A stretch of DNA of 64,000 nt from an uncultured Opitutaceae bacterium (lineage in GTDB: Bacteria > Verrucomicrobiota > Verrucomicrobiia > Opitutales > Opitutaceae): assembly GCA_903862935.1 (NCBI GenBank), contig CAIOZY010000004.1:1-64000 (forward strand). Direction: 5' to 3'. Below the pieces are notes generated by a model. The model had not been told where the DNA came from and made no database searches. It worked only from the letters and a program-made list of their open reading frames with translations. This document shows positions 1-64,000 of the stretch, one piece after another. Position 1 is the first letter of the stretch. Each line of letters begins with the position of its first letter. The position numbers and the translations under genes were made by a program.

Positions 1-159
1 ACCCATCGCTTGGAACCAAGTCTGCATGAAATCCTTCAAGTCCTCAGCGTCACACCGTTCGAAAAAGTCCCTGTCGCAGAACTTTTTGCATCACGCCCTG
101 CCCAATTCGGTGAAGATGCTTTCACGGGGGATTTCCCTAACTTGTTCAACAACCGTTAA
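1..159 (+). CDS. C-terminal fragment of a probable IS4-type transposase (5' end outside window)
   Basis: Frame 1 is open from base 1 to TAA at 157-159: THRLEPSLHEILQVLSVTPFEKVPVAELFASRPAQFGEDAFTGDFPNLFNNR*. The 'LxEILQxLSxTxFEKxPxxxLF...NLFN' ending resembles C-termini of IS4-type transposases. Confidence 0.5.
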   Translation, partial: THRLEPSLHEILQVLSVTPFEKVPVAELFASRPAQFGEDAFTGDFPNLFNNR

Positions 160-178
160 TTGATTCCGGACACTACTG

Positions 179-2365
179 ATGCATACTAACTCCACAAGCC
201 AGTCCCGTCGGGTCGGCCTGCGCGCGTTCCTCAGCGCCCAGGCGGTGCCAGCTGTTCTCCTCTTCGCCGCGCTCGCCTTCCCAAGTCATGCAGTTGCCAA
301 CCCTTTTGCGGCAACAACACTGAGCCCTTCCAGCCAGACGGCCGTCGTGGGCACGCCTTGCAGCGTCGACATCGTTCTCGCCGTTCCCGCCGGCGGCTAC
401 GTGGCATACGGGATAGATGCGACGGTCAACTTCGACCCCTCATTGCTGCAGGTCGCTTCGGTGACCCCAGGCGGTTCGTCCCCGTTTACCAATGTGGGCA
501 CCAATACGGTCGACAACACCAACGGCTCAGTCCGGTTTGCGGCAACAGGTAGCAACGTTTCCAATGCGACCTTCGCTGTTGCAACGATCGTCTTCCAGCC
601 GGTTGCAGCAGGGACCTCAGCCCTCCACCTCCATGCTGTGAATGAGGATATCGCCGGCTATGGGCCCTATGGGGTCGACGGCTCTGCGGTCGGCGGCTCC
701 ATAACGATCAAGGCTTCGGCACCGCTGTTCTTTGCGGATTCGCTCACCGGACCGAGCAGCCCGAACCTCAACCCGGCGCTCCCCACGACGAAGTATGGCT
801 ACACCACCTCGGGTCTGAAACGGATCCAGAGCGATAGCGCGACGGACCGCCCCATGGTGACAACGGGGTCGAGCGCCTACCTGGGTGCGAGCAACTTTGT
901 CGCCGAACTCACCGTGACGGTGACAAACGACGACCTCCTGTTCTTCGGCGTGGGCCAGGGCGACACGGACGCGGGCTACGACAACGAACCGTCCCATGCC
1001 TTCTATTTCCGCGTCCATAACAACTTCCAGAACTACTACGGGATCCAGGCCGACGTGAGGAGTTCCAGCAGCCCCTCGGACAGCGGCTACCAGGCGATCA
1101 ACGAAATTGGCCAGTATCAGGCCGGTTCGACGATCAACCTGCGCATCATGCGCATCGGAGACAGTGTCACGATGTCCGTCGTGGGCGGCGGCAGCGTCAC
1201 CTACAGCCTATCGCAATACAGCGACGCCCTCGGCCTGACCGACTCGAACACCCTTGTGTTCTTCGGCAACACCAACGTCGGCTCGGTCTTCTCGAGCCTG
1301 AAGATCTACCCGATGCCGGCTCCGGTCGTCGCAAGCGAGACCGTGAACGCCGGCTACGGCTCGGCATTCAGCTACCAGATTTCCGCCACCAATTCGCCGA
1401 CAGGCTACGCCGCCACCGGACTGCCCTCCGGATTGAGCGTCAACACCTCCACCGGCGCGATCTCCGGCACGCTGCCCGGCACCCTGGGCACCGCCGTGAT
1501 CGGCCTCTCGGCGACAAACCTCGGCGGCACGGGCACGGGCACGCTCACCCTCAACATTGTCGATCTGACTCCGCCGGTCATAACGGCGCCCGCGAACATC
1601 ACCGCGGAGGCGACGGGACCAGGCGGTGCGGCCGTGACGTTTGCCGCAAGCGCCAACGATGCCATCAGCGGCTCTGTGCCGGTCACAGCTAATCCGGCCT
1701 CGGGCAGCACCTTCCCGCTCGGCTACACGGTCGACATGCTGACCGCGGTCGACGCCGCAGGAAACCAGGCGACCGCTAGCTTCAGCGTCACCGTGCAGGA
1801 CACCACGCCGCCGACGATCGCTGCGCCCGCGAATATCACCGCCGAGGCGACGAGCGCGAGCGGTGTCGTCGTCAGCTTCGCCGCAACCGCTAACGATCTC
1901 GTCGACGGCCCCGTCGCCGTGAACGCGAGCCCGGCTTCGGGGAGCACCTTCCCGCTCGGCACCACAGCGGTCATACTGACCGCGGCCGATGCGCACGGCA
2001 ACACGGCGACCGGGACATTCAACGTGACCGTGCGGGATACCACGCCGCCCAAGATCACGAGCGTCACGCCCTCGATCGCCTCGATCTGGCCGCCGAACAA
2101 GAAGATGGTGGCCGTTTCCCTCAAGGCCATCGTCAGCGATTCGGTGGGGGTCGCCTCGCTGAAGATTATCTCGGTTTCGACCAACGAGCCCGACGGGAAT
2201 GTTCAGTGGCAGATCACCGGCCCGCTCACGGTCAACCTGCTCGCCGACCGTCTCGGCACCGGCACCGGCCGCATCTACACGATCACCGTCGAGGCGCGGG
2301 ACGCCGCCGGCAATGTGAGCACGAAGACGTGCACCGTGACCGTGCCGCACGACCAGGGTAAATAG
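179..2365 (+). CDS. Secreted cohesin-like / putative Ig / HYR-domain protein
   Basis: 728 aa with signal peptide; cohesin-like N-terminal region (VGTPCSVDIVLAVPAGGYVAYGIDATVNFDPSLLQV); tandem HYR-like modules 'DxTPPxIxAPANITAEAT...LGxTxVxxTAxDAxGN'. Confidence 0.75.
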   Translation: MHTNSTSQSRRVGLRAFLSAQAVPAVLLFAALAFPSHAVANPFAATTLSPSSQTAVVGTPCSVDIVLAVPAGGYVAYGIDATVNFDPSLLQVASVTPGGSSPFTNVGTNTVDNTNGSVRFAATGSNVSNATFAVATIVFQPVAAGTSALHLHAVNEDIAGYGPYGVDGSAVGGSITIKASAPLFFADSLTGPSSPNLNPALPTTKYGYTTSGLKRIQSDSATDRPMVTTGSSAYLGASNFVAELTVTVTNDDLLFFGVGQGDTDAGYDNEPSHAFYFRVHNNFQNYYGIQADVRSSSSPSDSGYQAINEIGQYQAGSTINLRIMRIGDSVTMSVVGGGSVTYSLSQYSDALGLTDSNTLVFFGNTNVGSVFSSLKIYPMPAPVVASETVNAGYGSAFSYQISATNSPTGYAATGLPSGLSVNTSTGAISGTLPGTLGTAVIGLSATNLGGTGTGTLTLNIVDLTPPVITAPANITAEATGPGGAAVTFAASANDAISGSVPVTANPASGSTFPLGYTVDMLTAVDAAGNQATASFSVTVQDTTPPTIAAPANITAEATSASGVVVSFAATANDLVDGPVAVNASPASGSTFPLGTTAVILTAADAHGNTATGTFNVTVRDTTPPKITSVTPSIASIWPPNKKMVAVSLKAIVSDSVGVASLKIISVSTNEPDGNVQWQITGPLTVNLLADRLGTGTGRIYTITVEARDAAGNVSTKTCTVTVPHDQGK

Positions 2366-2390
2366 CGCGTCCTGGAGGTTCCCTTCTTCG

Positions 2391-2423
2391 AGGAGCCCGC
2401 CCTTCCGGCGGGCTCCTTTTTTT
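2391..2423 (+). terminator. Rho-independent terminator
   Basis: AGGAGCCCGCC (2391-2401) pairs with GGCGGGCTCCT (2407-2417), followed by a T run, 26 nt after the stop of the 179-2365 CDS. Confidence 0.85.
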
Positions 2424-2492
2424 GGGGCGTCCGGGCGCACTCCCCGGGGCGAAGTCCAGGCCCGGCGGCCTCTCCCGAGCCGGGTTGGCCCC

Positions 2493-3125
2493 TTGGGACC
2501 ACCCAAACAGGCCCGAGGGCATGACTCCGTGCTTGTTAGGGCCCGATTCCGGAGCCTTAGTTGGAGCGTGATCCTGCCTTCGCCCGCAATCCTTGGCTAC
2601 GGCTTCGGCCTCTCGGAGCTGATGCTGTTCATCCTCAAGCGGAGCAAGGCCGACGAGGCCCCCGTGGACCGGGGCTCACTCAGGATCCTTTGGATCACCA
2701 TCCTCCTGAGCATCGCCGCGTCGGGGACCATTGCGGTCGTGCTTCCGTCCTACCGGCTTCCCGTCACGGTCTACCCGTACGGCGTCGCGCTCTTCGCCGC
2801 CGGCCTCGCGCTGAGGTGGTACGCAATCATCTACCTCGGGCGATTCTTCACGGTCAATGTGTCCATTCAGGACGGCCACAGGGTCGTCGACTCGGGTCCG
2901 TACCGCCACATCCGGCACCCCTCCTACGCGGGGGTCCTCCTAGCCTTAATCGGCTACGGCCTTTGCCAGCGCAACGGGATCGCCTTGGCGGTGTTGATGG
3001 TCCCCATCACGGGCGCGTTCTTGAACCGGATCAGGATTGAGGAGGCCGTCCTGGCCGAATTCCTCAAGGAGCCGTACGAGGCCTACCGAAGCCGCACGAA
3101 GCGCCTCGTTCCGTTCCTCTACTAG
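2493..3125 (+). CDS. Isoprenylcysteine carboxyl methyltransferase (ICMT)-family membrane protein
   Basis: Multi-pass hydrophobic profile and 'VVDSGPYRHIRHPSYAGVLL' ... 'RIRIEEAVLAEFLKEPYEAYRSRTKRLVPFLY', the ICMT-family signature. True start may be downstream (2568 or 2622). Confidence 0.75.
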   Translation: MGPPKQARGHDSVLVRARFRSLSWSVILPSPAILGYGFGLSELMLFILKRSKADEAPVDRGSLRILWITILLSIAASGTIAVVLPSYRLPVTVYPYGVALFAAGLALRWYAIIYLGRFFTVNVSIQDGHRVVDSGPYRHIRHPSYAGVLLALIGYGLCQRNGIALAVLMVPITGAFLNRIRIEEAVLAEFLKEPYEAYRSRTKRLVPFLY

Positions 3126-3212
3126 CCGGTTGCGGTCCTGAAAAGCCGCCCAGGACGGCGCCCGGACCGGGGCCGTTGACTCGCTCCGGGGGCCGCCCAT
3201 TCTCGGCTGAGC

Positions 3213-5324
3213 GTGAATCGCTCCCTCCTGCTCCGGCTAGTCCTGTGCCTGTTGTGCTGCCCGCTGACGGTTCGGCCGGTCACGGTGGAGGAGAGCGCTT
3301 CCGAGCGCTCCCTGCCCGGAGCGTTTCCGGTTGTGGCGCGCCCCCCCGCGGTGCCCGGGAGCTACGAGGCCCTCCTTGTCGCCCAATTGGAGCCGTACCA
3401 CCCGGCCCAGTCCGTATCCGGCGTTATCCGACTCTGGGGCCACGGCAGTTCGAAAATTCCCTTCATGAAGCGGATCGTGGACACCTGGGAGCAGGGTTTC
3501 CGGCGGTTTCAGCCCGGAGTCTCGATCGAGTATGACATGCACGGTACCTCATCGGCGATCCCCGTGCTTGCCGCCGGACTGGCGGATGCCTCGATCCTCG
3601 GGGAGGAGATCGATCCCCTGGCGGTCGTCGCGTTCGAGAAGGTCCGGCATTATGCCCCGACCGTGATCGAGATCGCGACCGGGAGCATGGACGTGCGCAA
3701 TTTCGACTACGCCCAGATGTTCTTTGTCCACCGGGACAACCCCCTGACCGGCCTCACCCTGGCGCAATTGGACGGGATCTTCGGCGCCGAGCACCGGCGC
3801 GGTCCAAAAAACCTCAGGACGTGGGGGGACGTCGGTCTGACCGGGGACTGGGCAAGCCGGCCGATCACGCCGTACGGGTGGTTCGCCGACGACAGCTTCG
3901 GGCTCTACCTCCAGCAGGCGCTCCTCGCCGGAAGCCACCGGTGGAACGAGTCGCTTCGGCAGTTCGCGCACATCTACCGCAAGGACGGGCGCATCTACGA
4001 CCACGGCCAGCAGATCCTCGACGCGCTCTCGAAGGACCGCTACGGGATCGCGGTCTCGAACATCCGGTACCGCACGCCCGAGGTGAAGCCTCTGGCCCTT
4101 GCAGAGGCTGAGGGGAAGCCGTTTGTCGAGGCGACGAAGAAAAGCCTGATCGAGGGGACCTACCCCCTGGCGAGGTACATTCCCATCGTGGTGGACCGGC
4201 CGCCGGGCATGCCCCTGGATCCCAAGGTTCGGGAGTTCATCCATTATATCCTGAGCCGGGAGGGTCAGGAGGACGTCAACCGCGACGGCGGCTACCTGCC
4301 CCTGGCCCCGGAGGCAATCGCCGAGCAGCTGCGGCTGCTCGAGTATGCGCCCGTCGCCGCAACCTCGGCCCCGGGGTGTCCGTGCAAGGCCGTGCCCGGA
4401 GCCATCCGCATCGGGGGCGATCCGCAGATGTCGGGGGTCGTGAAGGCCTGGGTTGACGGATACCGCAAGGGTCATCCTGGGGCCTCCTTTGACGTTTCCC
4501 TGTGCGGGACGGACAACGCGATGCCCGGGCTTTACCTCGGGACCTCTGACCTCGGGCTCTTCGGCCGGGAGATCAACGTGACCGACCATGACGGGTTCGC
4601 GCATGTGCTCCAGTACGAGCCGTTCGGGCTGGAGCTGATGACCGGGAGTCTGGATCTCCCGGGAAAGTCGTGCGCCCTGGCGGTCTTCGTGAATGAGCGT
4701 AACCCGCTCACCCGGCTGACCCTGGCGGAACTCGATGCGGTCTTCGGAGCGGAGCGGCGCAGGGGGCACTCCGACATGGAAACCTGGGGCGGGCTGGGGC
4801 TTCAGGGAGCATGGGCGGCGGCGCCGATCAACCGGTACTGCTTCGACCTGGAGACGGGAACGGGGCGTTTCTTCGCCCATTCGGTTCTCAAAGACAGCCT
4901 GAAACTCAAGTGGTCGCGGACCCTGGAGTTCAGGGACATCCCGCTCCCCGACGGCTCCGTGGACGAGGCGGGGCGGAGGATCGCCCTTGCCCTCGCCGGG
5001 GACCCCTACGGGATCGCGATCGGCGACCTGCGCAACGCCCGGCCCGGGATCAAGGTCATTGCCATCGCAGAGCGCGAGGAAGGTCCCTATCTGGTCCCCA
5101 CCCGCAACAGTGTCGCTGAGCACAGCTATCCCCTGGCTCGGACTACCTATGTCTACCTCAACCGCCCGCCAGGAAAGCCCGTGGAGCCAAGAATCAGGGA
5201 TTTTCTAAACTATGTCCTCGGGCCCGAGGGCCGTGCGGCGGTGGAGTCGGACGGGGGATTCCTTCCCCTCACCGAGGCACGGGCGGCGGAGCAGGCAGGA
5301 AAACTAGGGCGCGCAACGCCCTAG
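3213..5324 (+). CDS. PstS-like phosphate-binding protein with two tandem PBP domains
   Basis: 703 aa; PstS-type fold motifs occur twice (VIRLWGHGSSKIPFMKRIVDTW.. and AIRIGGDPQMSGVVKAWVDGY..; 'NPLTxLTLAxLDxxFGAExRRG' in both halves; 'YPLAR...RPPGxPxxPxxRxFxxYxL' in both halves). Confidence 0.8.
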   Translation: MNRSLLLRLVLCLLCCPLTVRPVTVEESASERSLPGAFPVVARPPAVPGSYEALLVAQLEPYHPAQSVSGVIRLWGHGSSKIPFMKRIVDTWEQGFRRFQPGVSIEYDMHGTSSAIPVLAAGLADASILGEEIDPLAVVAFEKVRHYAPTVIEIATGSMDVRNFDYAQMFFVHRDNPLTGLTLAQLDGIFGAEHRRGPKNLRTWGDVGLTGDWASRPITPYGWFADDSFGLYLQQALLAGSHRWNESLRQFAHIYRKDGRIYDHGQQILDALSKDRYGIAVSNIRYRTPEVKPLALAEAEGKPFVEATKKSLIEGTYPLARYIPIVVDRPPGMPLDPKVREFIHYILSREGQEDVNRDGGYLPLAPEAIAEQLRLLEYAPVAATSAPGCPCKAVPGAIRIGGDPQMSGVVKAWVDGYRKGHPGASFDVSLCGTDNAMPGLYLGTSDLGLFGREINVTDHDGFAHVLQYEPFGLELMTGSLDLPGKSCALAVFVNERNPLTRLTLAELDAVFGAERRRGHSDMETWGGLGLQGAWAAAPINRYCFDLETGTGRFFAHSVLKDSLKLKWSRTLEFRDIPLPDGSVDEAGRRIALALAGDPYGIAIGDLRNARPGIKVIAIAEREEGPYLVPTRNSVAEHSYPLARTTYVYLNRPPGKPVEPRIRDFLNYVLGPEGRAAVESDGGFLPLTEARAAEQAGKLGRATP

Positions 5325-5350
5325 GGCTCCGCGCATCAGGGCCGGAGCCC
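5324..5350 (+). terminator. Hairpin after PstS-like gene (terminator candidate, no clear T tract)
   Basis: GGGCTCCG (5324-5331) / CGGAGCCC (5343-5350), at the stop codon of the 3213-5324 CDS. Confidence 0.35.
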
Positions 5351-5425
5351 CCGCGCGCTCCAATGAGCCAAAAACGTCACCGAACCGCAACCGCATCGGC
5401 ATAGGCGTTTGGCAGGGTTGAGGGT

Positions 5426-6199
5426 GTGAATTCTACCGTCGAATGTCCGGCCCGGGAGGCCATCGCCCTGCCTGTCAGCGTCTCCGATCGGTACTGCGTC
5501 CGGCTCGCCTGCGACGCCGAGGAAGTGCGCTCTGCCCAGCGGCTGCGCTTCGAGGTGTTCAACCTGGAGATGCAGGAAGGTCTCGAAGCTTCATACCGGA
5601 CGGGCTTGGACCAGGATCTGCTCGATCAAGTCTGCGATCACATCCTCGTCTATCATTCGGCATCCGGAGAATTGGCCGGAACCTACCGCATCCAGAGCGG
5701 ATCGACAGCGGCTTCGGGCCGGGGATATTACTCGGAGCAGGAATTCGATTTCTCCGTGTTTGAGCCCCTGCGGGGTGAAATGATCGAGGTCGGGCGCGCC
5801 TGTGTGCACCAGAGGCACCGCAACCTGTCGGCGCTCGGTCTGCTGTGGAAGGGCATCGCCCTCTATGCCCAGGAGCGAGGGGGGCGCTATCTGATCGGCT
5901 GCAGCTCCCTGCCCACGGTGGATCCGAACGCCGGCTGGTCCGTTTACCAGAGTCTCTCCCAGAGGCATCTGTCGCACTCCGGGCGGCGCACCCGGCCGCT
6001 CCCCGGCTGGGAATGCGTTCCGGATAATCCCACGGGGATTCCTGTTCCGGTTCCGCGGCTGATGCAGGCCTATCTCGGGCTGGGTGCGGAAATCTGCGGC
6101 GCTCCTGCGCTGGATCGGCAATTCGGCACGATCGACTTCCTGACCCTGCTTGACCTGGAGTCGCTCCATCCGGCGGCGAGACGGCGCTTCTTTGGATGA
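5426..6199 (+). CDS. GNAT-type N-acyltransferase (OlsB-like, ornithine lipid synthesis family)
   Basis: 257 aa: 'YCVRLACDAEEVRSAQRLRFEVFNLEM...CDHILVYHSASGELAGTYRIQ...ELFDFS..GEMIEVGRACVHQRHRNLSALGLLWKGIALYA', typical of the OlsB / autoinducer-synthase-like acyltransferase family. Stop overlaps the next start (ATGA). Confidence 0.75.
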   Translation: MNSTVECPAREAIALPVSVSDRYCVRLACDAEEVRSAQRLRFEVFNLEMQEGLEASYRTGLDQDLLDQVCDHILVYHSASGELAGTYRIQSGSTAASGRGYYSEQEFDFSVFEPLRGEMIEVGRACVHQRHRNLSALGLLWKGIALYAQERGGRYLIGCSSLPTVDPNAGWSVYQSLSQRHLSHSGRRTRPLPGWECVPDNPTGIPVPVPRLMQAYLGLGAEICGAPALDRQFGTIDFLTLLDLESLHPAARRRFFG

Positions 6200-7008
6200 G
6201 TGTTCGGAATGCGGCCGCAGGACTCGGGAGGCCGGTCCGCACCGCAGTGCGCTCGGCCAGGCTCCTGGCTGCGGTGGTTCGGGCGGCAGGTGAGATCGCG
6301 ACCGGGTGCCGTGATTCCCGCGAAATAAACCACGCCGGGGCACGCAGAGCCCTGCGCGCCATGGGCGTTCAGCTGCAGGTTTGCGGGGACGTTCCACCGG
6401 ATGGCCTCATCGTCTGCAATCATCTCAGCTATCTTGACATCCTGGTGATCTCGGCCGCAGCCCCGGCCGTCTTCGTCTCGAAGAGCGAAGTGCGCTCGTG
6501 GCCGATCCTTGGCTGGATTGCCCGGCGCACCGGGACCATCTTTGTCGAACGCGGCCACTCCTGCGGCGCGGGCCGGACGGTGGAGGAGATCGAAGGAGCT
6601 CTGCGCGCGGGCAGGCGGGTCGTCCTTTTCCCGGAGGGGACCAGTTCCGGCGGCGAGACGGTCCTCCCGTTCAAGTCTTCGCTCCTGGAGCCGGGCAGAC
6701 AGGGCCCGATCAGCGCGGCGGCCCTGGCGTACTCCCTCGAACCCGGAGACGGTGATCCGGCGGAGGTCGTCTGCTATTGGAAGGACATGACACTCCTGCC
6801 CCACCTGATCCGGCTCCTCGGCAGGCGCAGCATCCGCGCAACGCTCGTCTTTGCCCGCTTGGACGGCTCGGATGCCGACCGCAAGAGCCTTGCCCGGCGG
6901 CTCCATTCACTCGTTCTAACCCTCAAGCAGACTGTGGATTGCAATCAGCAGCAAGCGGGGCGGGGGGTCGCCCCCGGCCATGGCCGAAGCAGGGGAAAAG
7001 CGCAATGA
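6196..7008 (+). CDS. Lysophospholipid/1-acyl-glycerol-3-phosphate acyltransferase (PlsC family, OlsA-like)
   Basis: NHLSYLDI (NHxxxxD motif) and 'FPEGTSSGGETVLPFKSSL' PlsC motifs; start overlaps the stop of the OlsB-like gene. Confidence 0.85.
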   Translation: MSVRNAAAGLGRPVRTAVRSARLLAAVVRAAGEIATGCRDSREINHAGARRALRAMGVQLQVCGDVPPDGLIVCNHLSYLDILVISAAAPAVFVSKSEVRSWPILGWIARRTGTIFVERGHSCGAGRTVEEIEGALRAGRRVVLFPEGTSSGGETVLPFKSSLLEPGRQGPISAAALAYSLEPGDGDPAEVVCYWKDMTLLPHLIRLLGRRSIRATLVFARLDGSDADRKSLARRLHSLVLTLKQTVDCNQQQAGRGVAPGHGRSRGKAQ

Positions 7009-7053
7009 CTTGCGGGGCGCGGCCTGCCGGTCCAGCCTTGGGCTGAGTCGACC

Positions 7054-7920
7054 ATGAGCATGAGACTTTCCTTCGTCACAGGGCGGTTGATGGCCTGCTG
7101 GGGCGTTTTCAGCCTGATCGCCACGGCGGTGGCGGGTGAGCCCAGCCTCGCAATCAAGGGCTCGAACACCTTTGGCCACGATCTGGCGCCAGTGCTGATC
7201 CGGGAGTTTCGACAGGCCCATCCCGAGATCGGCGTCACGCTGGAGTCAAAGGGCAGCGGGTCGGGGTTCGCAGCGCTGCTGGCCGGCGACTGCGCTATCG
7301 CCAGTTCCTCCCGCCCGGCCAACGAGGATGAGTTGCGCCTGGCGCGTTCGCGCGGTGTCGCGCTCGCCGATCATCCTATAGGATACTACGGCGTGGCCGT
7401 AATCGTGAATGCGGGAAATCCAGTCGCGCGGCTGTCGGATGACCAGGTGCGGGACGTGTTCACAGGCGCCGCCACCGATTGGCGCATGATCGGAGGATCC
7501 CCGGGCGCCGTGCATCTTTACATCCTCAGCCCGGGGTTGGGCGAGTCGCTCGGATTCCAGGAACTTGCGATGGAGCGAAGGCCGTACGCGGCTTCCGCTC
7601 GGGCCTGTTCAAGCTATGTGGATGTGGTCGCCGCGGTGGCCAAGGACCCCGGGGGCATCGGTTACGCCGACATGACTCTCGGCAGCCGGTCAGGCGTGCG
7701 GATGGTGCGGATAAACGGAGTTCCCCCCAATGTCGTCACCGTCAACTCGGACGATTATCCGTACTCGAGGACGCTGCGGCTTTACACCGTCAAGGACCGG
7801 GAATCGCAGGCCGCGCGGGAGTTCATCAGCTTTGTGAAGTCGGACGCGGGACAGGCCGTGCTCAGCCGGATGGGTTTTGTCCGGCTGGAGGAATCGCGCC
7901 TGCCCTCGATGGGCTGGTGA
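7054..7920 (+). CDS. PstS-like phosphate-binding / substrate-binding domain protein
   Basis: Signal peptide; 'LAIKGSNTFGHDLAPVLIREFRQAHPEIGVTLESKGSGSGFAALLAGDCAIASSSRP..DQVRDVFTGAATDW' typical of PBP_like_2/PstS. Confidence 0.85.
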   Translation: MSMRLSFVTGRLMACWGVFSLIATAVAGEPSLAIKGSNTFGHDLAPVLIREFRQAHPEIGVTLESKGSGSGFAALLAGDCAIASSSRPANEDELRLARSRGVALADHPIGYYGVAVIVNAGNPVARLSDDQVRDVFTGAATDWRMIGGSPGAVHLYILSPGLGESLGFQELAMERRPYAASARACSSYVDVVAAVAKDPGGIGYADMTLGSRSGVRMVRINGVPPNVVTVNSDDYPYSRTLRLYTVKDRESQAAREFISFVKSDAGQAVLSRMGFVRLEESRLPSMGW

Positions 7921-7984
7921 GCTGTTCCATGTAGCTCGCCCGCCCCGGAAGCGGGGCCCGGGGCAAGCCCGTATACCTGAGAGC

Positions 7985-8039
7985 AGGGGGCTGGGTTCGC
8001 TTCGCTTCGGGTTGGCGGCGGAAGCCGCCCCGGCCCCCT
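7985..8039. terminator. Possible terminator hairpin between convergent genes
   Basis: AGGGGGC (7985-7991) / GCCCCCT (8033-8039) enclosing a nested GGCGGcggaaGCCGCC stem, between convergent CDSs. Confidence 0.35.
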
Positions 8040-8041
8040 CT

Positions 8042-8953
8042 TTAACCACCCGGACGGGCAGAACTGCCGGCAAAGGTGATCGGGATCTCGACCTGCACCT
8101 CGACGGGGCGGTGGTTCTCGATCTTCGGCAGGAAGCGCCACGTCCGGACAGCCGCCAGGGCGGCCTCTCCAAAAGCGGGCTGGGAGGCGCTCTCGAGCAC
8201 AGGGTCCCCGACGCTGCCGTTTGTTCCGATGCGCATTCGGATCGTTGCCTTACCGTCAACGTGGCTTCTTGCCAGGGTTGCGGGGTATCTTGGCTCGGGG
8301 CAGAGGAAGGGACTCGGCGGCGCGTTCTCAACCCCTGTGATTCGCCGCTTGACCATCCGGTCCAGGACTCGCTCCCGGGTCTCGAACGGGATTTGCGAAT
8401 GAAGGACCTCCCGCCCATCCGTGAAGACGTGCAGCTTGAACCGGCCTGCGCCTCCGTTGCGGTGCATGATCGGGGCCCTCGCGATCAGGGGAACGGGCTG
8501 ATGCGCCTCAAGGGTACCGATCTCCTGAATGAACAACCCCTCGTCGTTATCCTCCGACTTGAGGTCGAGCACCACGAAGACCCGCTCCAGCCTGCAGGAC
8601 GACTCGAATTCTCCCCGCACCTCCAAGGCCTCGTTGGCCCGGGTGGCAAGGTTCACGGCGGTTGTGTAGCTGTAGTTCAACCGCAAATCCCGGACCGAGA
8701 CAAAGACCGGATAATACTCCTCGACCTTTTTCAGGACGAACTCCCGGCCGAGCGAGCGCTCCAGCTTTCCCTCCCTCATGACGAAGGGCTCGTTTCCCCG
8801 GGCCTCCCGTACGAGGAGCCACGGATCCCCGCCAGTCTTCACATAGAGGGCGCTCTGGGCGGTCAAGCGAACGCTCAGCCCGGACACTGCCGCCAGGCCC
8901 GCGCAGCTCGCAAGTGCGATGAGCTTTCTCCGAAGGCTTATGCCAGCACTCAT
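8042..8953 (-). CDS. TonB C-terminal domain protein (energy-transducer TonB family)
   Basis: C-terminal 'PEPRYPATLARSHVDGKATIRMRIGTNGSVGDPVLESASQPAFGEAALAAVRTWRFLP' matches the TonB_C pattern. Confidence 0.8.
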   Translation of the reverse strand: MSAGISLRRKLIALASCAGLAAVSGLSVRLTAQSALYVKTGGDPWLLVREARGNEPFVMREGKLERSLGREFVLKKVEEYYPVFVSVRDLRLNYSYTTAVNLATRANEALEVRGEFESSCRLERVFVVLDLKSEDNDEGLFIQEIGTLEAHQPVPLIARAPIMHRNGGAGRFKLHVFTDGREVLHSQIPFETRERVLDRMVKRRITGVENAPPSPFLCPEPRYPATLARSHVDGKATIRMRIGTNGSVGDPVLESASQPAFGEAALAAVRTWRFLPKIENHRPVEVQVEIPITFAGSSARPGG

Positions 8954-9093
8954 ACGCCCTCCGCAGGGCGCGGATCAAGTCTTTGCCACGCTCCGATCGG
9001 CACAGGGGTACGGATTCTCCCGGGGGCGCCGACCGCGGTGGCGGAGGCGCTCCTCGCACCCCCAGGAAATAGGCCAAGGGCTGATTGTCCCCG

Positions 9094-9780
9094 TCAGTGC
9101 CACCGGCCGCCGACCCAGGCCCAGCCGTGACCGGAGTGGCGCCATGCTCCGGCCATCCAGACAGCGCCGCGATGGGGTGGGCGCTCGTAATGACCGGGCA
9201 GCCAGACCCAGGCACCTCTCCAAGACCAGCTTCCCCCGATCCAGACGAACTCCGGCCCGGGCGCAGCATAGACCTCCTCGACGACGGATGCCGGAGGGGC
9301 CTCGTTGACCACCACCTCCGCGGGCGCCGGAGCCGCCTGAGCGGATGCCGCTGGGGCGCTCTGAGGCGCTTGGGGCGGGTTCGGGACTGCAGCCGGCGAC
9401 GGCGGCGTCCCTGGACTCGAGGGGGGAACAGCCCAGTGGGAGTGCACCCAGACCCAGGCGTTACCCTGCTGGGACCAGTAGCCGGCCTGCCAGACGGCGT
9501 TTGGAGCCGGCGGCATCCGCCAGCTTCCGCTGTGCCACACCCAGCGGGCCCCCGGAGTGTCCCATTCCCAGTGCCCGGCGATCCAGACATAGGCCGGGCC
9601 CGGAGAGGCGGGCACCACCTCGGTTGCCGCGGGTTGCTGCACCACGACCACGCTTGTCGGGCGGGGCGAGTCGTAGATCGGGGATCCAAAGTTTAATCCA
9701 AAGCCCACGCGCGTGTAGCCAAACGAGGCGACCGGCGCGGTTGCGAGAAGACCGACGAAAAGAAAGCTCCTTGTGTTCAT
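9094..9780 (-). CDS. YXWGXW/WxxGxW-repeat protein, secreted
   Basis: Internal start MNTRSFLFVGLLATAPVASFG gives a signal peptide; repeats YVWIAGHWEW, VWHSGSWRM, VWQAGYWS, FVWIGGSWSW, VWLPGHYE, VWMAGAWRHSGHGWAWVGGRWH. Confidence 0.75.
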   Translation of the reverse strand: MNTRSFLFVGLLATAPVASFGYTRVGFGLNFGSPIYDSPRPTSVVVVQQPAATEVVPASPGPAYVWIAGHWEWDTPGARWVWHSGSWRMPPAPNAVWQAGYWSQQGNAWVWVHSHWAVPPSSPGTPPSPAAVPNPPQAPQSAPAASAQAAPAPAEVVVNEAPPASVVEEVYAAPGPEFVWIGGSWSWRGAWVWLPGHYERPPHRGAVWMAGAWRHSGHGWAWVGGRWH

Positions 9781-10111
9781 CGTGTGAGAATTGCCGTTGA
9801 GTGACCAAGCGGTTTGACGGAATTGCCTCGGAAAGGTTCCCGAGGCGCTGGCGTGACCGGGAGACGCTTCGACCCAAACAGCCCATGGCAATGGCCTATC
9901 ATTTAAGAAGATAAAACTGAACCGGCACGGCCCTGCCAGGATCACAGTGCAGACTGTGTTGGGCCAGCGGGCCGGCGCCGCATTGCCACCCGATTGCATC
10001 ATCTCCAGGAACTGGAGCCCCTGATAGGGTGCCGTTCGGGTTCGGCGGAGGATCTGCCTGCCCACCCGCGCCGCGCGGGCCGCCATCCCATCACCCCGAA
10101 TCGGAGATTTC

Positions 10112-11113
10112 CTACATCGCACGCAGCGCTGCGAACTGTTCCTCATCCACCAGGACGCCGGCGGCCAGGCTTTCTCGCCGGGTGCGCAGCATCCCCTCGC
10201 CGGGGTAGCGCACTCCCTCAGCCTCCAAAATCGGCACCGCCGCATGCAGGTCGTCCACGATCGCATTCGCCACCGTGTTCAATTCGTCCTGGCCTCCCAG
10301 CGCCGCCGCGTTGATCGCCAGGAACACCTGGGACACGGCGCACTCCGCGCCCTCGCGCCCGATCTGGTGGGAGGCCCGTCCCCCGGACACCAGCGCCGCG
10401 ACCGCGTCCAACATCACCGCCAACGCCGAGCCCTTCCAGTAGCCGATCGGCAGCGGCCGTCGCGAGTCCAGAATCGCCCCCGGAGAGCGCGTCAGGTTTC
10501 CTTCGCCGTCATAGCCCCCCGCGGTCGGCAGCTCCCCGCCCTGCCGCCTCAACACCTCCAGCTTCCCGTTCGAATACTGGCTCATGGCCATGTCCAGAAG
10601 CATGGGTCCGTCCTTCCGCGGCACGGCTATGGCCAGCGGATTGTTCCCGATCCTGGCCTCGGCCGAACCCCAGGGCGGCATCAGCGGGATCGTGTTGGTC
10701 CAACAGATCCCGATGCACCCCTCCTCGGCGGCCTGCAGCCCGTATGCCCCCGCCCGCATCCAGTGGTTCGTGTTGCGCAGGCCCACGCAGGCAATCCCCT
10801 GCCCCCGGGCGAGCTCGATCGCCCGCCCCATGCAGACCTTGGCATTCCACACGCCGATCCCCATCTTCCCATCCCACTGCTCCAGTCCGCCGAGGCCGCC
10901 CACCCTCTCCGGACTGGCCTTGATATCGATCCGCTTGGCTTGGATGTCGGAGACAAACCTCGGAAACCGATTCAGCCCGTGGGAATGCACGCCGTCCCGC
11001 TGGTTCTCAGCGAACAGGCGCGCAACCAGTGCCGCGCGTTCCTCAGCCAGGCCTATCGCGATCAGCACCCGGTGAAGTTCACGATACAAGATCTCAAAGG
11101 GGACTCTTTGCAT
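10112..11113 (-). CDS. Ldh-family (malate/L-lactate dehydrogenase-like, YiaK/YlbC family) oxidoreductase
   Basis: MQRVPFEILYRELHRVLIAIGL..AENQRDGVHSHGLNRFPRFV..NTNHWMRAGAYGLQAAEEGCIGICWTNT; start chosen at internal Met 11113. Confidence 0.85.
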   Translation of the reverse strand: MQRVPFEILYRELHRVLIAIGLAEERAALVARLFAENQRDGVHSHGLNRFPRFVSDIQAKRIDIKASPERVGGLGGLEQWDGKMGIGVWNAKVCMGRAIELARGQGIACVGLRNTNHWMRAGAYGLQAAEEGCIGICWTNTIPLMPPWGSAEARIGNNPLAIAVPRKDGPMLLDMAMSQYSNGKLEVLRRQGGELPTAGGYDGEGNLTRSPGAILDSRRPLPIGYWKGSALAVMLDAVAALVSGGRASHQIGREGAECAVSQVFLAINAAALGGQDELNTVANAIVDDLHAAVPILEAEGVRYPGEGMLRTRRESLAAGVLVDEEQFAALRAM

Positions 11114-11322
11114 GATTGAGGGCGGTGGCTGAACGGATGGCGAGTGGCTCCCTGGCTTGGCACGGGCTCCAGGGTCGGCCCGGACAATCGATGGATGCTG
11201 CATGATTGACGCAGGCTGTCCATTCCATGCGGACGGAGGGCCCTGTCGGCGCCGCCCGGTTTGGACTTAACCTTCTTCCGGAGCGGGGATAGTCGTTCCG
11301 GGCCGAATATTTCGGCGCCCCG

Positions 11323-14300
11323 GTGCTCCAGCCCCGCCACTCTCATTGGACCTTTCTTGCTTTGGCGCTCGCCCTTGTAGCGACCCCTCGGGGTTCCGGG
11401 GCTTCCGGCGCCACGACGGGGCACCGCGTGCGGGTCGAGGGCTCGATCAAGGAGGTCCCGATCGACGCACCCCTTTCGCAACCCCATCGGGTCCGGGAGC
11501 GGCTCGCCGCGTCCGAGCGCGCAGAAAGCCTCAACTTCGCCGTGAGCCTGCGGATGAGGAACCTGGATGAACTCGAGGCCCGCATTCAGTCCGGCCAGAC
11601 CGTTCCGCAGGCTGAGATGGAGGCGAAGTATCTGCCGCTTGCGGCTGACCACGACCGGGTCGCCTCCTGGCTCAAGGCCCAGGGCTTCACACTCAGCCTC
11701 GTTGACGCGAACCACACAAATCTCTTCGCCCGCGGAACGGTCGCCCAGATCTCAGCCACCTTCGATGTCGCCTTCGCCCGCGTCGCGACGGGCGACGGCG
11801 AGTTTTCGTCCGCCGTAACAGCTCCGTCCCTGCCGGAGGACATCTCCCGACCGGTGGTCGGAATCGACGGGCTCCAGCCCCACATTAGGATGCACCCGCC
11901 GAAACACAGGCCGAACGCTGTCACGACGTACGACGGCTACTTCACGCCGGCCGACATCGCCGCCGCCTATAACCTCCCCGCTGGTTTCACCGGGGCCGGT
12001 CAGACGATCGCGGTCATCATGGAGGCGGACCCGGTCGGCAGCGACCTGGGCGCCTTCTACAGCGCCTGCGGGATCACCGATGCCTACAGCACGTACACCA
12101 AAATCCCGATCCTGGGAGGCCCGACCGGCTCCTCGCAGGCGGCTGCGGCCAGGGAGATCGCCCTCGACACCGAATGGTCGACGGGCATGGCCCCGGGGGC
12201 ACGCCTGCGCGTCTATGAGCTGCCCAACCTGAACACATCGAATATCCTGGCCGCCTGCACGCAGATCCTTGCGGATGCCGCTGCCGACCCGTCCCTGCGC
12301 GTCGTTTCCTACAGCGGCTCGGGGCCGGAGTCGCAATACACGGCCGGCCAGCTCCAGTCCGATTCGCAGACCTTCGCGCAGCTCGCGGCCGCAGGGATAA
12401 CGTTCTTGGCCTCGTCCGGGGACGGCGGCTCCAACCCGAATCCCCTGACGGAGACTAACGGCTACAGCCCGTCAAACGCCCTCACCGTCGAATATCCGGC
12501 GAGCGATCCCTACGTGACCGGCGTCGGAGGAACGACGCTCACCCTGAACTCGGTCTGGGCTGCCACCGCCGAGACCGCCTGGACCCCGGGCGCCATGGGC
12601 ACCGGCGGTGGCTTGAGCGCCGGCTTCTCCCGGCCGTCGTGGCAGGCCGGAAGCGGCCTGCCCCCGGGCACGCGCCGCTGCGTGCCTGACATTGCGGCTG
12701 TCTCCAACGCAAACACCCCCCGCACGCTGGACATCGGGGCCCTCCTCATCCTGAACGGCCAGGCCTCCGGGGAGGTTGGAACCAGCCTCTCAACCCCGGT
12801 CTGGGCGGCCGTCGTCGCCATAGCCAACGAGGCTCGGGCGAGCCTCGGCCTGAAGTCGTTGGGACTGCTGGGGCCCTGGATCTATCCCCTGATCGGGACC
12901 AGCGCATTCCGGGACATAACGGCCGGCAACAACGGCTCCTACAGCACCGGCGTCGGCTACGATCTCTGCACCGGGATCGGGTCGCCCAACGTCGCAAACC
13001 TGATCAACCAGATCAACGAGGAGATCACGTATGCGGCGCCTCCCAGCACCCCGGTGAGCGCAGGCTCGGCCGTCAGCATGAGCGCCACGGCCCAGTTGGC
13101 CGCGACCTACCAGTGGCAGCTCAACGGGGTCGCTATACCCGGCGCGACCGGCTCGATCTATGCCATCGCTAGGGCGAGCGCCGCTGACGCAGGGAGCTAT
13201 ACGGTGGCCATTACGAGCGCCCTGGGATCATTCACCTATGCGATCGGCACCCTGGCGGTCAACGCGCCGCCAGCCATCACGGCCCAGCCCTCTCCGCTGA
13301 CCGTGAGCGTGGGCCAGGTGGCGACCTTCACTGTCGCGGCAAGCGGCGTACCCGCGCCGAGCTACCAGTGGCAGAAGAACGGGGCCGGGATCGCGGGGGC
13401 GACCGGCGCCACGTATACGATCTCCTCAGCTCAATTGACGGATGCGGGCAGCTACTCGGTGGTGGCGAGCAACGCCGCCGGAAGCGCAACATCGAGTGCC
13501 GCGACCCTGACGGTGACGGCGTTTCCGGTGTTCACGGTCCAGCCGCAGAGCCAGTCGGTCGCCCCGGGCTCGTCCGCCACGTTTTCGGCCTCCGCCGGCG
13601 TCATGCCGGCTCCGGCCTTCCAGTGGTACTTCAACGGCCAGCCCATTTCGGGCGCAACGGGCTCCTTCTACACCCTTGCCGGTGTCCTGCCCTCTAACTC
13701 CGGCAGCTATACAGTTGTTGCGACAAACGCCGCGGGATCCACCGTGAGCTCGGCCGCAATGCTGACCGTCGCCGCCTCGTCGGGCGGGCCCGCAATAGCG
13801 GTCCAGCCGGCCTCGCAGTCGATGACGCCGGGCGGCACCGTGGTCTTCAGGATCACCCCGTCCGGCGCCGCTCAATCCTCGTCCGGGTCGCCCGGCGCCC
13901 TCCGGGCGGAATCCCTTCAGACCGCCGCAGGCATGACCTACCAGTGGTTTCTCAACGGGGCCCCGATCGCCGGAGCGCTCAACCCGATCCTTGCCATCAA
14001 GGCCACGTCCGGCTCGGCAGGGGCCTACACCTGCCTGCTGGAAAACAGCTCGGGCTCGGTCCTCAGCACCCCGGCGACCCTGCTTCTCACGTCCACCGGA
14101 AACCCGGGTCGGCTGGTCAACGTTTCGGTCAACACGGTGGTGGACTCCTCGGGGCTTGTCATGGGCTTTGTGACCGGCGGGGCCGGCTCGACCGGCTCCC
14201 AGTCCCTCCTGATCCGGGCCGGGGGGCCGGCCTTGATTCCCTATGGGGTGACCGGCGTCCTGCCCGATCCCCAGCTGACCGTGATGGACGGATCGGCTGC

Positions 14301-14952
14301 GATCGCGACGAACGCCGGCTGGGGTAGCCCGGCGGCCAACCAGGCGGCGGTCAACCTGGCGCAGACAAACACCGGGGCGGGCCTTGTGTATGCCAATCCC
14401 GTCAGCCTCGACTCGGCGACCGTGCTGTCGCTCGCGCCTAACGCCGGCTACACCGTCCTGGTTTCCGGGAAGTCGGGTGACTCCGGAAGAACGCTGGCGG
14501 AGGTCTACGACAACACCCCGGCGAACACGTACACCCCGGCGAACACGTCCGCGCCGGCGACACCGCGGCTGCTCAACGTCTCGTGCCGGGTCACGGTGGG
14601 GGCCAACGGCTCCCTGACAGAAGGTTTCTACGTCGGCGGCACAACGTCCAAGACCGTGCTGATCCGGGCGATCGGTCCGGGGCTTGCGGCATACGGGGTG
14701 AGCGGCTCGATGCCCGACCCGCAGCTGACCGTCTACACCAGCAGCCAGGCCGTGATCGCCTCCAACGCGGGATGGGGGTCGGACACCCAGCTGACGTCCG
14801 CGATGACCGCGGTGGGAGCGCTTCCCAACCCCCCGGCCGCCCGCGACTCGGTCGTGCTGATCACTCTCGCCCCCGGCGGCTACACCGCGGTGGCCACCAG
14901 CGCCGGCGGCACGGCGGGCAACGTCCTGGTGGATATTTACGAGGTACCCTGA
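11323..14952 (+). CDS. Pro-kumamolisin / sedolisin (S53) peptidase with Ig-like repeats and tandem C-terminal modules
   Basis: Pro-domain; catalytic region 'AREIALDTEWSTGMAPGA' (Glu/Asp), 'LASSGDGGSNP', 'GTSLSTPVWAA' (Ser); Ig-like repeats 'ITxQPxxxTVxxGxxATFxVxAxGxPxPxYQWxxNGxxI'. Confidence 0.9.
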   Translation: MLQPRHSHWTFLALALALVATPRGSGASGATTGHRVRVEGSIKEVPIDAPLSQPHRVRERLAASERAESLNFAVSLRMRNLDELEARIQSGQTVPQAEMEAKYLPLAADHDRVASWLKAQGFTLSLVDANHTNLFARGTVAQISATFDVAFARVATGDGEFSSAVTAPSLPEDISRPVVGIDGLQPHIRMHPPKHRPNAVTTYDGYFTPADIAAAYNLPAGFTGAGQTIAVIMEADPVGSDLGAFYSACGITDAYSTYTKIPILGGPTGSSQAAAAREIALDTEWSTGMAPGARLRVYELPNLNTSNILAACTQILADAAADPSLRVVSYSGSGPESQYTAGQLQSDSQTFAQLAAAGITFLASSGDGGSNPNPLTETNGYSPSNALTVEYPASDPYVTGVGGTTLTLNSVWAATAETAWTPGAMGTGGGLSAGFSRPSWQAGSGLPPGTRRCVPDIAAVSNANTPRTLDIGALLILNGQASGEVGTSLSTPVWAAVVAIANEARASLGLKSLGLLGPWIYPLIGTSAFRDITAGNNGSYSTGVGYDLCTGIGSPNVANLINQINEEITYAAPPSTPVSAGSAVSMSATAQLAATYQWQLNGVAIPGATGSIYAIARASAADAGSYTVAITSALGSFTYAIGTLAVNAPPAITAQPSPLTVSVGQVATFTVAASGVPAPSYQWQKNGAGIAGATGATYTISSAQLTDAGSYSVVASNAAGSATSSAATLTVTAFPVFTVQPQSQSVAPGSSATFSASAGVMPAPAFQWYFNGQPISGATGSFYTLAGVLPSNSGSYTVVATNAAGSTVSSAAMLTVAASSGGPAIAVQPASQSMTPGGTVVFRITPSGAAQSSSGSPGALRAESLQTAAGMTYQWFLNGAPIAGALNPILAIKATSGSAGAYTCLLENSSGSVLSTPATLLLTSTGNPGRLVNVSVNTVVDSSGLVMGFVTGGAGSTGSQSLLIRAGGPALIPYGVTGVLPDPQLTVMDGSAAIATNAGWGSPAANQAAVNLAQTNTGAGLVYANPVSLDSATVLSLAPNAGYTVLVSGKSGDSGRTLAEVYDNTPANTYTPANTSAPATPRLLNVSCRVTVGANGSLTEGFYVGGTTSKTVLIRAIGPGLAAYGVSGSMPDPQLTVYTSSQAVIASNAGWGSDTQLTSAMTAVGALPNPPAARDSVVLITLAPGGYTAVATSAGGTAGNVLVDIYEVP

Positions 14953-15273
14953 GCTCAAGGCGGTGCGCTCTTCTCGACCGGAAAGACAGGGCTATGACGA
15001 CCCAAGCGATTGGAATGATCCCCCAGCACCCCCTGTTGAATCCTTGATCTGAGGCGTGACTAGAGGCCTGTCGTCCGGTCGGCCCAGTCCCAGCCAAACC
15101 GCGCGGGGCCCTCACCGGCGCTTGACCGGCGCCCTTCACCATTCCGGGCAAAGGGCGGATGGCGCATTTGTCGGTCGATAGCGGAGACTGATTCCTATCA
15201 AGCCGCGGGTGGCAAATTCGGCCAGTTACCGCTTCCTGCTTGCCTGGGTTTCGGGCTCCGCAAGCCTCGGGGA

Positions 15274-15918
15274 ATGTCTAGGCCCTCCCTGAGGCAGTTC
15301 CGCGGCCTGGCGGCAGCGGTTGCAGTGGCCGCGTGCGCCATCGTCCCCGCACTACGTGCCACGATCGTGGGGCTGAACCAGATCGCCACGCCTGAGATCC
15401 AGCCCAACGGGGTGCTCTCGCTGAGCTTCCAAGGCGAACATCCCGCGATCGGCAACAGCCAGCAGGTGCAACTTGAACTCGGCGTGACCCCGCGCTTTGA
15501 GGTTGCGTGGTTCCAGGGCCTCAAGCCCTCCGAGGGCCTGTTCTCCACCGAGTTCAACCTCGTGCAGAGCGGCCCTCACCTGCTGACGGTCGGCGCGCTC
15601 AACTGGGACACCCTCGGGGGAAGGCCCCAGCCGGTGGTCGAGTACGGCTACTACACCGACAGGGACCACCTCATCGCCGGGGTTATCGACGTCGTCGGAC
15701 ACGCCGAGACAATTCTCGGCTACAAGCGCCAGCTGACAAACACGGTCGCATTCTCCACCGACTTTCAGTCCGGGCCGGGCAACTCATTCACCGTGGGCCT
15801 CACCTATAACCTCACCCCGGATTTCTCGCTCAATCCGGCTCTCTATTGGACCAACTCGTCCAAGCGCCACCTCCTCGGCTATATCGTCCTGACCTACAAC
15901 TTTACCGTCTGGAAATAG
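15274..15918 (+). CDS. Secreted / outer-membrane-like hypothetical protein
   Basis: Signal peptide and beta-strand-rich sequence ending in an aromatic pattern (YIVLTYNFTVWK); no family recognised. Confidence 0.55.
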   Translation: MSRPSLRQFRGLAAAVAVAACAIVPALRATIVGLNQIATPEIQPNGVLSLSFQGEHPAIGNSQQVQLELGVTPRFEVAWFQGLKPSEGLFSTEFNLVQSGPHLLTVGALNWDTLGGRPQPVVEYGYYTDRDHLIAGVIDVVGHAETILGYKRQLTNTVAFSTDFQSGPGNSFTVGLTYNLTPDFSLNPALYWTNSSKRHLLGYIVLTYNFTVWK

Positions 15919-15945
15919 CCCGGCGCCCTCAGAATTTGGACTTCC

Positions 15946-16641
15946 TCAGTCCGGCCGGGGATCCCCCCTCTTAACCTCATTGCCCGCGGCCTCTGCCTCC
16001 TGCGGCAGGGGATCTCCCAGGCGGCGGGCCAGAAAGAAGCACGCCAGGGCGCCCCCGACCGATAGGGAGGCCAGGGTGTAGGCGAGCCTTCGTCCGTGCC
16101 ACAGGCTGCCCAGCCAGTGGTTGAACTCGATCGCCAACACCGCCGATTTTCCCCCGATCTCCTCAACGTCGTGTTCGTAGGCCTTGGAGTCGGAGGGCAT
16201 GATGGCATACGTGTTGCCCGAGCCGTCGATCTCGTAGCTCAGCGGCGCACCTCCTGAGTCTGGCGCCGTCCAGAAGCGCACCAGGACCGCGGCGGGCAGG
16301 CCGGCGACCAGCAGAAGGACGCCAATCCTGTTAAACCTCCTCCTGATATGGGGAGTTTCCTCGGCCTGATGCTGGCCCTCTTCCGGGCTCACAGGGGCCA
16401 CCTCACTCGATTCGGACGCAACGGGACGGTCATCGGCTGTTCGACCGATCGTGGGACAATGCCTCGGGCAAAGCCAGCAGCGAGTACTCCGGAGAGCAGC
16501 GGCGCCTGCCCCGGCCGAACCAGGATCCCAATCCCTAAACCCCATGAGGCCGGAGTCACAGCGGTGACCCGAGAACCGCAGGGCTATCAGAAGGGACTCG
16601 CTCCCGAATGCCCTTGCTTGGACTGCCTCGGTCGGCAGCAT
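15946..16641 (-). CDS. Hypothetical membrane protein (start uncertain)
   Basis: Two hydrophobic segments (GVLLLVAGLPAAVLVRFW; LAYTLASLSVGGALACFFLARRLG) in the C-terminal half; the N-terminal ~60 aa look like read-through of high-GC DNA. Confidence 0.4.
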   Translation of the reverse strand: MLPTEAVQARAFGSESLLIALRFSGHRCDSGLMGFRDWDPGSAGAGAAALRSTRCWLCPRHCPTIGRTADDRPVASESSEVAPVSPEEGQHQAEETPHIRRRFNRIGVLLLVAGLPAAVLVRFWTAPDSGGAPLSYEIDGSGNTYAIMPSDSKAYEHDVEEIGGKSAVLAIEFNHWLGSLWHGRRLAYTLASLSVGGALACFFLARRLGDPLPQEAEAAGNEVKRGDPRPD

Positions 16642-17174
16642 CGGCGCGGATCGGCTTGAAAAACGTAGCCACTTACTGCCGCTGGAAGTTTATCCTGGGG
16701 GCGATTCTCTTTCGGATCCCCTTCGGCCTGTTCTTTATCGGCGTCACTCCCTTCGCTCTGGTGATGAGCGTGGACGAGGTCCAGCACCGGTTCGCCTCCC
16801 CGGTCCTGTACGCCATGTGCATAGTCCCCTTCCTGATCGGGTACGCGTTCTTCTCCTCGGGGGTTCGGCGCATCCAGGCGGCCTGCTTGAAAGGCTGCTG
16901 GCTGAAGGCCGGGCCAGACGGCATCGCCTTTCGTCTGCCTTACAAGGCAAAGGCTCGGACGCTGTTTCTCACCTATCACATCGCCGAGCACACTTTCGCC
17001 TGGGCGGACATTCGCCGCTATTACCCGCTCCACTATAAGGTGAACGGCATTCCGTTCGGGCAGTCCCTCGTTCTCGAAACCACACGGGGGCGGTTTGTCT
17101 TCGTCGGCGCCTATTTTCGGGAGTCGGCCGACCATATCGTCCTGTTTATCCAGGCGGCGGCCAAGGGATCATAA
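16608..17174 (+). CDS. Hypothetical membrane protein
   Basis: Two TM segments then a soluble region, protein-like composition; stop at 17172-17174, 17 nt before the UroD-family start. Confidence 0.55.
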   Translation: MPLLGLPRSAASARIGLKNVATYCRWKFILGAILFRIPFGLFFIGVTPFALVMSVDEVQHRFASPVLYAMCIVPFLIGYAFFSSGVRRIQAACLKGCWLKAGPDGIAFRLPYKAKARTLFLTYHIAEHTFAWADIRRYYPLHYKVNGIPFGQSLVLETTRGRFVFVGAYFRESADHIVLFIQAAAKGS

Positions 17175-17198
17175 GGGGCCTTCCCCTTTCATGATCCC
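17165..17198 (+). promoter_or_regulatory. Inverted repeat covering the upstream stop codon, RBS-like AAGGGG and the start codon of the UroD-family gene
   Basis: GGGATCATAAGGGG (17165-17178) - CCTT - CCCCTT (17183-17188) TC ATGATCCC (17191-17198): 14 paired bases with a 2-nt bulge. Confidence 0.6.
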
Positions 17199-18324
17199 GC
17201 CCGCAAGCCAGATCCCCCCCATGAGGCGCCGCGAACGTATCCTCGCCGCCGCGCACCGCCGCCCGACCGACGTGATTCCATCGGGTTTCAAGGCCACCGA
17301 CGACGTGATTGACCGGCTGCACCGGCATCTGGGCACAGGAGACCTGGGGAGCCTGCTGGAGGCCCTTCCGGTCGACACCCACGGCGGGTTCAACAACTGC
17401 CTCTACGGAGTCTACCCCCGGTACGTCGGCGGCCCGGCGCGCGTTCTTTATCCGGACTGCCGCGCCGACGGCACCTGGGACACGATCTACGGCTACCAGC
17501 GCCACTGGTCCGTTGCAGCGGGCGGCCGAACCGACGAGGTGATCGGCCATCCCCTTGCCGATGCCGCCGGTCCCGGGGATGTGGCCCGGCATGAGTGGCC
17601 GCAGGCCGACTGGTTTGACTACACGACCGTCGCCCGGCAGTGCCGCGCCGCGGGCGACCACGCCGTCATCTTCAACCTCGGCGGCCTGGGACACGTCGCC
17701 AACCTGCTGGGCTTCGAACGCATGCTGACCGACATGCTGGCCGACCCGCCGGTGATCGAGGCCTGCTTCGACCGGCTCACCGGGTTCTATCTCGACTTCC
17801 TGGACCGCACCCTGCGCGCGGCGGCAGGCGGCGTAGACATCGTGGTCGTGCAGGACGACTTCGGAACGCAGCAGGGTCCGTTGATGAGCTTGGAGACCTA
17901 CCGCAGGTTTTACCAGCCGAGGCACCGGCAGATCTTCGAGGTCGTCCACCGGCACGGCGCCATGGCGATGATGCACTCCTGCGGGGCCGTGTTCGGCTTC
18001 ATCCCGGATTTCATCTCGATCGGCGCCGACATCCTGGACCCCATCCAGACGACCGCCGCCGGCATGGAGCCCGCCCGGCTGTGCCACGAGTTTGGCGGCG
18101 CATTGTGCTTCCACGGCGGAATCGACGTCCAGGGAGTCCTCGTCACCGGTGGCCCTGACGATGTGCGCCGACACATTGATAGCCTGCTCGACGGGTTCGC
18201 AGAAACCGATGGTTTCATCCTGGCACCAAGCCACTATATCCAAGGTGACGTACACCTTGGGAATCTACTAGCGATGTACGGGCACATCGCCGCGTTGCGG
18301 GGCGAGCCCGGTCTTCGGGGCTAG
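17191..18324 (+). CDS. Uroporphyrinogen decarboxylase-family protein (UroD/MtaA-like methyltransferase)
   Basis: MRRRERILAAAHRRPTDVIPSGF..VVQDDFGTQQGPLMSLETYRRFYQPRHRQIFEVVHRHG.MMHSCGAVFGFIPDFISIGADILDPIQTTAAGM typical of the URO-D superfamily. Confidence 0.85.
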   Translation: MIPPASQIPPMRRRERILAAAHRRPTDVIPSGFKATDDVIDRLHRHLGTGDLGSLLEALPVDTHGGFNNCLYGVYPRYVGGPARVLYPDCRADGTWDTIYGYQRHWSVAAGGRTDEVIGHPLADAAGPGDVARHEWPQADWFDYTTVARQCRAAGDHAVIFNLGGLGHVANLLGFERMLTDMLADPPVIEACFDRLTGFYLDFLDRTLRAAAGGVDIVVVQDDFGTQQGPLMSLETYRRFYQPRHRQIFEVVHRHGAMAMMHSCGAVFGFIPDFISIGADILDPIQTTAAGMEPARLCHEFGGALCFHGGIDVQGVLVTGGPDDVRRHIDSLLDGFAETDGFILAPSHYIQGDVHLGNLLAMYGHIAALRGEPGLRG

Positions 18325-18805
18325 TCACCCGGTCTCATCCCGCTGGCCGGGAGTTGACACAGACCGAGCGCACGCGCCCCCCCTGCGCTGCACAGCCGTT
18401 CGCTGACAGCGGCCACAGAAGGAATCCCAGTCGAAAAGCAGATCATCGCATGAGCGGCGCCAGCCAAGCGGGCCAGGCCACTCGACGCCGGGATGATGCA
18501 GGCCTTGCACGAGTCCATTCTGCACTTTTGGCACCCACCAATAGACTCGCGCCTAGGCGATAATAGCTCCGAGCCATCGGCCAGCATCGCCTATCTATAA
18601 GACTTTGTGAACTACTGCCGAAGAATCGCTTATTCCGGCACTGCAGAATGCTCACGGATTGCCCGAGATACGGGCCAGCCGTTATAAACCCATGCCCGGA
18701 ACGCCAAGGCTCTGCCCCTCCCTGTCCCCAAGGGATTACCAGGTCTTGGTAGCCCAAGAACTGTTCGGAATCATTTTCCACCTACCCCAATAAGAACGGG
18801 ATCCA

Positions 18806-21800
18806 TTGCGTGGTATTCGCCATTCCAATGATGGGGTAATTCCGCCACCGCAGCCCGTGAAATATCCCCAACACATGAATGCATGCTACCCTCCCCTCGT
18901 CTCACGGAGATTCGATCACGCCAAGAGACCAAGGGTTCAGGCACCACGCCAGCACAGGGTACTGTTCTGGACAGCGGCCCTGGTATTAAGCCCCTTAGTT
19001 GCGGTGCCGTTCTCCCACGCCCAACAGGCCACCGCAACTGTGACCGTCGGGACCAACCCCTGGGGCATCGCGGTGAACCCGCTCACCAACAAAGTCTACG
19101 TCGCAAACTACGCCGGCAATGTGACGATGATCGATGGCGTTACTAATTCCCCGACGACGATAGGTGTGGGGGGTAGCCACCCCCTTGGGGTGGCCGTAAA
19201 CCCGGCCACCAACAAGATCTACGTGGGCAACTTCGGCACTAACACCGTGTCCGTGATCGACGGGGCCACCAACTCAGTGACTGCAATCCTGACCGTGGGG
19301 GTGGCGGGGAGCGCCCCCATATCCGTTGCGGTGAACTCGGTCACCAACAAGGTCTATGTGGCAAACCAGAGCAGCGGCACGGTAGCCGTGATCAACGGAG
19401 CCGATAACACCGTCGCAACCGTGGCTGTAGGATCGAGCCCCGCCATGGTCGCGGTGAACCCGGTCACCAACAAGATCTATGTCGCTAACCAGAACAGCAA
19501 CACGGTGACCGTCATCAACGGGGCCGACAACTCCACCTCCACCGTCACGACCGGAACGAACCCCCGGGTCATCGCCGTGAATCCCGTGACCAACAAGATC
19601 TACGTCGGCAACCAGGACGGCACCGTAACGGCGATCAACGGGGCGGATAATTCGACGGTTTCCATCACGGCATCGGCCTATGGGATCGCGGCGAACCCGG
19701 TGACCAACAAGGTCTATGCGGTCGACGGCAGCGCAGGCACCGTGACCGTGATCAACGGGGCCGACAACTCCACCTCCACCGTCACGGCGGGATCATCACC
19801 GTCGTTTGTCACCGTGAACCCGGTGACTAACACCATCTATGTATCCAATGTGGGCGGCAACGTTACCGTGATCGACGGGGCCACCAACGCGACCTCCACG
19901 GTGGCTGCGGGCACCAATCCCAAGGTCATCACGGTCAACCCGGTCACCAACAAGGTCTACGTCGCCAATTACGGAGGCAGGAACGTGACCGTGATCGACG
20001 GGGCCCAAAACTCCACGGCAACGGTCGCCGTGGGGGCCGACGCCCGCGTCGTGACCGTGAACCCGGTGACGAACAAGGCCTACGTCATTAACCAGAGCAG
20101 TAAGAAGGTGACGGTGATCGACGGGGCCACGAACACGACCTCCACGGTAAACGTCGGTGTCGCCCCGGTCGCCATGGCGGCAAACCCCTCTACCAACAGG
20201 GTCTATGTCGCCAACTACACGAGCGCAACGGTGACGGTGATCGACGGGGCCACCAACACGACCTCCACGGTTGCAGCAGGAGCCGGAGCCAATTCGATCG
20301 CGGTAAATCCGGTCACAAACAAGATCTACGTCGCCAATGCGGGCTCCGGAACCGTGACGGTGATAGACGGGGCCACCAGCGCGACCTCCACCGTCAGCGT
20401 GGGCAACGCTGGGGAGGTCGCCGTCAATCCCGTAACCAACAAGATCTACGTCACCAATCACCTCACCAACGGGCTGACGGTGATAGACGGGGCCACCAAC
20501 ACCGCCACCACCGTTGCCGGGGGTGATGGCGCCTATTCCATAGCGATCAACTCGGTGACGAACAGGATCTACGTAGCCGACGACAACACAATCGGCGCCG
20601 TGATCGTCTTCGACGGGGCCACCAACGCGATCATCGCCACCGTAACGGTGGGCGACCACCCCCTGGGGATCGCCGTGAATTCGGTAACCAACAAGATCTA
20701 CGTCACCAACCAGAACAGCAACACCGTCTCGGTGATCGACGGGGCCACGAATTCCGCAGTCACCCTGAGTGCCGGAACCAACCCGAATGCGATCACGGTT
20801 AACCCGGTTACCAACAAGATTTACGTCGCCAACGAAAACAGCGGAAACGTGACGGTGATCGACGGGGCGACCAATACCACCTTCGCCGTAGCCGCCGGCA
20901 CCGCCCCATGGGCCATAGCGGTGAACCCCGTGACCAACACGGTCTACAACGTCAATCTCACGAGCGGAAACGTGACGGTGATATCCGAGCAACAGGTCCA
21001 GACCGTCCCGTTGAGCGCCAGCATCACCTCGCTCCCCGGAAATCAAACCGCCAGCCAGACCCCTTTGCTTACGTTCACCGCGGCAAGCACGTTCAGCCCG
21101 TCCACACCACCACCCCAAAACATCTTCTTCCAGGTGGACACCTGGCAGGGCTCCTGGACCCGGGCGACAGCCTCCGGCGGCTCGTCGTGCACCGGCACGA
21201 CCACGACGCTTCAACCGGGACTCCACATCGTCTACGCCTATGCTGACGACGGCCAGGAGGCGACCTCGACCCAAGCAGCCTCGCCGCTTATCAGCAGCAT
21301 TGTCGCCTACGAGTTCCTCGTGATACCCACGCATTTCTCCGTCAGCGCCCCGGCTAGCCCAGGCTATGGGTCGGCGGCAAACATCACGGTGACGGCGCAG
21401 GACGCGTCCAACGCCACGGTGACGACTTATTCGGGAACGGTCCACCTGACCAGCACCGACGGTGCGGTCGTATTGCCTGCCGACAGCACCCTCACCTCAG
21501 GTGTCGGAACCTTCAGCGTCACGTTCGAGACCCTGGGCGCGCAAACCGTGACCGCAACCGACACGGTCACATCGTCGATCACGGGATCGGCTTCGGTCAC
21601 CGTTGCAAAGGGGACGCCGACCATCACCTGGAACACTCCGTCCGCGATTTCCTACGGGACGGCGATCTCGGCCACCCAGCTTAATGCGACAGCCAGCGTG
21701 GGCGGTGCCCTCACCTATTCCCCGACAAGCGGGACCATCTTGGACGCGGGAGCGCAAACGCTTGAGGCGCGTTTTGTGCCGTCGGACCTAGCCCACTACA

Positions 21801-24043
21801 ACACAGCGACCGCCTCGATCTCGCTGGAGGTTGCGAAGGTCCCCGCGACCCTGGCCTTGGGCAATCTCACGCAGACCTATGATGGTGCGGCCAAAGCCAT
21901 ATCGGTTCAGACAACGCCAGCGGGACTGAGCGTGAGCATTATCTACGTAGGAGCTGGCGGCGCGCCCGTCAAACCCGGCCAGTATACGGTGAGGGTGAGC
22001 GTGCTCGATTCGGATTACTGGGGTGCGGCAACGGCAACGATGACCATAAACCCGGCAAGCCAGACGATCTCGTTCCCGGCGGTGGGGGCGCTCGTCGGGG
22101 TTCCGGTGAGCCTGCTGGCGACGGCCAGTTCCGGGCTGCCGGTGAGCTTCTTGCTTGTCAGCGGCAACGCGACGCTCTCGGGAGGCACTCTGACCATCAA
22201 CGACACAACGCCGGTAACCGTTCAGGCGAGCCAGGCCGGCAACGGCTCCTACCAGGCCGCAGCAAGCGTCACCCAAACGGTTTCGGCCTCCGCGAGCAAG
22301 CAGCCCCAGACGATTTCCTTTACCCAGCCGGCGGACCAGCAGACGACCTCCGGGCCGGTCACCCTGGTCGCAAGCTCCAGCTCGGGATTGCCGGTGGCCT
22401 TCAGCCTGCTGAGCGGACCGGCGACCCTGAGTGGCAACGTCGCGACCCTGACCGGGGCCCCGGGCACCGTGACCGTGCAGGCGAGCCAAACCGGCAACGG
22501 CATCTACCAAGCTGCGCCCAGCCTGACCATCAGCTTCAAGGTCGTCGCCCCGGGTCCGCAGACCTACTTTGGGCACACCGGCAACTCCTCGGGCTCCTCG
22601 ATTGGAACGGGGTTGCACGCCGAGGCCTCCGGGGCGTCTGGGATAAACCTCGCCGCCTATGTGGCCGGCGACAACAGCAGCGGCACCCTGATTGGCTACC
22701 TGAGTGCCCAGTCCCAGGGATTCTCGGTGAGTTTTCCCATCGACTCCCAGGGGAACTTCACGGCCTCGACCACGGCGCTCACGGGCTCCGCTACGGCTGG
22801 TCCAACCCTCACCTTCGTCGGCCGGGTCGCCAACGCTGTAATCACGGGATCCATCTCCGAACTCGGTCTGCCCTTCTCAGCCACGCTGGACCCGCCGACC
22901 GGTCCGTCCTCAGCAATCGCAGGCCTCTACCGGAGTTCGTCACTCGCCTCGTCCGCAGGCACCACCTACTCGATCGTGGGTACCCAGGGCGAGGTCTACG
23001 TCCTGGCAGTAACCCCGGGCCTGGTGACGGGCGGCCCAGGCACGGTCGCCTCGAACAACGTTTTCTCGGTGTCGACCGCCCAATCGGTGACGATCACAGG
23101 CTCGGTCGATCCCGTTTCAACGATCGTCACCGGTTCCCTCACCCTGCCTGCGGGCGGAGTCGTGTCCTATTCGGGTCTCCCGAGCACGACGCCTCGGACC
23201 GACAAGCTGGTCAACCTCTCCTCCCGAGGCCTTGTCGGGGCCGATCCGGGCGGCCTTGTTGCGGGCTTCTTCATCGGGGGCCAGGGCTCGAAGCAGGTCC
23301 TCCTGCGCGCCATCGGGCCGACTCTGGCCTCATTCGGGATCTCCGGGGCCCTCACAAGCCCCGTCCTTCGTCTCTATGACAGTTCCGGGGCTCTCCTATT
23401 GACCAACGCGGTCTGGGGCGGATCCCTGGGCCTTGCCACAACCTTTATCCAGGCCGGCGCTTTTCCGCTTCCTGCGGGAAGTTCCGACTCGGCCGCAGTT
23501 GCAACCCTGCAGCCCGGGTCCTACACGGCCCAGGCGACTGGTCTTTCCGGCTCAACCGGCATTGCCCTGATCGAGATCTACGACATCAGCGGCAGCTCGC
23601 AACCGTGGGCGCTTCGGGTGATCAACAGCTCCACCCGGGGCATGGTTGCCGCTGGGTCCGGAGCCCTCGTCAGCGGCTTCGTCGTCAGCGGAAACTCGCC
23701 CAAGAAAGTGCTCGTCCGGGGCATCGGCCCGACCCTGTTGGCCTCCTTCAACCTCTCCGGGACCCTGGCTGACCCCTTCCTCCAGATCTACGACGCCAAG
23801 GGCTCCCTGGTTGCCCAGAACGACAACTGGGGAACCCCGGTACCCGTCGGCTCGTCCCAGTCCGCCGCCACCGCTGCGGAGATCGCCGCAGGCGCAACCG
23901 CCGTTGGAACCTTCCCCCTGGTAACGGCGAGCAAGGACTCGGCCTTAATTACAACTCTCGCCCCAGGCGCCTACACCGCCCAGCTCTCCAGTGTTGGAGG
24001 TGCAACTGGCACGGCCCTAATCGAAGTCTACGAGATTCCCTGA
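18806..24043 (+). CDS. Giant secreted YVTN-type beta-propeller protein with MBG/Ig-like domains and tandem C-terminal modules
   Basis: 1745 aa; about 16 tandem ~41-aa repeats 'AVNPVTNKIYVANxxSxxVTVIDGATNxTxTVxxGxxPxxI'; MBG-like 'GTPTITWNTPSAISYGTAISATQLNATA'; two C-terminal modules ending ALIEIYDI and ALIEVYEIP. Confidence 0.85.
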   Translation: MRGIRHSNDGVIPPPQPVKYPQHMNACYPPLVSRRFDHAKRPRVQAPRQHRVLFWTAALVLSPLVAVPFSHAQQATATVTVGTNPWGIAVNPLTNKVYVANYAGNVTMIDGVTNSPTTIGVGGSHPLGVAVNPATNKIYVGNFGTNTVSVIDGATNSVTAILTVGVAGSAPISVAVNSVTNKVYVANQSSGTVAVINGADNTVATVAVGSSPAMVAVNPVTNKIYVANQNSNTVTVINGADNSTSTVTTGTNPRVIAVNPVTNKIYVGNQDGTVTAINGADNSTVSITASAYGIAANPVTNKVYAVDGSAGTVTVINGADNSTSTVTAGSSPSFVTVNPVTNTIYVSNVGGNVTVIDGATNATSTVAAGTNPKVITVNPVTNKVYVANYGGRNVTVIDGAQNSTATVAVGADARVVTVNPVTNKAYVINQSSKKVTVIDGATNTTSTVNVGVAPVAMAANPSTNRVYVANYTSATVTVIDGATNTTSTVAAGAGANSIAVNPVTNKIYVANAGSGTVTVIDGATSATSTVSVGNAGEVAVNPVTNKIYVTNHLTNGLTVIDGATNTATTVAGGDGAYSIAINSVTNRIYVADDNTIGAVIVFDGATNAIIATVTVGDHPLGIAVNSVTNKIYVTNQNSNTVSVIDGATNSAVTLSAGTNPNAITVNPVTNKIYVANENSGNVTVIDGATNTTFAVAAGTAPWAIAVNPVTNTVYNVNLTSGNVTVISEQQVQTVPLSASITSLPGNQTASQTPLLTFTAASTFSPSTPPPQNIFFQVDTWQGSWTRATASGGSSCTGTTTTLQPGLHIVYAYADDGQEATSTQAASPLISSIVAYEFLVIPTHFSVSAPASPGYGSAANITVTAQDASNATVTTYSGTVHLTSTDGAVVLPADSTLTSGVGTFSVTFETLGAQTVTATDTVTSSITGSASVTVAKGTPTITWNTPSAISYGTAISATQLNATASVGGALTYSPTSGTILDAGAQTLEARFVPSDLAHYNTATASISLEVAKVPATLALGNLTQTYDGAAKAISVQTTPAGLSVSIIYVGAGGAPVKPGQYTVRVSVLDSDYWGAATATMTINPASQTISFPAVGALVGVPVSLLATASSGLPVSFLLVSGNATLSGGTLTINDTTPVTVQASQAGNGSYQAAASVTQTVSASASKQPQTISFTQPADQQTTSGPVTLVASSSSGLPVAFSLLSGPATLSGNVATLTGAPGTVTVQASQTGNGIYQAAPSLTISFKVVAPGPQTYFGHTGNSSGSSIGTGLHAEASGASGINLAAYVAGDNSSGTLIGYLSAQSQGFSVSFPIDSQGNFTASTTALTGSATAGPTLTFVGRVANAVITGSISELGLPFSATLDPPTGPSSAIAGLYRSSSLASSAGTTYSIVGTQGEVYVLAVTPGLVTGGPGTVASNNVFSVSTAQSVTITGSVDPVSTIVTGSLTLPAGGVVSYSGLPSTTPRTDKLVNLSSRGLVGADPGGLVAGFFIGGQGSKQVLLRAIGPTLASFGISGALTSPVLRLYDSSGALLLTNAVWGGSLGLATTFIQAGAFPLPAGSSDSAAVATLQPGSYTAQATGLSGSTGIALIEIYDISGSSQPWALRVINSSTRGMVAAGSGALVSGFVVSGNSPKKVLVRGIGPTLLASFNLSGTLADPFLQIYDAKGSLVAQNDNWGTPVPVGSSQSAATAAEIAAGATAVGTFPLVTASKDSALITTLAPGAYTAQLSSVGGATGTALIEVYEIP
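19041..20985 (+). repeat. Tandem coding repeats of the YVTN beta-propeller (~41 codons, about 16 copies)
   Basis: Recurrent DNA core 'gtgaacccggtgaccaacaagatctacgtcgccaac' and 'gtgaccgtgatcgacggggccaccaac'. Confidence 0.9.
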
Positions 24044-24080
24044 TCTAGCTGCGCGCGTTGGGCGGACTCTTGCCGCTCGG

Positions 24081-25076
24081 TTAGGGGCTGTAGGTGATCT
24101 CGCGCCCGTCCCGCGTGCGGACAACAAGGGAGCTGCCCTGCGAGAACCGGATCTGGCCGTAATCCTCCCCCTCGACGGGGGTCAGCGACTTCACGTACTT
24201 GTCGGGGCCGACAAGCTGGTCCAGGCGCACGGTCGAAACACCGTTTTCCAGATAGAACTGGTCTGCTGCGGCCGAGAGCTGCCGCAGGTTATTGAGGACC
24301 GCCTTGTCCCGGCTGACCTGAGAAATCCTCTCAAACGCGGTCCAGGTCCTGATCGCAACACCGCCCGCGGTCAGGATCCCTAAGACAGCAAGGACAAGCA
24401 GGACGAAAACGCGGATGGAGATGTTCCTCCTGGGGGCGCCCGCCCGCGAATCCGCTTCCCTGGATTGGACCTTGGCCTCAACGACGCGCGGCTCGGGCTG
24501 CGCCAAAGGCCGCGCGGCGGGTTTCACGACCGGCTGAACCTGAACCCTCGTTACGGGCAGGACGGGGGGCGCCGGCGCGACCTGCGGCTCGAGGGCCGGG
24601 GCGAGCAGGCGCTCGATGTGGGCAATGATCAGGTTAACATCGGAGTTAAAGTGCGGATCGGAACGGATCGAGGCCCCGTTCCGGAACGAGAGTTCCCGGA
24701 TCGACTCCGGCAGTTCGTTCGGGGCCGGATGCTGGGCGTCGTGGACGAGCACGGGGATCACCCGGACATCCCGCTTCATCGCCGAATGGATCTCGATCTG
24801 CACATGGTCGAGCTCGTCGTCGATCCGGCGCCCCCCCGCCGCGTTCTTCGCGCTCAGCCACTCGCGGCCAATGACGACGATCAGGGCGGAGCACTGCCGG
24901 ATCGTGGAGTCGATGTGGACCCTGAAGTCGGCTCCGAGCGGGATCGAGTCGACGTCCTTGAACACCGTGTCCCGCCCGAAGCGGGCGACAAGCCGGTCAT
25001 AGAAACGCCCGGTGATGTCCGCCGAGTCCGAACGGCGGTAGCAGATGAAGAGTTTCCCGGTGGCAGGGGCGCCCAC
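24081..25076 (-). CDS. TIR-domain protein with TM segment and pseudopilin-like C-terminal domain
   Basis: KLFICYRRSDSADITGRFYDRLVARFGRDTVFKDVDSIPLGADFR..ALIVVIGREWL..VQIEIHSAMKRDVRVIPVLV (TIR); TM 'VFVLLVLAVLGILTAGGVAIRTW'; tail 'DKAVLNNLRQLSAAADQFYLENGVSTVRLDQLVGPDKYVKSLTPVEGEDY'. Probable GTG start at 25076; ORF remains open to 25271. Confidence 0.8.
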   Translation of the reverse strand: MGAPATGKLFICYRRSDSADITGRFYDRLVARFGRDTVFKDVDSIPLGADFRVHIDSTIRQCSALIVVIGREWLSAKNAAGGRRIDDELDHVQIEIHSAMKRDVRVIPVLVHDAQHPAPNELPESIRELSFRNGASIRSDPHFNSDVNLIIAHIERLLAPALEPQVAPAPPVLPVTRVQVQPVVKPAARPLAQPEPRVVEAKVQSREADSRAGAPRRNISIRVFVLLVLAVLGILTAGGVAIRTWTAFERISQVSRDKAVLNNLRQLSAAADQFYLENGVSTVRLDQLVGPDKYVKSLTPVEGEDYGQIRFSQGSSLVVRTRDGREITYSP

Positions 25077-25231
25077 AGGATCCAGCAAAGCGGGCCCCGG
25101 AATTCCTGGCAAGTGCCGTCGCGGGCGGGAAGGGCCCGGGGCTTTCCCCCAAAGCTCGCGCCCCAGGATGATGGCTGCAGTTAAGGACTGCCACTCCGCC
25201 AAAATCGTGCTCCAATCTCCCGCCCTCCCCA

Positions 25232-25852
25232 ATGAGTTCCAACAACCCCGGCCCCTCGGCCCCAACGCCACGCCTCTCGCGGCCTGTCGCCTTGGCCCTG
25301 ATCGGCGCCCTGCTTCTAATCGTGGCAGCCCTGCTCGCCGCGAACGGCACCTCCTGGCAGGAACTGCGGCTGCCCCTTCGGGTCACGGCACGGATTGCCT
25401 TAGCGCTGTTCGTTGTGGCGTTCGCAGCCCCGGGCGTGCCTCTCCTGAGGTCCTGGCAGCCGACCGCCGCCCTGGCCTTCGCCGGCAGCCACTTCATCCA
25501 CCTGGGCCTGATCGTGGCCCGGGCCGGCGTGGGGCATCGGCTCGCAATCCTGGAGGACTTTCTCGGGATCATCGCCTACGCCGCCGTGGCCTTCATCGGC
25601 TGGCGGGCATGGAAGAGCGGGGCGCAGGGTCCCCTGCGCTCCTGGATGCCCTATGCCGACAGCGCGGCCTACTGGGTAGTCTGGGCCACCTTCGCCGAGA
25701 TGTACTGGGGAGCCATCCGGGCTCCGTTTAGTTCGGTTGACTGGACCTATCCCGTCCTCCTGGGCGAACTCGCTCTCGCTGCCGCCCTGCGCCTCGGCGG
25801 GCCGTATCTGTTCCGCAGGGGCACCTCCGGGGCGGCTGGCGGACCGTCCTGA
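25232..25852 (+). CDS. Multi-pass membrane protein of unknown function
   Basis: 206 aa with about six hydrophobic segments; no family confidently recognised. Confidence 0.55.
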   Translation: MSSNNPGPSAPTPRLSRPVALALIGALLLIVAALLAANGTSWQELRLPLRVTARIALALFVVAFAAPGVPLLRSWQPTAALAFAGSHFIHLGLIVARAGVGHRLAILEDFLGIIAYAAVAFIGWRAWKSGAQGPLRSWMPYADSAAYWVVWATFAEMYWGAIRAPFSSVDWTYPVLLGELALAAALRLGGPYLFRRGTSGAAGGPS

Positions 25853-26093
25853 AATTTCCGTAGTTTCAGAGGGCGCATCTCGGCGGCAGGGAGGAGTCCG
25901 CTGCCCAAAGGGAATCGGGTCATTCCTCCTGAAGCGGCGGACCATGGGCACCCACCAAGGCCGAATAAGCTCGAACCTGCTACAGTCTGTACTCGATGAA
26001 GCCGTATTTCGCACCAACCGCACGGCCCGCAGCCGCAGGCTTCTTGGCCAACGCCTCCCGACCCAGGCGGCCATACCTTATTAGCCCCTCCTC

Positions 26094-27140
26094 ATGAACA
26101 GGCCCGCCATAACTGTTCCGGCCGACTACGCCAATTGGCTGACCGACCTCAAACAACGCATCCGCGGCGCCCGGCAGCGTGCCGTGCTGGCGGCCAACGA
26201 AGAGCAGATACGCCTCTGCCACGGCATCGGGATGGACATTTTGGATCGCCAGCGCCGACAGGGCTGGGGAGCCAAGGTGATCGATCGCCTATCCGCGGAC
26301 CTTCGACAGGCCTTCCCGGACATGAAGGGGTTCTCATCGCGCAACCTGAATTACATGAAGACCTTCGCCTAGGAATGCCCTGGCCTCCAAATTGTGCAGC
26401 AGGCTGCTGCACAATTGCCATGGTTTCACATCGTTTTGCTCATCAAAAAGATACCGGATTCAAAAACGCGCGACTGGTATGCTCGCGAAGCGCTCCGGCA
26501 ATCCTGGAGGCGTGAAACGCTCGCTCTCCAAATCAAGAGCCAACTCCACCTCCGACAAGGCTCGGCCGTCACCAACTTCGATCAGCGCCTGGCCCCGCCC
26601 CAGGCCGGGCTCGCAGCCCAGATCCTCAAGGATCCCTACCACTTCGATATCCTCGGTCTTGGAGATGAGGCGCAGGAGCGTGACATCGAAGGTGCCCTGA
26701 TGCGCCACATCACCCGCTTTCTGTTGGAGCTGGGCGCAGGCTTTTCCTTCGTCGGTCGTCAGTTCCGTCTAGAGGTCGCTGGCGACGAATTCTTCATCGA
26801 CCTGCTCTTTTACCATACCCGGCTGAAATGCTATGTGGCTGTTGAACTCAAGGCCGACGCGTTCAAGCCGGAGCACGCCGGAAAACTCAATTTTTATCTC
26901 GGCGTGGTTGATGCCCAGATCAAAGCACCAGACGACCGGCCGACAATCGGGTTACTGCTCTGCCGAACGCAGAATAGGATGGTCGCCGAATACGCACTCT
27001 CAGGGATAGGCAAACCGATCGGCGTGGCGGAATTCCAACTCGTCCGCGCGTTGCCGGAACCCCTCGACACGAATCTTCCCAGCATTCAGGAGATTGAAAC
27101 CGAGCTGTCGTTCGATCTGAAAGGAGGGGAAATACGGTAA
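26094..27140 (+). pseudogene. YhcG/DUF1016-family PDDEXK nuclease interrupted by an in-frame TAG
   Basis: ORFs 26094-26372 (DUF1016 N-domain-like, ..FSSRNLNYMKTFA) and 26394-27140 (..IVQQAAAQLPWFHIVLLIKKI..FFIDLLFYHTRLKCYVAVELKADAFKPEHAGKLNFYLGVVD) are in the same frame, separated by one TAG at 26370-26372 and no frameshift. Confidence 0.8.
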
Positions 27141-27257
27141 TTCGGTGAATTACACACCCGGATTTACAGCAAGAGATTATCTTGGAATCTGTCAGCGGGC
27201 CCGGCGGCCTTCGCGCCGGTCCGAGGCCCCTAGTAGCCCCCTATCTGAACCCCGCCC

Positions 27258-28144
27258 ATGACCCGACTTCTGATCCTTTCGGTCGCGCTCGCCGTGAGCG
27301 CCTCGGCTTCCCCTGCCCCTGCCGTCGACATCGGTTCCCGCCGCGAGCTGTTCGTCGACAACGCCCTGATCGAGCACCTGTCCGGCCGGGCCGAGTTCCG
27401 GCTTCACGAACCGGCGGACCGCGGGGTCGTCCTCAAGCACGACCTGGCCTGGAAGGGTCCGAGCTGCGGCTACCACAGTATCTTCAAGGACGGCCCGATC
27501 TACCGGATGTACTACAAGACCTGGCAGCGGACCGTGGGTCCGGGGGCGCCGGACACCCGGCGATCTTCAAGGACACGAATCCCGCGGCCGCTCCACACGC
27601 CCGCTCCAAGGCGGTCTTCCGGTCGGCCAACCCCCGCGGGATGCTCGTCTTCAAGTCCCCCGACGGGCTCCACTGGACACCGATCGCGGGCGCCCCGGTC
27701 CTAACCGACGGGGCGTTCGACTCCCAGAACCTCGCCTTCTGGGACCCCACCCGCGGCGAGTACCGGGCCTACTGGCGGTACTTCTCGGGAAACAACGAGG
27801 GCTCCGGAGGGCTCAACCCCGCCGGCGTCCGGGCGATCCGGACTGCGGTGTCGAAGGACCTGGTCCACTGGGGTCCCTCCGAGAACCTGCGCTACGTCGA
27901 CCCGCCGGCCGAGCAGCTCTACACGAACACGGTTGCCCCCTACGAGCGGGCGCCCCACATTCTGATCGGGTTGCCCGCCAGGTACGCCGACCGCGGCTGG
28001 TCGGAGTCCCTGCGCGAACTGCCAGGCCTCGAGCACCGGCTGTGGAGGGCGAAGCAGAGTGAACGGCTCGGCACCGCCGTCACCGACTCCCTGTTCATGG
28101 CGAGCTGCGACGCCGACCTCTATGCGTTCTGCTTCCAGCCCTAA
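27258..28144 (+). pseudogene. Decayed secreted hydrolase-like protein (GH32/43-like architecture)
   Basis: Signal peptide and 'VDIGSRRELFVDNALIEHLSGRAEFRLHEPADR..YHSIFKDGPIYRMYYKTWQ' in one frame; 'FKDTNPAAAPHARSKAVFRSANPRGMLVFKSPDGLHWTPI..' continues in another frame from about 27555; C-terminus ends abruptly. Confidence 0.6.
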
Positions 28145-28203
28145 GGCGTCATCGCTGTTGATCTTCCGGGCATCCCCCTGTAGGCAAGGGGCGAGGCCCG
28201 ACC

Positions 28204-28779
28204 ATGAGAACCGACACGGGGGCTAGCGACCGCGGCGTCCTACGAAGAATCACCCCCATCGCCCTGCCGCTGCTCGGGTGTCTTCTTCTGGGGACACTCC
28301 GGGCCGAGGAGCTGTTCTCCGCGCGCTGCACTCCGGCCCTCACCAAGGGCTCGCCCTCATGGGCCATCGCCGACGCAGGGGGCCGACTGGAAATCGACTA
28401 CGCCGACGCGGCCGACACGAAATTCCATGCCGTCGTCTCCGGCGCGGACGCCGAAAGGCTCCGCGGGCAGGTCGCCTCCCTCGAGCTCACCCAGGCCGAC
28501 GTCGAGATCCTCCAGTCCCGGTCGGTTATCCGATCCGACGGCAATGCAGGGGACGAGGTGGTCATCCTCCGCCCCTTTGACGGCGCCGTGTACCAGTTCC
28601 TGATCCGGGGAGCGGGGGGACTTCGCAGGGTCTCTATCGACAACCCCGACTTCGACCTGATGTACCATCCGCAGCTGAAGGAGACGGCACGCCTGAAGGT
28701 CGTCCTCGATCTGCTGGAGGTTCTTAAGGGATGGGCCAAGGCCGGGACGAACCCCAAACCGGCAGACAAGCGGGACTGA
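28204..28779 (+). CDS. Secreted hypothetical protein
   Basis: Signal-peptide-like N-terminus and protein-like composition; no family recognised. Confidence 0.45.
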   Translation: MRTDTGASDRGVLRRITPIALPLLGCLLLGTLRAEELFSARCTPALTKGSPSWAIADAGGRLEIDYADAADTKFHAVVSGADAERLRGQVASLELTQADVEILQSRSVIRSDGNAGDEVVILRPFDGAVYQFLIRGAGGLRRVSIDNPDFDLMYHPQLKETARLKVVLDLLEVLKGWAKAGTNPKPADKRD

Positions 28780-28853
28780 GTGGCACCCAGGTCCACCGGA
28801 AGACATCAGCGGACCCATCCCGCCTGAAGGCTGTCAAACCCGAGGTTAACCCA

Positions 28854-30059
28854 ATGAAAACACCCCTCCTTCCGCTGCTGCTCGGCCTGTCCCCCCTCCT
28901 TGCCCCGGCGCAGCCGCTTCCCCCCGAGGCGAACGCGGTCGTCGCCGCAAACACCGCCTTTGCACTGAACCTCTACAGCGACCTCAGATCGGCCGACGGC
29001 AACCTGTTCTTCTCGCCCTACAGCATCTCGACGGCGCTCGCGATGACCTGCGCGGGGGCGCGGGGCGAGACGGCCGGGCAGATGGCCCGGGTCCTCCAGC
29101 TGCCGCAGATCCCCGCAGCCGGACTCCACGCCGCGTTCGGGACCCTGAGGGACCGGATCAACTCAGTCCCCGGCGGATCCGTGCGGCTCACGGTCGCAAA
29201 CGCCCTGTGGCCGCAGAAGGGTTACCCCTTCCTCAAGGACTACCTCTCCCTCCTGAAAAAGGACTACGGCGCCGCAGTGGTGCCGCTGGATTTCCGCACG
29301 GCCCCGGCGGCTGCCGCCCGGACCATCAACCAGTGGGTCGTGGAGCAGACTCAAGGAAGGATCGCCAACCTGGTCAGTCCGGACTCTCTGGATGCGCAGA
29401 CACGCCTGCTCCTCGTCAACGCGATCTACTTCCTCGGCGACTGGGCGAGCCCGTTCAAGGCGATGTCGACATCGTCGGACACGTTCCACGGCCCGGACAA
29501 CCGGGAGATTAATTGCCGGATGATGAACCAGACCGCGACCTTCGCGTATGCCGAGACCCCAGAGCTCCAGGTCGCCGAGCTTCCCTACAAGGGAAACGAC
29601 GTGTCGATGGTGATCCTGCTGCCCAGGGCCACCGATGGCATCGGCGCCCTGGAGGGGGGCCTGAGCCCCGAGAAGCTGGCAAGATGGATCAGCAGCCTGC
29701 GGGAGCAGCGGATCGACGTTGAGCTTCCGAGGTTCACTCAGACGGGCACCCTCAGCCTGGCCGACCTCCTCAAGCGCATGGGGATGGACCTGGCCTTCGG
29801 CCCCCAGGCGGATTTCTCCGGGATGGACGGCCACACGGCCTCGCTCCGGATCAGCGCCGTCCTGCACAAGGCGTACGTGCGCGTTGACGAAAAGGGCACG
29901 GAGGCGGCCGCGGCGACTGCGGTGGTGATGACCCTCGCGGCGATCATGGAGAGCCCCTGCCCCGTCTTCAGGGCCGACCATCCCTTCCTCTTCCTCATCA
30001 GGCAGAAAAGCACCGGCAGCATCCTGTTCATGGGGCGGGTCGTGGAGCCGAAAGTCTGA
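28854..30059 (+). CDS. Serpin-family protease inhibitor, secreted
   Basis: Signal peptide; 'NLFFSPYSISTALAMTCAGARGETAGQMARVL', 'LLLVNAIYFLGDWASPF', hinge 'EKGTEAAAATAVVM', 'FRADHPFLFLIRQKSTGSILFMGRVVEP'. Confidence 0.93.
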   Translation: MKTPLLPLLLGLSPLLAPAQPLPPEANAVVAANTAFALNLYSDLRSADGNLFFSPYSISTALAMTCAGARGETAGQMARVLQLPQIPAAGLHAAFGTLRDRINSVPGGSVRLTVANALWPQKGYPFLKDYLSLLKKDYGAAVVPLDFRTAPAAAARTINQWVVEQTQGRIANLVSPDSLDAQTRLLLVNAIYFLGDWASPFKAMSTSSDTFHGPDNREINCRMMNQTATFAYAETPELQVAELPYKGNDVSMVILLPRATDGIGALEGGLSPEKLARWISSLREQRIDVELPRFTQTGTLSLADLLKRMGMDLAFGPQADFSGMDGHTASLRISAVLHKAYVRVDEKGTEAAAATAVVMTLAAIMESPCPVFRADHPFLFLIRQKSTGSILFMGRVVEPKV

Positions 30060-30076
30060 GGTGCTGCTCCCCTCGC

Positions 30077-30508
30077 ATGAGCCTGGACCTAGTCAACGAA
30101 CGGGGCTCGACCCGCTTCACCGTGTATGTCTGGGACCAGACCCTCGCCCTGGCCCGGATGTATGGCTGGAGGCCTGCCGGGACCCGCCCACCCAAGGACT
30201 GGCCGGAGGAATCCGAGGGCCGGGCGTGGAGCGGGAGCTATGTCCTGAACGGGGGCCAGACGGTCGCCCGGGAGGACGCCTCGCACTTGGCCGACGCCCT
30301 GGAGCGGGCGCTCGACGACATCCCGGACCACTACGCCGCCTGGCCCAAGGCCGTGGAGGGCAAGGACGGAGGGCCCCTGATCCCGGTCAACCCGGCGGCA
30401 AGCCGGCTGGAACGGGTTCAGCCGCTGGAGGCCCTGAGCGGCGAGAACAAGGCCGCTTTGGCCGAGTTCATTGCCTTCTGCCGCCAAGGCGCATTCGAGA
30501 TCCGTTAA
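30077..30508 (+). CDS. Hypothetical protein
   Basis: 143 aa ORF, 'MSLDLVNERGSTRFTVYVWDQTLALARMYGWRPAGT..LNGGQTVAREDASHLADALERALDDIP', plausible globular protein. Confidence 0.55.
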   Translation: MSLDLVNERGSTRFTVYVWDQTLALARMYGWRPAGTRPPKDWPEESEGRAWSGSYVLNGGQTVAREDASHLADALERALDDIPDHYAAWPKAVEGKDGGPLIPVNPAASRLERVQPLEALSGENKAALAEFIAFCRQGAFEIR

Positions 30509-30513
30509 AACGC

Positions 30514-30535
30514 CGGTCAGTCGCACGACTGACCG
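30514..30535. repeat. Perfect inverted repeat, 10-bp arms
   Basis: CGGTCAGTCG-CA-CGACTGACCG immediately after the stop of the 30077-30508 CDS. Confidence 0.8.
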
Positions 30536-30719
30536 TATTCGGACAGGGAAGAACAAGGCGTGCAAAGGTCTTCCACCAGCTCCGGTGCCAGGTCCGACTG
30601 CACCAACAACAACGGCGCAGTCTTTCACCCGCTCTCTGAGGGGGTACTCTTCGCACGCTGATTTTTAACCAATCATTACCTTGACTCCTGAAAAGTAAGC
30701 TGTTTAAGGAGTCTTTGTC

Positions 30720-31949
30720 GTGTTTGACCGCCTCTTTTCTCCCCATTTTGCCGCACAATCGGCCAAGCCCTATGTCAGCTTGCTCTTTGGTGCCCGCCAG
30801 ACGGGCAAGAGCACCTTGATCCGTTCGGTTTATCCCGAGCCCGCCCTGCGCATCGACCTCACCAACGCCGAGGATCGGTTGCGTTACGGCACCTCCGCCA
30901 CCGGCTTCGTCCAGACCTGCCGCGGGCTCACCCCAGGGGAGCAACCCGCTACGGTGATTGTGGACGAAGCCCAATTGAGCCCGGGGATTTTCGATGCTGT
31001 CCAGCATCTCTACGACGAAGACAAAACGCGCTGGCGCTTCATCCTCTGTGGCAGCTCGGCCCGCAAGCTGCGGCGCATTGGGGCAAATCTGCTGCCGGGG
31101 CGGTCCTTTTACCACCGACTCTATCCTTTGGTGCAGGCCGAGATCGCACCCGGCCTTGATGCGGCCTCACCGATCCCAGCACCCGCATGGGCGGAACAGG
31201 CAACCAGACCGTTCCCATCAATGGGGTTGAACGACCGGCTGGCCTACGGCGCGCTCCCCGGTATCGTCACCGCCCCGGTTGAGGACCGGGCTGCGTTGCT
31301 GCGCTCCTACGCCGCCATTTATTTAGAGGAGGAGGTGCGTCGCGAGGCTTCGACCGTCAACCTCCCCAGCTTTGCCCGGTTTCTCCAGCTCGCCGCCCTC
31401 GAATCGGGCCAGATTGTCAATCACGCCGCGCTCGCCCGCCGGGTTGGCATCACCGGCAAGACGATTCAAAGCTACTATGCGCTGATGGAGGACATGTTCG
31501 TCGGTTTCCTTCTGCCCGCGTTCTCCGGCAGCACCCGGCAAGGCGTGCTCTCGACTCCGCGGTTTTATTTCTTCGACCTCGGGGTGCGCCACGCCGCCGC
31601 CGGTCTTCCCCCGGAGCCCACCCTCGTACTCGCCAATCCTGGACCGCTGCTCGAACAGTGGGTCGGCATCGAACTCTGGAAGCGCATCGGCTACCTCGGC
31701 GAAAGCAAACTCAGCTACTTCCGCACCAAGACTGGAGTCGAGGTGGATTTCATCCTGGAGCACCAAGGCAAACTCACGCCCATTGAGGTCAAATGGACCG
31801 ACCAGCCTGATGTTTCCGACGCCCGGCACCTGCGCGGTTTTCTCGACGACCACAAGCAGGTCGCCACGGAGGGTCTCATGATCTGCCGCTGCCCGCGCCC
31901 GCTCCAACTCGCCCCCAACATTCGTGCCCTGCCGTGGTGGATGCTGTAG
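30720..31949 (+). CDS. AAA+ ATPase with DUF4143-type C-terminal domain
   Basis: Walker A 'LFGARQTGKSTLI'; 'VIVDEAQLSPGIFDAVQHLYDE'; C-terminal 'YFRTKTGVEVDFILEHQGKLTPIEVKWTDQP'. GTG start at 30720. Confidence 0.88.
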   Translation: MFDRLFSPHFAAQSAKPYVSLLFGARQTGKSTLIRSVYPEPALRIDLTNAEDRLRYGTSATGFVQTCRGLTPGEQPATVIVDEAQLSPGIFDAVQHLYDEDKTRWRFILCGSSARKLRRIGANLLPGRSFYHRLYPLVQAEIAPGLDAASPIPAPAWAEQATRPFPSMGLNDRLAYGALPGIVTAPVEDRAALLRSYAAIYLEEEVRREASTVNLPSFARFLQLAALESGQIVNHAALARRVGITGKTIQSYYALMEDMFVGFLLPAFSGSTRQGVLSTPRFYFFDLGVRHAAAGLPPEPTLVLANPGPLLEQWVGIELWKRIGYLGESKLSYFRTKTGVEVDFILEHQGKLTPIEVKWTDQPDVSDARHLRGFLDDHKQVATEGLMICRCPRPLQLAPNIRALPWWML

Positions 31950-32257
31950 CCAAGGTCAACCTTAGGGGCTGTTGGCTCCCACGCCGGATGAAGACGTCGC
32001 CCGCCAGGTTCAGAGGGTGCGGGCAGGCCGGGTCAGGCAGTGCCGGAAGAGCACAACCAAGCCCCGGAAATGGGCTAAGCCTTGCTGGACCACAGGCTCA
32101 TCGTGCTGCACCAGAGCCGAAAATGGGCCTCCTGCGCACACAAAAATGCGTCAGACTCTAAACGGCATAACCAGAACCTAGAACGTCACTCAAAAACCGG
32201 AGAAATCATGAGCCCTGAACCTGTCACCCCGCGCAGGAACCTCCGGCGCCTCCAGCC

Positions 32258-32689
32258 ATGAGCAGACCCTATGTCTTCCTGGATCCGACCGGGGCCGGCG
32301 ACCTGGGCCTGTGCCTTATCGTGCCGCACCCGACAGGGATCGACTACGGGCACCAGTGCGGCGGGTATCTCTGCGAGGAGAAGATGATGGAGGGCTACGC
32401 CGTCCCTCTCGGGCAGCGGGAGATCGAACTCAAGATCTACGAATTCTTCGACCGGGAGTTCGCCGGCCACTGCTACCCGCCCAGGAACACCTGGACCCCG
32501 GACCGGACTGCAAAACTGAACGAACTCCTGGCCCAGGTGAGCTGCACGCGGTGCTCGGAGGCGAGCGGCTCCGAGGAGGAAGGCGGCCTCACCCTCGACC
32601 CGGAGAGGATCCACGAGTGCGTCGAGGGATGGATCCCCGTGAAAGGCCCCCTGGGGCGCGCCGTGCTGACCCTGATCAACTGCGACTGA
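32258..32689 (+). CDS. Hypothetical protein
   Basis: 143 aa ORF with protein-like composition; no family recognised. Confidence 0.45.
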   Translation: MSRPYVFLDPTGAGDLGLCLIVPHPTGIDYGHQCGGYLCEEKMMEGYAVPLGQREIELKIYEFFDREFAGHCYPPRNTWTPDRTAKLNELLAQVSCTRCSEASGSEEEGGLTLDPERIHECVEGWIPVKGPLGRAVLTLINCD

Positions 32690-32848
32690 GGCCTGCCCTG
32701 CCGGAACGGCGCCGTCCCTATCCCCGGGGTTGCTTTCGCGGGGGGCCCTGGGATATCTTGCGCAGGCTGGGCCTGCCGGCATCCCTGAGGACAAGGGACG
32801 CTTCCGAAGTGCCTTGTCCCCAACGCCTGCCGCAGGGCCGCCCTCCTC

Positions 32849-33577
32849 ATGTCCCCCCTCGCCTCCGACTACTCCGCCACCGTCACCCGGCTGATCAAGC
32901 GCCTGTGCGACGTGAACGCCCCCGTCCTGGGAGCCCTCGCCCCGATCATCGGCCGCTCGGTCGCCGAGGGAGGGGTCATCCACACTTTCGGAAGCGGCCA
33001 TAGCGACGTCATCGCCCGGGAGATCGTCGGCCGGGCCGGCGGCCTGGTGTGCGTGAGCAGCGTCGAGGACCCGACGGCCGGCCACGCCGAGAACATCGTC
33101 GGCTACGGCACCCGGATCGCCGAGCGCCACGACAACCGCTACGGCCTGCGGACCGGGGAGACGATCATCGTCATCTCCAATTCCGGCAAGAACTGCTCCC
33201 CGATCGAGGTGGCCCTGTACGCCAAGCAGAAGGGCCTCACCGTGGCGGCCCTCACCTGCCTGGCGATGTCCCGGGAGGCGAAGACCGTGCACCCCGGCGC
33301 CAGGAACTTGCACCTTATCGCAGATCACGTCCTGGATAATTGCGGGGTGTCCGGGGATGCGACCCAGGACGTCGGCGACGGCATCCGGGCGGGGCCGACC
33401 TCCACGATTGCGGGGGCCCTGCTCCTTAATCTCCTGTTCCTCGAGGTCGTCGACTGGCTGAAGGCAAACGGCCACACCCCGCCGCTGCTTCGCAGCCAGA
33501 ACCTCCCCGGGGCGATCGAGCAGAACCGAGCGCTCGCAAGGCGCTACGCCGGGCGGCTGAGTAAGCCCCTTGCCTGA
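32849..33577 (+). CDS. SIS-domain protein (UPF0309-like sugar isomerase/etherase family)
   Basis: 'GGVIHTFGSGHSDVIAREIVGRAGG..TIIVISNSGKNCSPIEVALYAKQKGLTVAALTC' SIS-domain motifs. Confidence 0.85.
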   Translation: MSPLASDYSATVTRLIKRLCDVNAPVLGALAPIIGRSVAEGGVIHTFGSGHSDVIAREIVGRAGGLVCVSSVEDPTAGHAENIVGYGTRIAERHDNRYGLRTGETIIVISNSGKNCSPIEVALYAKQKGLTVAALTCLAMSREAKTVHPGARNLHLIADHVLDNCGVSGDATQDVGDGIRAGPTSTIAGALLLNLLFLEVVDWLKANGHTPPLLRSQNLPGAIEQNRALARRYAGRLSKPLA

Positions 33578-34496
33578 GCCGCTCCCGATGGCCTTCAGAA
33601 TCGGAGTCGACGGCGGAGGCACGAAGACCGAGTGCGTCCTTGTTGACGCGGGCGGGGTCGTGCTCGCCCGGCACACCGCGCCGGGATGCAGCCCGAGCCA
33701 CGCCGGGCCCGAAAAGGCCCGGGCGATCCTCGGCGAGGCGCTTCGCGACCTCCTGTCCCAGGGTCCCCGAGGTCCGGTTGAGCAGACGCTGCTTTGCATG
33801 GCGGGAAACCCCGCGTTCTGGAGGGAGACGGCCTCCTCGCTGCAGGGCTTCGGCCGGGTCGAGACCGCGGCCGACCACCTGCCGGTCCTGGAGCTTGCGA
33901 CCGGGGGAGGGCCGGGCCTGGTCCTCCACGCCGGGACGGGCTCCTTCGTCGCGGCTCGGGGTCCGGACGGCAAGGTCCACTATGCGGGGGGCCTGGGCTG
34001 GCGCTTCGGGGACCCGGCAAGCGGCTACGAGCTGGGCCGGCGCGGGGCGGCCCGGGCGCTTCTGGAGCTGCAGGGCTGGGCAAAGCGGACCGCGCTCGCC
34101 GAGGCGCTCGCCGCCCACACAGGCGTCCCCGACTACACGACCAATTCCAGGATCCTTAACACCCACGCCGAGGCCAATTCAAAGATCGCCTCCTTCGCGC
34201 CGCGGCTGGTCGAGCTGGCCGAGTCCGGATGCGAGCCCGCCCGCCAGGTCCTCCTCGACTCAATCGGCGGCCTGGCGGCGATCGCCGACTCGGTCCTCGC
34301 CCGGGTGTTCTCAAAGGGTTCGCCTCCCCTGCCCTGCGGCGTTTCCGGCATTCTCCTCACCCGGCCCGCCGTTTTCGCCCTCGTCGCGGAGGAGGCGGCC
34401 GCGCGGGCCTGGCCGGTCATCCTGGAGCCCGTCATCGAGCCGCCCATCGAGGGGGTCCTAAGGCTCCTTCTCAAACCCCCGGGCTCCCCGCTGTGA
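33570..34496 (+). CDS. BadF/BadG/BcrA/BcrD-type ATPase (N-acetylglucosamine kinase-like)
   Basis: 'FRIGVDGGGTKTECVLVDAGGVVLARHTAPGCSPSHAG..LHAGTGSFVAARGPDGKVHYAGGLGWRFGDPASGYELGR'. Confidence 0.87.
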   Translation: MPEPLPMAFRIGVDGGGTKTECVLVDAGGVVLARHTAPGCSPSHAGPEKARAILGEALRDLLSQGPRGPVEQTLLCMAGNPAFWRETASSLQGFGRVETAADHLPVLELATGGGPGLVLHAGTGSFVAARGPDGKVHYAGGLGWRFGDPASGYELGRRGAARALLELQGWAKRTALAEALAAHTGVPDYTTNSRILNTHAEANSKIASFAPRLVELAESGCEPARQVLLDSIGGLAAIADSVLARVFSKGSPPLPCGVSGILLTRPAVFALVAEEAAARAWPVILEPVIEPPIEGVLRLLLKPPGSPL

Positions 34497-36106
34497 AGCG
34501 GACCGCACTATGGTTTGCGGCCCTGGCCCTGGGCGCGCTCGCCCTCTCCGGGTGCGGGCGCGACGGGACTTCCCCGTCCACCACAGGCTCGGTCGTCCGA
34601 ATCAGCCAGAGAAACGAGCCTGAGGACCTGGATCCCGCCCTGGCCTCGATCCCTGACTCCTTTTTCGTCATCCGGGCCTTGAGCGAGGGCCTGGTCCTTC
34701 CGACAGCCACGGGCCCCGTTCCCGGGGCGGCCGAGCGATGGGAGGTTTCGCCCGACGGAACAACCTACACCTTCCACCTGCGCGAGGGCGCCCTGTGGTC
34801 CGACGGCGAACCGGTCACCGCGGAGGACTTCATCGCCTCGTATCGCCGGCTGCTGACCCCGTCGACGGCAGCGCCCAAGGCGGAGCTTTTCTACCCCGTC
34901 CGAAACGCCCGGGACTACGTCGCTGGCCGGATCACGGATTTTACCGAGGTGGGCTTTCGGGCCGCCGACCCCCGGACCCTCGTTATTACCCTGGAGCGAC
35001 CGGCGCCCCGGTTTCTCGACTATGCGGCGAGCGGTCCCTGGATCCCCGCGAGCCCCGGGGTGGTCGCCCGGTGGGGCCGCCAGTGGACGCGGCCGGGGCA
35101 CCATGTCGGCAACGGGCCTTTCGTCCTTTCCGAATGGCTCCCCAACCAGCGGATCACCGTCACCCGGAACCCCAGGTACTGGGACTGGGCCTCGGTCCGG
35201 CTGGATTCGATCCAGTTTGTCCGCCTGGACGATGGGGAGTCCGAGGAGCGGGCCTACCGGGCGGGCGACATCGACGTGACGCTCGCCCTGCCGTACACGA
35301 AGCTTGAGACCTACGAGCGGGAGAGGCCCGCCGACGTGCACCGCCTGGAGCTTGGGGAGACCCGCTACCTTTCCTTCAACACCCGCCGCCCGCCGCTGGA
35401 TGACCCGAGGGTGCGCCAGGCCCTGTCCCTGGCGATCGACCGGGAGCGGATCGTAACCGACGTCCTGAGGGGCGACCAGCCGGCCGCCGCGCGACTGCTC
35501 GCCCCGGCGCTCCTTGGTTCTGCCGGCTCGGGCGAAACCCCCGCAGGCCCGCCCGCCTCCGGGGATCCCGCGGCCGCGGCCCGGCTCCTTGCCCAGGCCG
35601 GATTTCCCGGCGGGCGGGGGTTCCCCAGGCTCGAACTCTCCGGCTGGTCGGCGACGCCGGTCCTGGAGGCGATCCAGGCCATGTGGAGGAAGGCCCTGGG
35701 GATCGAGGTGTCGGTCTCGGTCCGAGAGGCCCGCGTCCACGTCGCAGCCCTGCGCTCCGGGGCCTACGATATTGCGCTCGTCACGCTCATTCCCGACGTC
35801 GCCGACCCGCTCGCGGCCCTGGAAAACTTTTCAAGCTCCTCCCCGGGAAACTACCCACACTGGTCGGACATCGGCTTCGACAAGCTGCTCGCCGGGGCGG
35901 CCTCGGCGGGGACCCCCGCCCAGCGCTCGGCGTTCCTGTTCTCCGCGGAGAAGCGCCTCCTCGAGGCGCAGCCGCTGGCCCCGCTTTACTTCAACGTCAA
36001 GATCTGGGCCATGAGGCCGGCGGTGACCGGCTGGGAGGAGGACGCCCTGTGGAACCGGACCTACTCCCACCTAGGGTTGGGGTTGCCATCGGGCCCGGCG
36101 CCGTAA
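34493..36106 (+). CDS. Oligopeptide ABC transporter substrate-binding lipoprotein (OppA/SBP_bac_5 family)
   Basis: GTG start overlapping the previous stop; lipobox ALSGC; 'RISQRNEPEDLDPALASIPDSFFVIRALSEGLV..PTGPVPGAAERWEVSPDGTTYTFHLREGALWSDGEPVTAEDF'. Confidence 0.9.
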   Translation: MKRTALWFAALALGALALSGCGRDGTSPSTTGSVVRISQRNEPEDLDPALASIPDSFFVIRALSEGLVLPTATGPVPGAAERWEVSPDGTTYTFHLREGALWSDGEPVTAEDFIASYRRLLTPSTAAPKAELFYPVRNARDYVAGRITDFTEVGFRAADPRTLVITLERPAPRFLDYAASGPWIPASPGVVARWGRQWTRPGHHVGNGPFVLSEWLPNQRITVTRNPRYWDWASVRLDSIQFVRLDDGESEERAYRAGDIDVTLALPYTKLETYERERPADVHRLELGETRYLSFNTRRPPLDDPRVRQALSLAIDRERIVTDVLRGDQPAAARLLAPALLGSAGSGETPAGPPASGDPAAAARLLAQAGFPGGRGFPRLELSGWSATPVLEAIQAMWRKALGIEVSVSVREARVHVAALRSGAYDIALVTLIPDVADPLAALENFSSSSPGNYPHWSDIGFDKLLAGAASAGTPAQRSAFLFSAEKRLLEAQPLAPLYFNVKIWAMRPAVTGWEEDALWNRTYSHLGLGLPSGPAP

Positions 36107-36117
36107 CAATCCGCCCC

Positions 36118-37737
36118 ATGCGCACCCTGGGATTCTTCCTCGCATTTGCGGGCGCGGCGGCGCTTTCCGCCAGTGAGACCCGGCCCGCCTTTTCCGGCGA
36201 CCGGATCCTCAAACACATCAAGGTCCTCGCTTCCGACGATTTCGAGGGGCGCGGACCCGGGACGGCCGGCGAGGTGAAGTCGGTCGCCTACCTGATCGAC
36301 AACTTCAAGGGCTTCGGCCTCCTGCCCGGAAACCCCGACGGCACGTTCATCCAGGACGTGCCGCTCGTTGGAATCACCTCGCAGACGAAGAGCTCATTTG
36401 CGTTCGCCTCCCAGACCATCAGCCCGGTGTGGATCAACGACTACGTGGCCGTCTCGCACCGCATGGCCCCCCACGTCGAGGTGAAGAGTAGCGACCTAGT
36501 CTTCTGCGGCTACGGGATCGTGGCCCCGGAGTTCGGATGGGACGACTTCAAGGGGGTCGACGTCCGCGGGAAGACCATCGTCGTCCTGGTGAACAACCCG
36601 CCCTTCAAGGGCAACCGCATGTTCTACTGCGGCCGCTGGTCCTACAAGTACGAGCAGGCCTCCGCCCTCGGTGCGGCCGGCTGCCTGATCGTCCACGAGC
36701 CGGGACCGGCCGGGTACCCCTTCGCAGTCATCGCCGCCAGCCAGGCCCGCGAGAACTTCGACCTCGAGGCCGCAGACGGGAACGCTAGCCAGGTTGCGGT
36801 CGAGGGCTGGCTGACCCTCAACGGGGCGAAGACCCTCTTCGCAGCCGCGGGGCTGGACTTCGCCCAGATGAAGGCCGCGGCGCTGAAGAAGGACTTCCGC
36901 CCGGTCCCGATGAACGCCAAGGCCTCCTTCTCGATCGACAACGTCGTGCGCAAGGTCGCCTCCAAGAACGTGGTCGCCAAGCTCGAGGGCTCGAACCCGA
37001 AACTCAAGGACGAGCTCGTCATCTACAGCGCCCACTGGGACCACCTCGGGAAGGACTCCCGCCTGAAGGGCGACCCGGTCTTCCACGGGGCCCTGGACAA
37101 CGCCTCGGGCTGCGCGGCCCTGATTGAGATTGCCCGGGCCTACTCGGAGCTCAAGGGAGCGGACCGGCCCCAGAGGACGATCCTGTTCTTGTCGATCACG
37201 GCCGAGGAGAAGGGCCTGCTGGGGTCGCGCTTCTATGCGACCCACCCCCTCTACCCCCTGACCAAGACCCTGGCCGACATCAATATGGACGGCTTCAACG
37301 TCTACGGCCCGTCCGACGACCTCGAGAGCGTGGGGCTGGGCGCCTCGACCCTGGACGACATCTCGGCCGAGCTTTTGAAGCCGTCGGGCCGCTACCTCGT
37401 CGCCGAACTCCACCCCGAGTGGGGCAGCTACTACCGAAGCGACCACTTCGAGTTCGCCAAGGTCGGCGTCCCGGCCTGCCACCTCGGGGGCGGATGGCAC
37501 TACGTCGGCCACCCCGAGCAGTTCGGCAGGGACCTGGCGAACTCCTACACGATCAACGATTATCACAAGGTGACCGACACCATTAAGCCGTTCTGGAACC
37601 TGGGCGGCGCCGCCCAGGATGCCGCCGTCATCTTCGAATTGGGGCGCCGCGTCGCCGACGGGGACCGCTGGCCCGAGTGGAAGCCGGGCAACGAGTTCAA
37701 GGCCCGGCGGGACGCCATGATGGCTGCGCCCCACTGA
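36118..37737 (+). CDS. M28-family metallopeptidase (secreted aminopeptidase)
   Basis: Signal peptide; PA-domain-like insert; 'IYSAHWDHLG..GALDNASGCAALIEIARAY..ILFLSITAEEKGLLGSRFY' metal-binding motifs. Confidence 0.92.
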   Translation: MRTLGFFLAFAGAAALSASETRPAFSGDRILKHIKVLASDDFEGRGPGTAGEVKSVAYLIDNFKGFGLLPGNPDGTFIQDVPLVGITSQTKSSFAFASQTISPVWINDYVAVSHRMAPHVEVKSSDLVFCGYGIVAPEFGWDDFKGVDVRGKTIVVLVNNPPFKGNRMFYCGRWSYKYEQASALGAAGCLIVHEPGPAGYPFAVIAASQARENFDLEAADGNASQVAVEGWLTLNGAKTLFAAAGLDFAQMKAAALKKDFRPVPMNAKASFSIDNVVRKVASKNVVAKLEGSNPKLKDELVIYSAHWDHLGKDSRLKGDPVFHGALDNASGCAALIEIARAYSELKGADRPQRTILFLSITAEEKGLLGSRFYATHPLYPLTKTLADINMDGFNVYGPSDDLESVGLGASTLDDISAELLKPSGRYLVAELHPEWGSYYRSDHFEFAKVGVPACHLGGGWHYVGHPEQFGRDLANSYTINDYHKVTDTIKPFWNLGGAAQDAAVIFELGRRVADGDRWPEWKPGNEFKARRDAMMAAPH

Positions 37738-37741
37738 TCCC

Positions 37742-38716
37742 GTGCTGCGCTTCATAGGCCGCCGCCTCCTGGAGGCCATCCCCGTGATGCTCGTCATCGT
37801 CACGGGGACCTTCTTCATGCAGCGCTTCGTGCCCGGCGGCCCGTTCACGGCGGAGAAGGCGGTGACGCCCGAGGTGATGCATAACCTCGAGGCGTACTAC
37901 CACCTGAACGACCCCCTGTGGAAGCAGTACACCGATTACCTCTGGGACCTGTGCCCCAAGAGGTTCCATCCCGGTGAACTCGCCAAGGGCCTGGACTTCA
38001 AGGCGGCCTTCGGGGTGGATTTCCGCCCGTCGTTCAAGTACCCGAACCGCACCGTCAACGAGATCATCGCCGACAAGCTTCCGGTCTCCCTGGAGCTCGG
38101 GGGCTGGTCGCTGCTCGTGGCCCTGGGGCTCGGGCTACCCCTGGGGATCCTGGCCGCCGTGCGGCGCAACACCTGGGTCGACTACCTGTGCTCGTCGCTT
38201 GCGATGACGGGCATCTGCGTGCCGACCTTCGTTCTGGGCCCGATCCTCGTGCTCGCCTTCGCGATCCACACGGGCTGGTTCAACGCCTCGGGCTGGTACG
38301 GGCCGATCGACCGGGTGCTGCCCTGCCTCACGCTGGGCAACGTCTACGCGGCCTACATCGCCCGCCTCACCCGAGGGGGCCTCCTCGAGGTGCTCAACCA
38401 GGACTACATCCGAACGGCCCGGGCCAAGGGGGCGAGCGAGCTGCGGGTCGTCTTCCGGCACGCGCTGCGCGGGGGCCTGCTTCCGGTCGTGTCGTTCCTG
38501 GGACCAGCGACCGCGGGCATCCTCACCGGCTCCTTCGTGATCGAGACCATCTTCCAGATCCCCGGCCTCGGCCGGGAGTTCGTGAACTCCGCCTTCAACC
38601 GGGACTACACCCTGGTCCTGGGGACGGTGATCCTGTACGCCGCGATGATCATCATCCTGAACCTGGCGGTCGACGTCGTCCAGGTCCTCATGAACCCGCG
38701 GCACAAGTTCGAGTGA
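37742..38716 (+). CDS. Oligopeptide ABC transporter permease (OppB-like)
   Basis: 'MLRFIGRRLLEAIPVMLVIVTGTFFMQRFVPGGPF..ARLTRGGLLEVLNQDYIRTARAKGASELRVVFRHALRGGLLPVV'. Confidence 0.93.
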   Translation: MLRFIGRRLLEAIPVMLVIVTGTFFMQRFVPGGPFTAEKAVTPEVMHNLEAYYHLNDPLWKQYTDYLWDLCPKRFHPGELAKGLDFKAAFGVDFRPSFKYPNRTVNEIIADKLPVSLELGGWSLLVALGLGLPLGILAAVRRNTWVDYLCSSLAMTGICVPTFVLGPILVLAFAIHTGWFNASGWYGPIDRVLPCLTLGNVYAAYIARLTRGGLLEVLNQDYIRTARAKGASELRVVFRHALRGGLLPVVSFLGPATAGILTGSFVIETIFQIPGLGREFVNSAFNRDYTLVLGTVILYAAMIIILNLAVDVVQVLMNPRHKFE

Positions 38717-39618
38717 CGATTTTTCCCCCCAGGAATCTCTCCGCCCCCGGTGCCGCGCTCCCCTCCGAGGAGAGCGGGCACTCGCCGTGGAGCGACGCAT
38801 GGGCCCGGCTTCGCAAGAACCGGCTGGCCGTGGCGGGAGGGATCGTGGTCGTTGTCCTCGCCGTCTTGTGCGCCGCCGGCCCCATCTTCTCCCAGTCCTA
38901 CGAGGAGCAGAACCTGGACCTGGGCGCCTCCTCCCCCAGCCTCGCCCACTGGCTGGGAACCGACACCCTGGGCCGCGACCTCCTGGCGCGGGTCCTCTAC
39001 GGCGGCCGGATATCGATCCTTGTCGGGCTTGTCGCCACCGTCGTCGCCCTGGTGATCGGGGTCACCTACGGGGCGGTCGCCGGGTTTGTCGGGGGCAAGG
39101 CCGACACGGTCATGATGCGGGTCGTGGACATCCTCTACGCCCTGCCGTTCACGATCTTCGTCATCTTGCTGATGGTCTTCTTCGGGCGTAACATCTTCCT
39201 CCTGTTCTTCGCCATCGGCGCGGTCGAGTGGCTGACGATGGCCCGGATCGTCCGGGGCCAGGTGCTGTCTATCAAGCGCATGGAGTTCATCGAGGCAGCC
39301 CGGGCCTTAGGCTACGGCCGCAGGCGGATCATCTTCCGCCACATCATCCCGAACATCCTCGGGCCCATCATTGTCTACACGACCCTGACGATCCCCGCCG
39401 TCATGCTTCTGGAGGCCTTCCTGAGCTTCCTCGGCCTCGGGGTGCAGCCGCCGATGAGCTCTTGGGGGGTCCTCATCAAGGACGGGGCCGACAAGATGGA
39501 GGAGTACTGGTGGCTGCTCGTCTTCCCCGGGACGGCCTTCTCCCTGACGCTTTTTTCCCTGAATTTTCTCGGCGACGGGCTCCGGGACGCGTTGGATGTC
39601 AGGGCGTCCAAGGACTGA
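38713..39618 (+). CDS. Oligopeptide ABC transporter permease (OppC-like)
   Basis: GTG start overlapping the OppB stop; 'HWLGTDTLGRDLLARVLYGGRISILVGLVATVVALVIGVTYGAVAGFVGG..FIEAARALGYGRRRIIFRHIIPNILGPIIV'. Confidence 0.93.
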   Translation: MTIFPPRNLSAPGAALPSEESGHSPWSDAWARLRKNRLAVAGGIVVVVLAVLCAAGPIFSQSYEEQNLDLGASSPSLAHWLGTDTLGRDLLARVLYGGRISILVGLVATVVALVIGVTYGAVAGFVGGKADTVMMRVVDILYALPFTIFVILLMVFFGRNIFLLFFAIGAVEWLTMARIVRGQVLSIKRMEFIEAARALGYGRRRIIFRHIIPNILGPIIVYTTLTIPAVMLLEAFLSFLGLGVQPPMSSWGVLIKDGADKMEEYWWLLVFPGTAFSLTLFSLNFLGDGLRDALDVRASKD

Positions 39619-39622
39619 CTGG

Positions 39623-41371
39623 ATGAAGCGCTTCCTCCCCTACTTCAAGTATCTCAGGTCCGTGCGGACCCAGATCTGGGCTGCGGTCGCCTGCGCGCTG
39701 GTGTTCGGCCTGACCAGCGGCGCGAGCCTGCCGATCCTGATCAAGTACGTCTTCCCTCCGATCTTCCCGAGCGCGGCCCACGCGGCGATGCCGTTTTTCC
39801 GGGTGATCCTGATCGCGGCCGCGATCCCGCTCGCCTTCGCGCTGCGGGCCTTCAGCGGGTACCTGAACAGCTACTTCATCCAGGCGGCGGGGGTGCGCAT
39901 CCTCGAGTCGATCCGCGTGGACTACTTCCGCAAGCTCCAGATCCTGCCCCTGTCCTTCGTGCAGGGAAAGTCCAGCGGCGACCTCATCTCCCGGGGAATG
40001 TCCGACACCGGGCAGCTCCAGTCGACCCTGACGGTCCTGGCAAGCGACGGGATCAAGCAGCCGGTGACGCTCCTGGGGGCGGTCGGGGCCCTGGTGCTGC
40101 TCGCCCTGACGACCAAGGGGGTACTCCTTGTCCTCGTCAGCCTAGCGATCGTCCCGCTGTCGGTCTTCCCCGTTCGCTACGTCGGAAAAAAGGTCATCAA
40201 GCGCGCCTACCAGATGCAGTCCCACCTGGGGTCCGTGACCGGGCACTTCGCCGAGAACTTGGCCGCCGCCCGCGAGGTGCGCGCCTTCGGCCTGGAGGAG
40301 CGCGAGATCGGCCGCTTCGCGGTCGCCTGCCGGGCCCTGATCACCTCCCAGATCAAGATCGCCAAGTACGCCCAGGCCCTGACCCCGGCGATCGAGTTCA
40401 TCGCCGCGGCGGGGATCTCGGTCACCTTGGTCTTCGCCTACAAGGCCGGGCTCGACCTGGCGACCTTTGTCGCGATCTGCACGGCCCTGTACATGAGCTA
40501 CGAGCCGATCAAGAAGATCGGCGGGCTCAACAACGAGCTCCAGCGGGGAATCGCCGCCCTGGACCGCCTGGAGTTCGTCCTGCACGCCCCGGTCACGATC
40601 ACCGACCCGGAACATCCGGTCCCGGTCGGCCGCCTGCGCGGCGAGATCTGCTTTGAGAGGGTCGAGTTCGCCTACAACGCCGCGGAGCCGGTCTTGAGGG
40701 ACGTCTCGGTCCGGATCCCCGCCGGGACGGTCTGCGCCCTGGTGGGCCCGAGCGGGGCCGGGAAGACGACCTTCATCAACTTGGTGCCCCGCTTCTACGA
40801 GGTGGGCTCCGGCCGGGTGGCGGTCGACGGGTTGGACCTGCGCTCGCTCAAATTGTCGGACCTGCGGCGCAACATCGCGGTCGTCTCCCAGGACCCGGTG
40901 CTCTTCAACGACACGATCTTCAACAACCTGCTGCTCGGCCGCCCGGAGGCGACTCGGGAGGAGGTCATGGCGGCCGCGGCCGACGCCCACGCCCACGAGT
41001 TCATCCTGTCGTTTCCCAACGGCTACGACACGGTGGTCGGCGAGCGCGGGGTGCTCCTGTCGGGAGGGCAGAAGCAGCGGGTCGCCCTGGCCCGGGCGTT
41101 CCTGCGCAACGCCCCGATCCTCATCCTCGACGAGGCAACCTCGGCCCTGGACTCCCAGAGCGAGCAGTTCATCCAGGAGGCCCTGCGCAAGCTCGTCTCG
41201 GGCAAGACGGTCCTCATCATCGCCCACCGTTTCAGCACGATCCGCGACGCCTCGCTGATCCTCGTCTTCGAGCGCGGCTCGATCGTGGCGCAGGGCACCC
41301 ACGCCGAGTTGTACGCGGCGAGCCCCCTGTACCGCTCGCTCTACGACCGCCAGCACCAGCAGGTGGTCTGA
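39623..41371 (+). CDS. ABC exporter, fused permease-ATPase (MsbA-like)
   Basis: Six-TM region then Walker A 'LVGPSGAGKTTFINLVPRFYEV', 'LLSGGQKQRVALARAFLRNAPILILDEATSALD'. Followed by LPS-type glycosyltransferases. Confidence 0.93.
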   Translation: MKRFLPYFKYLRSVRTQIWAAVACALVFGLTSGASLPILIKYVFPPIFPSAAHAAMPFFRVILIAAAIPLAFALRAFSGYLNSYFIQAAGVRILESIRVDYFRKLQILPLSFVQGKSSGDLISRGMSDTGQLQSTLTVLASDGIKQPVTLLGAVGALVLLALTTKGVLLVLVSLAIVPLSVFPVRYVGKKVIKRAYQMQSHLGSVTGHFAENLAAAREVRAFGLEEREIGRFAVACRALITSQIKIAKYAQALTPAIEFIAAAGISVTLVFAYKAGLDLATFVAICTALYMSYEPIKKIGGLNNELQRGIAALDRLEFVLHAPVTITDPEHPVPVGRLRGEICFERVEFAYNAAEPVLRDVSVRIPAGTVCALVGPSGAGKTTFINLVPRFYEVGSGRVAVDGLDLRSLKLSDLRRNIAVVSQDPVLFNDTIFNNLLLGRPEATREEVMAAAADAHAHEFILSFPNGYDTVVGERGVLLSGGQKQRVALARAFLRNAPILILDEATSALDSQSEQFIQEALRKLVSGKTVLIIAHRFSTIRDASLILVFERGSIVAQGTHAELYAASPLYRSLYDRQHQQVV

Positions 41372-41407
41372 CCGGCGCACCCTTTCCCGCGACCCGGCGT
41401 CATTTCC

Positions 41408-43441
41408 TTGGCAGCAGAAGCGATGACTCCCAGGCCCAAGATCAGCGTCCTGATCCCGACTTACAACTACGCCCGGTTCCTGCCGGCGGCGATCGAGTCG
41501 GTCCTAGCCCAGGAGTTCCGCGACTTTGAGCTGCTGATCAGCGACGACGCTTCCACGGACGGCTCGGCGGAGGTGATCCGCTCCTACGCCGCGCGCGACC
41601 CCCGGATCCGGTTCCTCCTCCACGCGGCGAACCTCGGGATGGTCAACAACTGGAACTGGTGCCTGAACGAGGCCCGCGGGGACCTGGTCAAGTACGTCTT
41701 CGGGGACGACGAGCTCCGGTCGCCCCGGGCGCTCGCTCGGATGAGCTCGGCCCTCGACGCAGAGCCCCGCGCGGTGCTGGCCGTCTCCGCCCGCGAGATC
41801 CTCGACGAGGAATCTCGGCCCGTGGGCATCTGGGACGAGCTCGGGACCACGGGCTTCCACCGGGGGTCGGACGTCTTCCTCAGCTGCCTTAAGCGGGACC
41901 GCAACCTCATCGGGGAGCCCTCCGCGGTCCTGTTCCGGCGGGCGGCAGCCGCGCGCGGCTTCGACCCCACCTTCAGGCAGCTGGTCGACCAGGAGATGTG
42001 GTTTCACCTGATGGAAGGCGGCGGCCTCTGGTACGAGCGCGAGCCTCTCTGCGCCTTCCGGCGGCACCCGGCGCAGCAGACGGCCGTCAACCAGTCCAGC
42101 CGGATCGCCTCGGCCGAGTCCCTGCGGATCCTCGCGCGGCACTTCGGGGGGTTCACCGCCCAGGCCGGGGCCGATCCCCGCTCCTTCGCCCTGCGCCGGC
42201 TTCTGTTCCGGTCCCTCTACTACGCGCGCAAGAACTCCCCGGACGGCTTCGGGGCCGCTGCGGCCGAGGCCCGCATCGGGCAGTGGCTGCCCAGGGGATG
42301 GTACCGGGCCCTCCTCGGGCTCCACCGGGTCACCAAGCCCGTCGTGAACCTGCGCCGGAGGGTCACGAGGCCGGCGGGTGGGTACGCCGGCTGGATTCCC
42401 GAGGCCCCCCGGATCCTGGTGATCCGGCGCCGGTACCTGGGGGACATCGTGCTTCTGGGCTCCTTCCTTCGGAACCTCCGGCTGCGCTGGCCGTCGGCCC
42501 GGATCGAGGTCCTGGTCGAGCCGCAGTTCGCCCCGATCCTCGCGCTCAACCCCGACGTCGACGCAACGGTCGCCGTCCCGCACGGGGCCTTCGCGTGGCA
42601 CCGGCTTCTCCACAACCTGAGGGACAGGCGCTTCACGCATGTCTTCAACTTCGACAACACCGAGGGGACGGCCTTCATCACCCGCTTCTGCGCCGCCCCG
42701 GTCCGGATCGGGCTTCATCACGGAGGCTACCGGCTGAAGTTCCGCTGGGCCTACACCCATGCGGTCAACGACCCGAACGAACGCCACGAGTCCCGCCCGT
42801 TCACGGAATACTACCTGTGCGCCCTGGAGGCGGCGGGGGTCGCGGTCGAAACCCGGCAGGTCAGGCTCGTGCCGCGGGAGGACGACCTGGCCGACATGGC
42901 GCGCTTTGTCGGAGCCGGGGGCCGCCCGGTGCTCTTGGTCCACCCCGGCAGCCGCAGCCCCTGGCGGGTCTGGCCGGCCGAGCGATTTGCCGCGGTGTGC
43001 GACCGCGCCCAGGAGGAGCTCGGAGTCCAGGTGGTGATCGTCGGGGGCCCGGCGGACGGCCCGCTGATTGCCGAGATCCGGCGCCTGGCCCGAGCGCACG
43101 TGCTCGCCCTTCCCGAGCCGCCCCCCTTGGGAAAACTCGCCGCGCTCTCCCGCCTGGCGTCGGTCGTCCTCTGCCACGACAGCGGGCCCATGCACGTCGC
43201 CGCGGCGGTGGGAACCCGGGTCGTCGCCCTCTACGGCTCCCAGAACGCGGTCCTGTTCCGGCCGCCGGGCGAGGGGCACACGCTTCTCCAGCCGCCGCTG
43301 CCGTGCCGGGACTGCGTGGCCCCGGATCGGTGCGTGCCGCTCGATTCGTACCGCAACTACTGCGTCCGGCGCATCACGGCCGACGAGGTCTTCTCGGCCG
43401 TCCGGGCTCAATTCGAGGGGGCGGGGGCGGCCCGGGCATGA
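41408..43441 (+). CDS. Bifunctional GT2 glycosyltransferase / GT9 heptosyltransferase-like protein
   Basis: N-terminal 'ISVLIPTYNYARFLPAAIESVLAQEFRDFELLISDDASTDGS' (GT2); C-terminal 'ILVIRRRYLGDIVLLGSFLRNLRLRWPSARIEVLVEP..HPGSRSPWRVWPAERF..SRLASVVLCHDSGPMHVAAAVGTRVVALYGS' (GT9). Confidence 0.9.
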   Translation: MAAEAMTPRPKISVLIPTYNYARFLPAAIESVLAQEFRDFELLISDDASTDGSAEVIRSYAARDPRIRFLLHAANLGMVNNWNWCLNEARGDLVKYVFGDDELRSPRALARMSSALDAEPRAVLAVSAREILDEESRPVGIWDELGTTGFHRGSDVFLSCLKRDRNLIGEPSAVLFRRAAAARGFDPTFRQLVDQEMWFHLMEGGGLWYEREPLCAFRRHPAQQTAVNQSSRIASAESLRILARHFGGFTAQAGADPRSFALRRLLFRSLYYARKNSPDGFGAAAAEARIGQWLPRGWYRALLGLHRVTKPVVNLRRRVTRPAGGYAGWIPEAPRILVIRRRYLGDIVLLGSFLRNLRLRWPSARIEVLVEPQFAPILALNPDVDATVAVPHGAFAWHRLLHNLRDRRFTHVFNFDNTEGTAFITRFCAAPVRIGLHHGGYRLKFRWAYTHAVNDPNERHESRPFTEYYLCALEAAGVAVETRQVRLVPREDDLADMARFVGAGGRPVLLVHPGSRSPWRVWPAERFAAVCDRAQEELGVQVVIVGGPADGPLIAEIRRLARAHVLALPEPPPLGKLAALSRLASVVLCHDSGPMHVAAAVGTRVVALYGSQNAVLFRPPGEGHTLLQPPLPCRDCVAPDRCVPLDSYRNYCVRRITADEVFSAVRAQFEGAGAARA

Positions 43442-44322
43442 GCAAGCCCCTGCTCACCTTCGGGATCCCCGCCTACACCCGGCCCGAGCTCCTCGCCGAG
43501 GCCCTGGGCAGCATCGCGGCCCAGTCGGCCCAGGCCGACTGCGAGGTCGTTGTCTGCGACGACGCCCGGAAGGACCGCACGCGCGAGCTGGCGAAGGCCT
43601 TCACCCGGTGGCCGTGCCGCTACCTGCCGAACGAGCCCGCGCTCGGGGCGGTCGGCAACTGGAACCGGTGCCTGAGGGAGGCGCGGGGGACCTGGGTCAC
43701 GGTCCTCCACGAGGACGACGCCCTGTTCCCTGGCTATCTGAAGGCGGTTTTTCCCAGGCTCAGGGACGGGCTAGCCGCCGTGTGCGCCCGCACAGTCCAG
43801 GGCCCCGCATACCCGGCGGGCGGCTCCGCACCCCGGGGCGGGAGCCCCCGGGTCTGGTCCTATCCGCCCCGGCACTTTATCAAGAGCGCGATGAGCCCGT
43901 TTCCGGGAGTTCTCGTCCGCACGGACCTCGCGCTCCGGCTGGGCGGGTTTTCCGAGGCCTGGGGCCCGCTCGCCGACTACGAGTTCTGGTACCGGCTGGC
44001 CTGCGCCGGCCCCGTGGAGGTCGTGCGGGAGGAGGCCGCCTTTTATCGGGTGGCGCCCGGGCAGTGGACCGAGCAGAGTTGGCGGCGAATGCTCCGCCTG
44101 ACCCACCTCTTGCGCCTCCGGATCGCCCGCGAGCAGTTCGGTGGGTCTCCGCGGCTGGGGCGCTGGCTCGCCCGGTTCTTCACCCACCGAAACGCCCTCT
44201 CCTACGCCGCGCGCTTCGGCGGACGCGACGCCGGGCTCGCCCGGGCGCTCTCCCTGGGCAGGATCCCCCTCGCGTGGCTTCCCAGCGGCTGGGTCTGGCA
44301 GGCGCTCAAACGGGAACGCTGA
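43438..44322 (+). CDS. GT2 family glycosyltransferase
   Basis: 'LLTFGIPAYTRPELLAEALGSIAAQSAQADCEVVVCDDARKD..GNWNRCLREARGTWVTVLHEDD'; ATGA overlap with upstream gene. Confidence 0.88.
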   Translation: MSKPLLTFGIPAYTRPELLAEALGSIAAQSAQADCEVVVCDDARKDRTRELAKAFTRWPCRYLPNEPALGAVGNWNRCLREARGTWVTVLHEDDALFPGYLKAVFPRLRDGLAAVCARTVQGPAYPAGGSAPRGGSPRVWSYPPRHFIKSAMSPFPGVLVRTDLALRLGGFSEAWGPLADYEFWYRLACAGPVEVVREEAAFYRVAPGQWTEQSWRRMLRLTHLLRLRIAREQFGGSPRLGRWLARFFTHRNALSYAARFGGRDAGLARALSLGRIPLAWLPSGWVWQALKRER

Positions 44323-45245
44323 TGCAGGTCACGGTAGCCATCCCCACGTACAACCGCTGCGGGTACCTCCGGCAGACCCTCGAGGGCATCGCCCGGCAGG
44401 ACTTTCCCCGGGGGGATTTCGAGGTGATCGTTGTCGACAACAATTCGACGGACGGGACCCGCGAGATGGTCGGCGCGTGGGGGGCGGTCGTCCCGGGACT
44501 TCGCCTGGTAGTCGAGACCAAGCAGGGGCTCGACCACGCGCGCAACCGCGCCGTCGCCGAGGCGGCCGGCGACATCGTCCTATTTGCCGACGACGACATC
44601 CTGGTCGAGCCGGACTGGGTCCGCCAGATGGCCGCCCCGTTCGCGGCGGACGGCCGCGGCACGATCGGGGCCGTGGGCGGCGAAGTGATCCCGGTCTTCC
44701 CTGACGGGCTCCCGTCCTGGGTGTCGGAGTGGCACTCCCCGCTCGGATTCCGGCCCGACGCGGGTCCGCTCGCGCCGGACCAGTCGCCGATGGGCGCCAA
44801 CCTCGCCTTCCGCAGATCGGTCTTCGCCGGGCTGGGCCTTTTCCATACGGAGCTCGACCGGGCGGCCGGGAGCTTCTTCTCGGGCGGCGACGCCGAGATG
44901 GTTCGCCGGGTGCGGGCCGCGGGGCTTCAAGTCTGGTTCGCGCCCGCCGCCGCGGTCCGCCACCAGATGCCGGCCGGCCGGACCACCTTCCGCTACGCCT
45001 GCCGCCACGCCTTCGACTCCGCGCGCTCGCGGGTGATCGACCGGGCCTGCCGGCCGGGGGCGGCGGGGTACCTGCTGACCCGCTTGGGCGCGAACGCGGC
45101 CAAGGCCGCCGGGTTCGGGCTTGCGGCGGCCCTGGGCTTTCTGATTTGCCCCGCGGCTGATTTTCCCAAGAAATCCCTCGTGCGGGCCTGGCGCTCGTGC
45201 GGCTACCTTTACCAGATACCCAGATCGCTATGCCGGAAAACCTGA
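44322..45245 (+). CDS. GT2 family glycosyltransferase
   Basis: 'MQVTVAIPTYNRCGYLRQTLEGIARQDFPRGDFEVIVVDNNSTDGTREMV..DIVLFADDDILVEPDW'. Confidence 0.92.
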   Translation: MQVTVAIPTYNRCGYLRQTLEGIARQDFPRGDFEVIVVDNNSTDGTREMVGAWGAVVPGLRLVVETKQGLDHARNRAVAEAAGDIVLFADDDILVEPDWVRQMAAPFAADGRGTIGAVGGEVIPVFPDGLPSWVSEWHSPLGFRPDAGPLAPDQSPMGANLAFRRSVFAGLGLFHTELDRAAGSFFSGGDAEMVRRVRAAGLQVWFAPAAAVRHQMPAGRTTFRYACRHAFDSARSRVIDRACRPGAAGYLLTRLGANAAKAAGFGLAAALGFLICPAADFPKKSLVRAWRSCGYLYQIPRSLCRKT

Positions 45246-46051
45246 ACGCCGCCCCGCTCCCCCTGTCGGTCGTGATCGTCGCCCGAAACGAGGCGGCGAA
45301 CCTTCCGCGCTGCCTAGCTAGCGTGCAGGGATGGGCCGGGGAGGTCCTAGTCGCCCTGAACGGCACCTCCGACGAGAGCGCGGCCGCTGCCCGCAAGGCC
45401 GGCGCGCGGATTCACTCCCTGGTCTGGCAGGGCTTCCGCGACACGAAGAACGCGGCCCTCGCCCTGGCGACGCAGCCCTGGGCCCTGTGCCTGGACGCCG
45501 ACGAGGAGGTCTCCGGTCCGCTTCGGGACGAGATCCGGGCCTTCCTCTCGCGCCCCGACCTGGCGAGCTTCGCCGGCGCCCGGTTTCCCCGCCGCGTCTG
45601 GTTCATCGACCGCTGGATCCTGCACGGGGACTGGTACCCCGACTACAGCCTTAGGCTTGTCCGCCGCGACCGGAGCCGGTGGGGGGGCGACGCCTTCGTC
45701 CACGAGAAGATCGTGTGCGACGGGCCGGTGGCGACCCTGCGGGGGGACTTGAACCACTATTCCTTCCCAACCCTGTCGAGCCACGTGGCAAAGATAAACC
45801 CGTTCGCAGACCTGTTCGTCCAGCAGCAGCGGCAGAAGGGGGGCCGCTTCTCCCTGCCCGCGGCGGTAACCCGCCCGGCCTGGCGGTTCTTCAGGGCGTA
45901 TTTTCTCAAGCTGGGGTTCCTCGACGGCTATCCCGGCTACTACATCGCCTGGGCGAACGCCTTCGCAGGCCTCGTGCGCCAGAGCCGCCTCTACGAGGAG
46001 ACCCACCGGGCCGACCCGCCGCGGGAGGGGGAAGGCCCGACCCATGCCTGA
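45230..46051 (+). CDS. GT2 family glycosyltransferase (WaaE/KdtX-like)
   Basis: 'LSVVIVARNEAANLPRCLASVQGWAGEVLVALNGTSDESAAAARKAGARIHSLVWQGFRDTKNAALALATQPWALCLDADEEV'. Confidence 0.9.
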   Translation: MPENLNAAPLPLSVVIVARNEAANLPRCLASVQGWAGEVLVALNGTSDESAAAARKAGARIHSLVWQGFRDTKNAALALATQPWALCLDADEEVSGPLRDEIRAFLSRPDLASFAGARFPRRVWFIDRWILHGDWYPDYSLRLVRRDRSRWGGDAFVHEKIVCDGPVATLRGDLNHYSFPTLSSHVAKINPFADLFVQQQRQKGGRFSLPAAVTRPAWRFFRAYFLKLGFLDGYPGYYIAWANAFAGLVRQSRLYEETHRADPPREGEGPTHA

Positions 46052-46430
46052 GGAGCGCCCCACCTTCTCCCGGGCCGCCCAGGAGGCGATCGGCCAGTTT
46101 CGCGGCATCCCCTTTGCTGAGCCCGCGAAGATGCGCCGCAGGCCCACCAAGGACATCGGGTCGGTCCTCGAGGACCTCCGGATCAAGTACCAGATCGGGC
46201 GGGCCTCGCCCGAGCAGGCGATCCGCGAGCGGTGGAGCGAGCTTGTGGGCCCGGCCAACGCAACGTACTCCCATCCGGCCCGCATCGACCTGGGCCGGAA
46301 GCTCGTGGTGCATGTGTCCCACTCGGTCGTGCGAAACGAGATCTTCCTGAACCGGGAGGCGATCGTGGGCCGGATCCAGAAGCTTCCCGGATGCGGCAAG
46401 GTGACCTCACTGCATCTGCTTCCCGGGTAG
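46044..46430 (+). CDS. DUF721 (DciA-like) domain protein
   Basis: 'LEDLRIKYQIGRASPEQAIRERWSELVGPANATYSHPARIDLGRKLVVHVSHSVVRNEIFLNREAIVGRIQ' matches DUF721 architecture. Confidence 0.75.
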   Translation: MPEERPTFSRAAQEAIGQFRGIPFAEPAKMRRRPTKDIGSVLEDLRIKYQIGRASPEQAIRERWSELVGPANATYSHPARIDLGRKLVVHVSHSVVRNEIFLNREAIVGRIQKLPGCGKVTSLHLLPG

Positions 46431-46648
46431 GCTCAAATTTCGCTTGCGCCGGACCTTCCGGCTTGGGAAGGTTGACGCTTCCGTTAGTGGATTCCTGCTG
46501 GTCGCGGGGGTCTGCCATGACTGACCCCGATAACCGGGGCTAGAACGGTGCGTCGGCCACATCCCTCTGATTACCAGCGGGCTGGGGCGGGCGGCAAGGG
46601 GTCCCCTCCCCGGGGCTTCTACAGTCGTGCAATCCAGCAATCCAAACC

Positions 46649-46912
46649 ATGCCAACTGTTGTAAAACCCGAAATCATAGCAGAATACAAGATTCACGATA
46701 AAGACACTGGCTCGAGCGAAGTCCAGGTCGCGTTGCTTACCGCCCGGATCAATCACTTGACCGAGCACCTGCGCACGCATCGCAAGGATTTTCACTCCCG
46801 CCGGGGGCTTCTGCAAATGGCCAGCCGCCGTCGCAAGCTCCTCGACTATCTCAAACGGCACAACCTGCCCAAGTACAACGAGCTGCTCCAGAAGCTCAAC
46901 CTCCGCAAATAG
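46649..46912 (+). CDS. rpsO: 30S ribosomal protein S15
   Basis: '[52 protein letters not shown]', the canonical S15 signature. Confidence 0.98.
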
Positions 46913-46925
46913 CGCTTTCCTCAGA

Positions 46926-46952
46926 CGGGCGACCCGATCCGCGGGTCGCCCG
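46926..46952 (+). terminator. Strong GC-rich hairpin after rpsO (terminator or processing site)
   Basis: CGGGCGACCC (46926-46935) - GATCCGC - GGGTCGCCCG (46943-46952), then TGTCTT. Confidence 0.6.
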
Positions 46953-46973
46953 CTGTCTTAGAGGCACTCGACT

Positions 46974-47040
46974 CCAGACCGGGACATTTCCGCTTGTTTC
47001 CCCGCCGCACGGGCGACAAACGGAAATCTCTCGAGTCTGG
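46974..47040 (+). promoter_or_regulatory. Long imperfect hairpin in the pnp leader
   Basis: CCAGAC (46974-46979) / GTCTGG (47035-47040); ATTTCCG (46986-46992) / CGGAAAT (47021-47027); TTGT / ACAA; CGCC / GGCG nested. Confidence 0.5.
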
Positions 47041-47158
47041 CCGAGCAGATGAAAGCCCCCCGGCCCTCTTGGCCGGCAGACCGCTTAAAACCAATACCCT
47101 GGGCCGCCCTGATCCCCCATCGGGCGACGGCGTCCCTAGTTCCAGACCCTCCGACACA

Positions 47159-49330
47159 ATGAATCAGAAACACACTGTAAACATACCCGAGTGCCGTCTC
47201 ACGATCGCCACGGGCTCCCTCGCCAAGTTCGCTAGCGGCGCGGTCACCGTCACCTGCGGTGAGACCGTCGTCTTCGTCGCCGCAACCGTCGCCTCAACCG
47301 TCCGCCCTGGGCAGGACTGGTTCCCTCTCACAGTCGACTACCGCGAGAAGTACGCCGCGGCCGGCCGCTTCCCGGGCGGCTACTTCAAGCGCGAGGGCCG
47401 TCCCTCCGAGAAGGAGATTCTGACCTCCCGCCTGTGCGACCGCCCCTGCCGGCCGCTGTTTCCCGAGGGCTTCCTGAACGAGGTCCAGATCATCGGGCTG
47501 CTGCTCTCCGCGGACCAGACCAACGAGTCTGACATCTCCATGGTCAACGGCGCCAGCGCGGCGCTCGCGATCTCCGACATTCCGTGGAACGGCCCGATCG
47601 GCGCCGTCCGCGTCGGCCAGGTCGACGGCAAGTTCGTCGTCAATCCGACGATCGAGCAGATGTTCTCCTCCACCCTCGACCTAATCTATGTCGGCAACGA
47701 GAAGGACATGCTAATGATCGAGGGCTCCGCGGACCAGATCCCGGAGGAGAGCTTCGTCGAGGCGCTGGCCTTCGCCCACGAGGCGATCCAGCCGATCATC
47801 AAGGCAATCAGGGAGCTGGTCGCCATAGCGGGCAAGCCGAAGGCCAAGTTCGACCTGGTCGCGGCCAAGCCCGAGGTGCGCGCCATCATCGAGCGCGTCG
47901 CCAGCCCAAAGATCTCCGACGCCATCTTCGGCAAGGAGAAGGCCGTGCGCACCGCCAACGTCAACGCCCTGAAGGAGGAGGCCAAGGCCGCCCTCGTGGC
48001 GGAACTCGGCGAGACGGGCTTTGCCCCGCACGAGTTGGGCATCGTCTTTGAGGACCTTCAATACAAGGCCTACCGCCGCACCGTTCTCGAGCGCGGCATC
48101 CGCGCCGACGGGCGCGACGCGAAGAGTCTGAGGCAGATCTCCTGCGAGGTCGGCGTCCTCCCCCGCGTGCACGGCTCGTCCATCTTCGAGCGCGGCGACA
48201 CGCAGAGCCTGGTCCTGATCACGCTCGGGCCCACAAAGGAGGCCCAGGACATGGACGGACTCACCGGGGGCGCGACCTCCAAGTCCTTCATGCTTCATTA
48301 CAACATGCCGCCGTTCACGGTGGGCGAGACTGGCCGGTTCATCGGGCCGGGACGCCGTGAGATCGGCCACGGGGCCCTCGCCGAGCGCTCGCTCGTGCCG
48401 GTGCTGCCCCCGGAGGATGTATTCCCGTATTCGATCCGTGTTACCTCAGAGGTCATGGCCTCCAACGGCTCGACCTCGATGGCCTCGATCTGCGGCGGGT
48501 GCCTGGCGCTCATGGACGCGGGCGTCCCGATCATCGCTCCGGTCGCCGGAATCTCCTGCGGCCTGATGACCGAGACCGCCGAAGACGGCTCCATCTCGAA
48601 GTGGGTGACGATCACCGACATCCTCGGCGAAGAGGACCACTTCGGCGACATGGACTTCAAGCTCGCCGGGACGACCCAGGGGATCACCGGATTCCAGCTC
48701 GACCTGAAGATCCACGGACTGCCCGCGGAGATCGCCAAGGTCGCCATCTTCCAGGCCCGCGACGCCCGGATTGAGATCCTCAAGAAGATGCTGGCCTCGC
48801 TGCCCGCGCCGCGCGCAAGCCTCTCCAAGTACGCCCCGCGCATCCAGACGATCCAGATCGACCCCGAGAAGATCGGGCTGCTCATCGGCCCCGGCGGCAA
48901 GACGATCCGTCGGATCACCGAGACCACCGGTGCCCAGATCGACATCGCCGAGGACGACTCCGGAAAGGTCTTCATCTACTCCAACAACGCCGACGCGATG
49001 GCGCGCGCCGTCCAGGAGATCGACGCCCTCTGCGGCGGCGGCGCCCAGATCGAGATCGGAAAGCTCTACCAGGGCCGCGTCACCGGCATCAAGGACTTCG
49101 GATGCTTCGTCGAGTGCATGCCGGGCAAGGAGGGCCTCTGCCACATCTCCGAGCTCGCGGACTTCCGCGTGCGCCGAACCGAGGACGTGGTGAAGATGGG
49201 CGACATGATCTGGGTCAAGTGCGTCGGGGTCGACGAGCGCTCGGGCAAGGTCCGGCTCTCGCGCAAGGCCGCGATGAAGGACATGGAGGCCCAGAAGCCG
49301 GCAGCGCCCGAGGCGCCGGCCGCACCGTAA
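47159..49330 (+). CDS. pnp: Polyribonucleotide nucleotidyltransferase (PNPase)
   Basis: Duplicated RNase PH domains, '[53 protein letters not shown]' KH domain and C-terminal S1 domain; downstream of rpsO. Confidence 0.97.
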
Positions 49331-49397
49331 GGCGATTCAAGCTCCGCCCGGGCCGAAGCCTTCCCGCAAGGCCGACGCCCCGGCGGGACCGCCGCGC

Positions 49398-50171
49398 ATG
49401 CGCCTCCTGGTCACCAACGACGACGGCATCGACAGCCCGTTCCTGACGGAGCTCGTCCTCGCCCTTCGCTCGTCGGGCCAGGACGTGTGCGTTGCGGCCC
49501 CCCGCAACGAGCAAAGCTGGGTTGGCGCTGCAAAGTCCCGCAACCGCCCGGTGCACTCCGCCCCGGCCGACAAGGGCCTCGGCTGCCCCACCTGGATCGT
49601 CGACGGAACTCCGAGCGACTGCGTCAACATCGCGATCGACCACCTTCTTCCGGAGCCCCCGGAAGGGGTGGTAAGCGGAATCAACGTCGGGCTGAACGCC
49701 TCGCTCGGCTTCATTATAGCGAGCGGGACCGTGGCCGGGGCCTGGGAGGGCGCTCTGCACGGGTTGCCGGCGGTCGCCGTCTCGCAGGACGTCACCTACG
49801 AGGTCTACGAGCACCTCAAATCCGCCAACGGAAAGCCGGACGGGACCCTGCTCTCGACCCTGCGCATGTCGGCAAGCCACGCCGCCCGCCTCATCCCGGG
49901 CCTGGTCGCGGCGACGGCGCCGCGGACCTTCGTCATCCACAACCTCAATTTCCCCTACCCCTGCCGGGCGGATTCGCCGGTCAAGCACACCGTTCCCGCC
50001 CGCAACCTCGTCCCCGGGCTCTTCAGCCCCCAGGCGGAGGACGGCACCCACCGGCTCATCTTCACCGCCGGCGAGGACGTCTCCCCTTCGGGCGCCCTCA
50101 CGGATCGCGCCGCGCTTGCAGCCGGCTGGATAAGCCACTCAATACTGGACTACACGAAACTGGGAACATGA
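49398..50171 (+). CDS. surE: 5'/3'-nucleotidase SurE
   Basis: '[63 protein letters not shown]'. Confidence 0.95.
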
Positions 50172-51145
50172 TCGAAGTCCGCGACCTCACCCGCGTCTTC
50201 CGGACCTACAAGAAGCAGGTGGGCTTCTGGGGCGGGGTGAAGGGGCTGTTCCACCGCCGGTACGAGGAGATCGCGGCGGCGCGGGATATCACGTTTTCGA
50301 TCGCGGAAGGGGAGTTTGTCGGATTCCTCGGCCCGAACGGGGCCGGCAAGACAACAACCCTGAAGATGCTCTCCGGGCTCATCTTCCCCACGTCCGGATC
50401 CGCGCGGGTGGGAGGATTTGACCCCACGAAGAGGGAGAACGCCTACCGCAGGATCTTCGCCCTGGTGCTCGGGCAGAAAAATCAGCTCTGGTGGGATCTT
50501 CCGGCAAGCGAGTCGTTCGCGCTGCTCAGAGCCATCTACGGGATCCCCGCTGCCGACTACCGGAAGACGCTCGACGAGCTCGTGGAGCTTCTGGGAGTCG
50601 CCGGCAAGCTCGACGTCATGGTGCGGGAACTATCGCTCGGCGAGCGGATGAAAATGGAACTGATCGCCGCGCTGCTCCACCGCCCCCGGGTTCTGTTTCT
50701 CGACGAGCCGACAATCGGTCTCGACGTCATATCGCAGAAGGCGGTCCGCCAGTTCCTTCGCGATTACAACCGCCGCTTCCACGTCACCATCCTCCTAACC
50801 AGTCATTACATGGCAGACATCAAGGAGCTGTGTGAGCGGGTGATCGTGATCGACCGCGGCCGCAAGATCTACGACGGCGATCTTAATCGGCTGGAAAGCA
50901 GCTCCGGGAGTCACCAGCGCGTCATCACCTTCCTTCCCAAGGACGGAGTCTTCCCGGACACGTGGCAGTCGCGCCTGGGCAAGACGACCCGAGAGGCAGA
51001 TGGAAAGTTTACGGTGCGCATCCCCAGCGAGATGGTCGTTGCCGTCTCCCAAGAGATCCTGAGCACAGGCCCCGTGGCAGACATCACGATCGAGGAGATC
51101 CCGCTCGAGGATGTGATCGCGGAACTCTTCACACAGGTACGCTAG
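50168..51145 (+). CDS. ABC-2-type transporter ATP-binding protein
   Basis: Walker A 'FLGPNGAGKTTTLKML', 'ELSLGERMKMELIAALLHRPRVLFLDEPTIGLD'; ATGA overlap with surE. Confidence 0.93.
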   Translation: MIEVRDLTRVFRTYKKQVGFWGGVKGLFHRRYEEIAAARDITFSIAEGEFVGFLGPNGAGKTTTLKMLSGLIFPTSGSARVGGFDPTKRENAYRRIFALVLGQKNQLWWDLPASESFALLRAIYGIPAADYRKTLDELVELLGVAGKLDVMVRELSLGERMKMELIAALLHRPRVLFLDEPTIGLDVISQKAVRQFLRDYNRRFHVTILLTSHYMADIKELCERVIVIDRGRKIYDGDLNRLESSSGSHQRVITFLPKDGVFPDTWQSRLGKTTREADGKFTVRIPSEMVVAVSQEILSTGPVADITIEEIPLEDVIAELFTQVR

Positions 51146-51222
51146 GCGGCAGCTTGAGTATTCTTGGCCGATCAGACCATGCATTCCACATAGTCTGACA
51201 CAGACTAGCGCTGCTCACCTCG

Positions 51223-52074
51223 CTATCTTAGGTCAGGCCAGTGCCAGGAACCCCCAACGAGTTCCTTCATCAGAGCCCTGCATGTCGTGGCACTCTTTTC
51301 CACCGCCGCGTGCAGCTCTGAAGCCTCAAGTTTAGCTTCAATAGAAATGGCAGCCAATTCCTCAGGTGTCGCGATCCGCTCAATTCTCCTAGCCTTCGTG
51401 AACGATCTTTGGTTTCGCCGCTGTTTAAGCTCATGAAGCAGCTTCAGATTTACCTCAAATAACTCCTGATAGAGGGTGCGTTGCGCAGTTCGCAACTCTC
51501 CTCGGGACAATTTGCGCATCACCCATACGTAATCGCAGACGAAGTTTTCGGCGAGCTGTCGAGCTGCGTTATCACTTAACCGAGGATCTTGAACTTCCAA
51601 GATGGCCCTTTGATATAGCCTTCCCCATGTGTCAGCTCCTTTTAGGAAGCGCCAACCTGGGCGTATGACCTCTGCAATATCTTGAAGGCGCCTCTTAGTC
51701 CACCCGTCCCGTTTGTGAATACGAAGAGCGAGCCCCAACCTGACCCGGTAAAATAGTCGTGCTGGGATAATTACAAAGTCCGCCTCTGCACCAGAGAACA
51801 CGGCAGCAACTTTGGGCACACCACCTATAATAGCCGTACGCACTGAATAGGCCTTCAACTCACACCCGGACAACCTGCGGGTCCAAAGACTAGTAGTAAA
51901 CATCTCTGGATCGGATGAGACGATGTGAAAATCCCAATCAGAGAACGCATCGGCCGCTTCAATCACCTCAGATGGCTTACGTTCACGAGATCCTATTATG
52001 ATCAGAGCCTTAACTGTAGGCTCATTCTCAGCCCACTTTGACATCGCGAGCCCAAAGTCAATAGGTGCACTCAC
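51223..52074 (-). CDS. Nucleotidyltransferase-fold protein resembling aminoglycoside 6-adenylyltransferases (ANT(6)-like)
   Basis: 'VKALIIIGSRERK...DAFSDWDFHIVSSDPEMF' (GSR..DxD), 'EADFVIIPARLF', all-helical C-terminal half; AT-richer than flanking DNA. Confidence 0.6.
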   Translation of the reverse strand: MSAPIDFGLAMSKWAENEPTVKALIIIGSRERKPSEVIEAADAFSDWDFHIVSSDPEMFTTSLWTRRLSGCELKAYSVRTAIIGGVPKVAAVFSGAEADFVIIPARLFYRVRLGLALRIHKRDGWTKRRLQDIAEVIRPGWRFLKGADTWGRLYQRAILEVQDPRLSDNAARQLAENFVCDYVWVMRKLSRGELRTAQRTLYQELFEVNLKLLHELKQRRNQRSFTKARRIERIATPEELAAISIEAKLEASELHAAVEKSATTCRALMKELVGGSWHWPDLR

Positions 52075-52119
52075 TTGAAAGCGTTGAAGGGTCGTTGCCG
52101 AATGAGATGACCTCTGGAC

Positions 52120-53901
52120 CTATAAACTACGGAGAGAGATTAGAATCTCGGTACCTTCCAAACCCGGTCCTGCGTGAATCTCACCGCGATGCAAACGCAG
52201 GATCTCCTTCGCCAAAAACACCCCTAGCCGACCGTGATTCGGCACGGATTCCTTCGACGGCTCGGGAAGGATGCCTTCCAGTTCAAGATTGCGGCCCTTT
52301 ATCGAAAGCAGAGCCGTCATCTCAGATCCTTCCCCTGACGAGCGCACCTGCATTTCGAGTTCCCGGGTGCCACTGTCCGGCCGATTTTCAGCAATCGTCT
52401 CAATCAACGACCGCAACGCGAACTCTACCATATCCCGCGCGAGTGACAGTCTGACCGGGTCGGGTCCTACCTCGACACGCATATTTAACCCAACTCCCAC
52501 CGATTTCGCGAGGTCCCGGACATCCACGGCCGTAGCTCCCACCTCGTGCAACATCTGCATCAATCCGAGCTGCCGATTCAAATTTTCTAGCCGGGCAACA
52601 TCCCCGCGGGCGGTCTCGAGGAGTCCGGGCGGCATGGGCTTGTCGCTTCCCAGTTGGCGAAACGTGGCAAGCGACACCAGCGCGTTTCCGAGCTCGTGGC
52701 TCAGGGTGAGTGCAATCTCGCGGAGCAGCCCTTTCCGATCGGCCCGCTGGCGCAAGGCAGCGTCATGGACCTCGGCACTGGCCTCCTCCCAGAAAGCCCA
52801 GGTGCCGCCGGTCTCTGTGATCAGCCCAGCCGCTGCCCGGAACGGCTGCCCTTCACTCGGGGAGATCCGGCACACCTCACGATTTCGTCGGGTCCTACCA
52901 ATCATCTCACGCACCACGACCGGAACATGTCTGGGAACGCTCTCGTTGGCCCCAATAACTAGGGTGCTGGGGAGATATTTGGCTCCCAAGACTGTCTGCT
53001 CTGTGAGGGAACTCAACCGTCCCAGCTGCGTTGCCTTGGCCAGACAGTGGCGCAACAGTCGCGCGAAGAATACGGCCCGGGTCCGGTCCGCCTCATCATA
53101 GGCCTGTCCATCATCACGTACACCTAATGCAATTAGGCCGAGCAACCGCCCGTTGTCGTGGATGGGGATCAGCAGCCGCGCTCCCCACAGTGCAAGCCGG
53201 TTGCGCACGGCCAGCTCCGCAACCGGGTCCGCACGGCTTTCCCAGGTGTTGCCATCCATCACGGCCGGATGGTTCTCGAAAAACGCAACGATGGGATCGT
53301 CGACCCCAAAAAACGAGGTGCCCCGATCCGCGCGGAAGCCATCAGCCTCCCTTAGGAAAAAGACCGCATGAGAGGCATGCAGCAGATGCCGCGAGGCCCG
53401 TCGGAACTCGGTAACGAGCCTGTCGCGTGTATCGAGATTCTCAACCGCCCCCTCCAGGAAATCCCAAAGCTCGGCGGCATCCGCAGCAGACGGTTGCCGA
53501 ACGGATTGCCGCGATGGCTCTGCGTGGCGGTTTTTTTCAACCAGCAGATCGAGCATCGACTGCTTTTCTGCGAGTTCCTCCAGCAAAGGAAGAAAGTCAG
53601 CCAGCTGCCGCGTGCTTTGCTCGTAGGAAAGATAGACTCGGGCGCGTCCGGCGAGCTTGGCCTGCTCGAAGGGAAGACTGCGGGGCTCCCCAACGTAGAT
53701 TGTCGGGCACCGGGTAAGCACCGTGGGGAGCAGGCCCTCCGCCGCGGAATCCAAGATAACAGCCGCTGCCAAACCAGCTGCCGTGCTTGTCGGCAACTCC
53801 TGCCGACCCAAACGCAGGATCGTCCTTCCGGCCGGCACTTGGCCCTCCCACGATCCAGCCAGCTCTGGATCGGTCGTCGCTAGTATCAAGAGGGTTGGCA
53901 T
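52120..53901 (-). CDS. GAF-domain histidine-kinase-like protein with degenerate ATPase domain
   Basis: GAF-like 'DRLVTEFRRASRHLLHASHAVFFLR..LLIPIHDNGRLLGLIALG'; H-box 'IALTLSHELGNALVSLATFRQL'; divergent N/G boxes; C-terminal 'GRLGVFLAKEILRLHRGEIHAGPG'. Confidence 0.75.
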   Translation of the reverse strand: MPTLLILATTDPELAGSWEGQVPAGRTILRLGRQELPTSTAAGLAAAVILDSAAEGLLPTVLTRCPTIYVGEPRSLPFEQAKLAGRARVYLSYEQSTRQLADFLPLLEELAEKQSMLDLLVEKNRHAEPSRQSVRQPSAADAAELWDFLEGAVENLDTRDRLVTEFRRASRHLLHASHAVFFLREADGFRADRGTSFFGVDDPIVAFFENHPAVMDGNTWESRADPVAELAVRNRLALWGARLLIPIHDNGRLLGLIALGVRDDGQAYDEADRTRAVFFARLLRHCLAKATQLGRLSSLTEQTVLGAKYLPSTLVIGANESVPRHVPVVVREMIGRTRRNREVCRISPSEGQPFRAAAGLITETGGTWAFWEEASAEVHDAALRQRADRKGLLREIALTLSHELGNALVSLATFRQLGSDKPMPPGLLETARGDVARLENLNRQLGLMQMLHEVGATAVDVRDLAKSVGVGLNMRVEVGPDPVRLSLARDMVEFALRSLIETIAENRPDSGTRELEMQVRSSGEGSEMTALLSIKGRNLELEGILPEPSKESVPNHGRLGVFLAKEILRLHRGEIHAGPGLEGTEILISLRSL

Positions 53902-55877
53902 GGGATAGTCACACGGAACGTCGCTCCGCCTCCATTAGTCGGTGGATCAACGGCGATTGAAGCATTCAGGCCAACCAAGATATCACGGCAGATTGCCAAT
54001 CCAAGTCCGAATCCCGTGGACTTTGTGGACTGGAAGGGTTGGAAGAGCCGAGTTTGCATTTCCGGGGCGATACCCGGACCGCTGTCGCTCACGGCTATCT
54101 CGATGTGGTCCTGAACCCGGCGGGTGGTGACCTTAATCCAATCGTTTCCGTCCCTGTTTTCAAGAGCCTGTATGGCGTTGAAACACAGATTGAGCAGCAC
54201 CTGTTTTACCGCCGAGGCATCGATGTAAGCCTTGTCCGGCACGGCCTGGAGATCCGTGAGAATCTGGACATGCCTGATCGCGGCCTTCGGGGCGACAAGA
54301 TCGAGGCTCGCCCTGAGCACCGGGTGCAACTCGATCACTTCCGAAACGTAGGCCCGAGGCGAAGCCAGCTCGAGGAGCTGCTCAGTGAGCCTGTCGATGC
54401 GTGCGACTTCGTCTGTCATCAAACGGAAAAACTTGTCTCGGAATGCCGCATCCTGGTACCGGCTCGGAAGCAGCTGCACGAATGTCTTGATCGAAACCAA
54501 TGGATTCCGGATCTCGTGGGCCAAGCTCGCGCCCAAGAGTCCCACTGTCGCCAATTGTTCAGCATGCTGCATCTTTGCTGTCAGGTAAGCTCGCTCGAAC
54601 GCACCCTCAAAAATCGAAATTAGCTCCATCAACTGCATCACCTGAGGATAGGTATAGGGCCTGTAGGTTGCCGGGACGCCGACACTCACGACTACGCCCA
54701 ACGTCGGGTTCTGTCCTACCGCCATGACACCCAGTCTATTGTCCGATAAAATCTTAGCCAATATCTGTCGTTCCGCGGAGGTCTTCTCCCGGGCCAGCCG
54801 CTCCGGGGAGATCCAGCGGAGTTGCCGCAGGGTGCGCATCGCAGCAGAGTCATCTGTTAGCTCGGCGCCCAAAGCCCTTACTGGGCCGCCATTCCCTACG
54901 AGGACCAACGCATTGTCAGTCTGCCCCCAGCCCTGCAGAATCTTTACGAAACCCTTCTCAAGGTTCTCGACCCGTGACTCCCGTCCAGCCACAGCAAACG
55001 CCTCCTGACGGGCCTTTGTGGCTTGCGGGAAAAACTTGAACCAGCGATCGAGCCAACTCTGCATGGTGACTGCCGTCAGAAGCGCAGCGATCGTAGTAGG
55101 AACAAAAGCCAGCCCCGTCGGAAGCATCTGTTGGGATCCAATGAAGACCAGATAGGCAACACCCGTCGCTCCCGCAATCAATGCAGCCTTGTTCACCGCG
55201 ATCAGAAGAATCTGGGCAGAATCGAAAAGCCGATGGGTCGTGACCGCATAAGCAGCGCTGGCATAGAATCCGAGGACCAAGAGTGGCTGCAGTTGGATGT
55301 AGACCTGGTCGTTCGTCGCAGTGTTGAGTATCATCGTCGCCAAAATGGCGACTACCACGGCGCACCCGCCGATCAACCACACTTGGAGTTCCATTCGGCG
55401 CCCTTCCGTAAGCGCTTTCGCATCGATAGAGGTTCGCAGAAGTATAAACCCGTTAAGCGCAAAGTAGCCGGTTATGTATGCATAGTAACCCCAGCCCCGT
55501 ACTCTCTGCAGTTCGGTAGAGTGAGAAGGTACAAAATAATCCGTGAAACATATCCACATCAATGCAGCCGAAACCACTATCCATACGAGCGACCTGAAGA
55601 GAGTGTTCCAATTCCAGAGCTTCTGACTCGATGCTATAATCTCCTTAGCAATCCAATAGTGAAACGGCAGCCAAGCTCCGACCGCGCACGATAGTCTAAA
55701 CCAGAACAGACCGCCATGGAGGAACGCCGCTACGTGCAGACACGCCAACCAGGCGGCCCAGTGCAGCGAACACGTGCAGACAACGCGGTTTACCGCTCGT
55801 CTGGGATTTGACCAAAGAATGATCCCTCCGGCAACGACGCCGATCAGAGCAGCCAACAGTGCTGTGGACCTCAGCAT
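53886..55877 (-). CDS. Membrane sensor histidine kinase
   Basis: Multiple N-terminal TM helices, GAF-like linker, H-box 'LGASLAHEIRNPLVSIKTFVQLLP', N-box 'VLLNLCFNAIQAL', 'VSDSGPGI', 'TGFGLGLAICRDIL'. Confidence 0.9.
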   Translation of the reverse strand: MLRSTALLAALIGVVAGGIILWSNPRRAVNRVVCTCSLHWAAWLACLHVAAFLHGGLFWFRLSCAVGAWLPFHYWIAKEIIASSQKLWNWNTLFRSLVWIVVSAALMWICFTDYFVPSHSTELQRVRGWGYYAYITGYFALNGFILLRTSIDAKALTEGRRMELQVWLIGGCAVVVAILATMILNTATNDQVYIQLQPLLVLGFYASAAYAVTTHRLFDSAQILLIAVNKAALIAGATGVAYLVFIGSQQMLPTGLAFVPTTIAALLTAVTMQSWLDRWFKFFPQATKARQEAFAVAGRESRVENLEKGFVKILQGWGQTDNALVLVGNGGPVRALGAELTDDSAAMRTLRQLRWISPERLAREKTSAERQILAKILSDNRLGVMAVGQNPTLGVVVSVGVPATYRPYTYPQVMQLMELISIFEGAFERAYLTAKMQHAEQLATVGLLGASLAHEIRNPLVSIKTFVQLLPSRYQDAAFRDKFFRLMTDEVARIDRLTEQLLELASPRAYVSEVIELHPVLRASLDLVAPKAAIRHVQILTDLQAVPDKAYIDASAVKQVLLNLCFNAIQALENRDGNDWIKVTTRRVQDHIEIAVSDSGPGIAPEMQTRLFQPFQSTKSTGFGLGLAICRDILVGLNASIAVDPPTNGGGATFRVTIPCQPS

Positions 55878-57079
55878 TTCTCGAGAATCAGACTGGAATT
55901 AACCCCCGCCAAACCGTGGGCATTGATCAGGGTAAGAGAATGCTCAAGGGCCCTGCTGCTTGCGCTCAGATTGAGGGGGCACGCGGGGTCCGGATAGAGC
56001 CAGTTGACCGTCGGGGGAATGATCCCGTGGCGCTGTGCCAGGGCCGCAGCGGCGACCTGGATAGCCGGGGCGCCCCCGAGGGGATTGCCGATCGAGCCTT
56101 TGATCGACACCGCCGGAATATCCGGCAGCGCCGACTGGAAGACCGCGATGAGAGCGCTCGCCTCCGCGGCGTCGATCGCCCTGTGGCCAGGACCCCAGGC
56201 ATTGATCGAGTCTACCTCGTAGGGGCGGATGCCGGCCTCAGCCAAGGCGAGCCGGTTCGCCGGGATCAGGCCGCTGCACAGCTTGTCCGGCTCGTCGTTG
56301 CCGAACGCATACCCCGATATGAAGCTGTAGCCTTTCCTCGGGCTGGATTCCGGCTCGAGGACGATCATACAGGCGCCCTCACTCACGACGCCGGTCGTCC
56401 GCCAGAGGTCAAACGGGCGGTCCAAGCGCTCCGGCATCGCATCCGTCTCCGGCGTAAGCCCGGCGGCTCGGATCTCCAGGAGCGGAAATCTGTGGAGAGG
56501 GGCCTCGGTCCCGCCGCACAACGCAATCTCGGCCTCGCCTTCGGCCACCATGCGCGCAGCGTACCCGATCGCGTCGAGCCCGGAGCAGCAGGAACTCTGC
56601 ATGACCATCGTGCGGGCCGCCGTGCCGAGCACCCGGTTGATGGCTCCGGGAATCCCCGCCGTGCTGATGCTGTAGATCGTCCGCGGCAGAGTGCCATGTG
56701 CCCCGTGCTTGCTGACCGACTCGATCGAGTGGTTGATCGACCCGAAGTCCATCAGAGCCGTGCCCACAAAGATCGAGGCATGCACCCTTCGGAACTCCTC
56801 AAGTGATACCCCGGCATCCTGGATCGCGAGCATCGCGCCGGCGACAGCAAACTGGGTGTGGCGCGCCGCGCCCTTGGGAAGCAGACTCGGGTCCACGTAG
56901 CTGCCCACCCTGAACGTATCCATGTGAGCCGCCACCAACGGCCCATACTGGTCGCCCAGTTTGCCGTAGGGCCTGACCCGGCTGACGGGCTCGAGGATCC
57001 CCTTCCAAAAATCATCCCGGCCGATCCCCGCGGGGGTCACCGGACCGATTCCCGTAATCTTAACTCGCCTTCGTTTCAT
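55871..57079 (-). CDS. Atypical beta-ketoacyl-ACP synthase family protein
   Basis: KAS fold motifs: 'RVKITGIGPVTPAGIGRDDFWKGI', nucleophile region 'VMQSSCCSGLDAIGYAARMVAEGEAEIALCGGTEA'; His positions altered (NAWGPGH; SIKGSIGNPLGG). Confidence 0.87.
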   Translation of the reverse strand: MKRRRVKITGIGPVTPAGIGRDDFWKGILEPVSRVRPYGKLGDQYGPLVAAHMDTFRVGSYVDPSLLPKGAARHTQFAVAGAMLAIQDAGVSLEEFRRVHASIFVGTALMDFGSINHSIESVSKHGAHGTLPRTIYSISTAGIPGAINRVLGTAARTMVMQSSCCSGLDAIGYAARMVAEGEAEIALCGGTEAPLHRFPLLEIRAAGLTPETDAMPERLDRPFDLWRTTGVVSEGACMIVLEPESSPRKGYSFISGYAFGNDEPDKLCSGLIPANRLALAEAGIRPYEVDSINAWGPGHRAIDAAEASALIAVFQSALPDIPAVSIKGSIGNPLGGAPAIQVAAAALAQRHGIIPPTVNWLYPDPACPLNLSASSRALEHSLTLINAHGLAGVNSSLILEKC

Positions 57080-57121
57080 GCCGTGCCGGGGTTCTTGGGG
57101 TCTAGCGCCGGTAGCGGGATA

Positions 57122-58267
57122 TCAGCTCTTCGGCGCTGCCGGGAATGACATCCGCACGATCGTGCCCTTCGCGGGCTGGGACTGGATATCAAAGGTTCCC
57201 CCGTGCGCCGCTACTAGATGTCCGCAGATGCCCAGTCCGAGCCCCGTGCCGCTTTCCTTGTTCGAAAAACCGCCCTTCAGGGCCAGCCGCAGCCGCTCCG
57301 GATCCATGCCCGTGCCGTCGTCCGAGATCACAACCTCGACGCCTTTGGCCGTTGTCACAAACGCGATCTCGACGCTCTTCGCCCCGGCCTCCAGTGAGTT
57401 TTTGAGGAGGTTCTGGAACACCCGCATCAGCTCGAACTTGGACCCCAGGATCACGGCCTCCGGGGCTCCTCTCACTGCGATCGAGGCGTTGCCGAAGAAG
57501 ATCACCTGCTTGACGTCCCGGGCCACCTGGACGAGGTCAAGCTGGACCATCTCCGAGAGCTTCTTCGAGGCCTGGCGCCAGTTCTCCGAGAGATGATGGC
57601 AATATTCGGCGGCCTTCTCGACCATGGTCGCGTACTCGAGAAGCTTCTGCGCCATCTCGGGGTTGTGCTCGGAAAGGGCCTTCGCCTCCTCAGAGACCAG
57701 GCTCGAGTAGCCAATCACCACGGTGAGGGGATTGTTGAGGTCGTGGACCAGCTCGACCGAGGCCCGGCCCTGCCAGACCTGAGGCTTGGTCTGCTCGATC
57801 TCGCGTTTGAGGGCCGAGTTGAGCTCCACGGCGGCGGCTGCAAGCCTCGCGTTGTGGCGCCTCAGGCCTGTCGCCTTCGCCTGGGTGCGGACGGCACCCA
57901 GCAGTTCCTCAATGTCCGGGGGTTTCCTCAGATATTGGTTAGCCCCTCCAACCATCGCCAGCTGGGCCGTGAGCAGCGTTCCGTACCCCGTGAGCATGAT
58001 CACCCCAACCAAGGGGTCTATCTTGCGGATCTCCTCGAGCGCCCGGATCCCATCCATCTCCGGCATTCGGATGTCGAGAATCACACAGGAAAACGGCCTC
58101 TCCTTGATCTTGGCAAGGGCCTCCATGGCGCGATCCGCCGTGTCGACCGCAAACTCCGTCGAAAGCGCGAAGGCGACCGACTCGCGTGGGCCGTATTCAT
58201 CGTCGACGACCAACACCACAGCCCGGTCGGCCTCAGCCGCCTTTGGGGGCTCTTCCTGTCCTAACAT
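57122..58267 (-). CDS. Response-regulator receiver / histidine kinase fusion
   Basis: REC 'VVLVVDDEYGPRESVAFALS..CVILDIRMPEMDGIRALEEI..VIMLTGYG..YLRKPPDIEELL'; HK 'LVHDLNNPLTVVIGYSSLV', 'VFQNLLKNSLEAGA', 'ISDDGTGM', 'SGTGLGLGICGHLVAAHGG'. Confidence 0.92.
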   Translation of the reverse strand: MLGQEEPPKAAEADRAVVLVVDDEYGPRESVAFALSTEFAVDTADRAMEALAKIKERPFSCVILDIRMPEMDGIRALEEIRKIDPLVGVIMLTGYGTLLTAQLAMVGGANQYLRKPPDIEELLGAVRTQAKATGLRRHNARLAAAAVELNSALKREIEQTKPQVWQGRASVELVHDLNNPLTVVIGYSSLVSEEAKALSEHNPEMAQKLLEYATMVEKAAEYCHHLSENWRQASKKLSEMVQLDLVQVARDVKQVIFFGNASIAVRGAPEAVILGSKFELMRVFQNLLKNSLEAGAKSVEIAFVTTAKGVEVVISDDGTGMDPERLRLALKGGFSNKESGTGLGLGICGHLVAAHGGTFDIQSQPAKGTIVRMSFPAAPKS

Positions 58268-58428
58268 AAGTCCTTTGGAGTTTTCATGTTCCTACGATCA
58301 TTGATGAGATGTAACCCCGCCCGGCTCCGATATTTAAGCTATTGCTTTGCGGGTTTTTACCCTGATGTCAAGGGGACCATCCGAGATTGGATTGCCGGCG
58401 GCGCGGCCGGAGACTAGACCGTCGCACT

Positions 58429-59610
58429 GTGGAGATCATTATAACAGTGCTTGCCGCGCTCGGCGGCGCCGTCCTTGTCTGGCTGTGGCGCCAGAGCCAC
58501 GAGTCCGCCCTGGCTGAGAGAATGCGGTCGACTGCGGAACAGGCCGCCCTGGAGAAGTTTGCGAACGAATTCAAGACCATCGCGGCCGACGCGCTCCGCG
58601 CCAACCGGTCCGATTTTCTCGAGCAGGCCAAACAGTCCTTTGACCAGCTCCGGCAGCAGTCCGTTGGGGACCTCGACCAGCGCAAGCAGGCCGTGGAGAG
58701 CCTCGTCAAGCCGCTGCGCGAGTCCCTGGAGAAGGTCGACGGCAAGATCGCCGAATTTGAGAGGGCCCGGGCCACCGCCTACGGCGCCCTCGGCCAGCAG
58801 CTCGCCTCCCTCAACGCCGCGCAGGTGCAGCTGCAGGCGGAGGCGGGCCGCCTCTCGACCGCGCTCCGCTCAACGACCTACGCCGGAAGCTGGGGCGAGC
58901 TCCAGCTGCGCCGGGTCGTGGAGATGGCCGATATGCTGCCGTACTGTGACTTTGCCGAGCAGGAGACCGCCGGCGATCTCCGGGCCGACCTGGTTGTGAG
59001 GCTTCCCGGCGGCCAGCGGATCGTCGTCGACGCCAAGACCCCGCTCGAGTCGTACCGGGCTATCAGCGACGCCCCGGACGAGGCCTCCCGGGCGGCGCGG
59101 CTTGCCGAGCACGCCCAGAAGATCCGCGGCCACATCGACTCCCTCGGATCAAAGGCCTACTGGGAGCGGTTCAAGCCGTCGCCCGAGTTCGTGGTGCTCT
59201 TTCTTCCCGGGGATCACTTTCTGACCGCGGCGCTGCAGGCCGACCCGAGCCTGATGGACCGTGCTTTGTCGCGGCGGGTGCTGCTCGCCACGCCGACCTC
59301 CCTGATCGCGCTGTTGAAGGCGGCCGCCTACGGCTGGAGACAGGAGGCCGTGTCCCGAAACGCCGAGGAGATCAGCGGGATCGGCCGGCAGCTCTACGAC
59401 CGGCTGGCCATCTTCGCCGAGCATTTCTCCAAGGTCGGCGCGGGCCTCGACGCGGCGACCCGGGGCTACAACTCCGCCGTGGGATCATTCGAGCAGACGC
59501 TGCTCCCGGCTGCCCGCCGCTTCACCGAGCTGGGTTCAAAGGGGGCGAAGGACCTGGAGGCCCCGGGGCCGGTGGACACCAGTATCCGCGAGGTGACCAA
59601 GCGAACCTGA
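58429..59610 (+). CDS. rmuC: DNA recombination protein RmuC
   Basis: N-terminal TM, coiled coil, 'GSWGELQLRRVVEMADMLPYCDFAEQETAGDLRADLVVRLPGGQRIVVDAKTPLESY'; GTG start chosen. Confidence 0.92.
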   Translation: MEIIITVLAALGGAVLVWLWRQSHESALAERMRSTAEQAALEKFANEFKTIAADALRANRSDFLEQAKQSFDQLRQQSVGDLDQRKQAVESLVKPLRESLEKVDGKIAEFERARATAYGALGQQLASLNAAQVQLQAEAGRLSTALRSTTYAGSWGELQLRRVVEMADMLPYCDFAEQETAGDLRADLVVRLPGGQRIVVDAKTPLESYRAISDAPDEASRAARLAEHAQKIRGHIDSLGSKAYWERFKPSPEFVVLFLPGDHFLTAALQADPSLMDRALSRRVLLATPTSLIALLKAAAYGWRQEAVSRNAEEISGIGRQLYDRLAIFAEHFSKVGAGLDAATRGYNSAVGSFEQTLLPAARRFTELGSKGAKDLEAPGPVDTSIREVTKRT

Positions 59611-59617
59611 GCCGCGG

Positions 59618-60460
59618 ATGCTCCTGACCGGGTTATTTGTCTATCCGGTGAAGTCCCTTCGGGGCTGCGCCGTCGACCGGGCCGAGGTGGACGAGCTGGG
59701 GCTTGCGGGCGACCGGAGGTTCCTCGTGGTCGACGGGACGGGGAGCTTCCTGACCCAGCGCGCCCTGCCCCGGATGGCGCGCATCGCGACGAGCCTGGGC
59801 TCCGGAGCGCTTGTCCTTTCCGCCGAGGGGTCGGGGGCCGTGTCGGTCCCGAGGCTCGGCGGCGCCGCCGCCGAGCGGCGGGTCTCCATCTGGAGCGATC
59901 CCGGGCTCCGCGCCGAGGACTGCGGGGATGAGCCGGCGCTCTGGCTCGGGGACTTCCTGGGGGTCGCCTGCCGCCTGGTGAGGATAGGCCCGGCGTTCTC
60001 CCGGCCGATCCCGGCGCGCAAGATCCCCCCGGGGCTTTCGGGGAGGCCGGACCCGCAGCACCGCGTCGGCTTTGCCGACGGCTATCCCTTTCTCGTGGTT
60101 GGCGATGCCTCCCTCGGGGACCTCAACCGGCGGCTTTCCGCCGCGGGCGAGGCACCCGTGCCGATTGACCGGTTCCGCCCGAACCTCGTCGTGAGCGGGG
60201 GCGGGGCCTTCGAGGAGGACCGCTGGAAGCGGCTGCGGATAGGCCCGGTGACCTTCCATTCGGCGGGCCCCTGTGCCCGCTGCGCCATAACGACGACGGA
60301 CCAGGGGAGCGGCGAGCGGGGTCAGGAGCCCCTGAGAACCCTGGCCTCCTACCGGCGTAACCCGGACAAGCCTGGCGACGTGAACTTCGGCCAGAACCTG
60401 ATCCATGAGACCAAGTCCGGGATGCTTCGGGTGGGAGACCCGGTAGAGATCCTGGGCTAG
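59618..60460 (+). CDS. MOSC-domain protein
   Basis: MOSC_N 'LTGLFVYPVKSLRGCAVDRAEVDELGLAGDRRFLVVD'; MOSC 'RFRPNLVVSGGGAFEEDRWKRLRIGPVTFHSAGPCARCAITTTDQGSGERG'. Confidence 0.93.
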   Translation: MLLTGLFVYPVKSLRGCAVDRAEVDELGLAGDRRFLVVDGTGSFLTQRALPRMARIATSLGSGALVLSAEGSGAVSVPRLGGAAAERRVSIWSDPGLRAEDCGDEPALWLGDFLGVACRLVRIGPAFSRPIPARKIPPGLSGRPDPQHRVGFADGYPFLVVGDASLGDLNRRLSAAGEAPVPIDRFRPNLVVSGGGAFEEDRWKRLRIGPVTFHSAGPCARCAITTTDQGSGERGQEPLRTLASYRRNPDKPGDVNFGQNLIHETKSGMLRVGDPVEILG

Positions 60461-60472
60461 GCGCCGTGCGGC

Positions 60473-60865
60473 CTACCACTCCCCCACCCGGCCCCGGTCG
60501 GCCTTCCGGCGGGCGCGGTGCTTCTTTGACTCGATCATCCTGACCTTCTGCCCCCGGCTCTTCTGCCGGGTGCGACGGCCCTCGCGGGCGAGTTCCTGCT
60601 TGCGCGCCTCGGCCGCCGCGCGCCTGCGCTGCTCCAATTTCGCGCAGAGTTCGGCCCAGGCGAGTTCCCGGTTGGCCGACTGGAACCGCTCAGCCTGGCA
60701 GCGCACCTCCACCCCGGTCGGCCGGTGGCGCAGCCAGACGGTCGACGAGGTCTTGTTGATCTTCTGGCCCCCGGGACCCCCTCCCCGGATGAACCGCTCC
60801 TCGACGTCCCCCGGGCGGATCCCGAGGGAGGCGAGCCTGCCGATGATTTGGGGTGGTAAGGCCAT
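60473..60865 (-). CDS. Peptide chain release factor-like protein (RF-1 domain; ArfB/PrfH-like)
   Basis: 'IRPGDVEERFIRGGGPGGQKINKTSSTVWLRHRPTGVEVRCQAERFQSANRELAW' with GGQ motif and basic tail. Confidence 0.88.
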   Translation of the reverse strand: MALPPQIIGRLASLGIRPGDVEERFIRGGGPGGQKINKTSSTVWLRHRPTGVEVRCQAERFQSANRELAWAELCAKLEQRRRAAAEARKQELAREGRRTRQKSRGQKVRMIESKKHRARRKADRGRVGEW

Positions 60866-61001
60866 GTCCGCCAGTATCTAGTCAGAATCGGAAACTCTTT
60901 GCCGCGCCGCGAGTCATAGTTGAGCCTCCATCCAAGAATTGCCAGCCCCCGCGGCCGGACTCAACTTCGAGAATCACCCCCACCCAAAGGTCTTTACCAC
61001 C

Positions 61002-61961
61002 ATGATCAACGGTCCCACCTGGTCCAAGAAGATACGCGATGAAGTCGGCAAGGCCGTGATCGGCCAGGACTCGATCGTCGAGCGGCTGCAGGTCGCCCTC
61101 CTGGCGAACGGCCACGTGCTGCTCGAGGGCATGCCCGGCCTTGCGAAAACCCTGCTCGTGCGCTCCCTCGGCTCGGCCCTCGGGGTCCAGTTCGAGCGGA
61201 TCCAATTTACCCCCGATCTGCTTCCCAGCGACGTCGTCGGGACCATGATCTTTCAGCCGAAGACGGGCACCTTCAGCCCCCACCAGGGGCCTATCTTCGC
61301 CAACATGGTGCTCGCCGACGAGATCAACCGGGCGCCCGCAAAGGTGCAGAGCGCTCTGCTCGAGGCGATGCAGGAGCGCCAGGTGACGATCGGCGGCCAG
61401 ACTAAGCCCCTGCCCAGGCCCTTCTTCGTCATGGCGACCCAGAACCCGATCGAGCAGGAGGGGACCTACCCCCTGCCGGAGGCCCAGACCGACCGGTTCC
61501 TCTTCAAACTGATCGTGGGCTACCCCAAGGCCGAGGAGGAGTCGGCGATGATGCAGCGCTGGGGGCAGGTGACCCAGCAGCCGTCGGTTGCGGCGGTCTC
61601 GAGCGGCGAGGAGCTCTTAAGCCTGCGCTCCGAGGTCGACGGGATCCACGTGGCCCCGGCCGTGCAGGCCTACATCCTGGCGCTCGTGCGCGCGACCCGG
61701 GCCCTCGCCGAGGGATCGGTCGGCAAGCGCCTCCTCAACTATGGGGCCTCCCCGCGGGCCTCCCTGGCCCTCTACCAGGCGGGCCGGGCGCTCGCCTGGC
61801 TCCGCGGCCAGGACTACCTCGGGCCGGCCCTCGTCCAGGAGCTGGCCCCCGACGTGATGCGCCACCGGCTGGGCCTCACCTACGAGGCCGAGGCCGAGGA
61901 GCTCACGGCCGAGGGCCTCGTGGCCCAGGTCCTGGAGAAAACCCCCGTTCCGGCCGTTTGA
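61002..61961 (+). CDS. MoxR-family AAA+ ATPase
   Basis: 'EGMPGLAKTLLVRSLGSALG.QFERIQFTPDLLPSDVVGTMIF..GPIFANMVLADEINRAPAKVQSALLEAMQERQVTIGG'. Confidence 0.95.
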   Translation: MINGPTWSKKIRDEVGKAVIGQDSIVERLQVALLANGHVLLEGMPGLAKTLLVRSLGSALGVQFERIQFTPDLLPSDVVGTMIFQPKTGTFSPHQGPIFANMVLADEINRAPAKVQSALLEAMQERQVTIGGQTKPLPRPFFVMATQNPIEQEGTYPLPEAQTDRFLFKLIVGYPKAEEESAMMQRWGQVTQQPSVAAVSSGEELLSLRSEVDGIHVAPAVQAYILALVRATRALAEGSVGKRLLNYGASPRASLALYQAGRALAWLRGQDYLGPALVQELAPDVMRHRLGLTYEAEAEELTAEGLVAQVLEKTPVPAV

Positions 61962-62860
61962 AAGCTCCCCCCTCCCAGTCGTCGGTCCTGTCGATCCTTC
62001 GGCAGCTCGAGTGGCGGGTCCGCCACGCCGTGGAGAACACCCTGAGCGGCGAGTACCGCTCGACCTTCAGGGGGCGGGGCATGGAGTTCGACCAGGTCGT
62101 CCGCTATGAGTTCGGCGACGACGTGCGCGACATCGACTGGAACGTGACGGCGCGGCTGGGCGAGCCCTACCGAAAGAAGTTCGTCGAGGAGCGGGAGGTG
62201 ACGCTCCTGCTCGTCTTCGAGGACTCGCCGAGCCTGCGGTTTGGCTCCGCGGAGCGGTCCAAGCGGGAGGCCCTCCTGGAGCTCGCCGGACTGGTGATGC
62301 TGCTCGGGGCGGTGAACCGGGACCGCGTGGGCTGGGTCCACGTATCGCCCGCCGGCCACGTGTTCCACCAGCCCGAGCGCGGTCGGGGCCCGATCCTGCA
62401 CGCGGCGGCCAAGCTTCTGAGCCAGCCGGCACCCCCGGTCGGCGCCCCGGGGGCCGCGGACATCCCCTGGAAGTTTCTCTCCCGGGCCGCTCCCAAGCAC
62501 AGCGTTCTTCTGTGGCTTGGGGACTTCCCGCCCCGCCCGGCCCCCGAGGGCTGGCCGGTCCTGAGGCGCCGCTACCAGACCATGGGCTTCAGGGTCGACG
62601 ACCCCTGGGAGCGCGGCCTGCCGCCGCAGGAGCTGTTCGCCGCGTACGACCCGGCGGCGGAGCGGCTCGTGACCCTCGAGGGCAGCCCCGCCGAGCGGGC
62701 CGCCCAGGCCGAGTGGGCCGCCCGCAGGGACGAGGCCTGGAAGGCCATATTTCCCGAGCCGCTGAGCCGGCTCGTCGTCACAACCCAGGACAACGGTCTG
62801 GACGCCCTCGTGCGCCTGTTTCAGGCGCGGATGAGGGCCGCGGGCGGAGGCCGCTCCTGA
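61958..62860 (+). CDS. DUF58-domain protein
   Basis: 'GEYRSTFRGRGMEFDQVVRYEFGDDVRDIDWNVTARLGEPYRKKFVEEREVTLLLVFEDSPSLRFG'; ATGA-type overlap with MoxR gene. Confidence 0.93.
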   Translation: MKAPPSQSSVLSILRQLEWRVRHAVENTLSGEYRSTFRGRGMEFDQVVRYEFGDDVRDIDWNVTARLGEPYRKKFVEEREVTLLLVFEDSPSLRFGSAERSKREALLELAGLVMLLGAVNRDRVGWVHVSPAGHVFHQPERGRGPILHAAAKLLSQPAPPVGAPGAADIPWKFLSRAAPKHSVLLWLGDFPPRPAPEGWPVLRRRYQTMGFRVDDPWERGLPPQELFAAYDPAAERLVTLEGSPAERAAQAEWAARRDEAWKAIFPEPLSRLVVTTQDNGLDALVRLFQARMRAAGGGRS

Positions 62861-62865
62861 ACGCC

Positions 62866-63897
62866 ATGGCCCCCGTCCTTGCGGTTTCGGCCTGGCGGGT
62901 TGCCGACCCCCTCTGGCTTGCGGCGCTCTTGGCGATTGCGGCCGCGGTGTGGCTGCGGGGCCGCTCGCGGGTCGCCGTGTGGCTCGTTCCCTTCGCGGCG
63001 GCCTGGCACCGGCCGTCGATCCTGGGCTCCTCCCGGTGGCGGGCGGCGCTGGCCGCGGCGGGACTCGTCCTGGTCGTTTTCGCGCTGGTCCGCCCTCAGC
63101 GCACCGAGGAAAAGCACCAGGCCCGCTCCCGGGGCTACGACATCATGCTGTGCATCGACCTGTCCTCCTCGATGCTGAGCGAGGACTACGAGAAGGCCGG
63201 GGAGCGCATGAACCGCCTCCAGGCGATCAAGCCCGTCATCCAGGCCTTCATCGAGAAGCGCCCGTCGGACCGGATCGGGATCGTCCTGTTCTCGGGGCGG
63301 GCCTACACGATGTCCCCGCTCACGACCGACCACGAGTGGCTCGCCCAGCAGCTCGGCCGTGTGAAGATCGGGCTCATCGAGGACGGGACGGCGATCGGGG
63401 ACGGGCTCGGGGTGGCGCTGACGCGGCTCGAGCAGGCGGGCCGCCAGAGCGGCGGCCGGCGCCTGGGTGCCTTCATCGTGCTCCTGACCGACGGGGCGAA
63501 CAACCGCGGGGCGCTCTCCCCCATGCAGGCTGCCGGGATCGCCAAGGCCAGGGGGATCCCCGTCTATACGATCGGGGCGGGCAAGGACGGGATCGTCCCG
63601 TTCCCAGTCCTGGACGAGAAGGGAAACCGGATCGGCACCCGCCGGATCCTCGCCGACCTGGACGAGAACGCCCTCAAGGACATCTCCGCAGCGACCGGCG
63701 GGCACTTCTTCCGCGCGGCCGCGACCGGCACGATCGAGTCGGCCTTCCGCGATATCGACCGGGCCCAGAAGATCGACTTCCAGGCCAAGAGTTACCTGGT
63801 GACGACCGAGCTGTTCCCCTGGCTCGCCGTACCCGGCCTTGCGCTGCTTGCTCTCGGGGCGGCCCCCTCGCGGCGGCAGCGGCCCCGGACCTCATGA
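62866..63897 (+). CDS. VWA-domain membrane protein (BatA-like)
   Basis: Two N-terminal TM segments; 'DIMLCIDLSSSMLSEDY' MIDAS motif; 'VLLTDGANNRGALSP'. Confidence 0.92.
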   Translation: MAPVLAVSAWRVADPLWLAALLAIAAAVWLRGRSRVAVWLVPFAAAWHRPSILGSSRWRAALAAAGLVLVVFALVRPQRTEEKHQARSRGYDIMLCIDLSSSMLSEDYEKAGERMNRLQAIKPVIQAFIEKRPSDRIGIVLFSGRAYTMSPLTTDHEWLAQQLGRVKIGLIEDGTAIGDGLGVALTRLEQAGRQSGGRRLGAFIVLLTDGANNRGALSPMQAAGIAKARGIPVYTIGAGKDGIVPFPVLDEKGNRIGTRRILADLDENALKDISAATGGHFFRAAATGTIESAFRDIDRAQKIDFQAKSYLVTTELFPWLAVPGLALLALGAAPSRRQRPRTS

Positions 63898-64000
63898 ACT
63901 TCGCCTGGCACCAGCTCCTGTGGCTTTTGTTCCTGCCGGCCTGCCTGCTGGCCTGGGAGGTCCTGCGGCGCCAGCGCGGCGGGGCCCCGGCTCGCCCGAA
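63894..64000 (+). CDS. Start of a second BatA/BatB-like membrane protein, truncated by window end
   Basis: ATGA overlap; MNFAWHQLLWLLFLPACLLAWEVLRRQRGGAPARP.., typical N-terminal TM of BatB-like proteins. Confidence 0.6.
   Translation, partial: MNFAWHQLLWLLFLPACLLAWEVLRRQRGGAPARP

Follow-up and report, generated by a model that had tools for sequence, protein, structure and literature searches.

Organisation of the operon

Why should a gene for a beta-ketoacyl synthase lie among genes for histidine kinases? The question is raised by an operon in a 64,000-nt stretch of DNA (referred to below as the window) from the 3.35-Mb draft genome of an uncultured Opitutaceae bacterium. A preliminary description of the window had reported four open reading frames on the minus strand, their order and two overlaps between them, and all of this proved exact to the base. 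The first gene (57122..58267) encodes REC-HK, a protein of 381 aa in which an N-terminal receiver is followed by HisKA and HATPase domains (Pfam PF00072, PF00512 and PF02518). Next comes the gene for a ketosynthase-like protein, here called KS (55871..57079; 402 aa), which has the FabF fold and both the N- and the C-terminal ketoacyl synthase domains (PF00109/PF02801). The third gene (53886..55877) specifies a membrane histidine kinase (membrane HK) of 663 aa with complete HisKA and HATPase motifs (PF00512, PF02518). The fourth (52120..53901) encodes a GAF-HK-like protein (GAF-HK) of 593 aa, composed of a receiver-like N-terminus, a GAF domain, HisKA-type helices carrying H402 and a degenerate ATPase domain. 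The genes for KS and membrane HK share 7 nt (55871-55877) and those for membrane HK and GAF-HK share 16 nt (53886-53901). A fifth gene on the same strand (51223..52074), absent from the preliminary description, begins 45 nt past the GAF-HK gene. It encodes a nucleotidyltransferase-like protein of 283 aa with a weak match to Pfam PF04439, and locus maps show that it travels with the operon.

The genes on either side are ordinary: rmuC and genes for MOSC, RF-1-domain, MoxR and DUF58 proteins on one flank, and genes for an ABC ATPase, SurE, PNPase and S15 on the other. Scans of the window for sigma-54 and sigma-70 promoters gave nothing that exceeded chance. The membrane HK gene has a G+C content of 0.559, compared with 0.65 for the KS gene and 0.683 for rmuC, a difference that may reflect exchange of part of the operon with a relative.

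Conservation in the Opitutaceae

The KS clade is present in 83 of 252 Opitutaceae genomes, GAF-HK in 95 and both proteins in 78 (Fisher's exact test, p ~1e-41, uncorrected for relatedness). Most of the discordant genomes were inspected, and they mainly reflect contig ends or decayed copies. In 12 of the genomes with GAF-HK but no KS, and in three of those with KS but no GAF-HK, the cluster either reached a contig edge or had a fragment of KS at that edge. Decayed copies of the cluster were seen in five genomes (G007, G083, G090, G058 and G062). In G062 the KS gene is interrupted by a stop, the membrane HK gene is eroded and GAF-HK is lost; the operon genes of this genome and of G068 decay jointly.

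Gene order is identical in most of the 76 named loci, and the genes remain linked where the flanks or the inner order have changed (L112, L113, L124 and L129-L131). Among homologous Opitutaceae loci the junction between KS and membrane HK is overlapping in 54 of 67 and that between membrane HK and GAF-HK in 63 of 65. The dN/dS ratio of KS in close pairs ranges from 0.05 to 0.20. The operon genes have been conserved as a unit and are under purifying selection. The preliminary description had named two findings that would speak against a dedicated system, namely that the four genes are neighbours in this genome only, or that the synthase belongs to a known pathway and merely adjoins unrelated kinases. 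Neither applies, as KS and the kinases form a single conserved unit in dozens of genomes and, as described below, are linked in all 20 of the distant loci examined.

Two genomes only, G016 and G129, have REC-HK, membrane HK and GAF-HK and no KS; the nucleotidyltransferase gene was not found in their clusters either. The two are sisters and, with midpoint rooting (the root was not independently fixed), are nested among KS-bearing lineages, which fits a single joint loss of KS and the nucleotidyltransferase. It also means that KS is dispensable for the relay in some lineages.

The match of the nucleotidyltransferase-like protein to PF04439 is stronger in a homologue (9e-10), and the homologue alone reaches the family score. 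Residues G28 and S29, D46-x-D48 and D99 are conserved in 67-68 of 68 homologues, which corresponds to the GS...DxD pattern with a third Asp of ANT/LinB-like enzymes. The protein is much more variable than those encoded next to it in the operon: in 25 pairs of genomes whose KS are more than 75% identical, the nucleotidyltransferases are less than 50% identical in 15. Together with its low G+C content in the window (0.51 vs 0.65 for KS), this suggests frequent replacement or diversification of the gene.

A wider module in the Verrucomicrobiota

A search across the phylum revealed, in other Verrucomicrobiota, relatives of KS whose scores exceed the FabF background; the Opitutaceae GAF-HK profile gave no match outside the family at its threshold. 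We took 20 of the high-scoring distant KS loci, selected on KS score and not on context. In all 20 the order KS, membrane HK, second HK is kept, and KS has a kinase no more than 1.5 kb away, compared with one of 16 loci of canonical FabF-like genes. The large kinase after KS is about 830 aa long and the second kinase about 665 aa in 19 loci and 509 aa in the remaining one (L188). According to a simple gene caller whose output was read by eye, with families assigned by Pfam on examples, REC-HK is present in 15 of the 20 loci, a FadL-type transporter for hydrophobic compounds in 14 and an FAD-linked oxidase in eight; the nucleotidyltransferase was not recognised in any of the 20. In 10 of these loci a sigma-54 response regulator adjoins the second kinase. 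The preliminary description had noted that no output regulator accompanies the kinases. This holds for the window, where Pfam and the ORF context gave no DNA-binding regulator, ACP, ketoreductase or acyltransferase adjoining the operon, but it does not hold for half of the distant loci.

The kinases of the two versions are related along their entire length. Profiles of the window-type and distant membrane kinases match at full length (E 6e-98), and one of the distant kinases has a 7TM region (PF16927). GAF-HK and its distant counterpart, the second kinase, align end to end, and the alignment takes in the receiver-like N-terminus (E 1e-33); the match of GAF-HK to the distant large kinases is weaker and does not extend over the full length. 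In a phylogenetic tree of KS the Opitutaceae clade is fully supported, and its grouping with the distant proteins is weak (0.31). The main grounds for regarding the window operon as descended by reduction from an older module are therefore its gene order and the orthology of its kinases, with the KS tree contributing less. Neither FadL nor the FAD oxidase was found anywhere in the window genome, and the oxidase persists next to KS in a few Opitutaceae loci. Overall the window operon looks like a reduced form of a module of the wider Verrucomicrobiota, and its reading as a conserved module is strongly supported.

The ketosynthase-like protein

The fold of KS is confidently FabF-like: the structural model has a pLDDT of 94.6 and a TM score of 0.94 to FabF of Bacillus subtilis. 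Identity to FabF is about 30% and the alignment has no gaps around the active site. FabF residues are given below in what we take to be the E. coli numbering, to which we mapped the positions of KS. Among 75 Opitutaceae homologues the active-site Cys (Cys164, codon 56588..56590, assigned by alignment to FabF and the homologues) is kept in 74 and Lys327 in 73 of 73. The first catalytic His of FabF, His303, is replaced by Trp295 in 73 of 74, and the second by Asn, Thr, Ser or Ala (residue 332). Two other residues have become nearly invariant in these homologues: His299 at the position of FabF Thr307 (in 74) and His388 at that of Phe398 (in 73). Trp295 and His299 delimit the motif WGPGH (codons 295-299, 56183..56197). 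In FabF the carbonyl of the substrate is coordinated by two residues, His303 and His340, and Phe400 serves as the gate of the active site (PMC7138838). KS scores 195.5 bits with the FabF model TIGR03150, below the family cut-off of 493.75 bits, and the window genome has three other ketosynthases which are 29-32% identical to it. It thus resembles FabF (KAS II) in its thiolase-type ketosynthase fold, Cys and Lys, but differs in that both catalytic His and the gating Phe are replaced, in its score far under the cut-off and in its setting among kinases.

Since both catalytic His are replaced, established ketosynthase chemistry makes condensation by KS unlikely in the window clade. The preliminary description had considered that the synthase might make an acyl-thioester signal or sense one. 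The loss of both His, in spite of the retained Cys164, argues against the making of a signal by this clade; acyl-thioester sensing is plausible, and acylation of the Cys would be possible. His299 and His388 could form another catalytic site.

A comparable case is that of the KS0 domains of trans-AT polyketide synthases, which keep the Cys, have lost the catalytic His and are expected to transfer acyl groups without condensing them. The window KS shares this combination of residues but is a stand-alone, single-domain protein beside kinases and not a domain of a polyketide synthase. The nearest precedent in signalling is the PpyS-PluR photopyrone system, in which PpyS has a Cys-His-Asn triad and the receptor is of the LuxR type (PMC4578411). 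Here too a stand-alone ketosynthase is tied to signalling; in the window clade, however, Trp stands at the position of the His, and KS is partnered by histidine kinases.

The first catalytic His is kept in 17 of the 20 distant relatives, and Asn stands in place of the second in 18. The distant proteins are thus mostly catalytic-looking and those of the Opitutaceae lack the His, so that the two versions can be compared directly. The three distant KS without the first His (L172, L178 and L189) belong to clusters that are still together. That the His has been lost repeatedly while the rest of the cluster is kept speaks for a role of KS in binding or transacylation. Two of the three, L172 and L178, come from one other family of the class (genomes G282 and G419). 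They have Tyr at the position of the first catalytic His and Arg at that of His388, and neither FadL nor FAD oxidase was seen nearby. Judged by these residues, the catalytic His was lost here a second time, independently.

The kinase-type proteins

The preliminary description spoke of three histidine kinases, and for two of them this is borne out. At least 93% of 66 homologues of REC-HK retain the receiver residues D22, D23, D65, T93 and K115, the phospho-acceptor H175, and the N and G boxes. In membrane HK H454 and the N and G boxes are invariant in 69 homologues. Both proteins therefore have the phospho-acceptor His, N box and G boxes that characterise sensor kinases.

For GAF-HK the designation has to be modified. 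Pfam gave only sub-threshold matches to GAF and HisKA and none to HATPase, although the structural model (pLDDT 83) matches kinase cores. The motif HExxN is strongly conserved (H402 and E403 in 68 of 68 homologues, N406 in 66), and the N box and the G1 box (DxGxG) are absent across all 68. The distant orthologue of GAF-HK is an intact kinase. A protein that has lost the ATP-binding motifs and kept the phospho-acceptor His is probably a phosphotransferase, and we regard GAF-HK as a predicted histidine phosphotransferase. Degenerate kinases that act in this way include PhyT, ChpT and Spo0B (PMC5898713). GAF-HK resembles them in combining the acceptor His with a degenerate ATPase domain, but it has a receiver-like N-terminus and a GAF domain in addition. 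In the search for a cognate response regulator none could be singled out, as sigma-54 regulators were too many to choose among.

The core of membrane HK also matches PrsK of the XrtA/PEP-CTERM system (TIGR02916, 81 bits), a likeness to which the distant loci add a sigma-54 regulator, the class to which PrsR belongs. The score is far under the PrsK cut-off of 300 bits, and to our knowledge PrsK-PrsR includes no ketosynthase, FadL or FAD oxidase.

Possible function of the operon

The explanation that we favour, although we put it a little short of an even chance, is that the operon is a reduced Opitutaceae version of a Verrucomicrobiota module answering an acyl or lipid-like compound, with GAF-HK as a degenerate phosphotransferase and KS as a non-condensing protein. 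We infer which way the relay runs, what its ligand is and what part KS plays in signalling. Membrane HK would sense a hydrophobic ligand or the state of the membrane and phosphorylate the receiver of REC-HK. From there the phosphoryl group would pass to the His of GAF-HK, acting as a dimeric histidine phosphotransferase in the manner of ChpT, Spo0B and PhyT, which would hand it on to a response regulator encoded elsewhere. KS might carry acyl groups on Cys164 by transacylation or bind them non-covalently, and so report the status of acyl-ACP or acyl-CoA, or present a ligand, to the kinases; the nucleotidyltransferase might act with KS in a further step. Because FadL is missing from the window genome, any link to imported lipids would be indirect there.

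Several other explanations have to be considered. That KS is an ordinary FabF of fatty-acid synthesis which came to lie next to kinases by chance is scarcely credible: the fold and the Pfam domains are those of FabF, but the score is less than half of the cut-off, both catalytic His are lost and the genome has three further ketosynthases. Equally, the linkage might merely reflect slow change of gene order within the family, since synteny often extends to the flanking rmuC, MOSC, ABC and surE genes. The results contradict this and make it extremely improbable, as the unit stays intact where the flanks or its inner order differ, most of its junctions overlap, and the linkage recurs in other classes (20/20 loci against 1/16 for canonical FabF-like genes).

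The main rival is that KS produces or tailors a diffusible autoinducer of acyl origin for which membrane HK is the receptor, as in PpyS-PluR. Most distant KS have Cys, the first His and Asn, a set like the triad of PpyS, and they adjoin the FAD-linked oxidase and the FadL-type transporter; moreover, the window clade has the invariant residues His299 and His388. Against this, the first His is Trp in almost all Opitutaceae and has been lost in L172, L178 and L189 as well with the cluster kept, and neither FadL nor the FAD oxidase was found in the window genome. A signal made by KS fits the distant, His-bearing versions better than that of the window, and on balance we consider this explanation unlikely. 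Sensor KS and signal-making KS may, however, both be true in different lineages. A further alternative reverses the roles: the kinases would regulate KS and the nucleotidyltransferase, which would be effectors of the relay and not sensors. The joint absence of these two proteins from G016 and G129, where the kinases are kept, would agree with this, as would the conserved active-site residues of the nucleotidyltransferase and an operon that has no DNA-binding regulator. Yet in the distant loci a sigma-54 regulator is the evident output and no nucleotidyltransferase was recognised, and KS is without its catalytic His; we think an enzymatic output quite improbable.

To return to the sensory module, it is a tentative suggestion, which we hold with slightly more reserve than the function proposed for the operon, that a condensing enzyme of fatty-acid synthesis has become an acyl sensor dedicated to a bacterial phosphorelay. 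The full set (FadL, REC-HK, FAD-linked oxidase, KS, membrane HK, second HK and sigma-54 regulator) would then be an undescribed lipid-sensing system of which the Opitutaceae form is stripped down. The arrangement had appeared unfamiliar in the preliminary description, and we found no published account of it in the open-access literature; the texts searched contained no relevant work on Opitutaceae that pairs a ketoacyl synthase with histidine kinases, nor any on Verrucomicrobia that pairs one with FadL and sigma-54. If the suggestion is true, an enzyme has been recruited into signalling from a family otherwise known as enzymes, and the module would offer an entry point to lipid and acyl sensing in a poorly studied phylum.

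Further occurrences

Where a group is given, the records of the 76 named loci belong to Opitutaceae, Opitutae or Verrucomicrobiota, with the exception of L140 (CALDHQ010000222.1). This short contig, binned as Polymorphobacter, carries REC-HK and KS of the operon; it probably comes from a member of the Opitutaceae and was mis-binned. Across 249 genomes from the phylum of G618, whose record is titled Polymorphobacter, the KS family gave a continuous range of FabF-like scores with no separate group, and a search of plasmids returned FabF matches (about 39%). A known anti-phage defence system was considered and rejected: PADLOC gave just weak matches of REC-HK to generic domains (best E 1.6e-4). 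The KS-less cluster of three kinase genes in G129 (L142, G129:C27, 1-7284) adjoins cbb3-type cytochrome oxidase-like and assembly-factor-like genes, as read by eye from ORF starts. In G018 the operon is followed by a gene for an extra protein with receiver-like, GAF, HisKA and HATPase regions (L054, 14450-16444).
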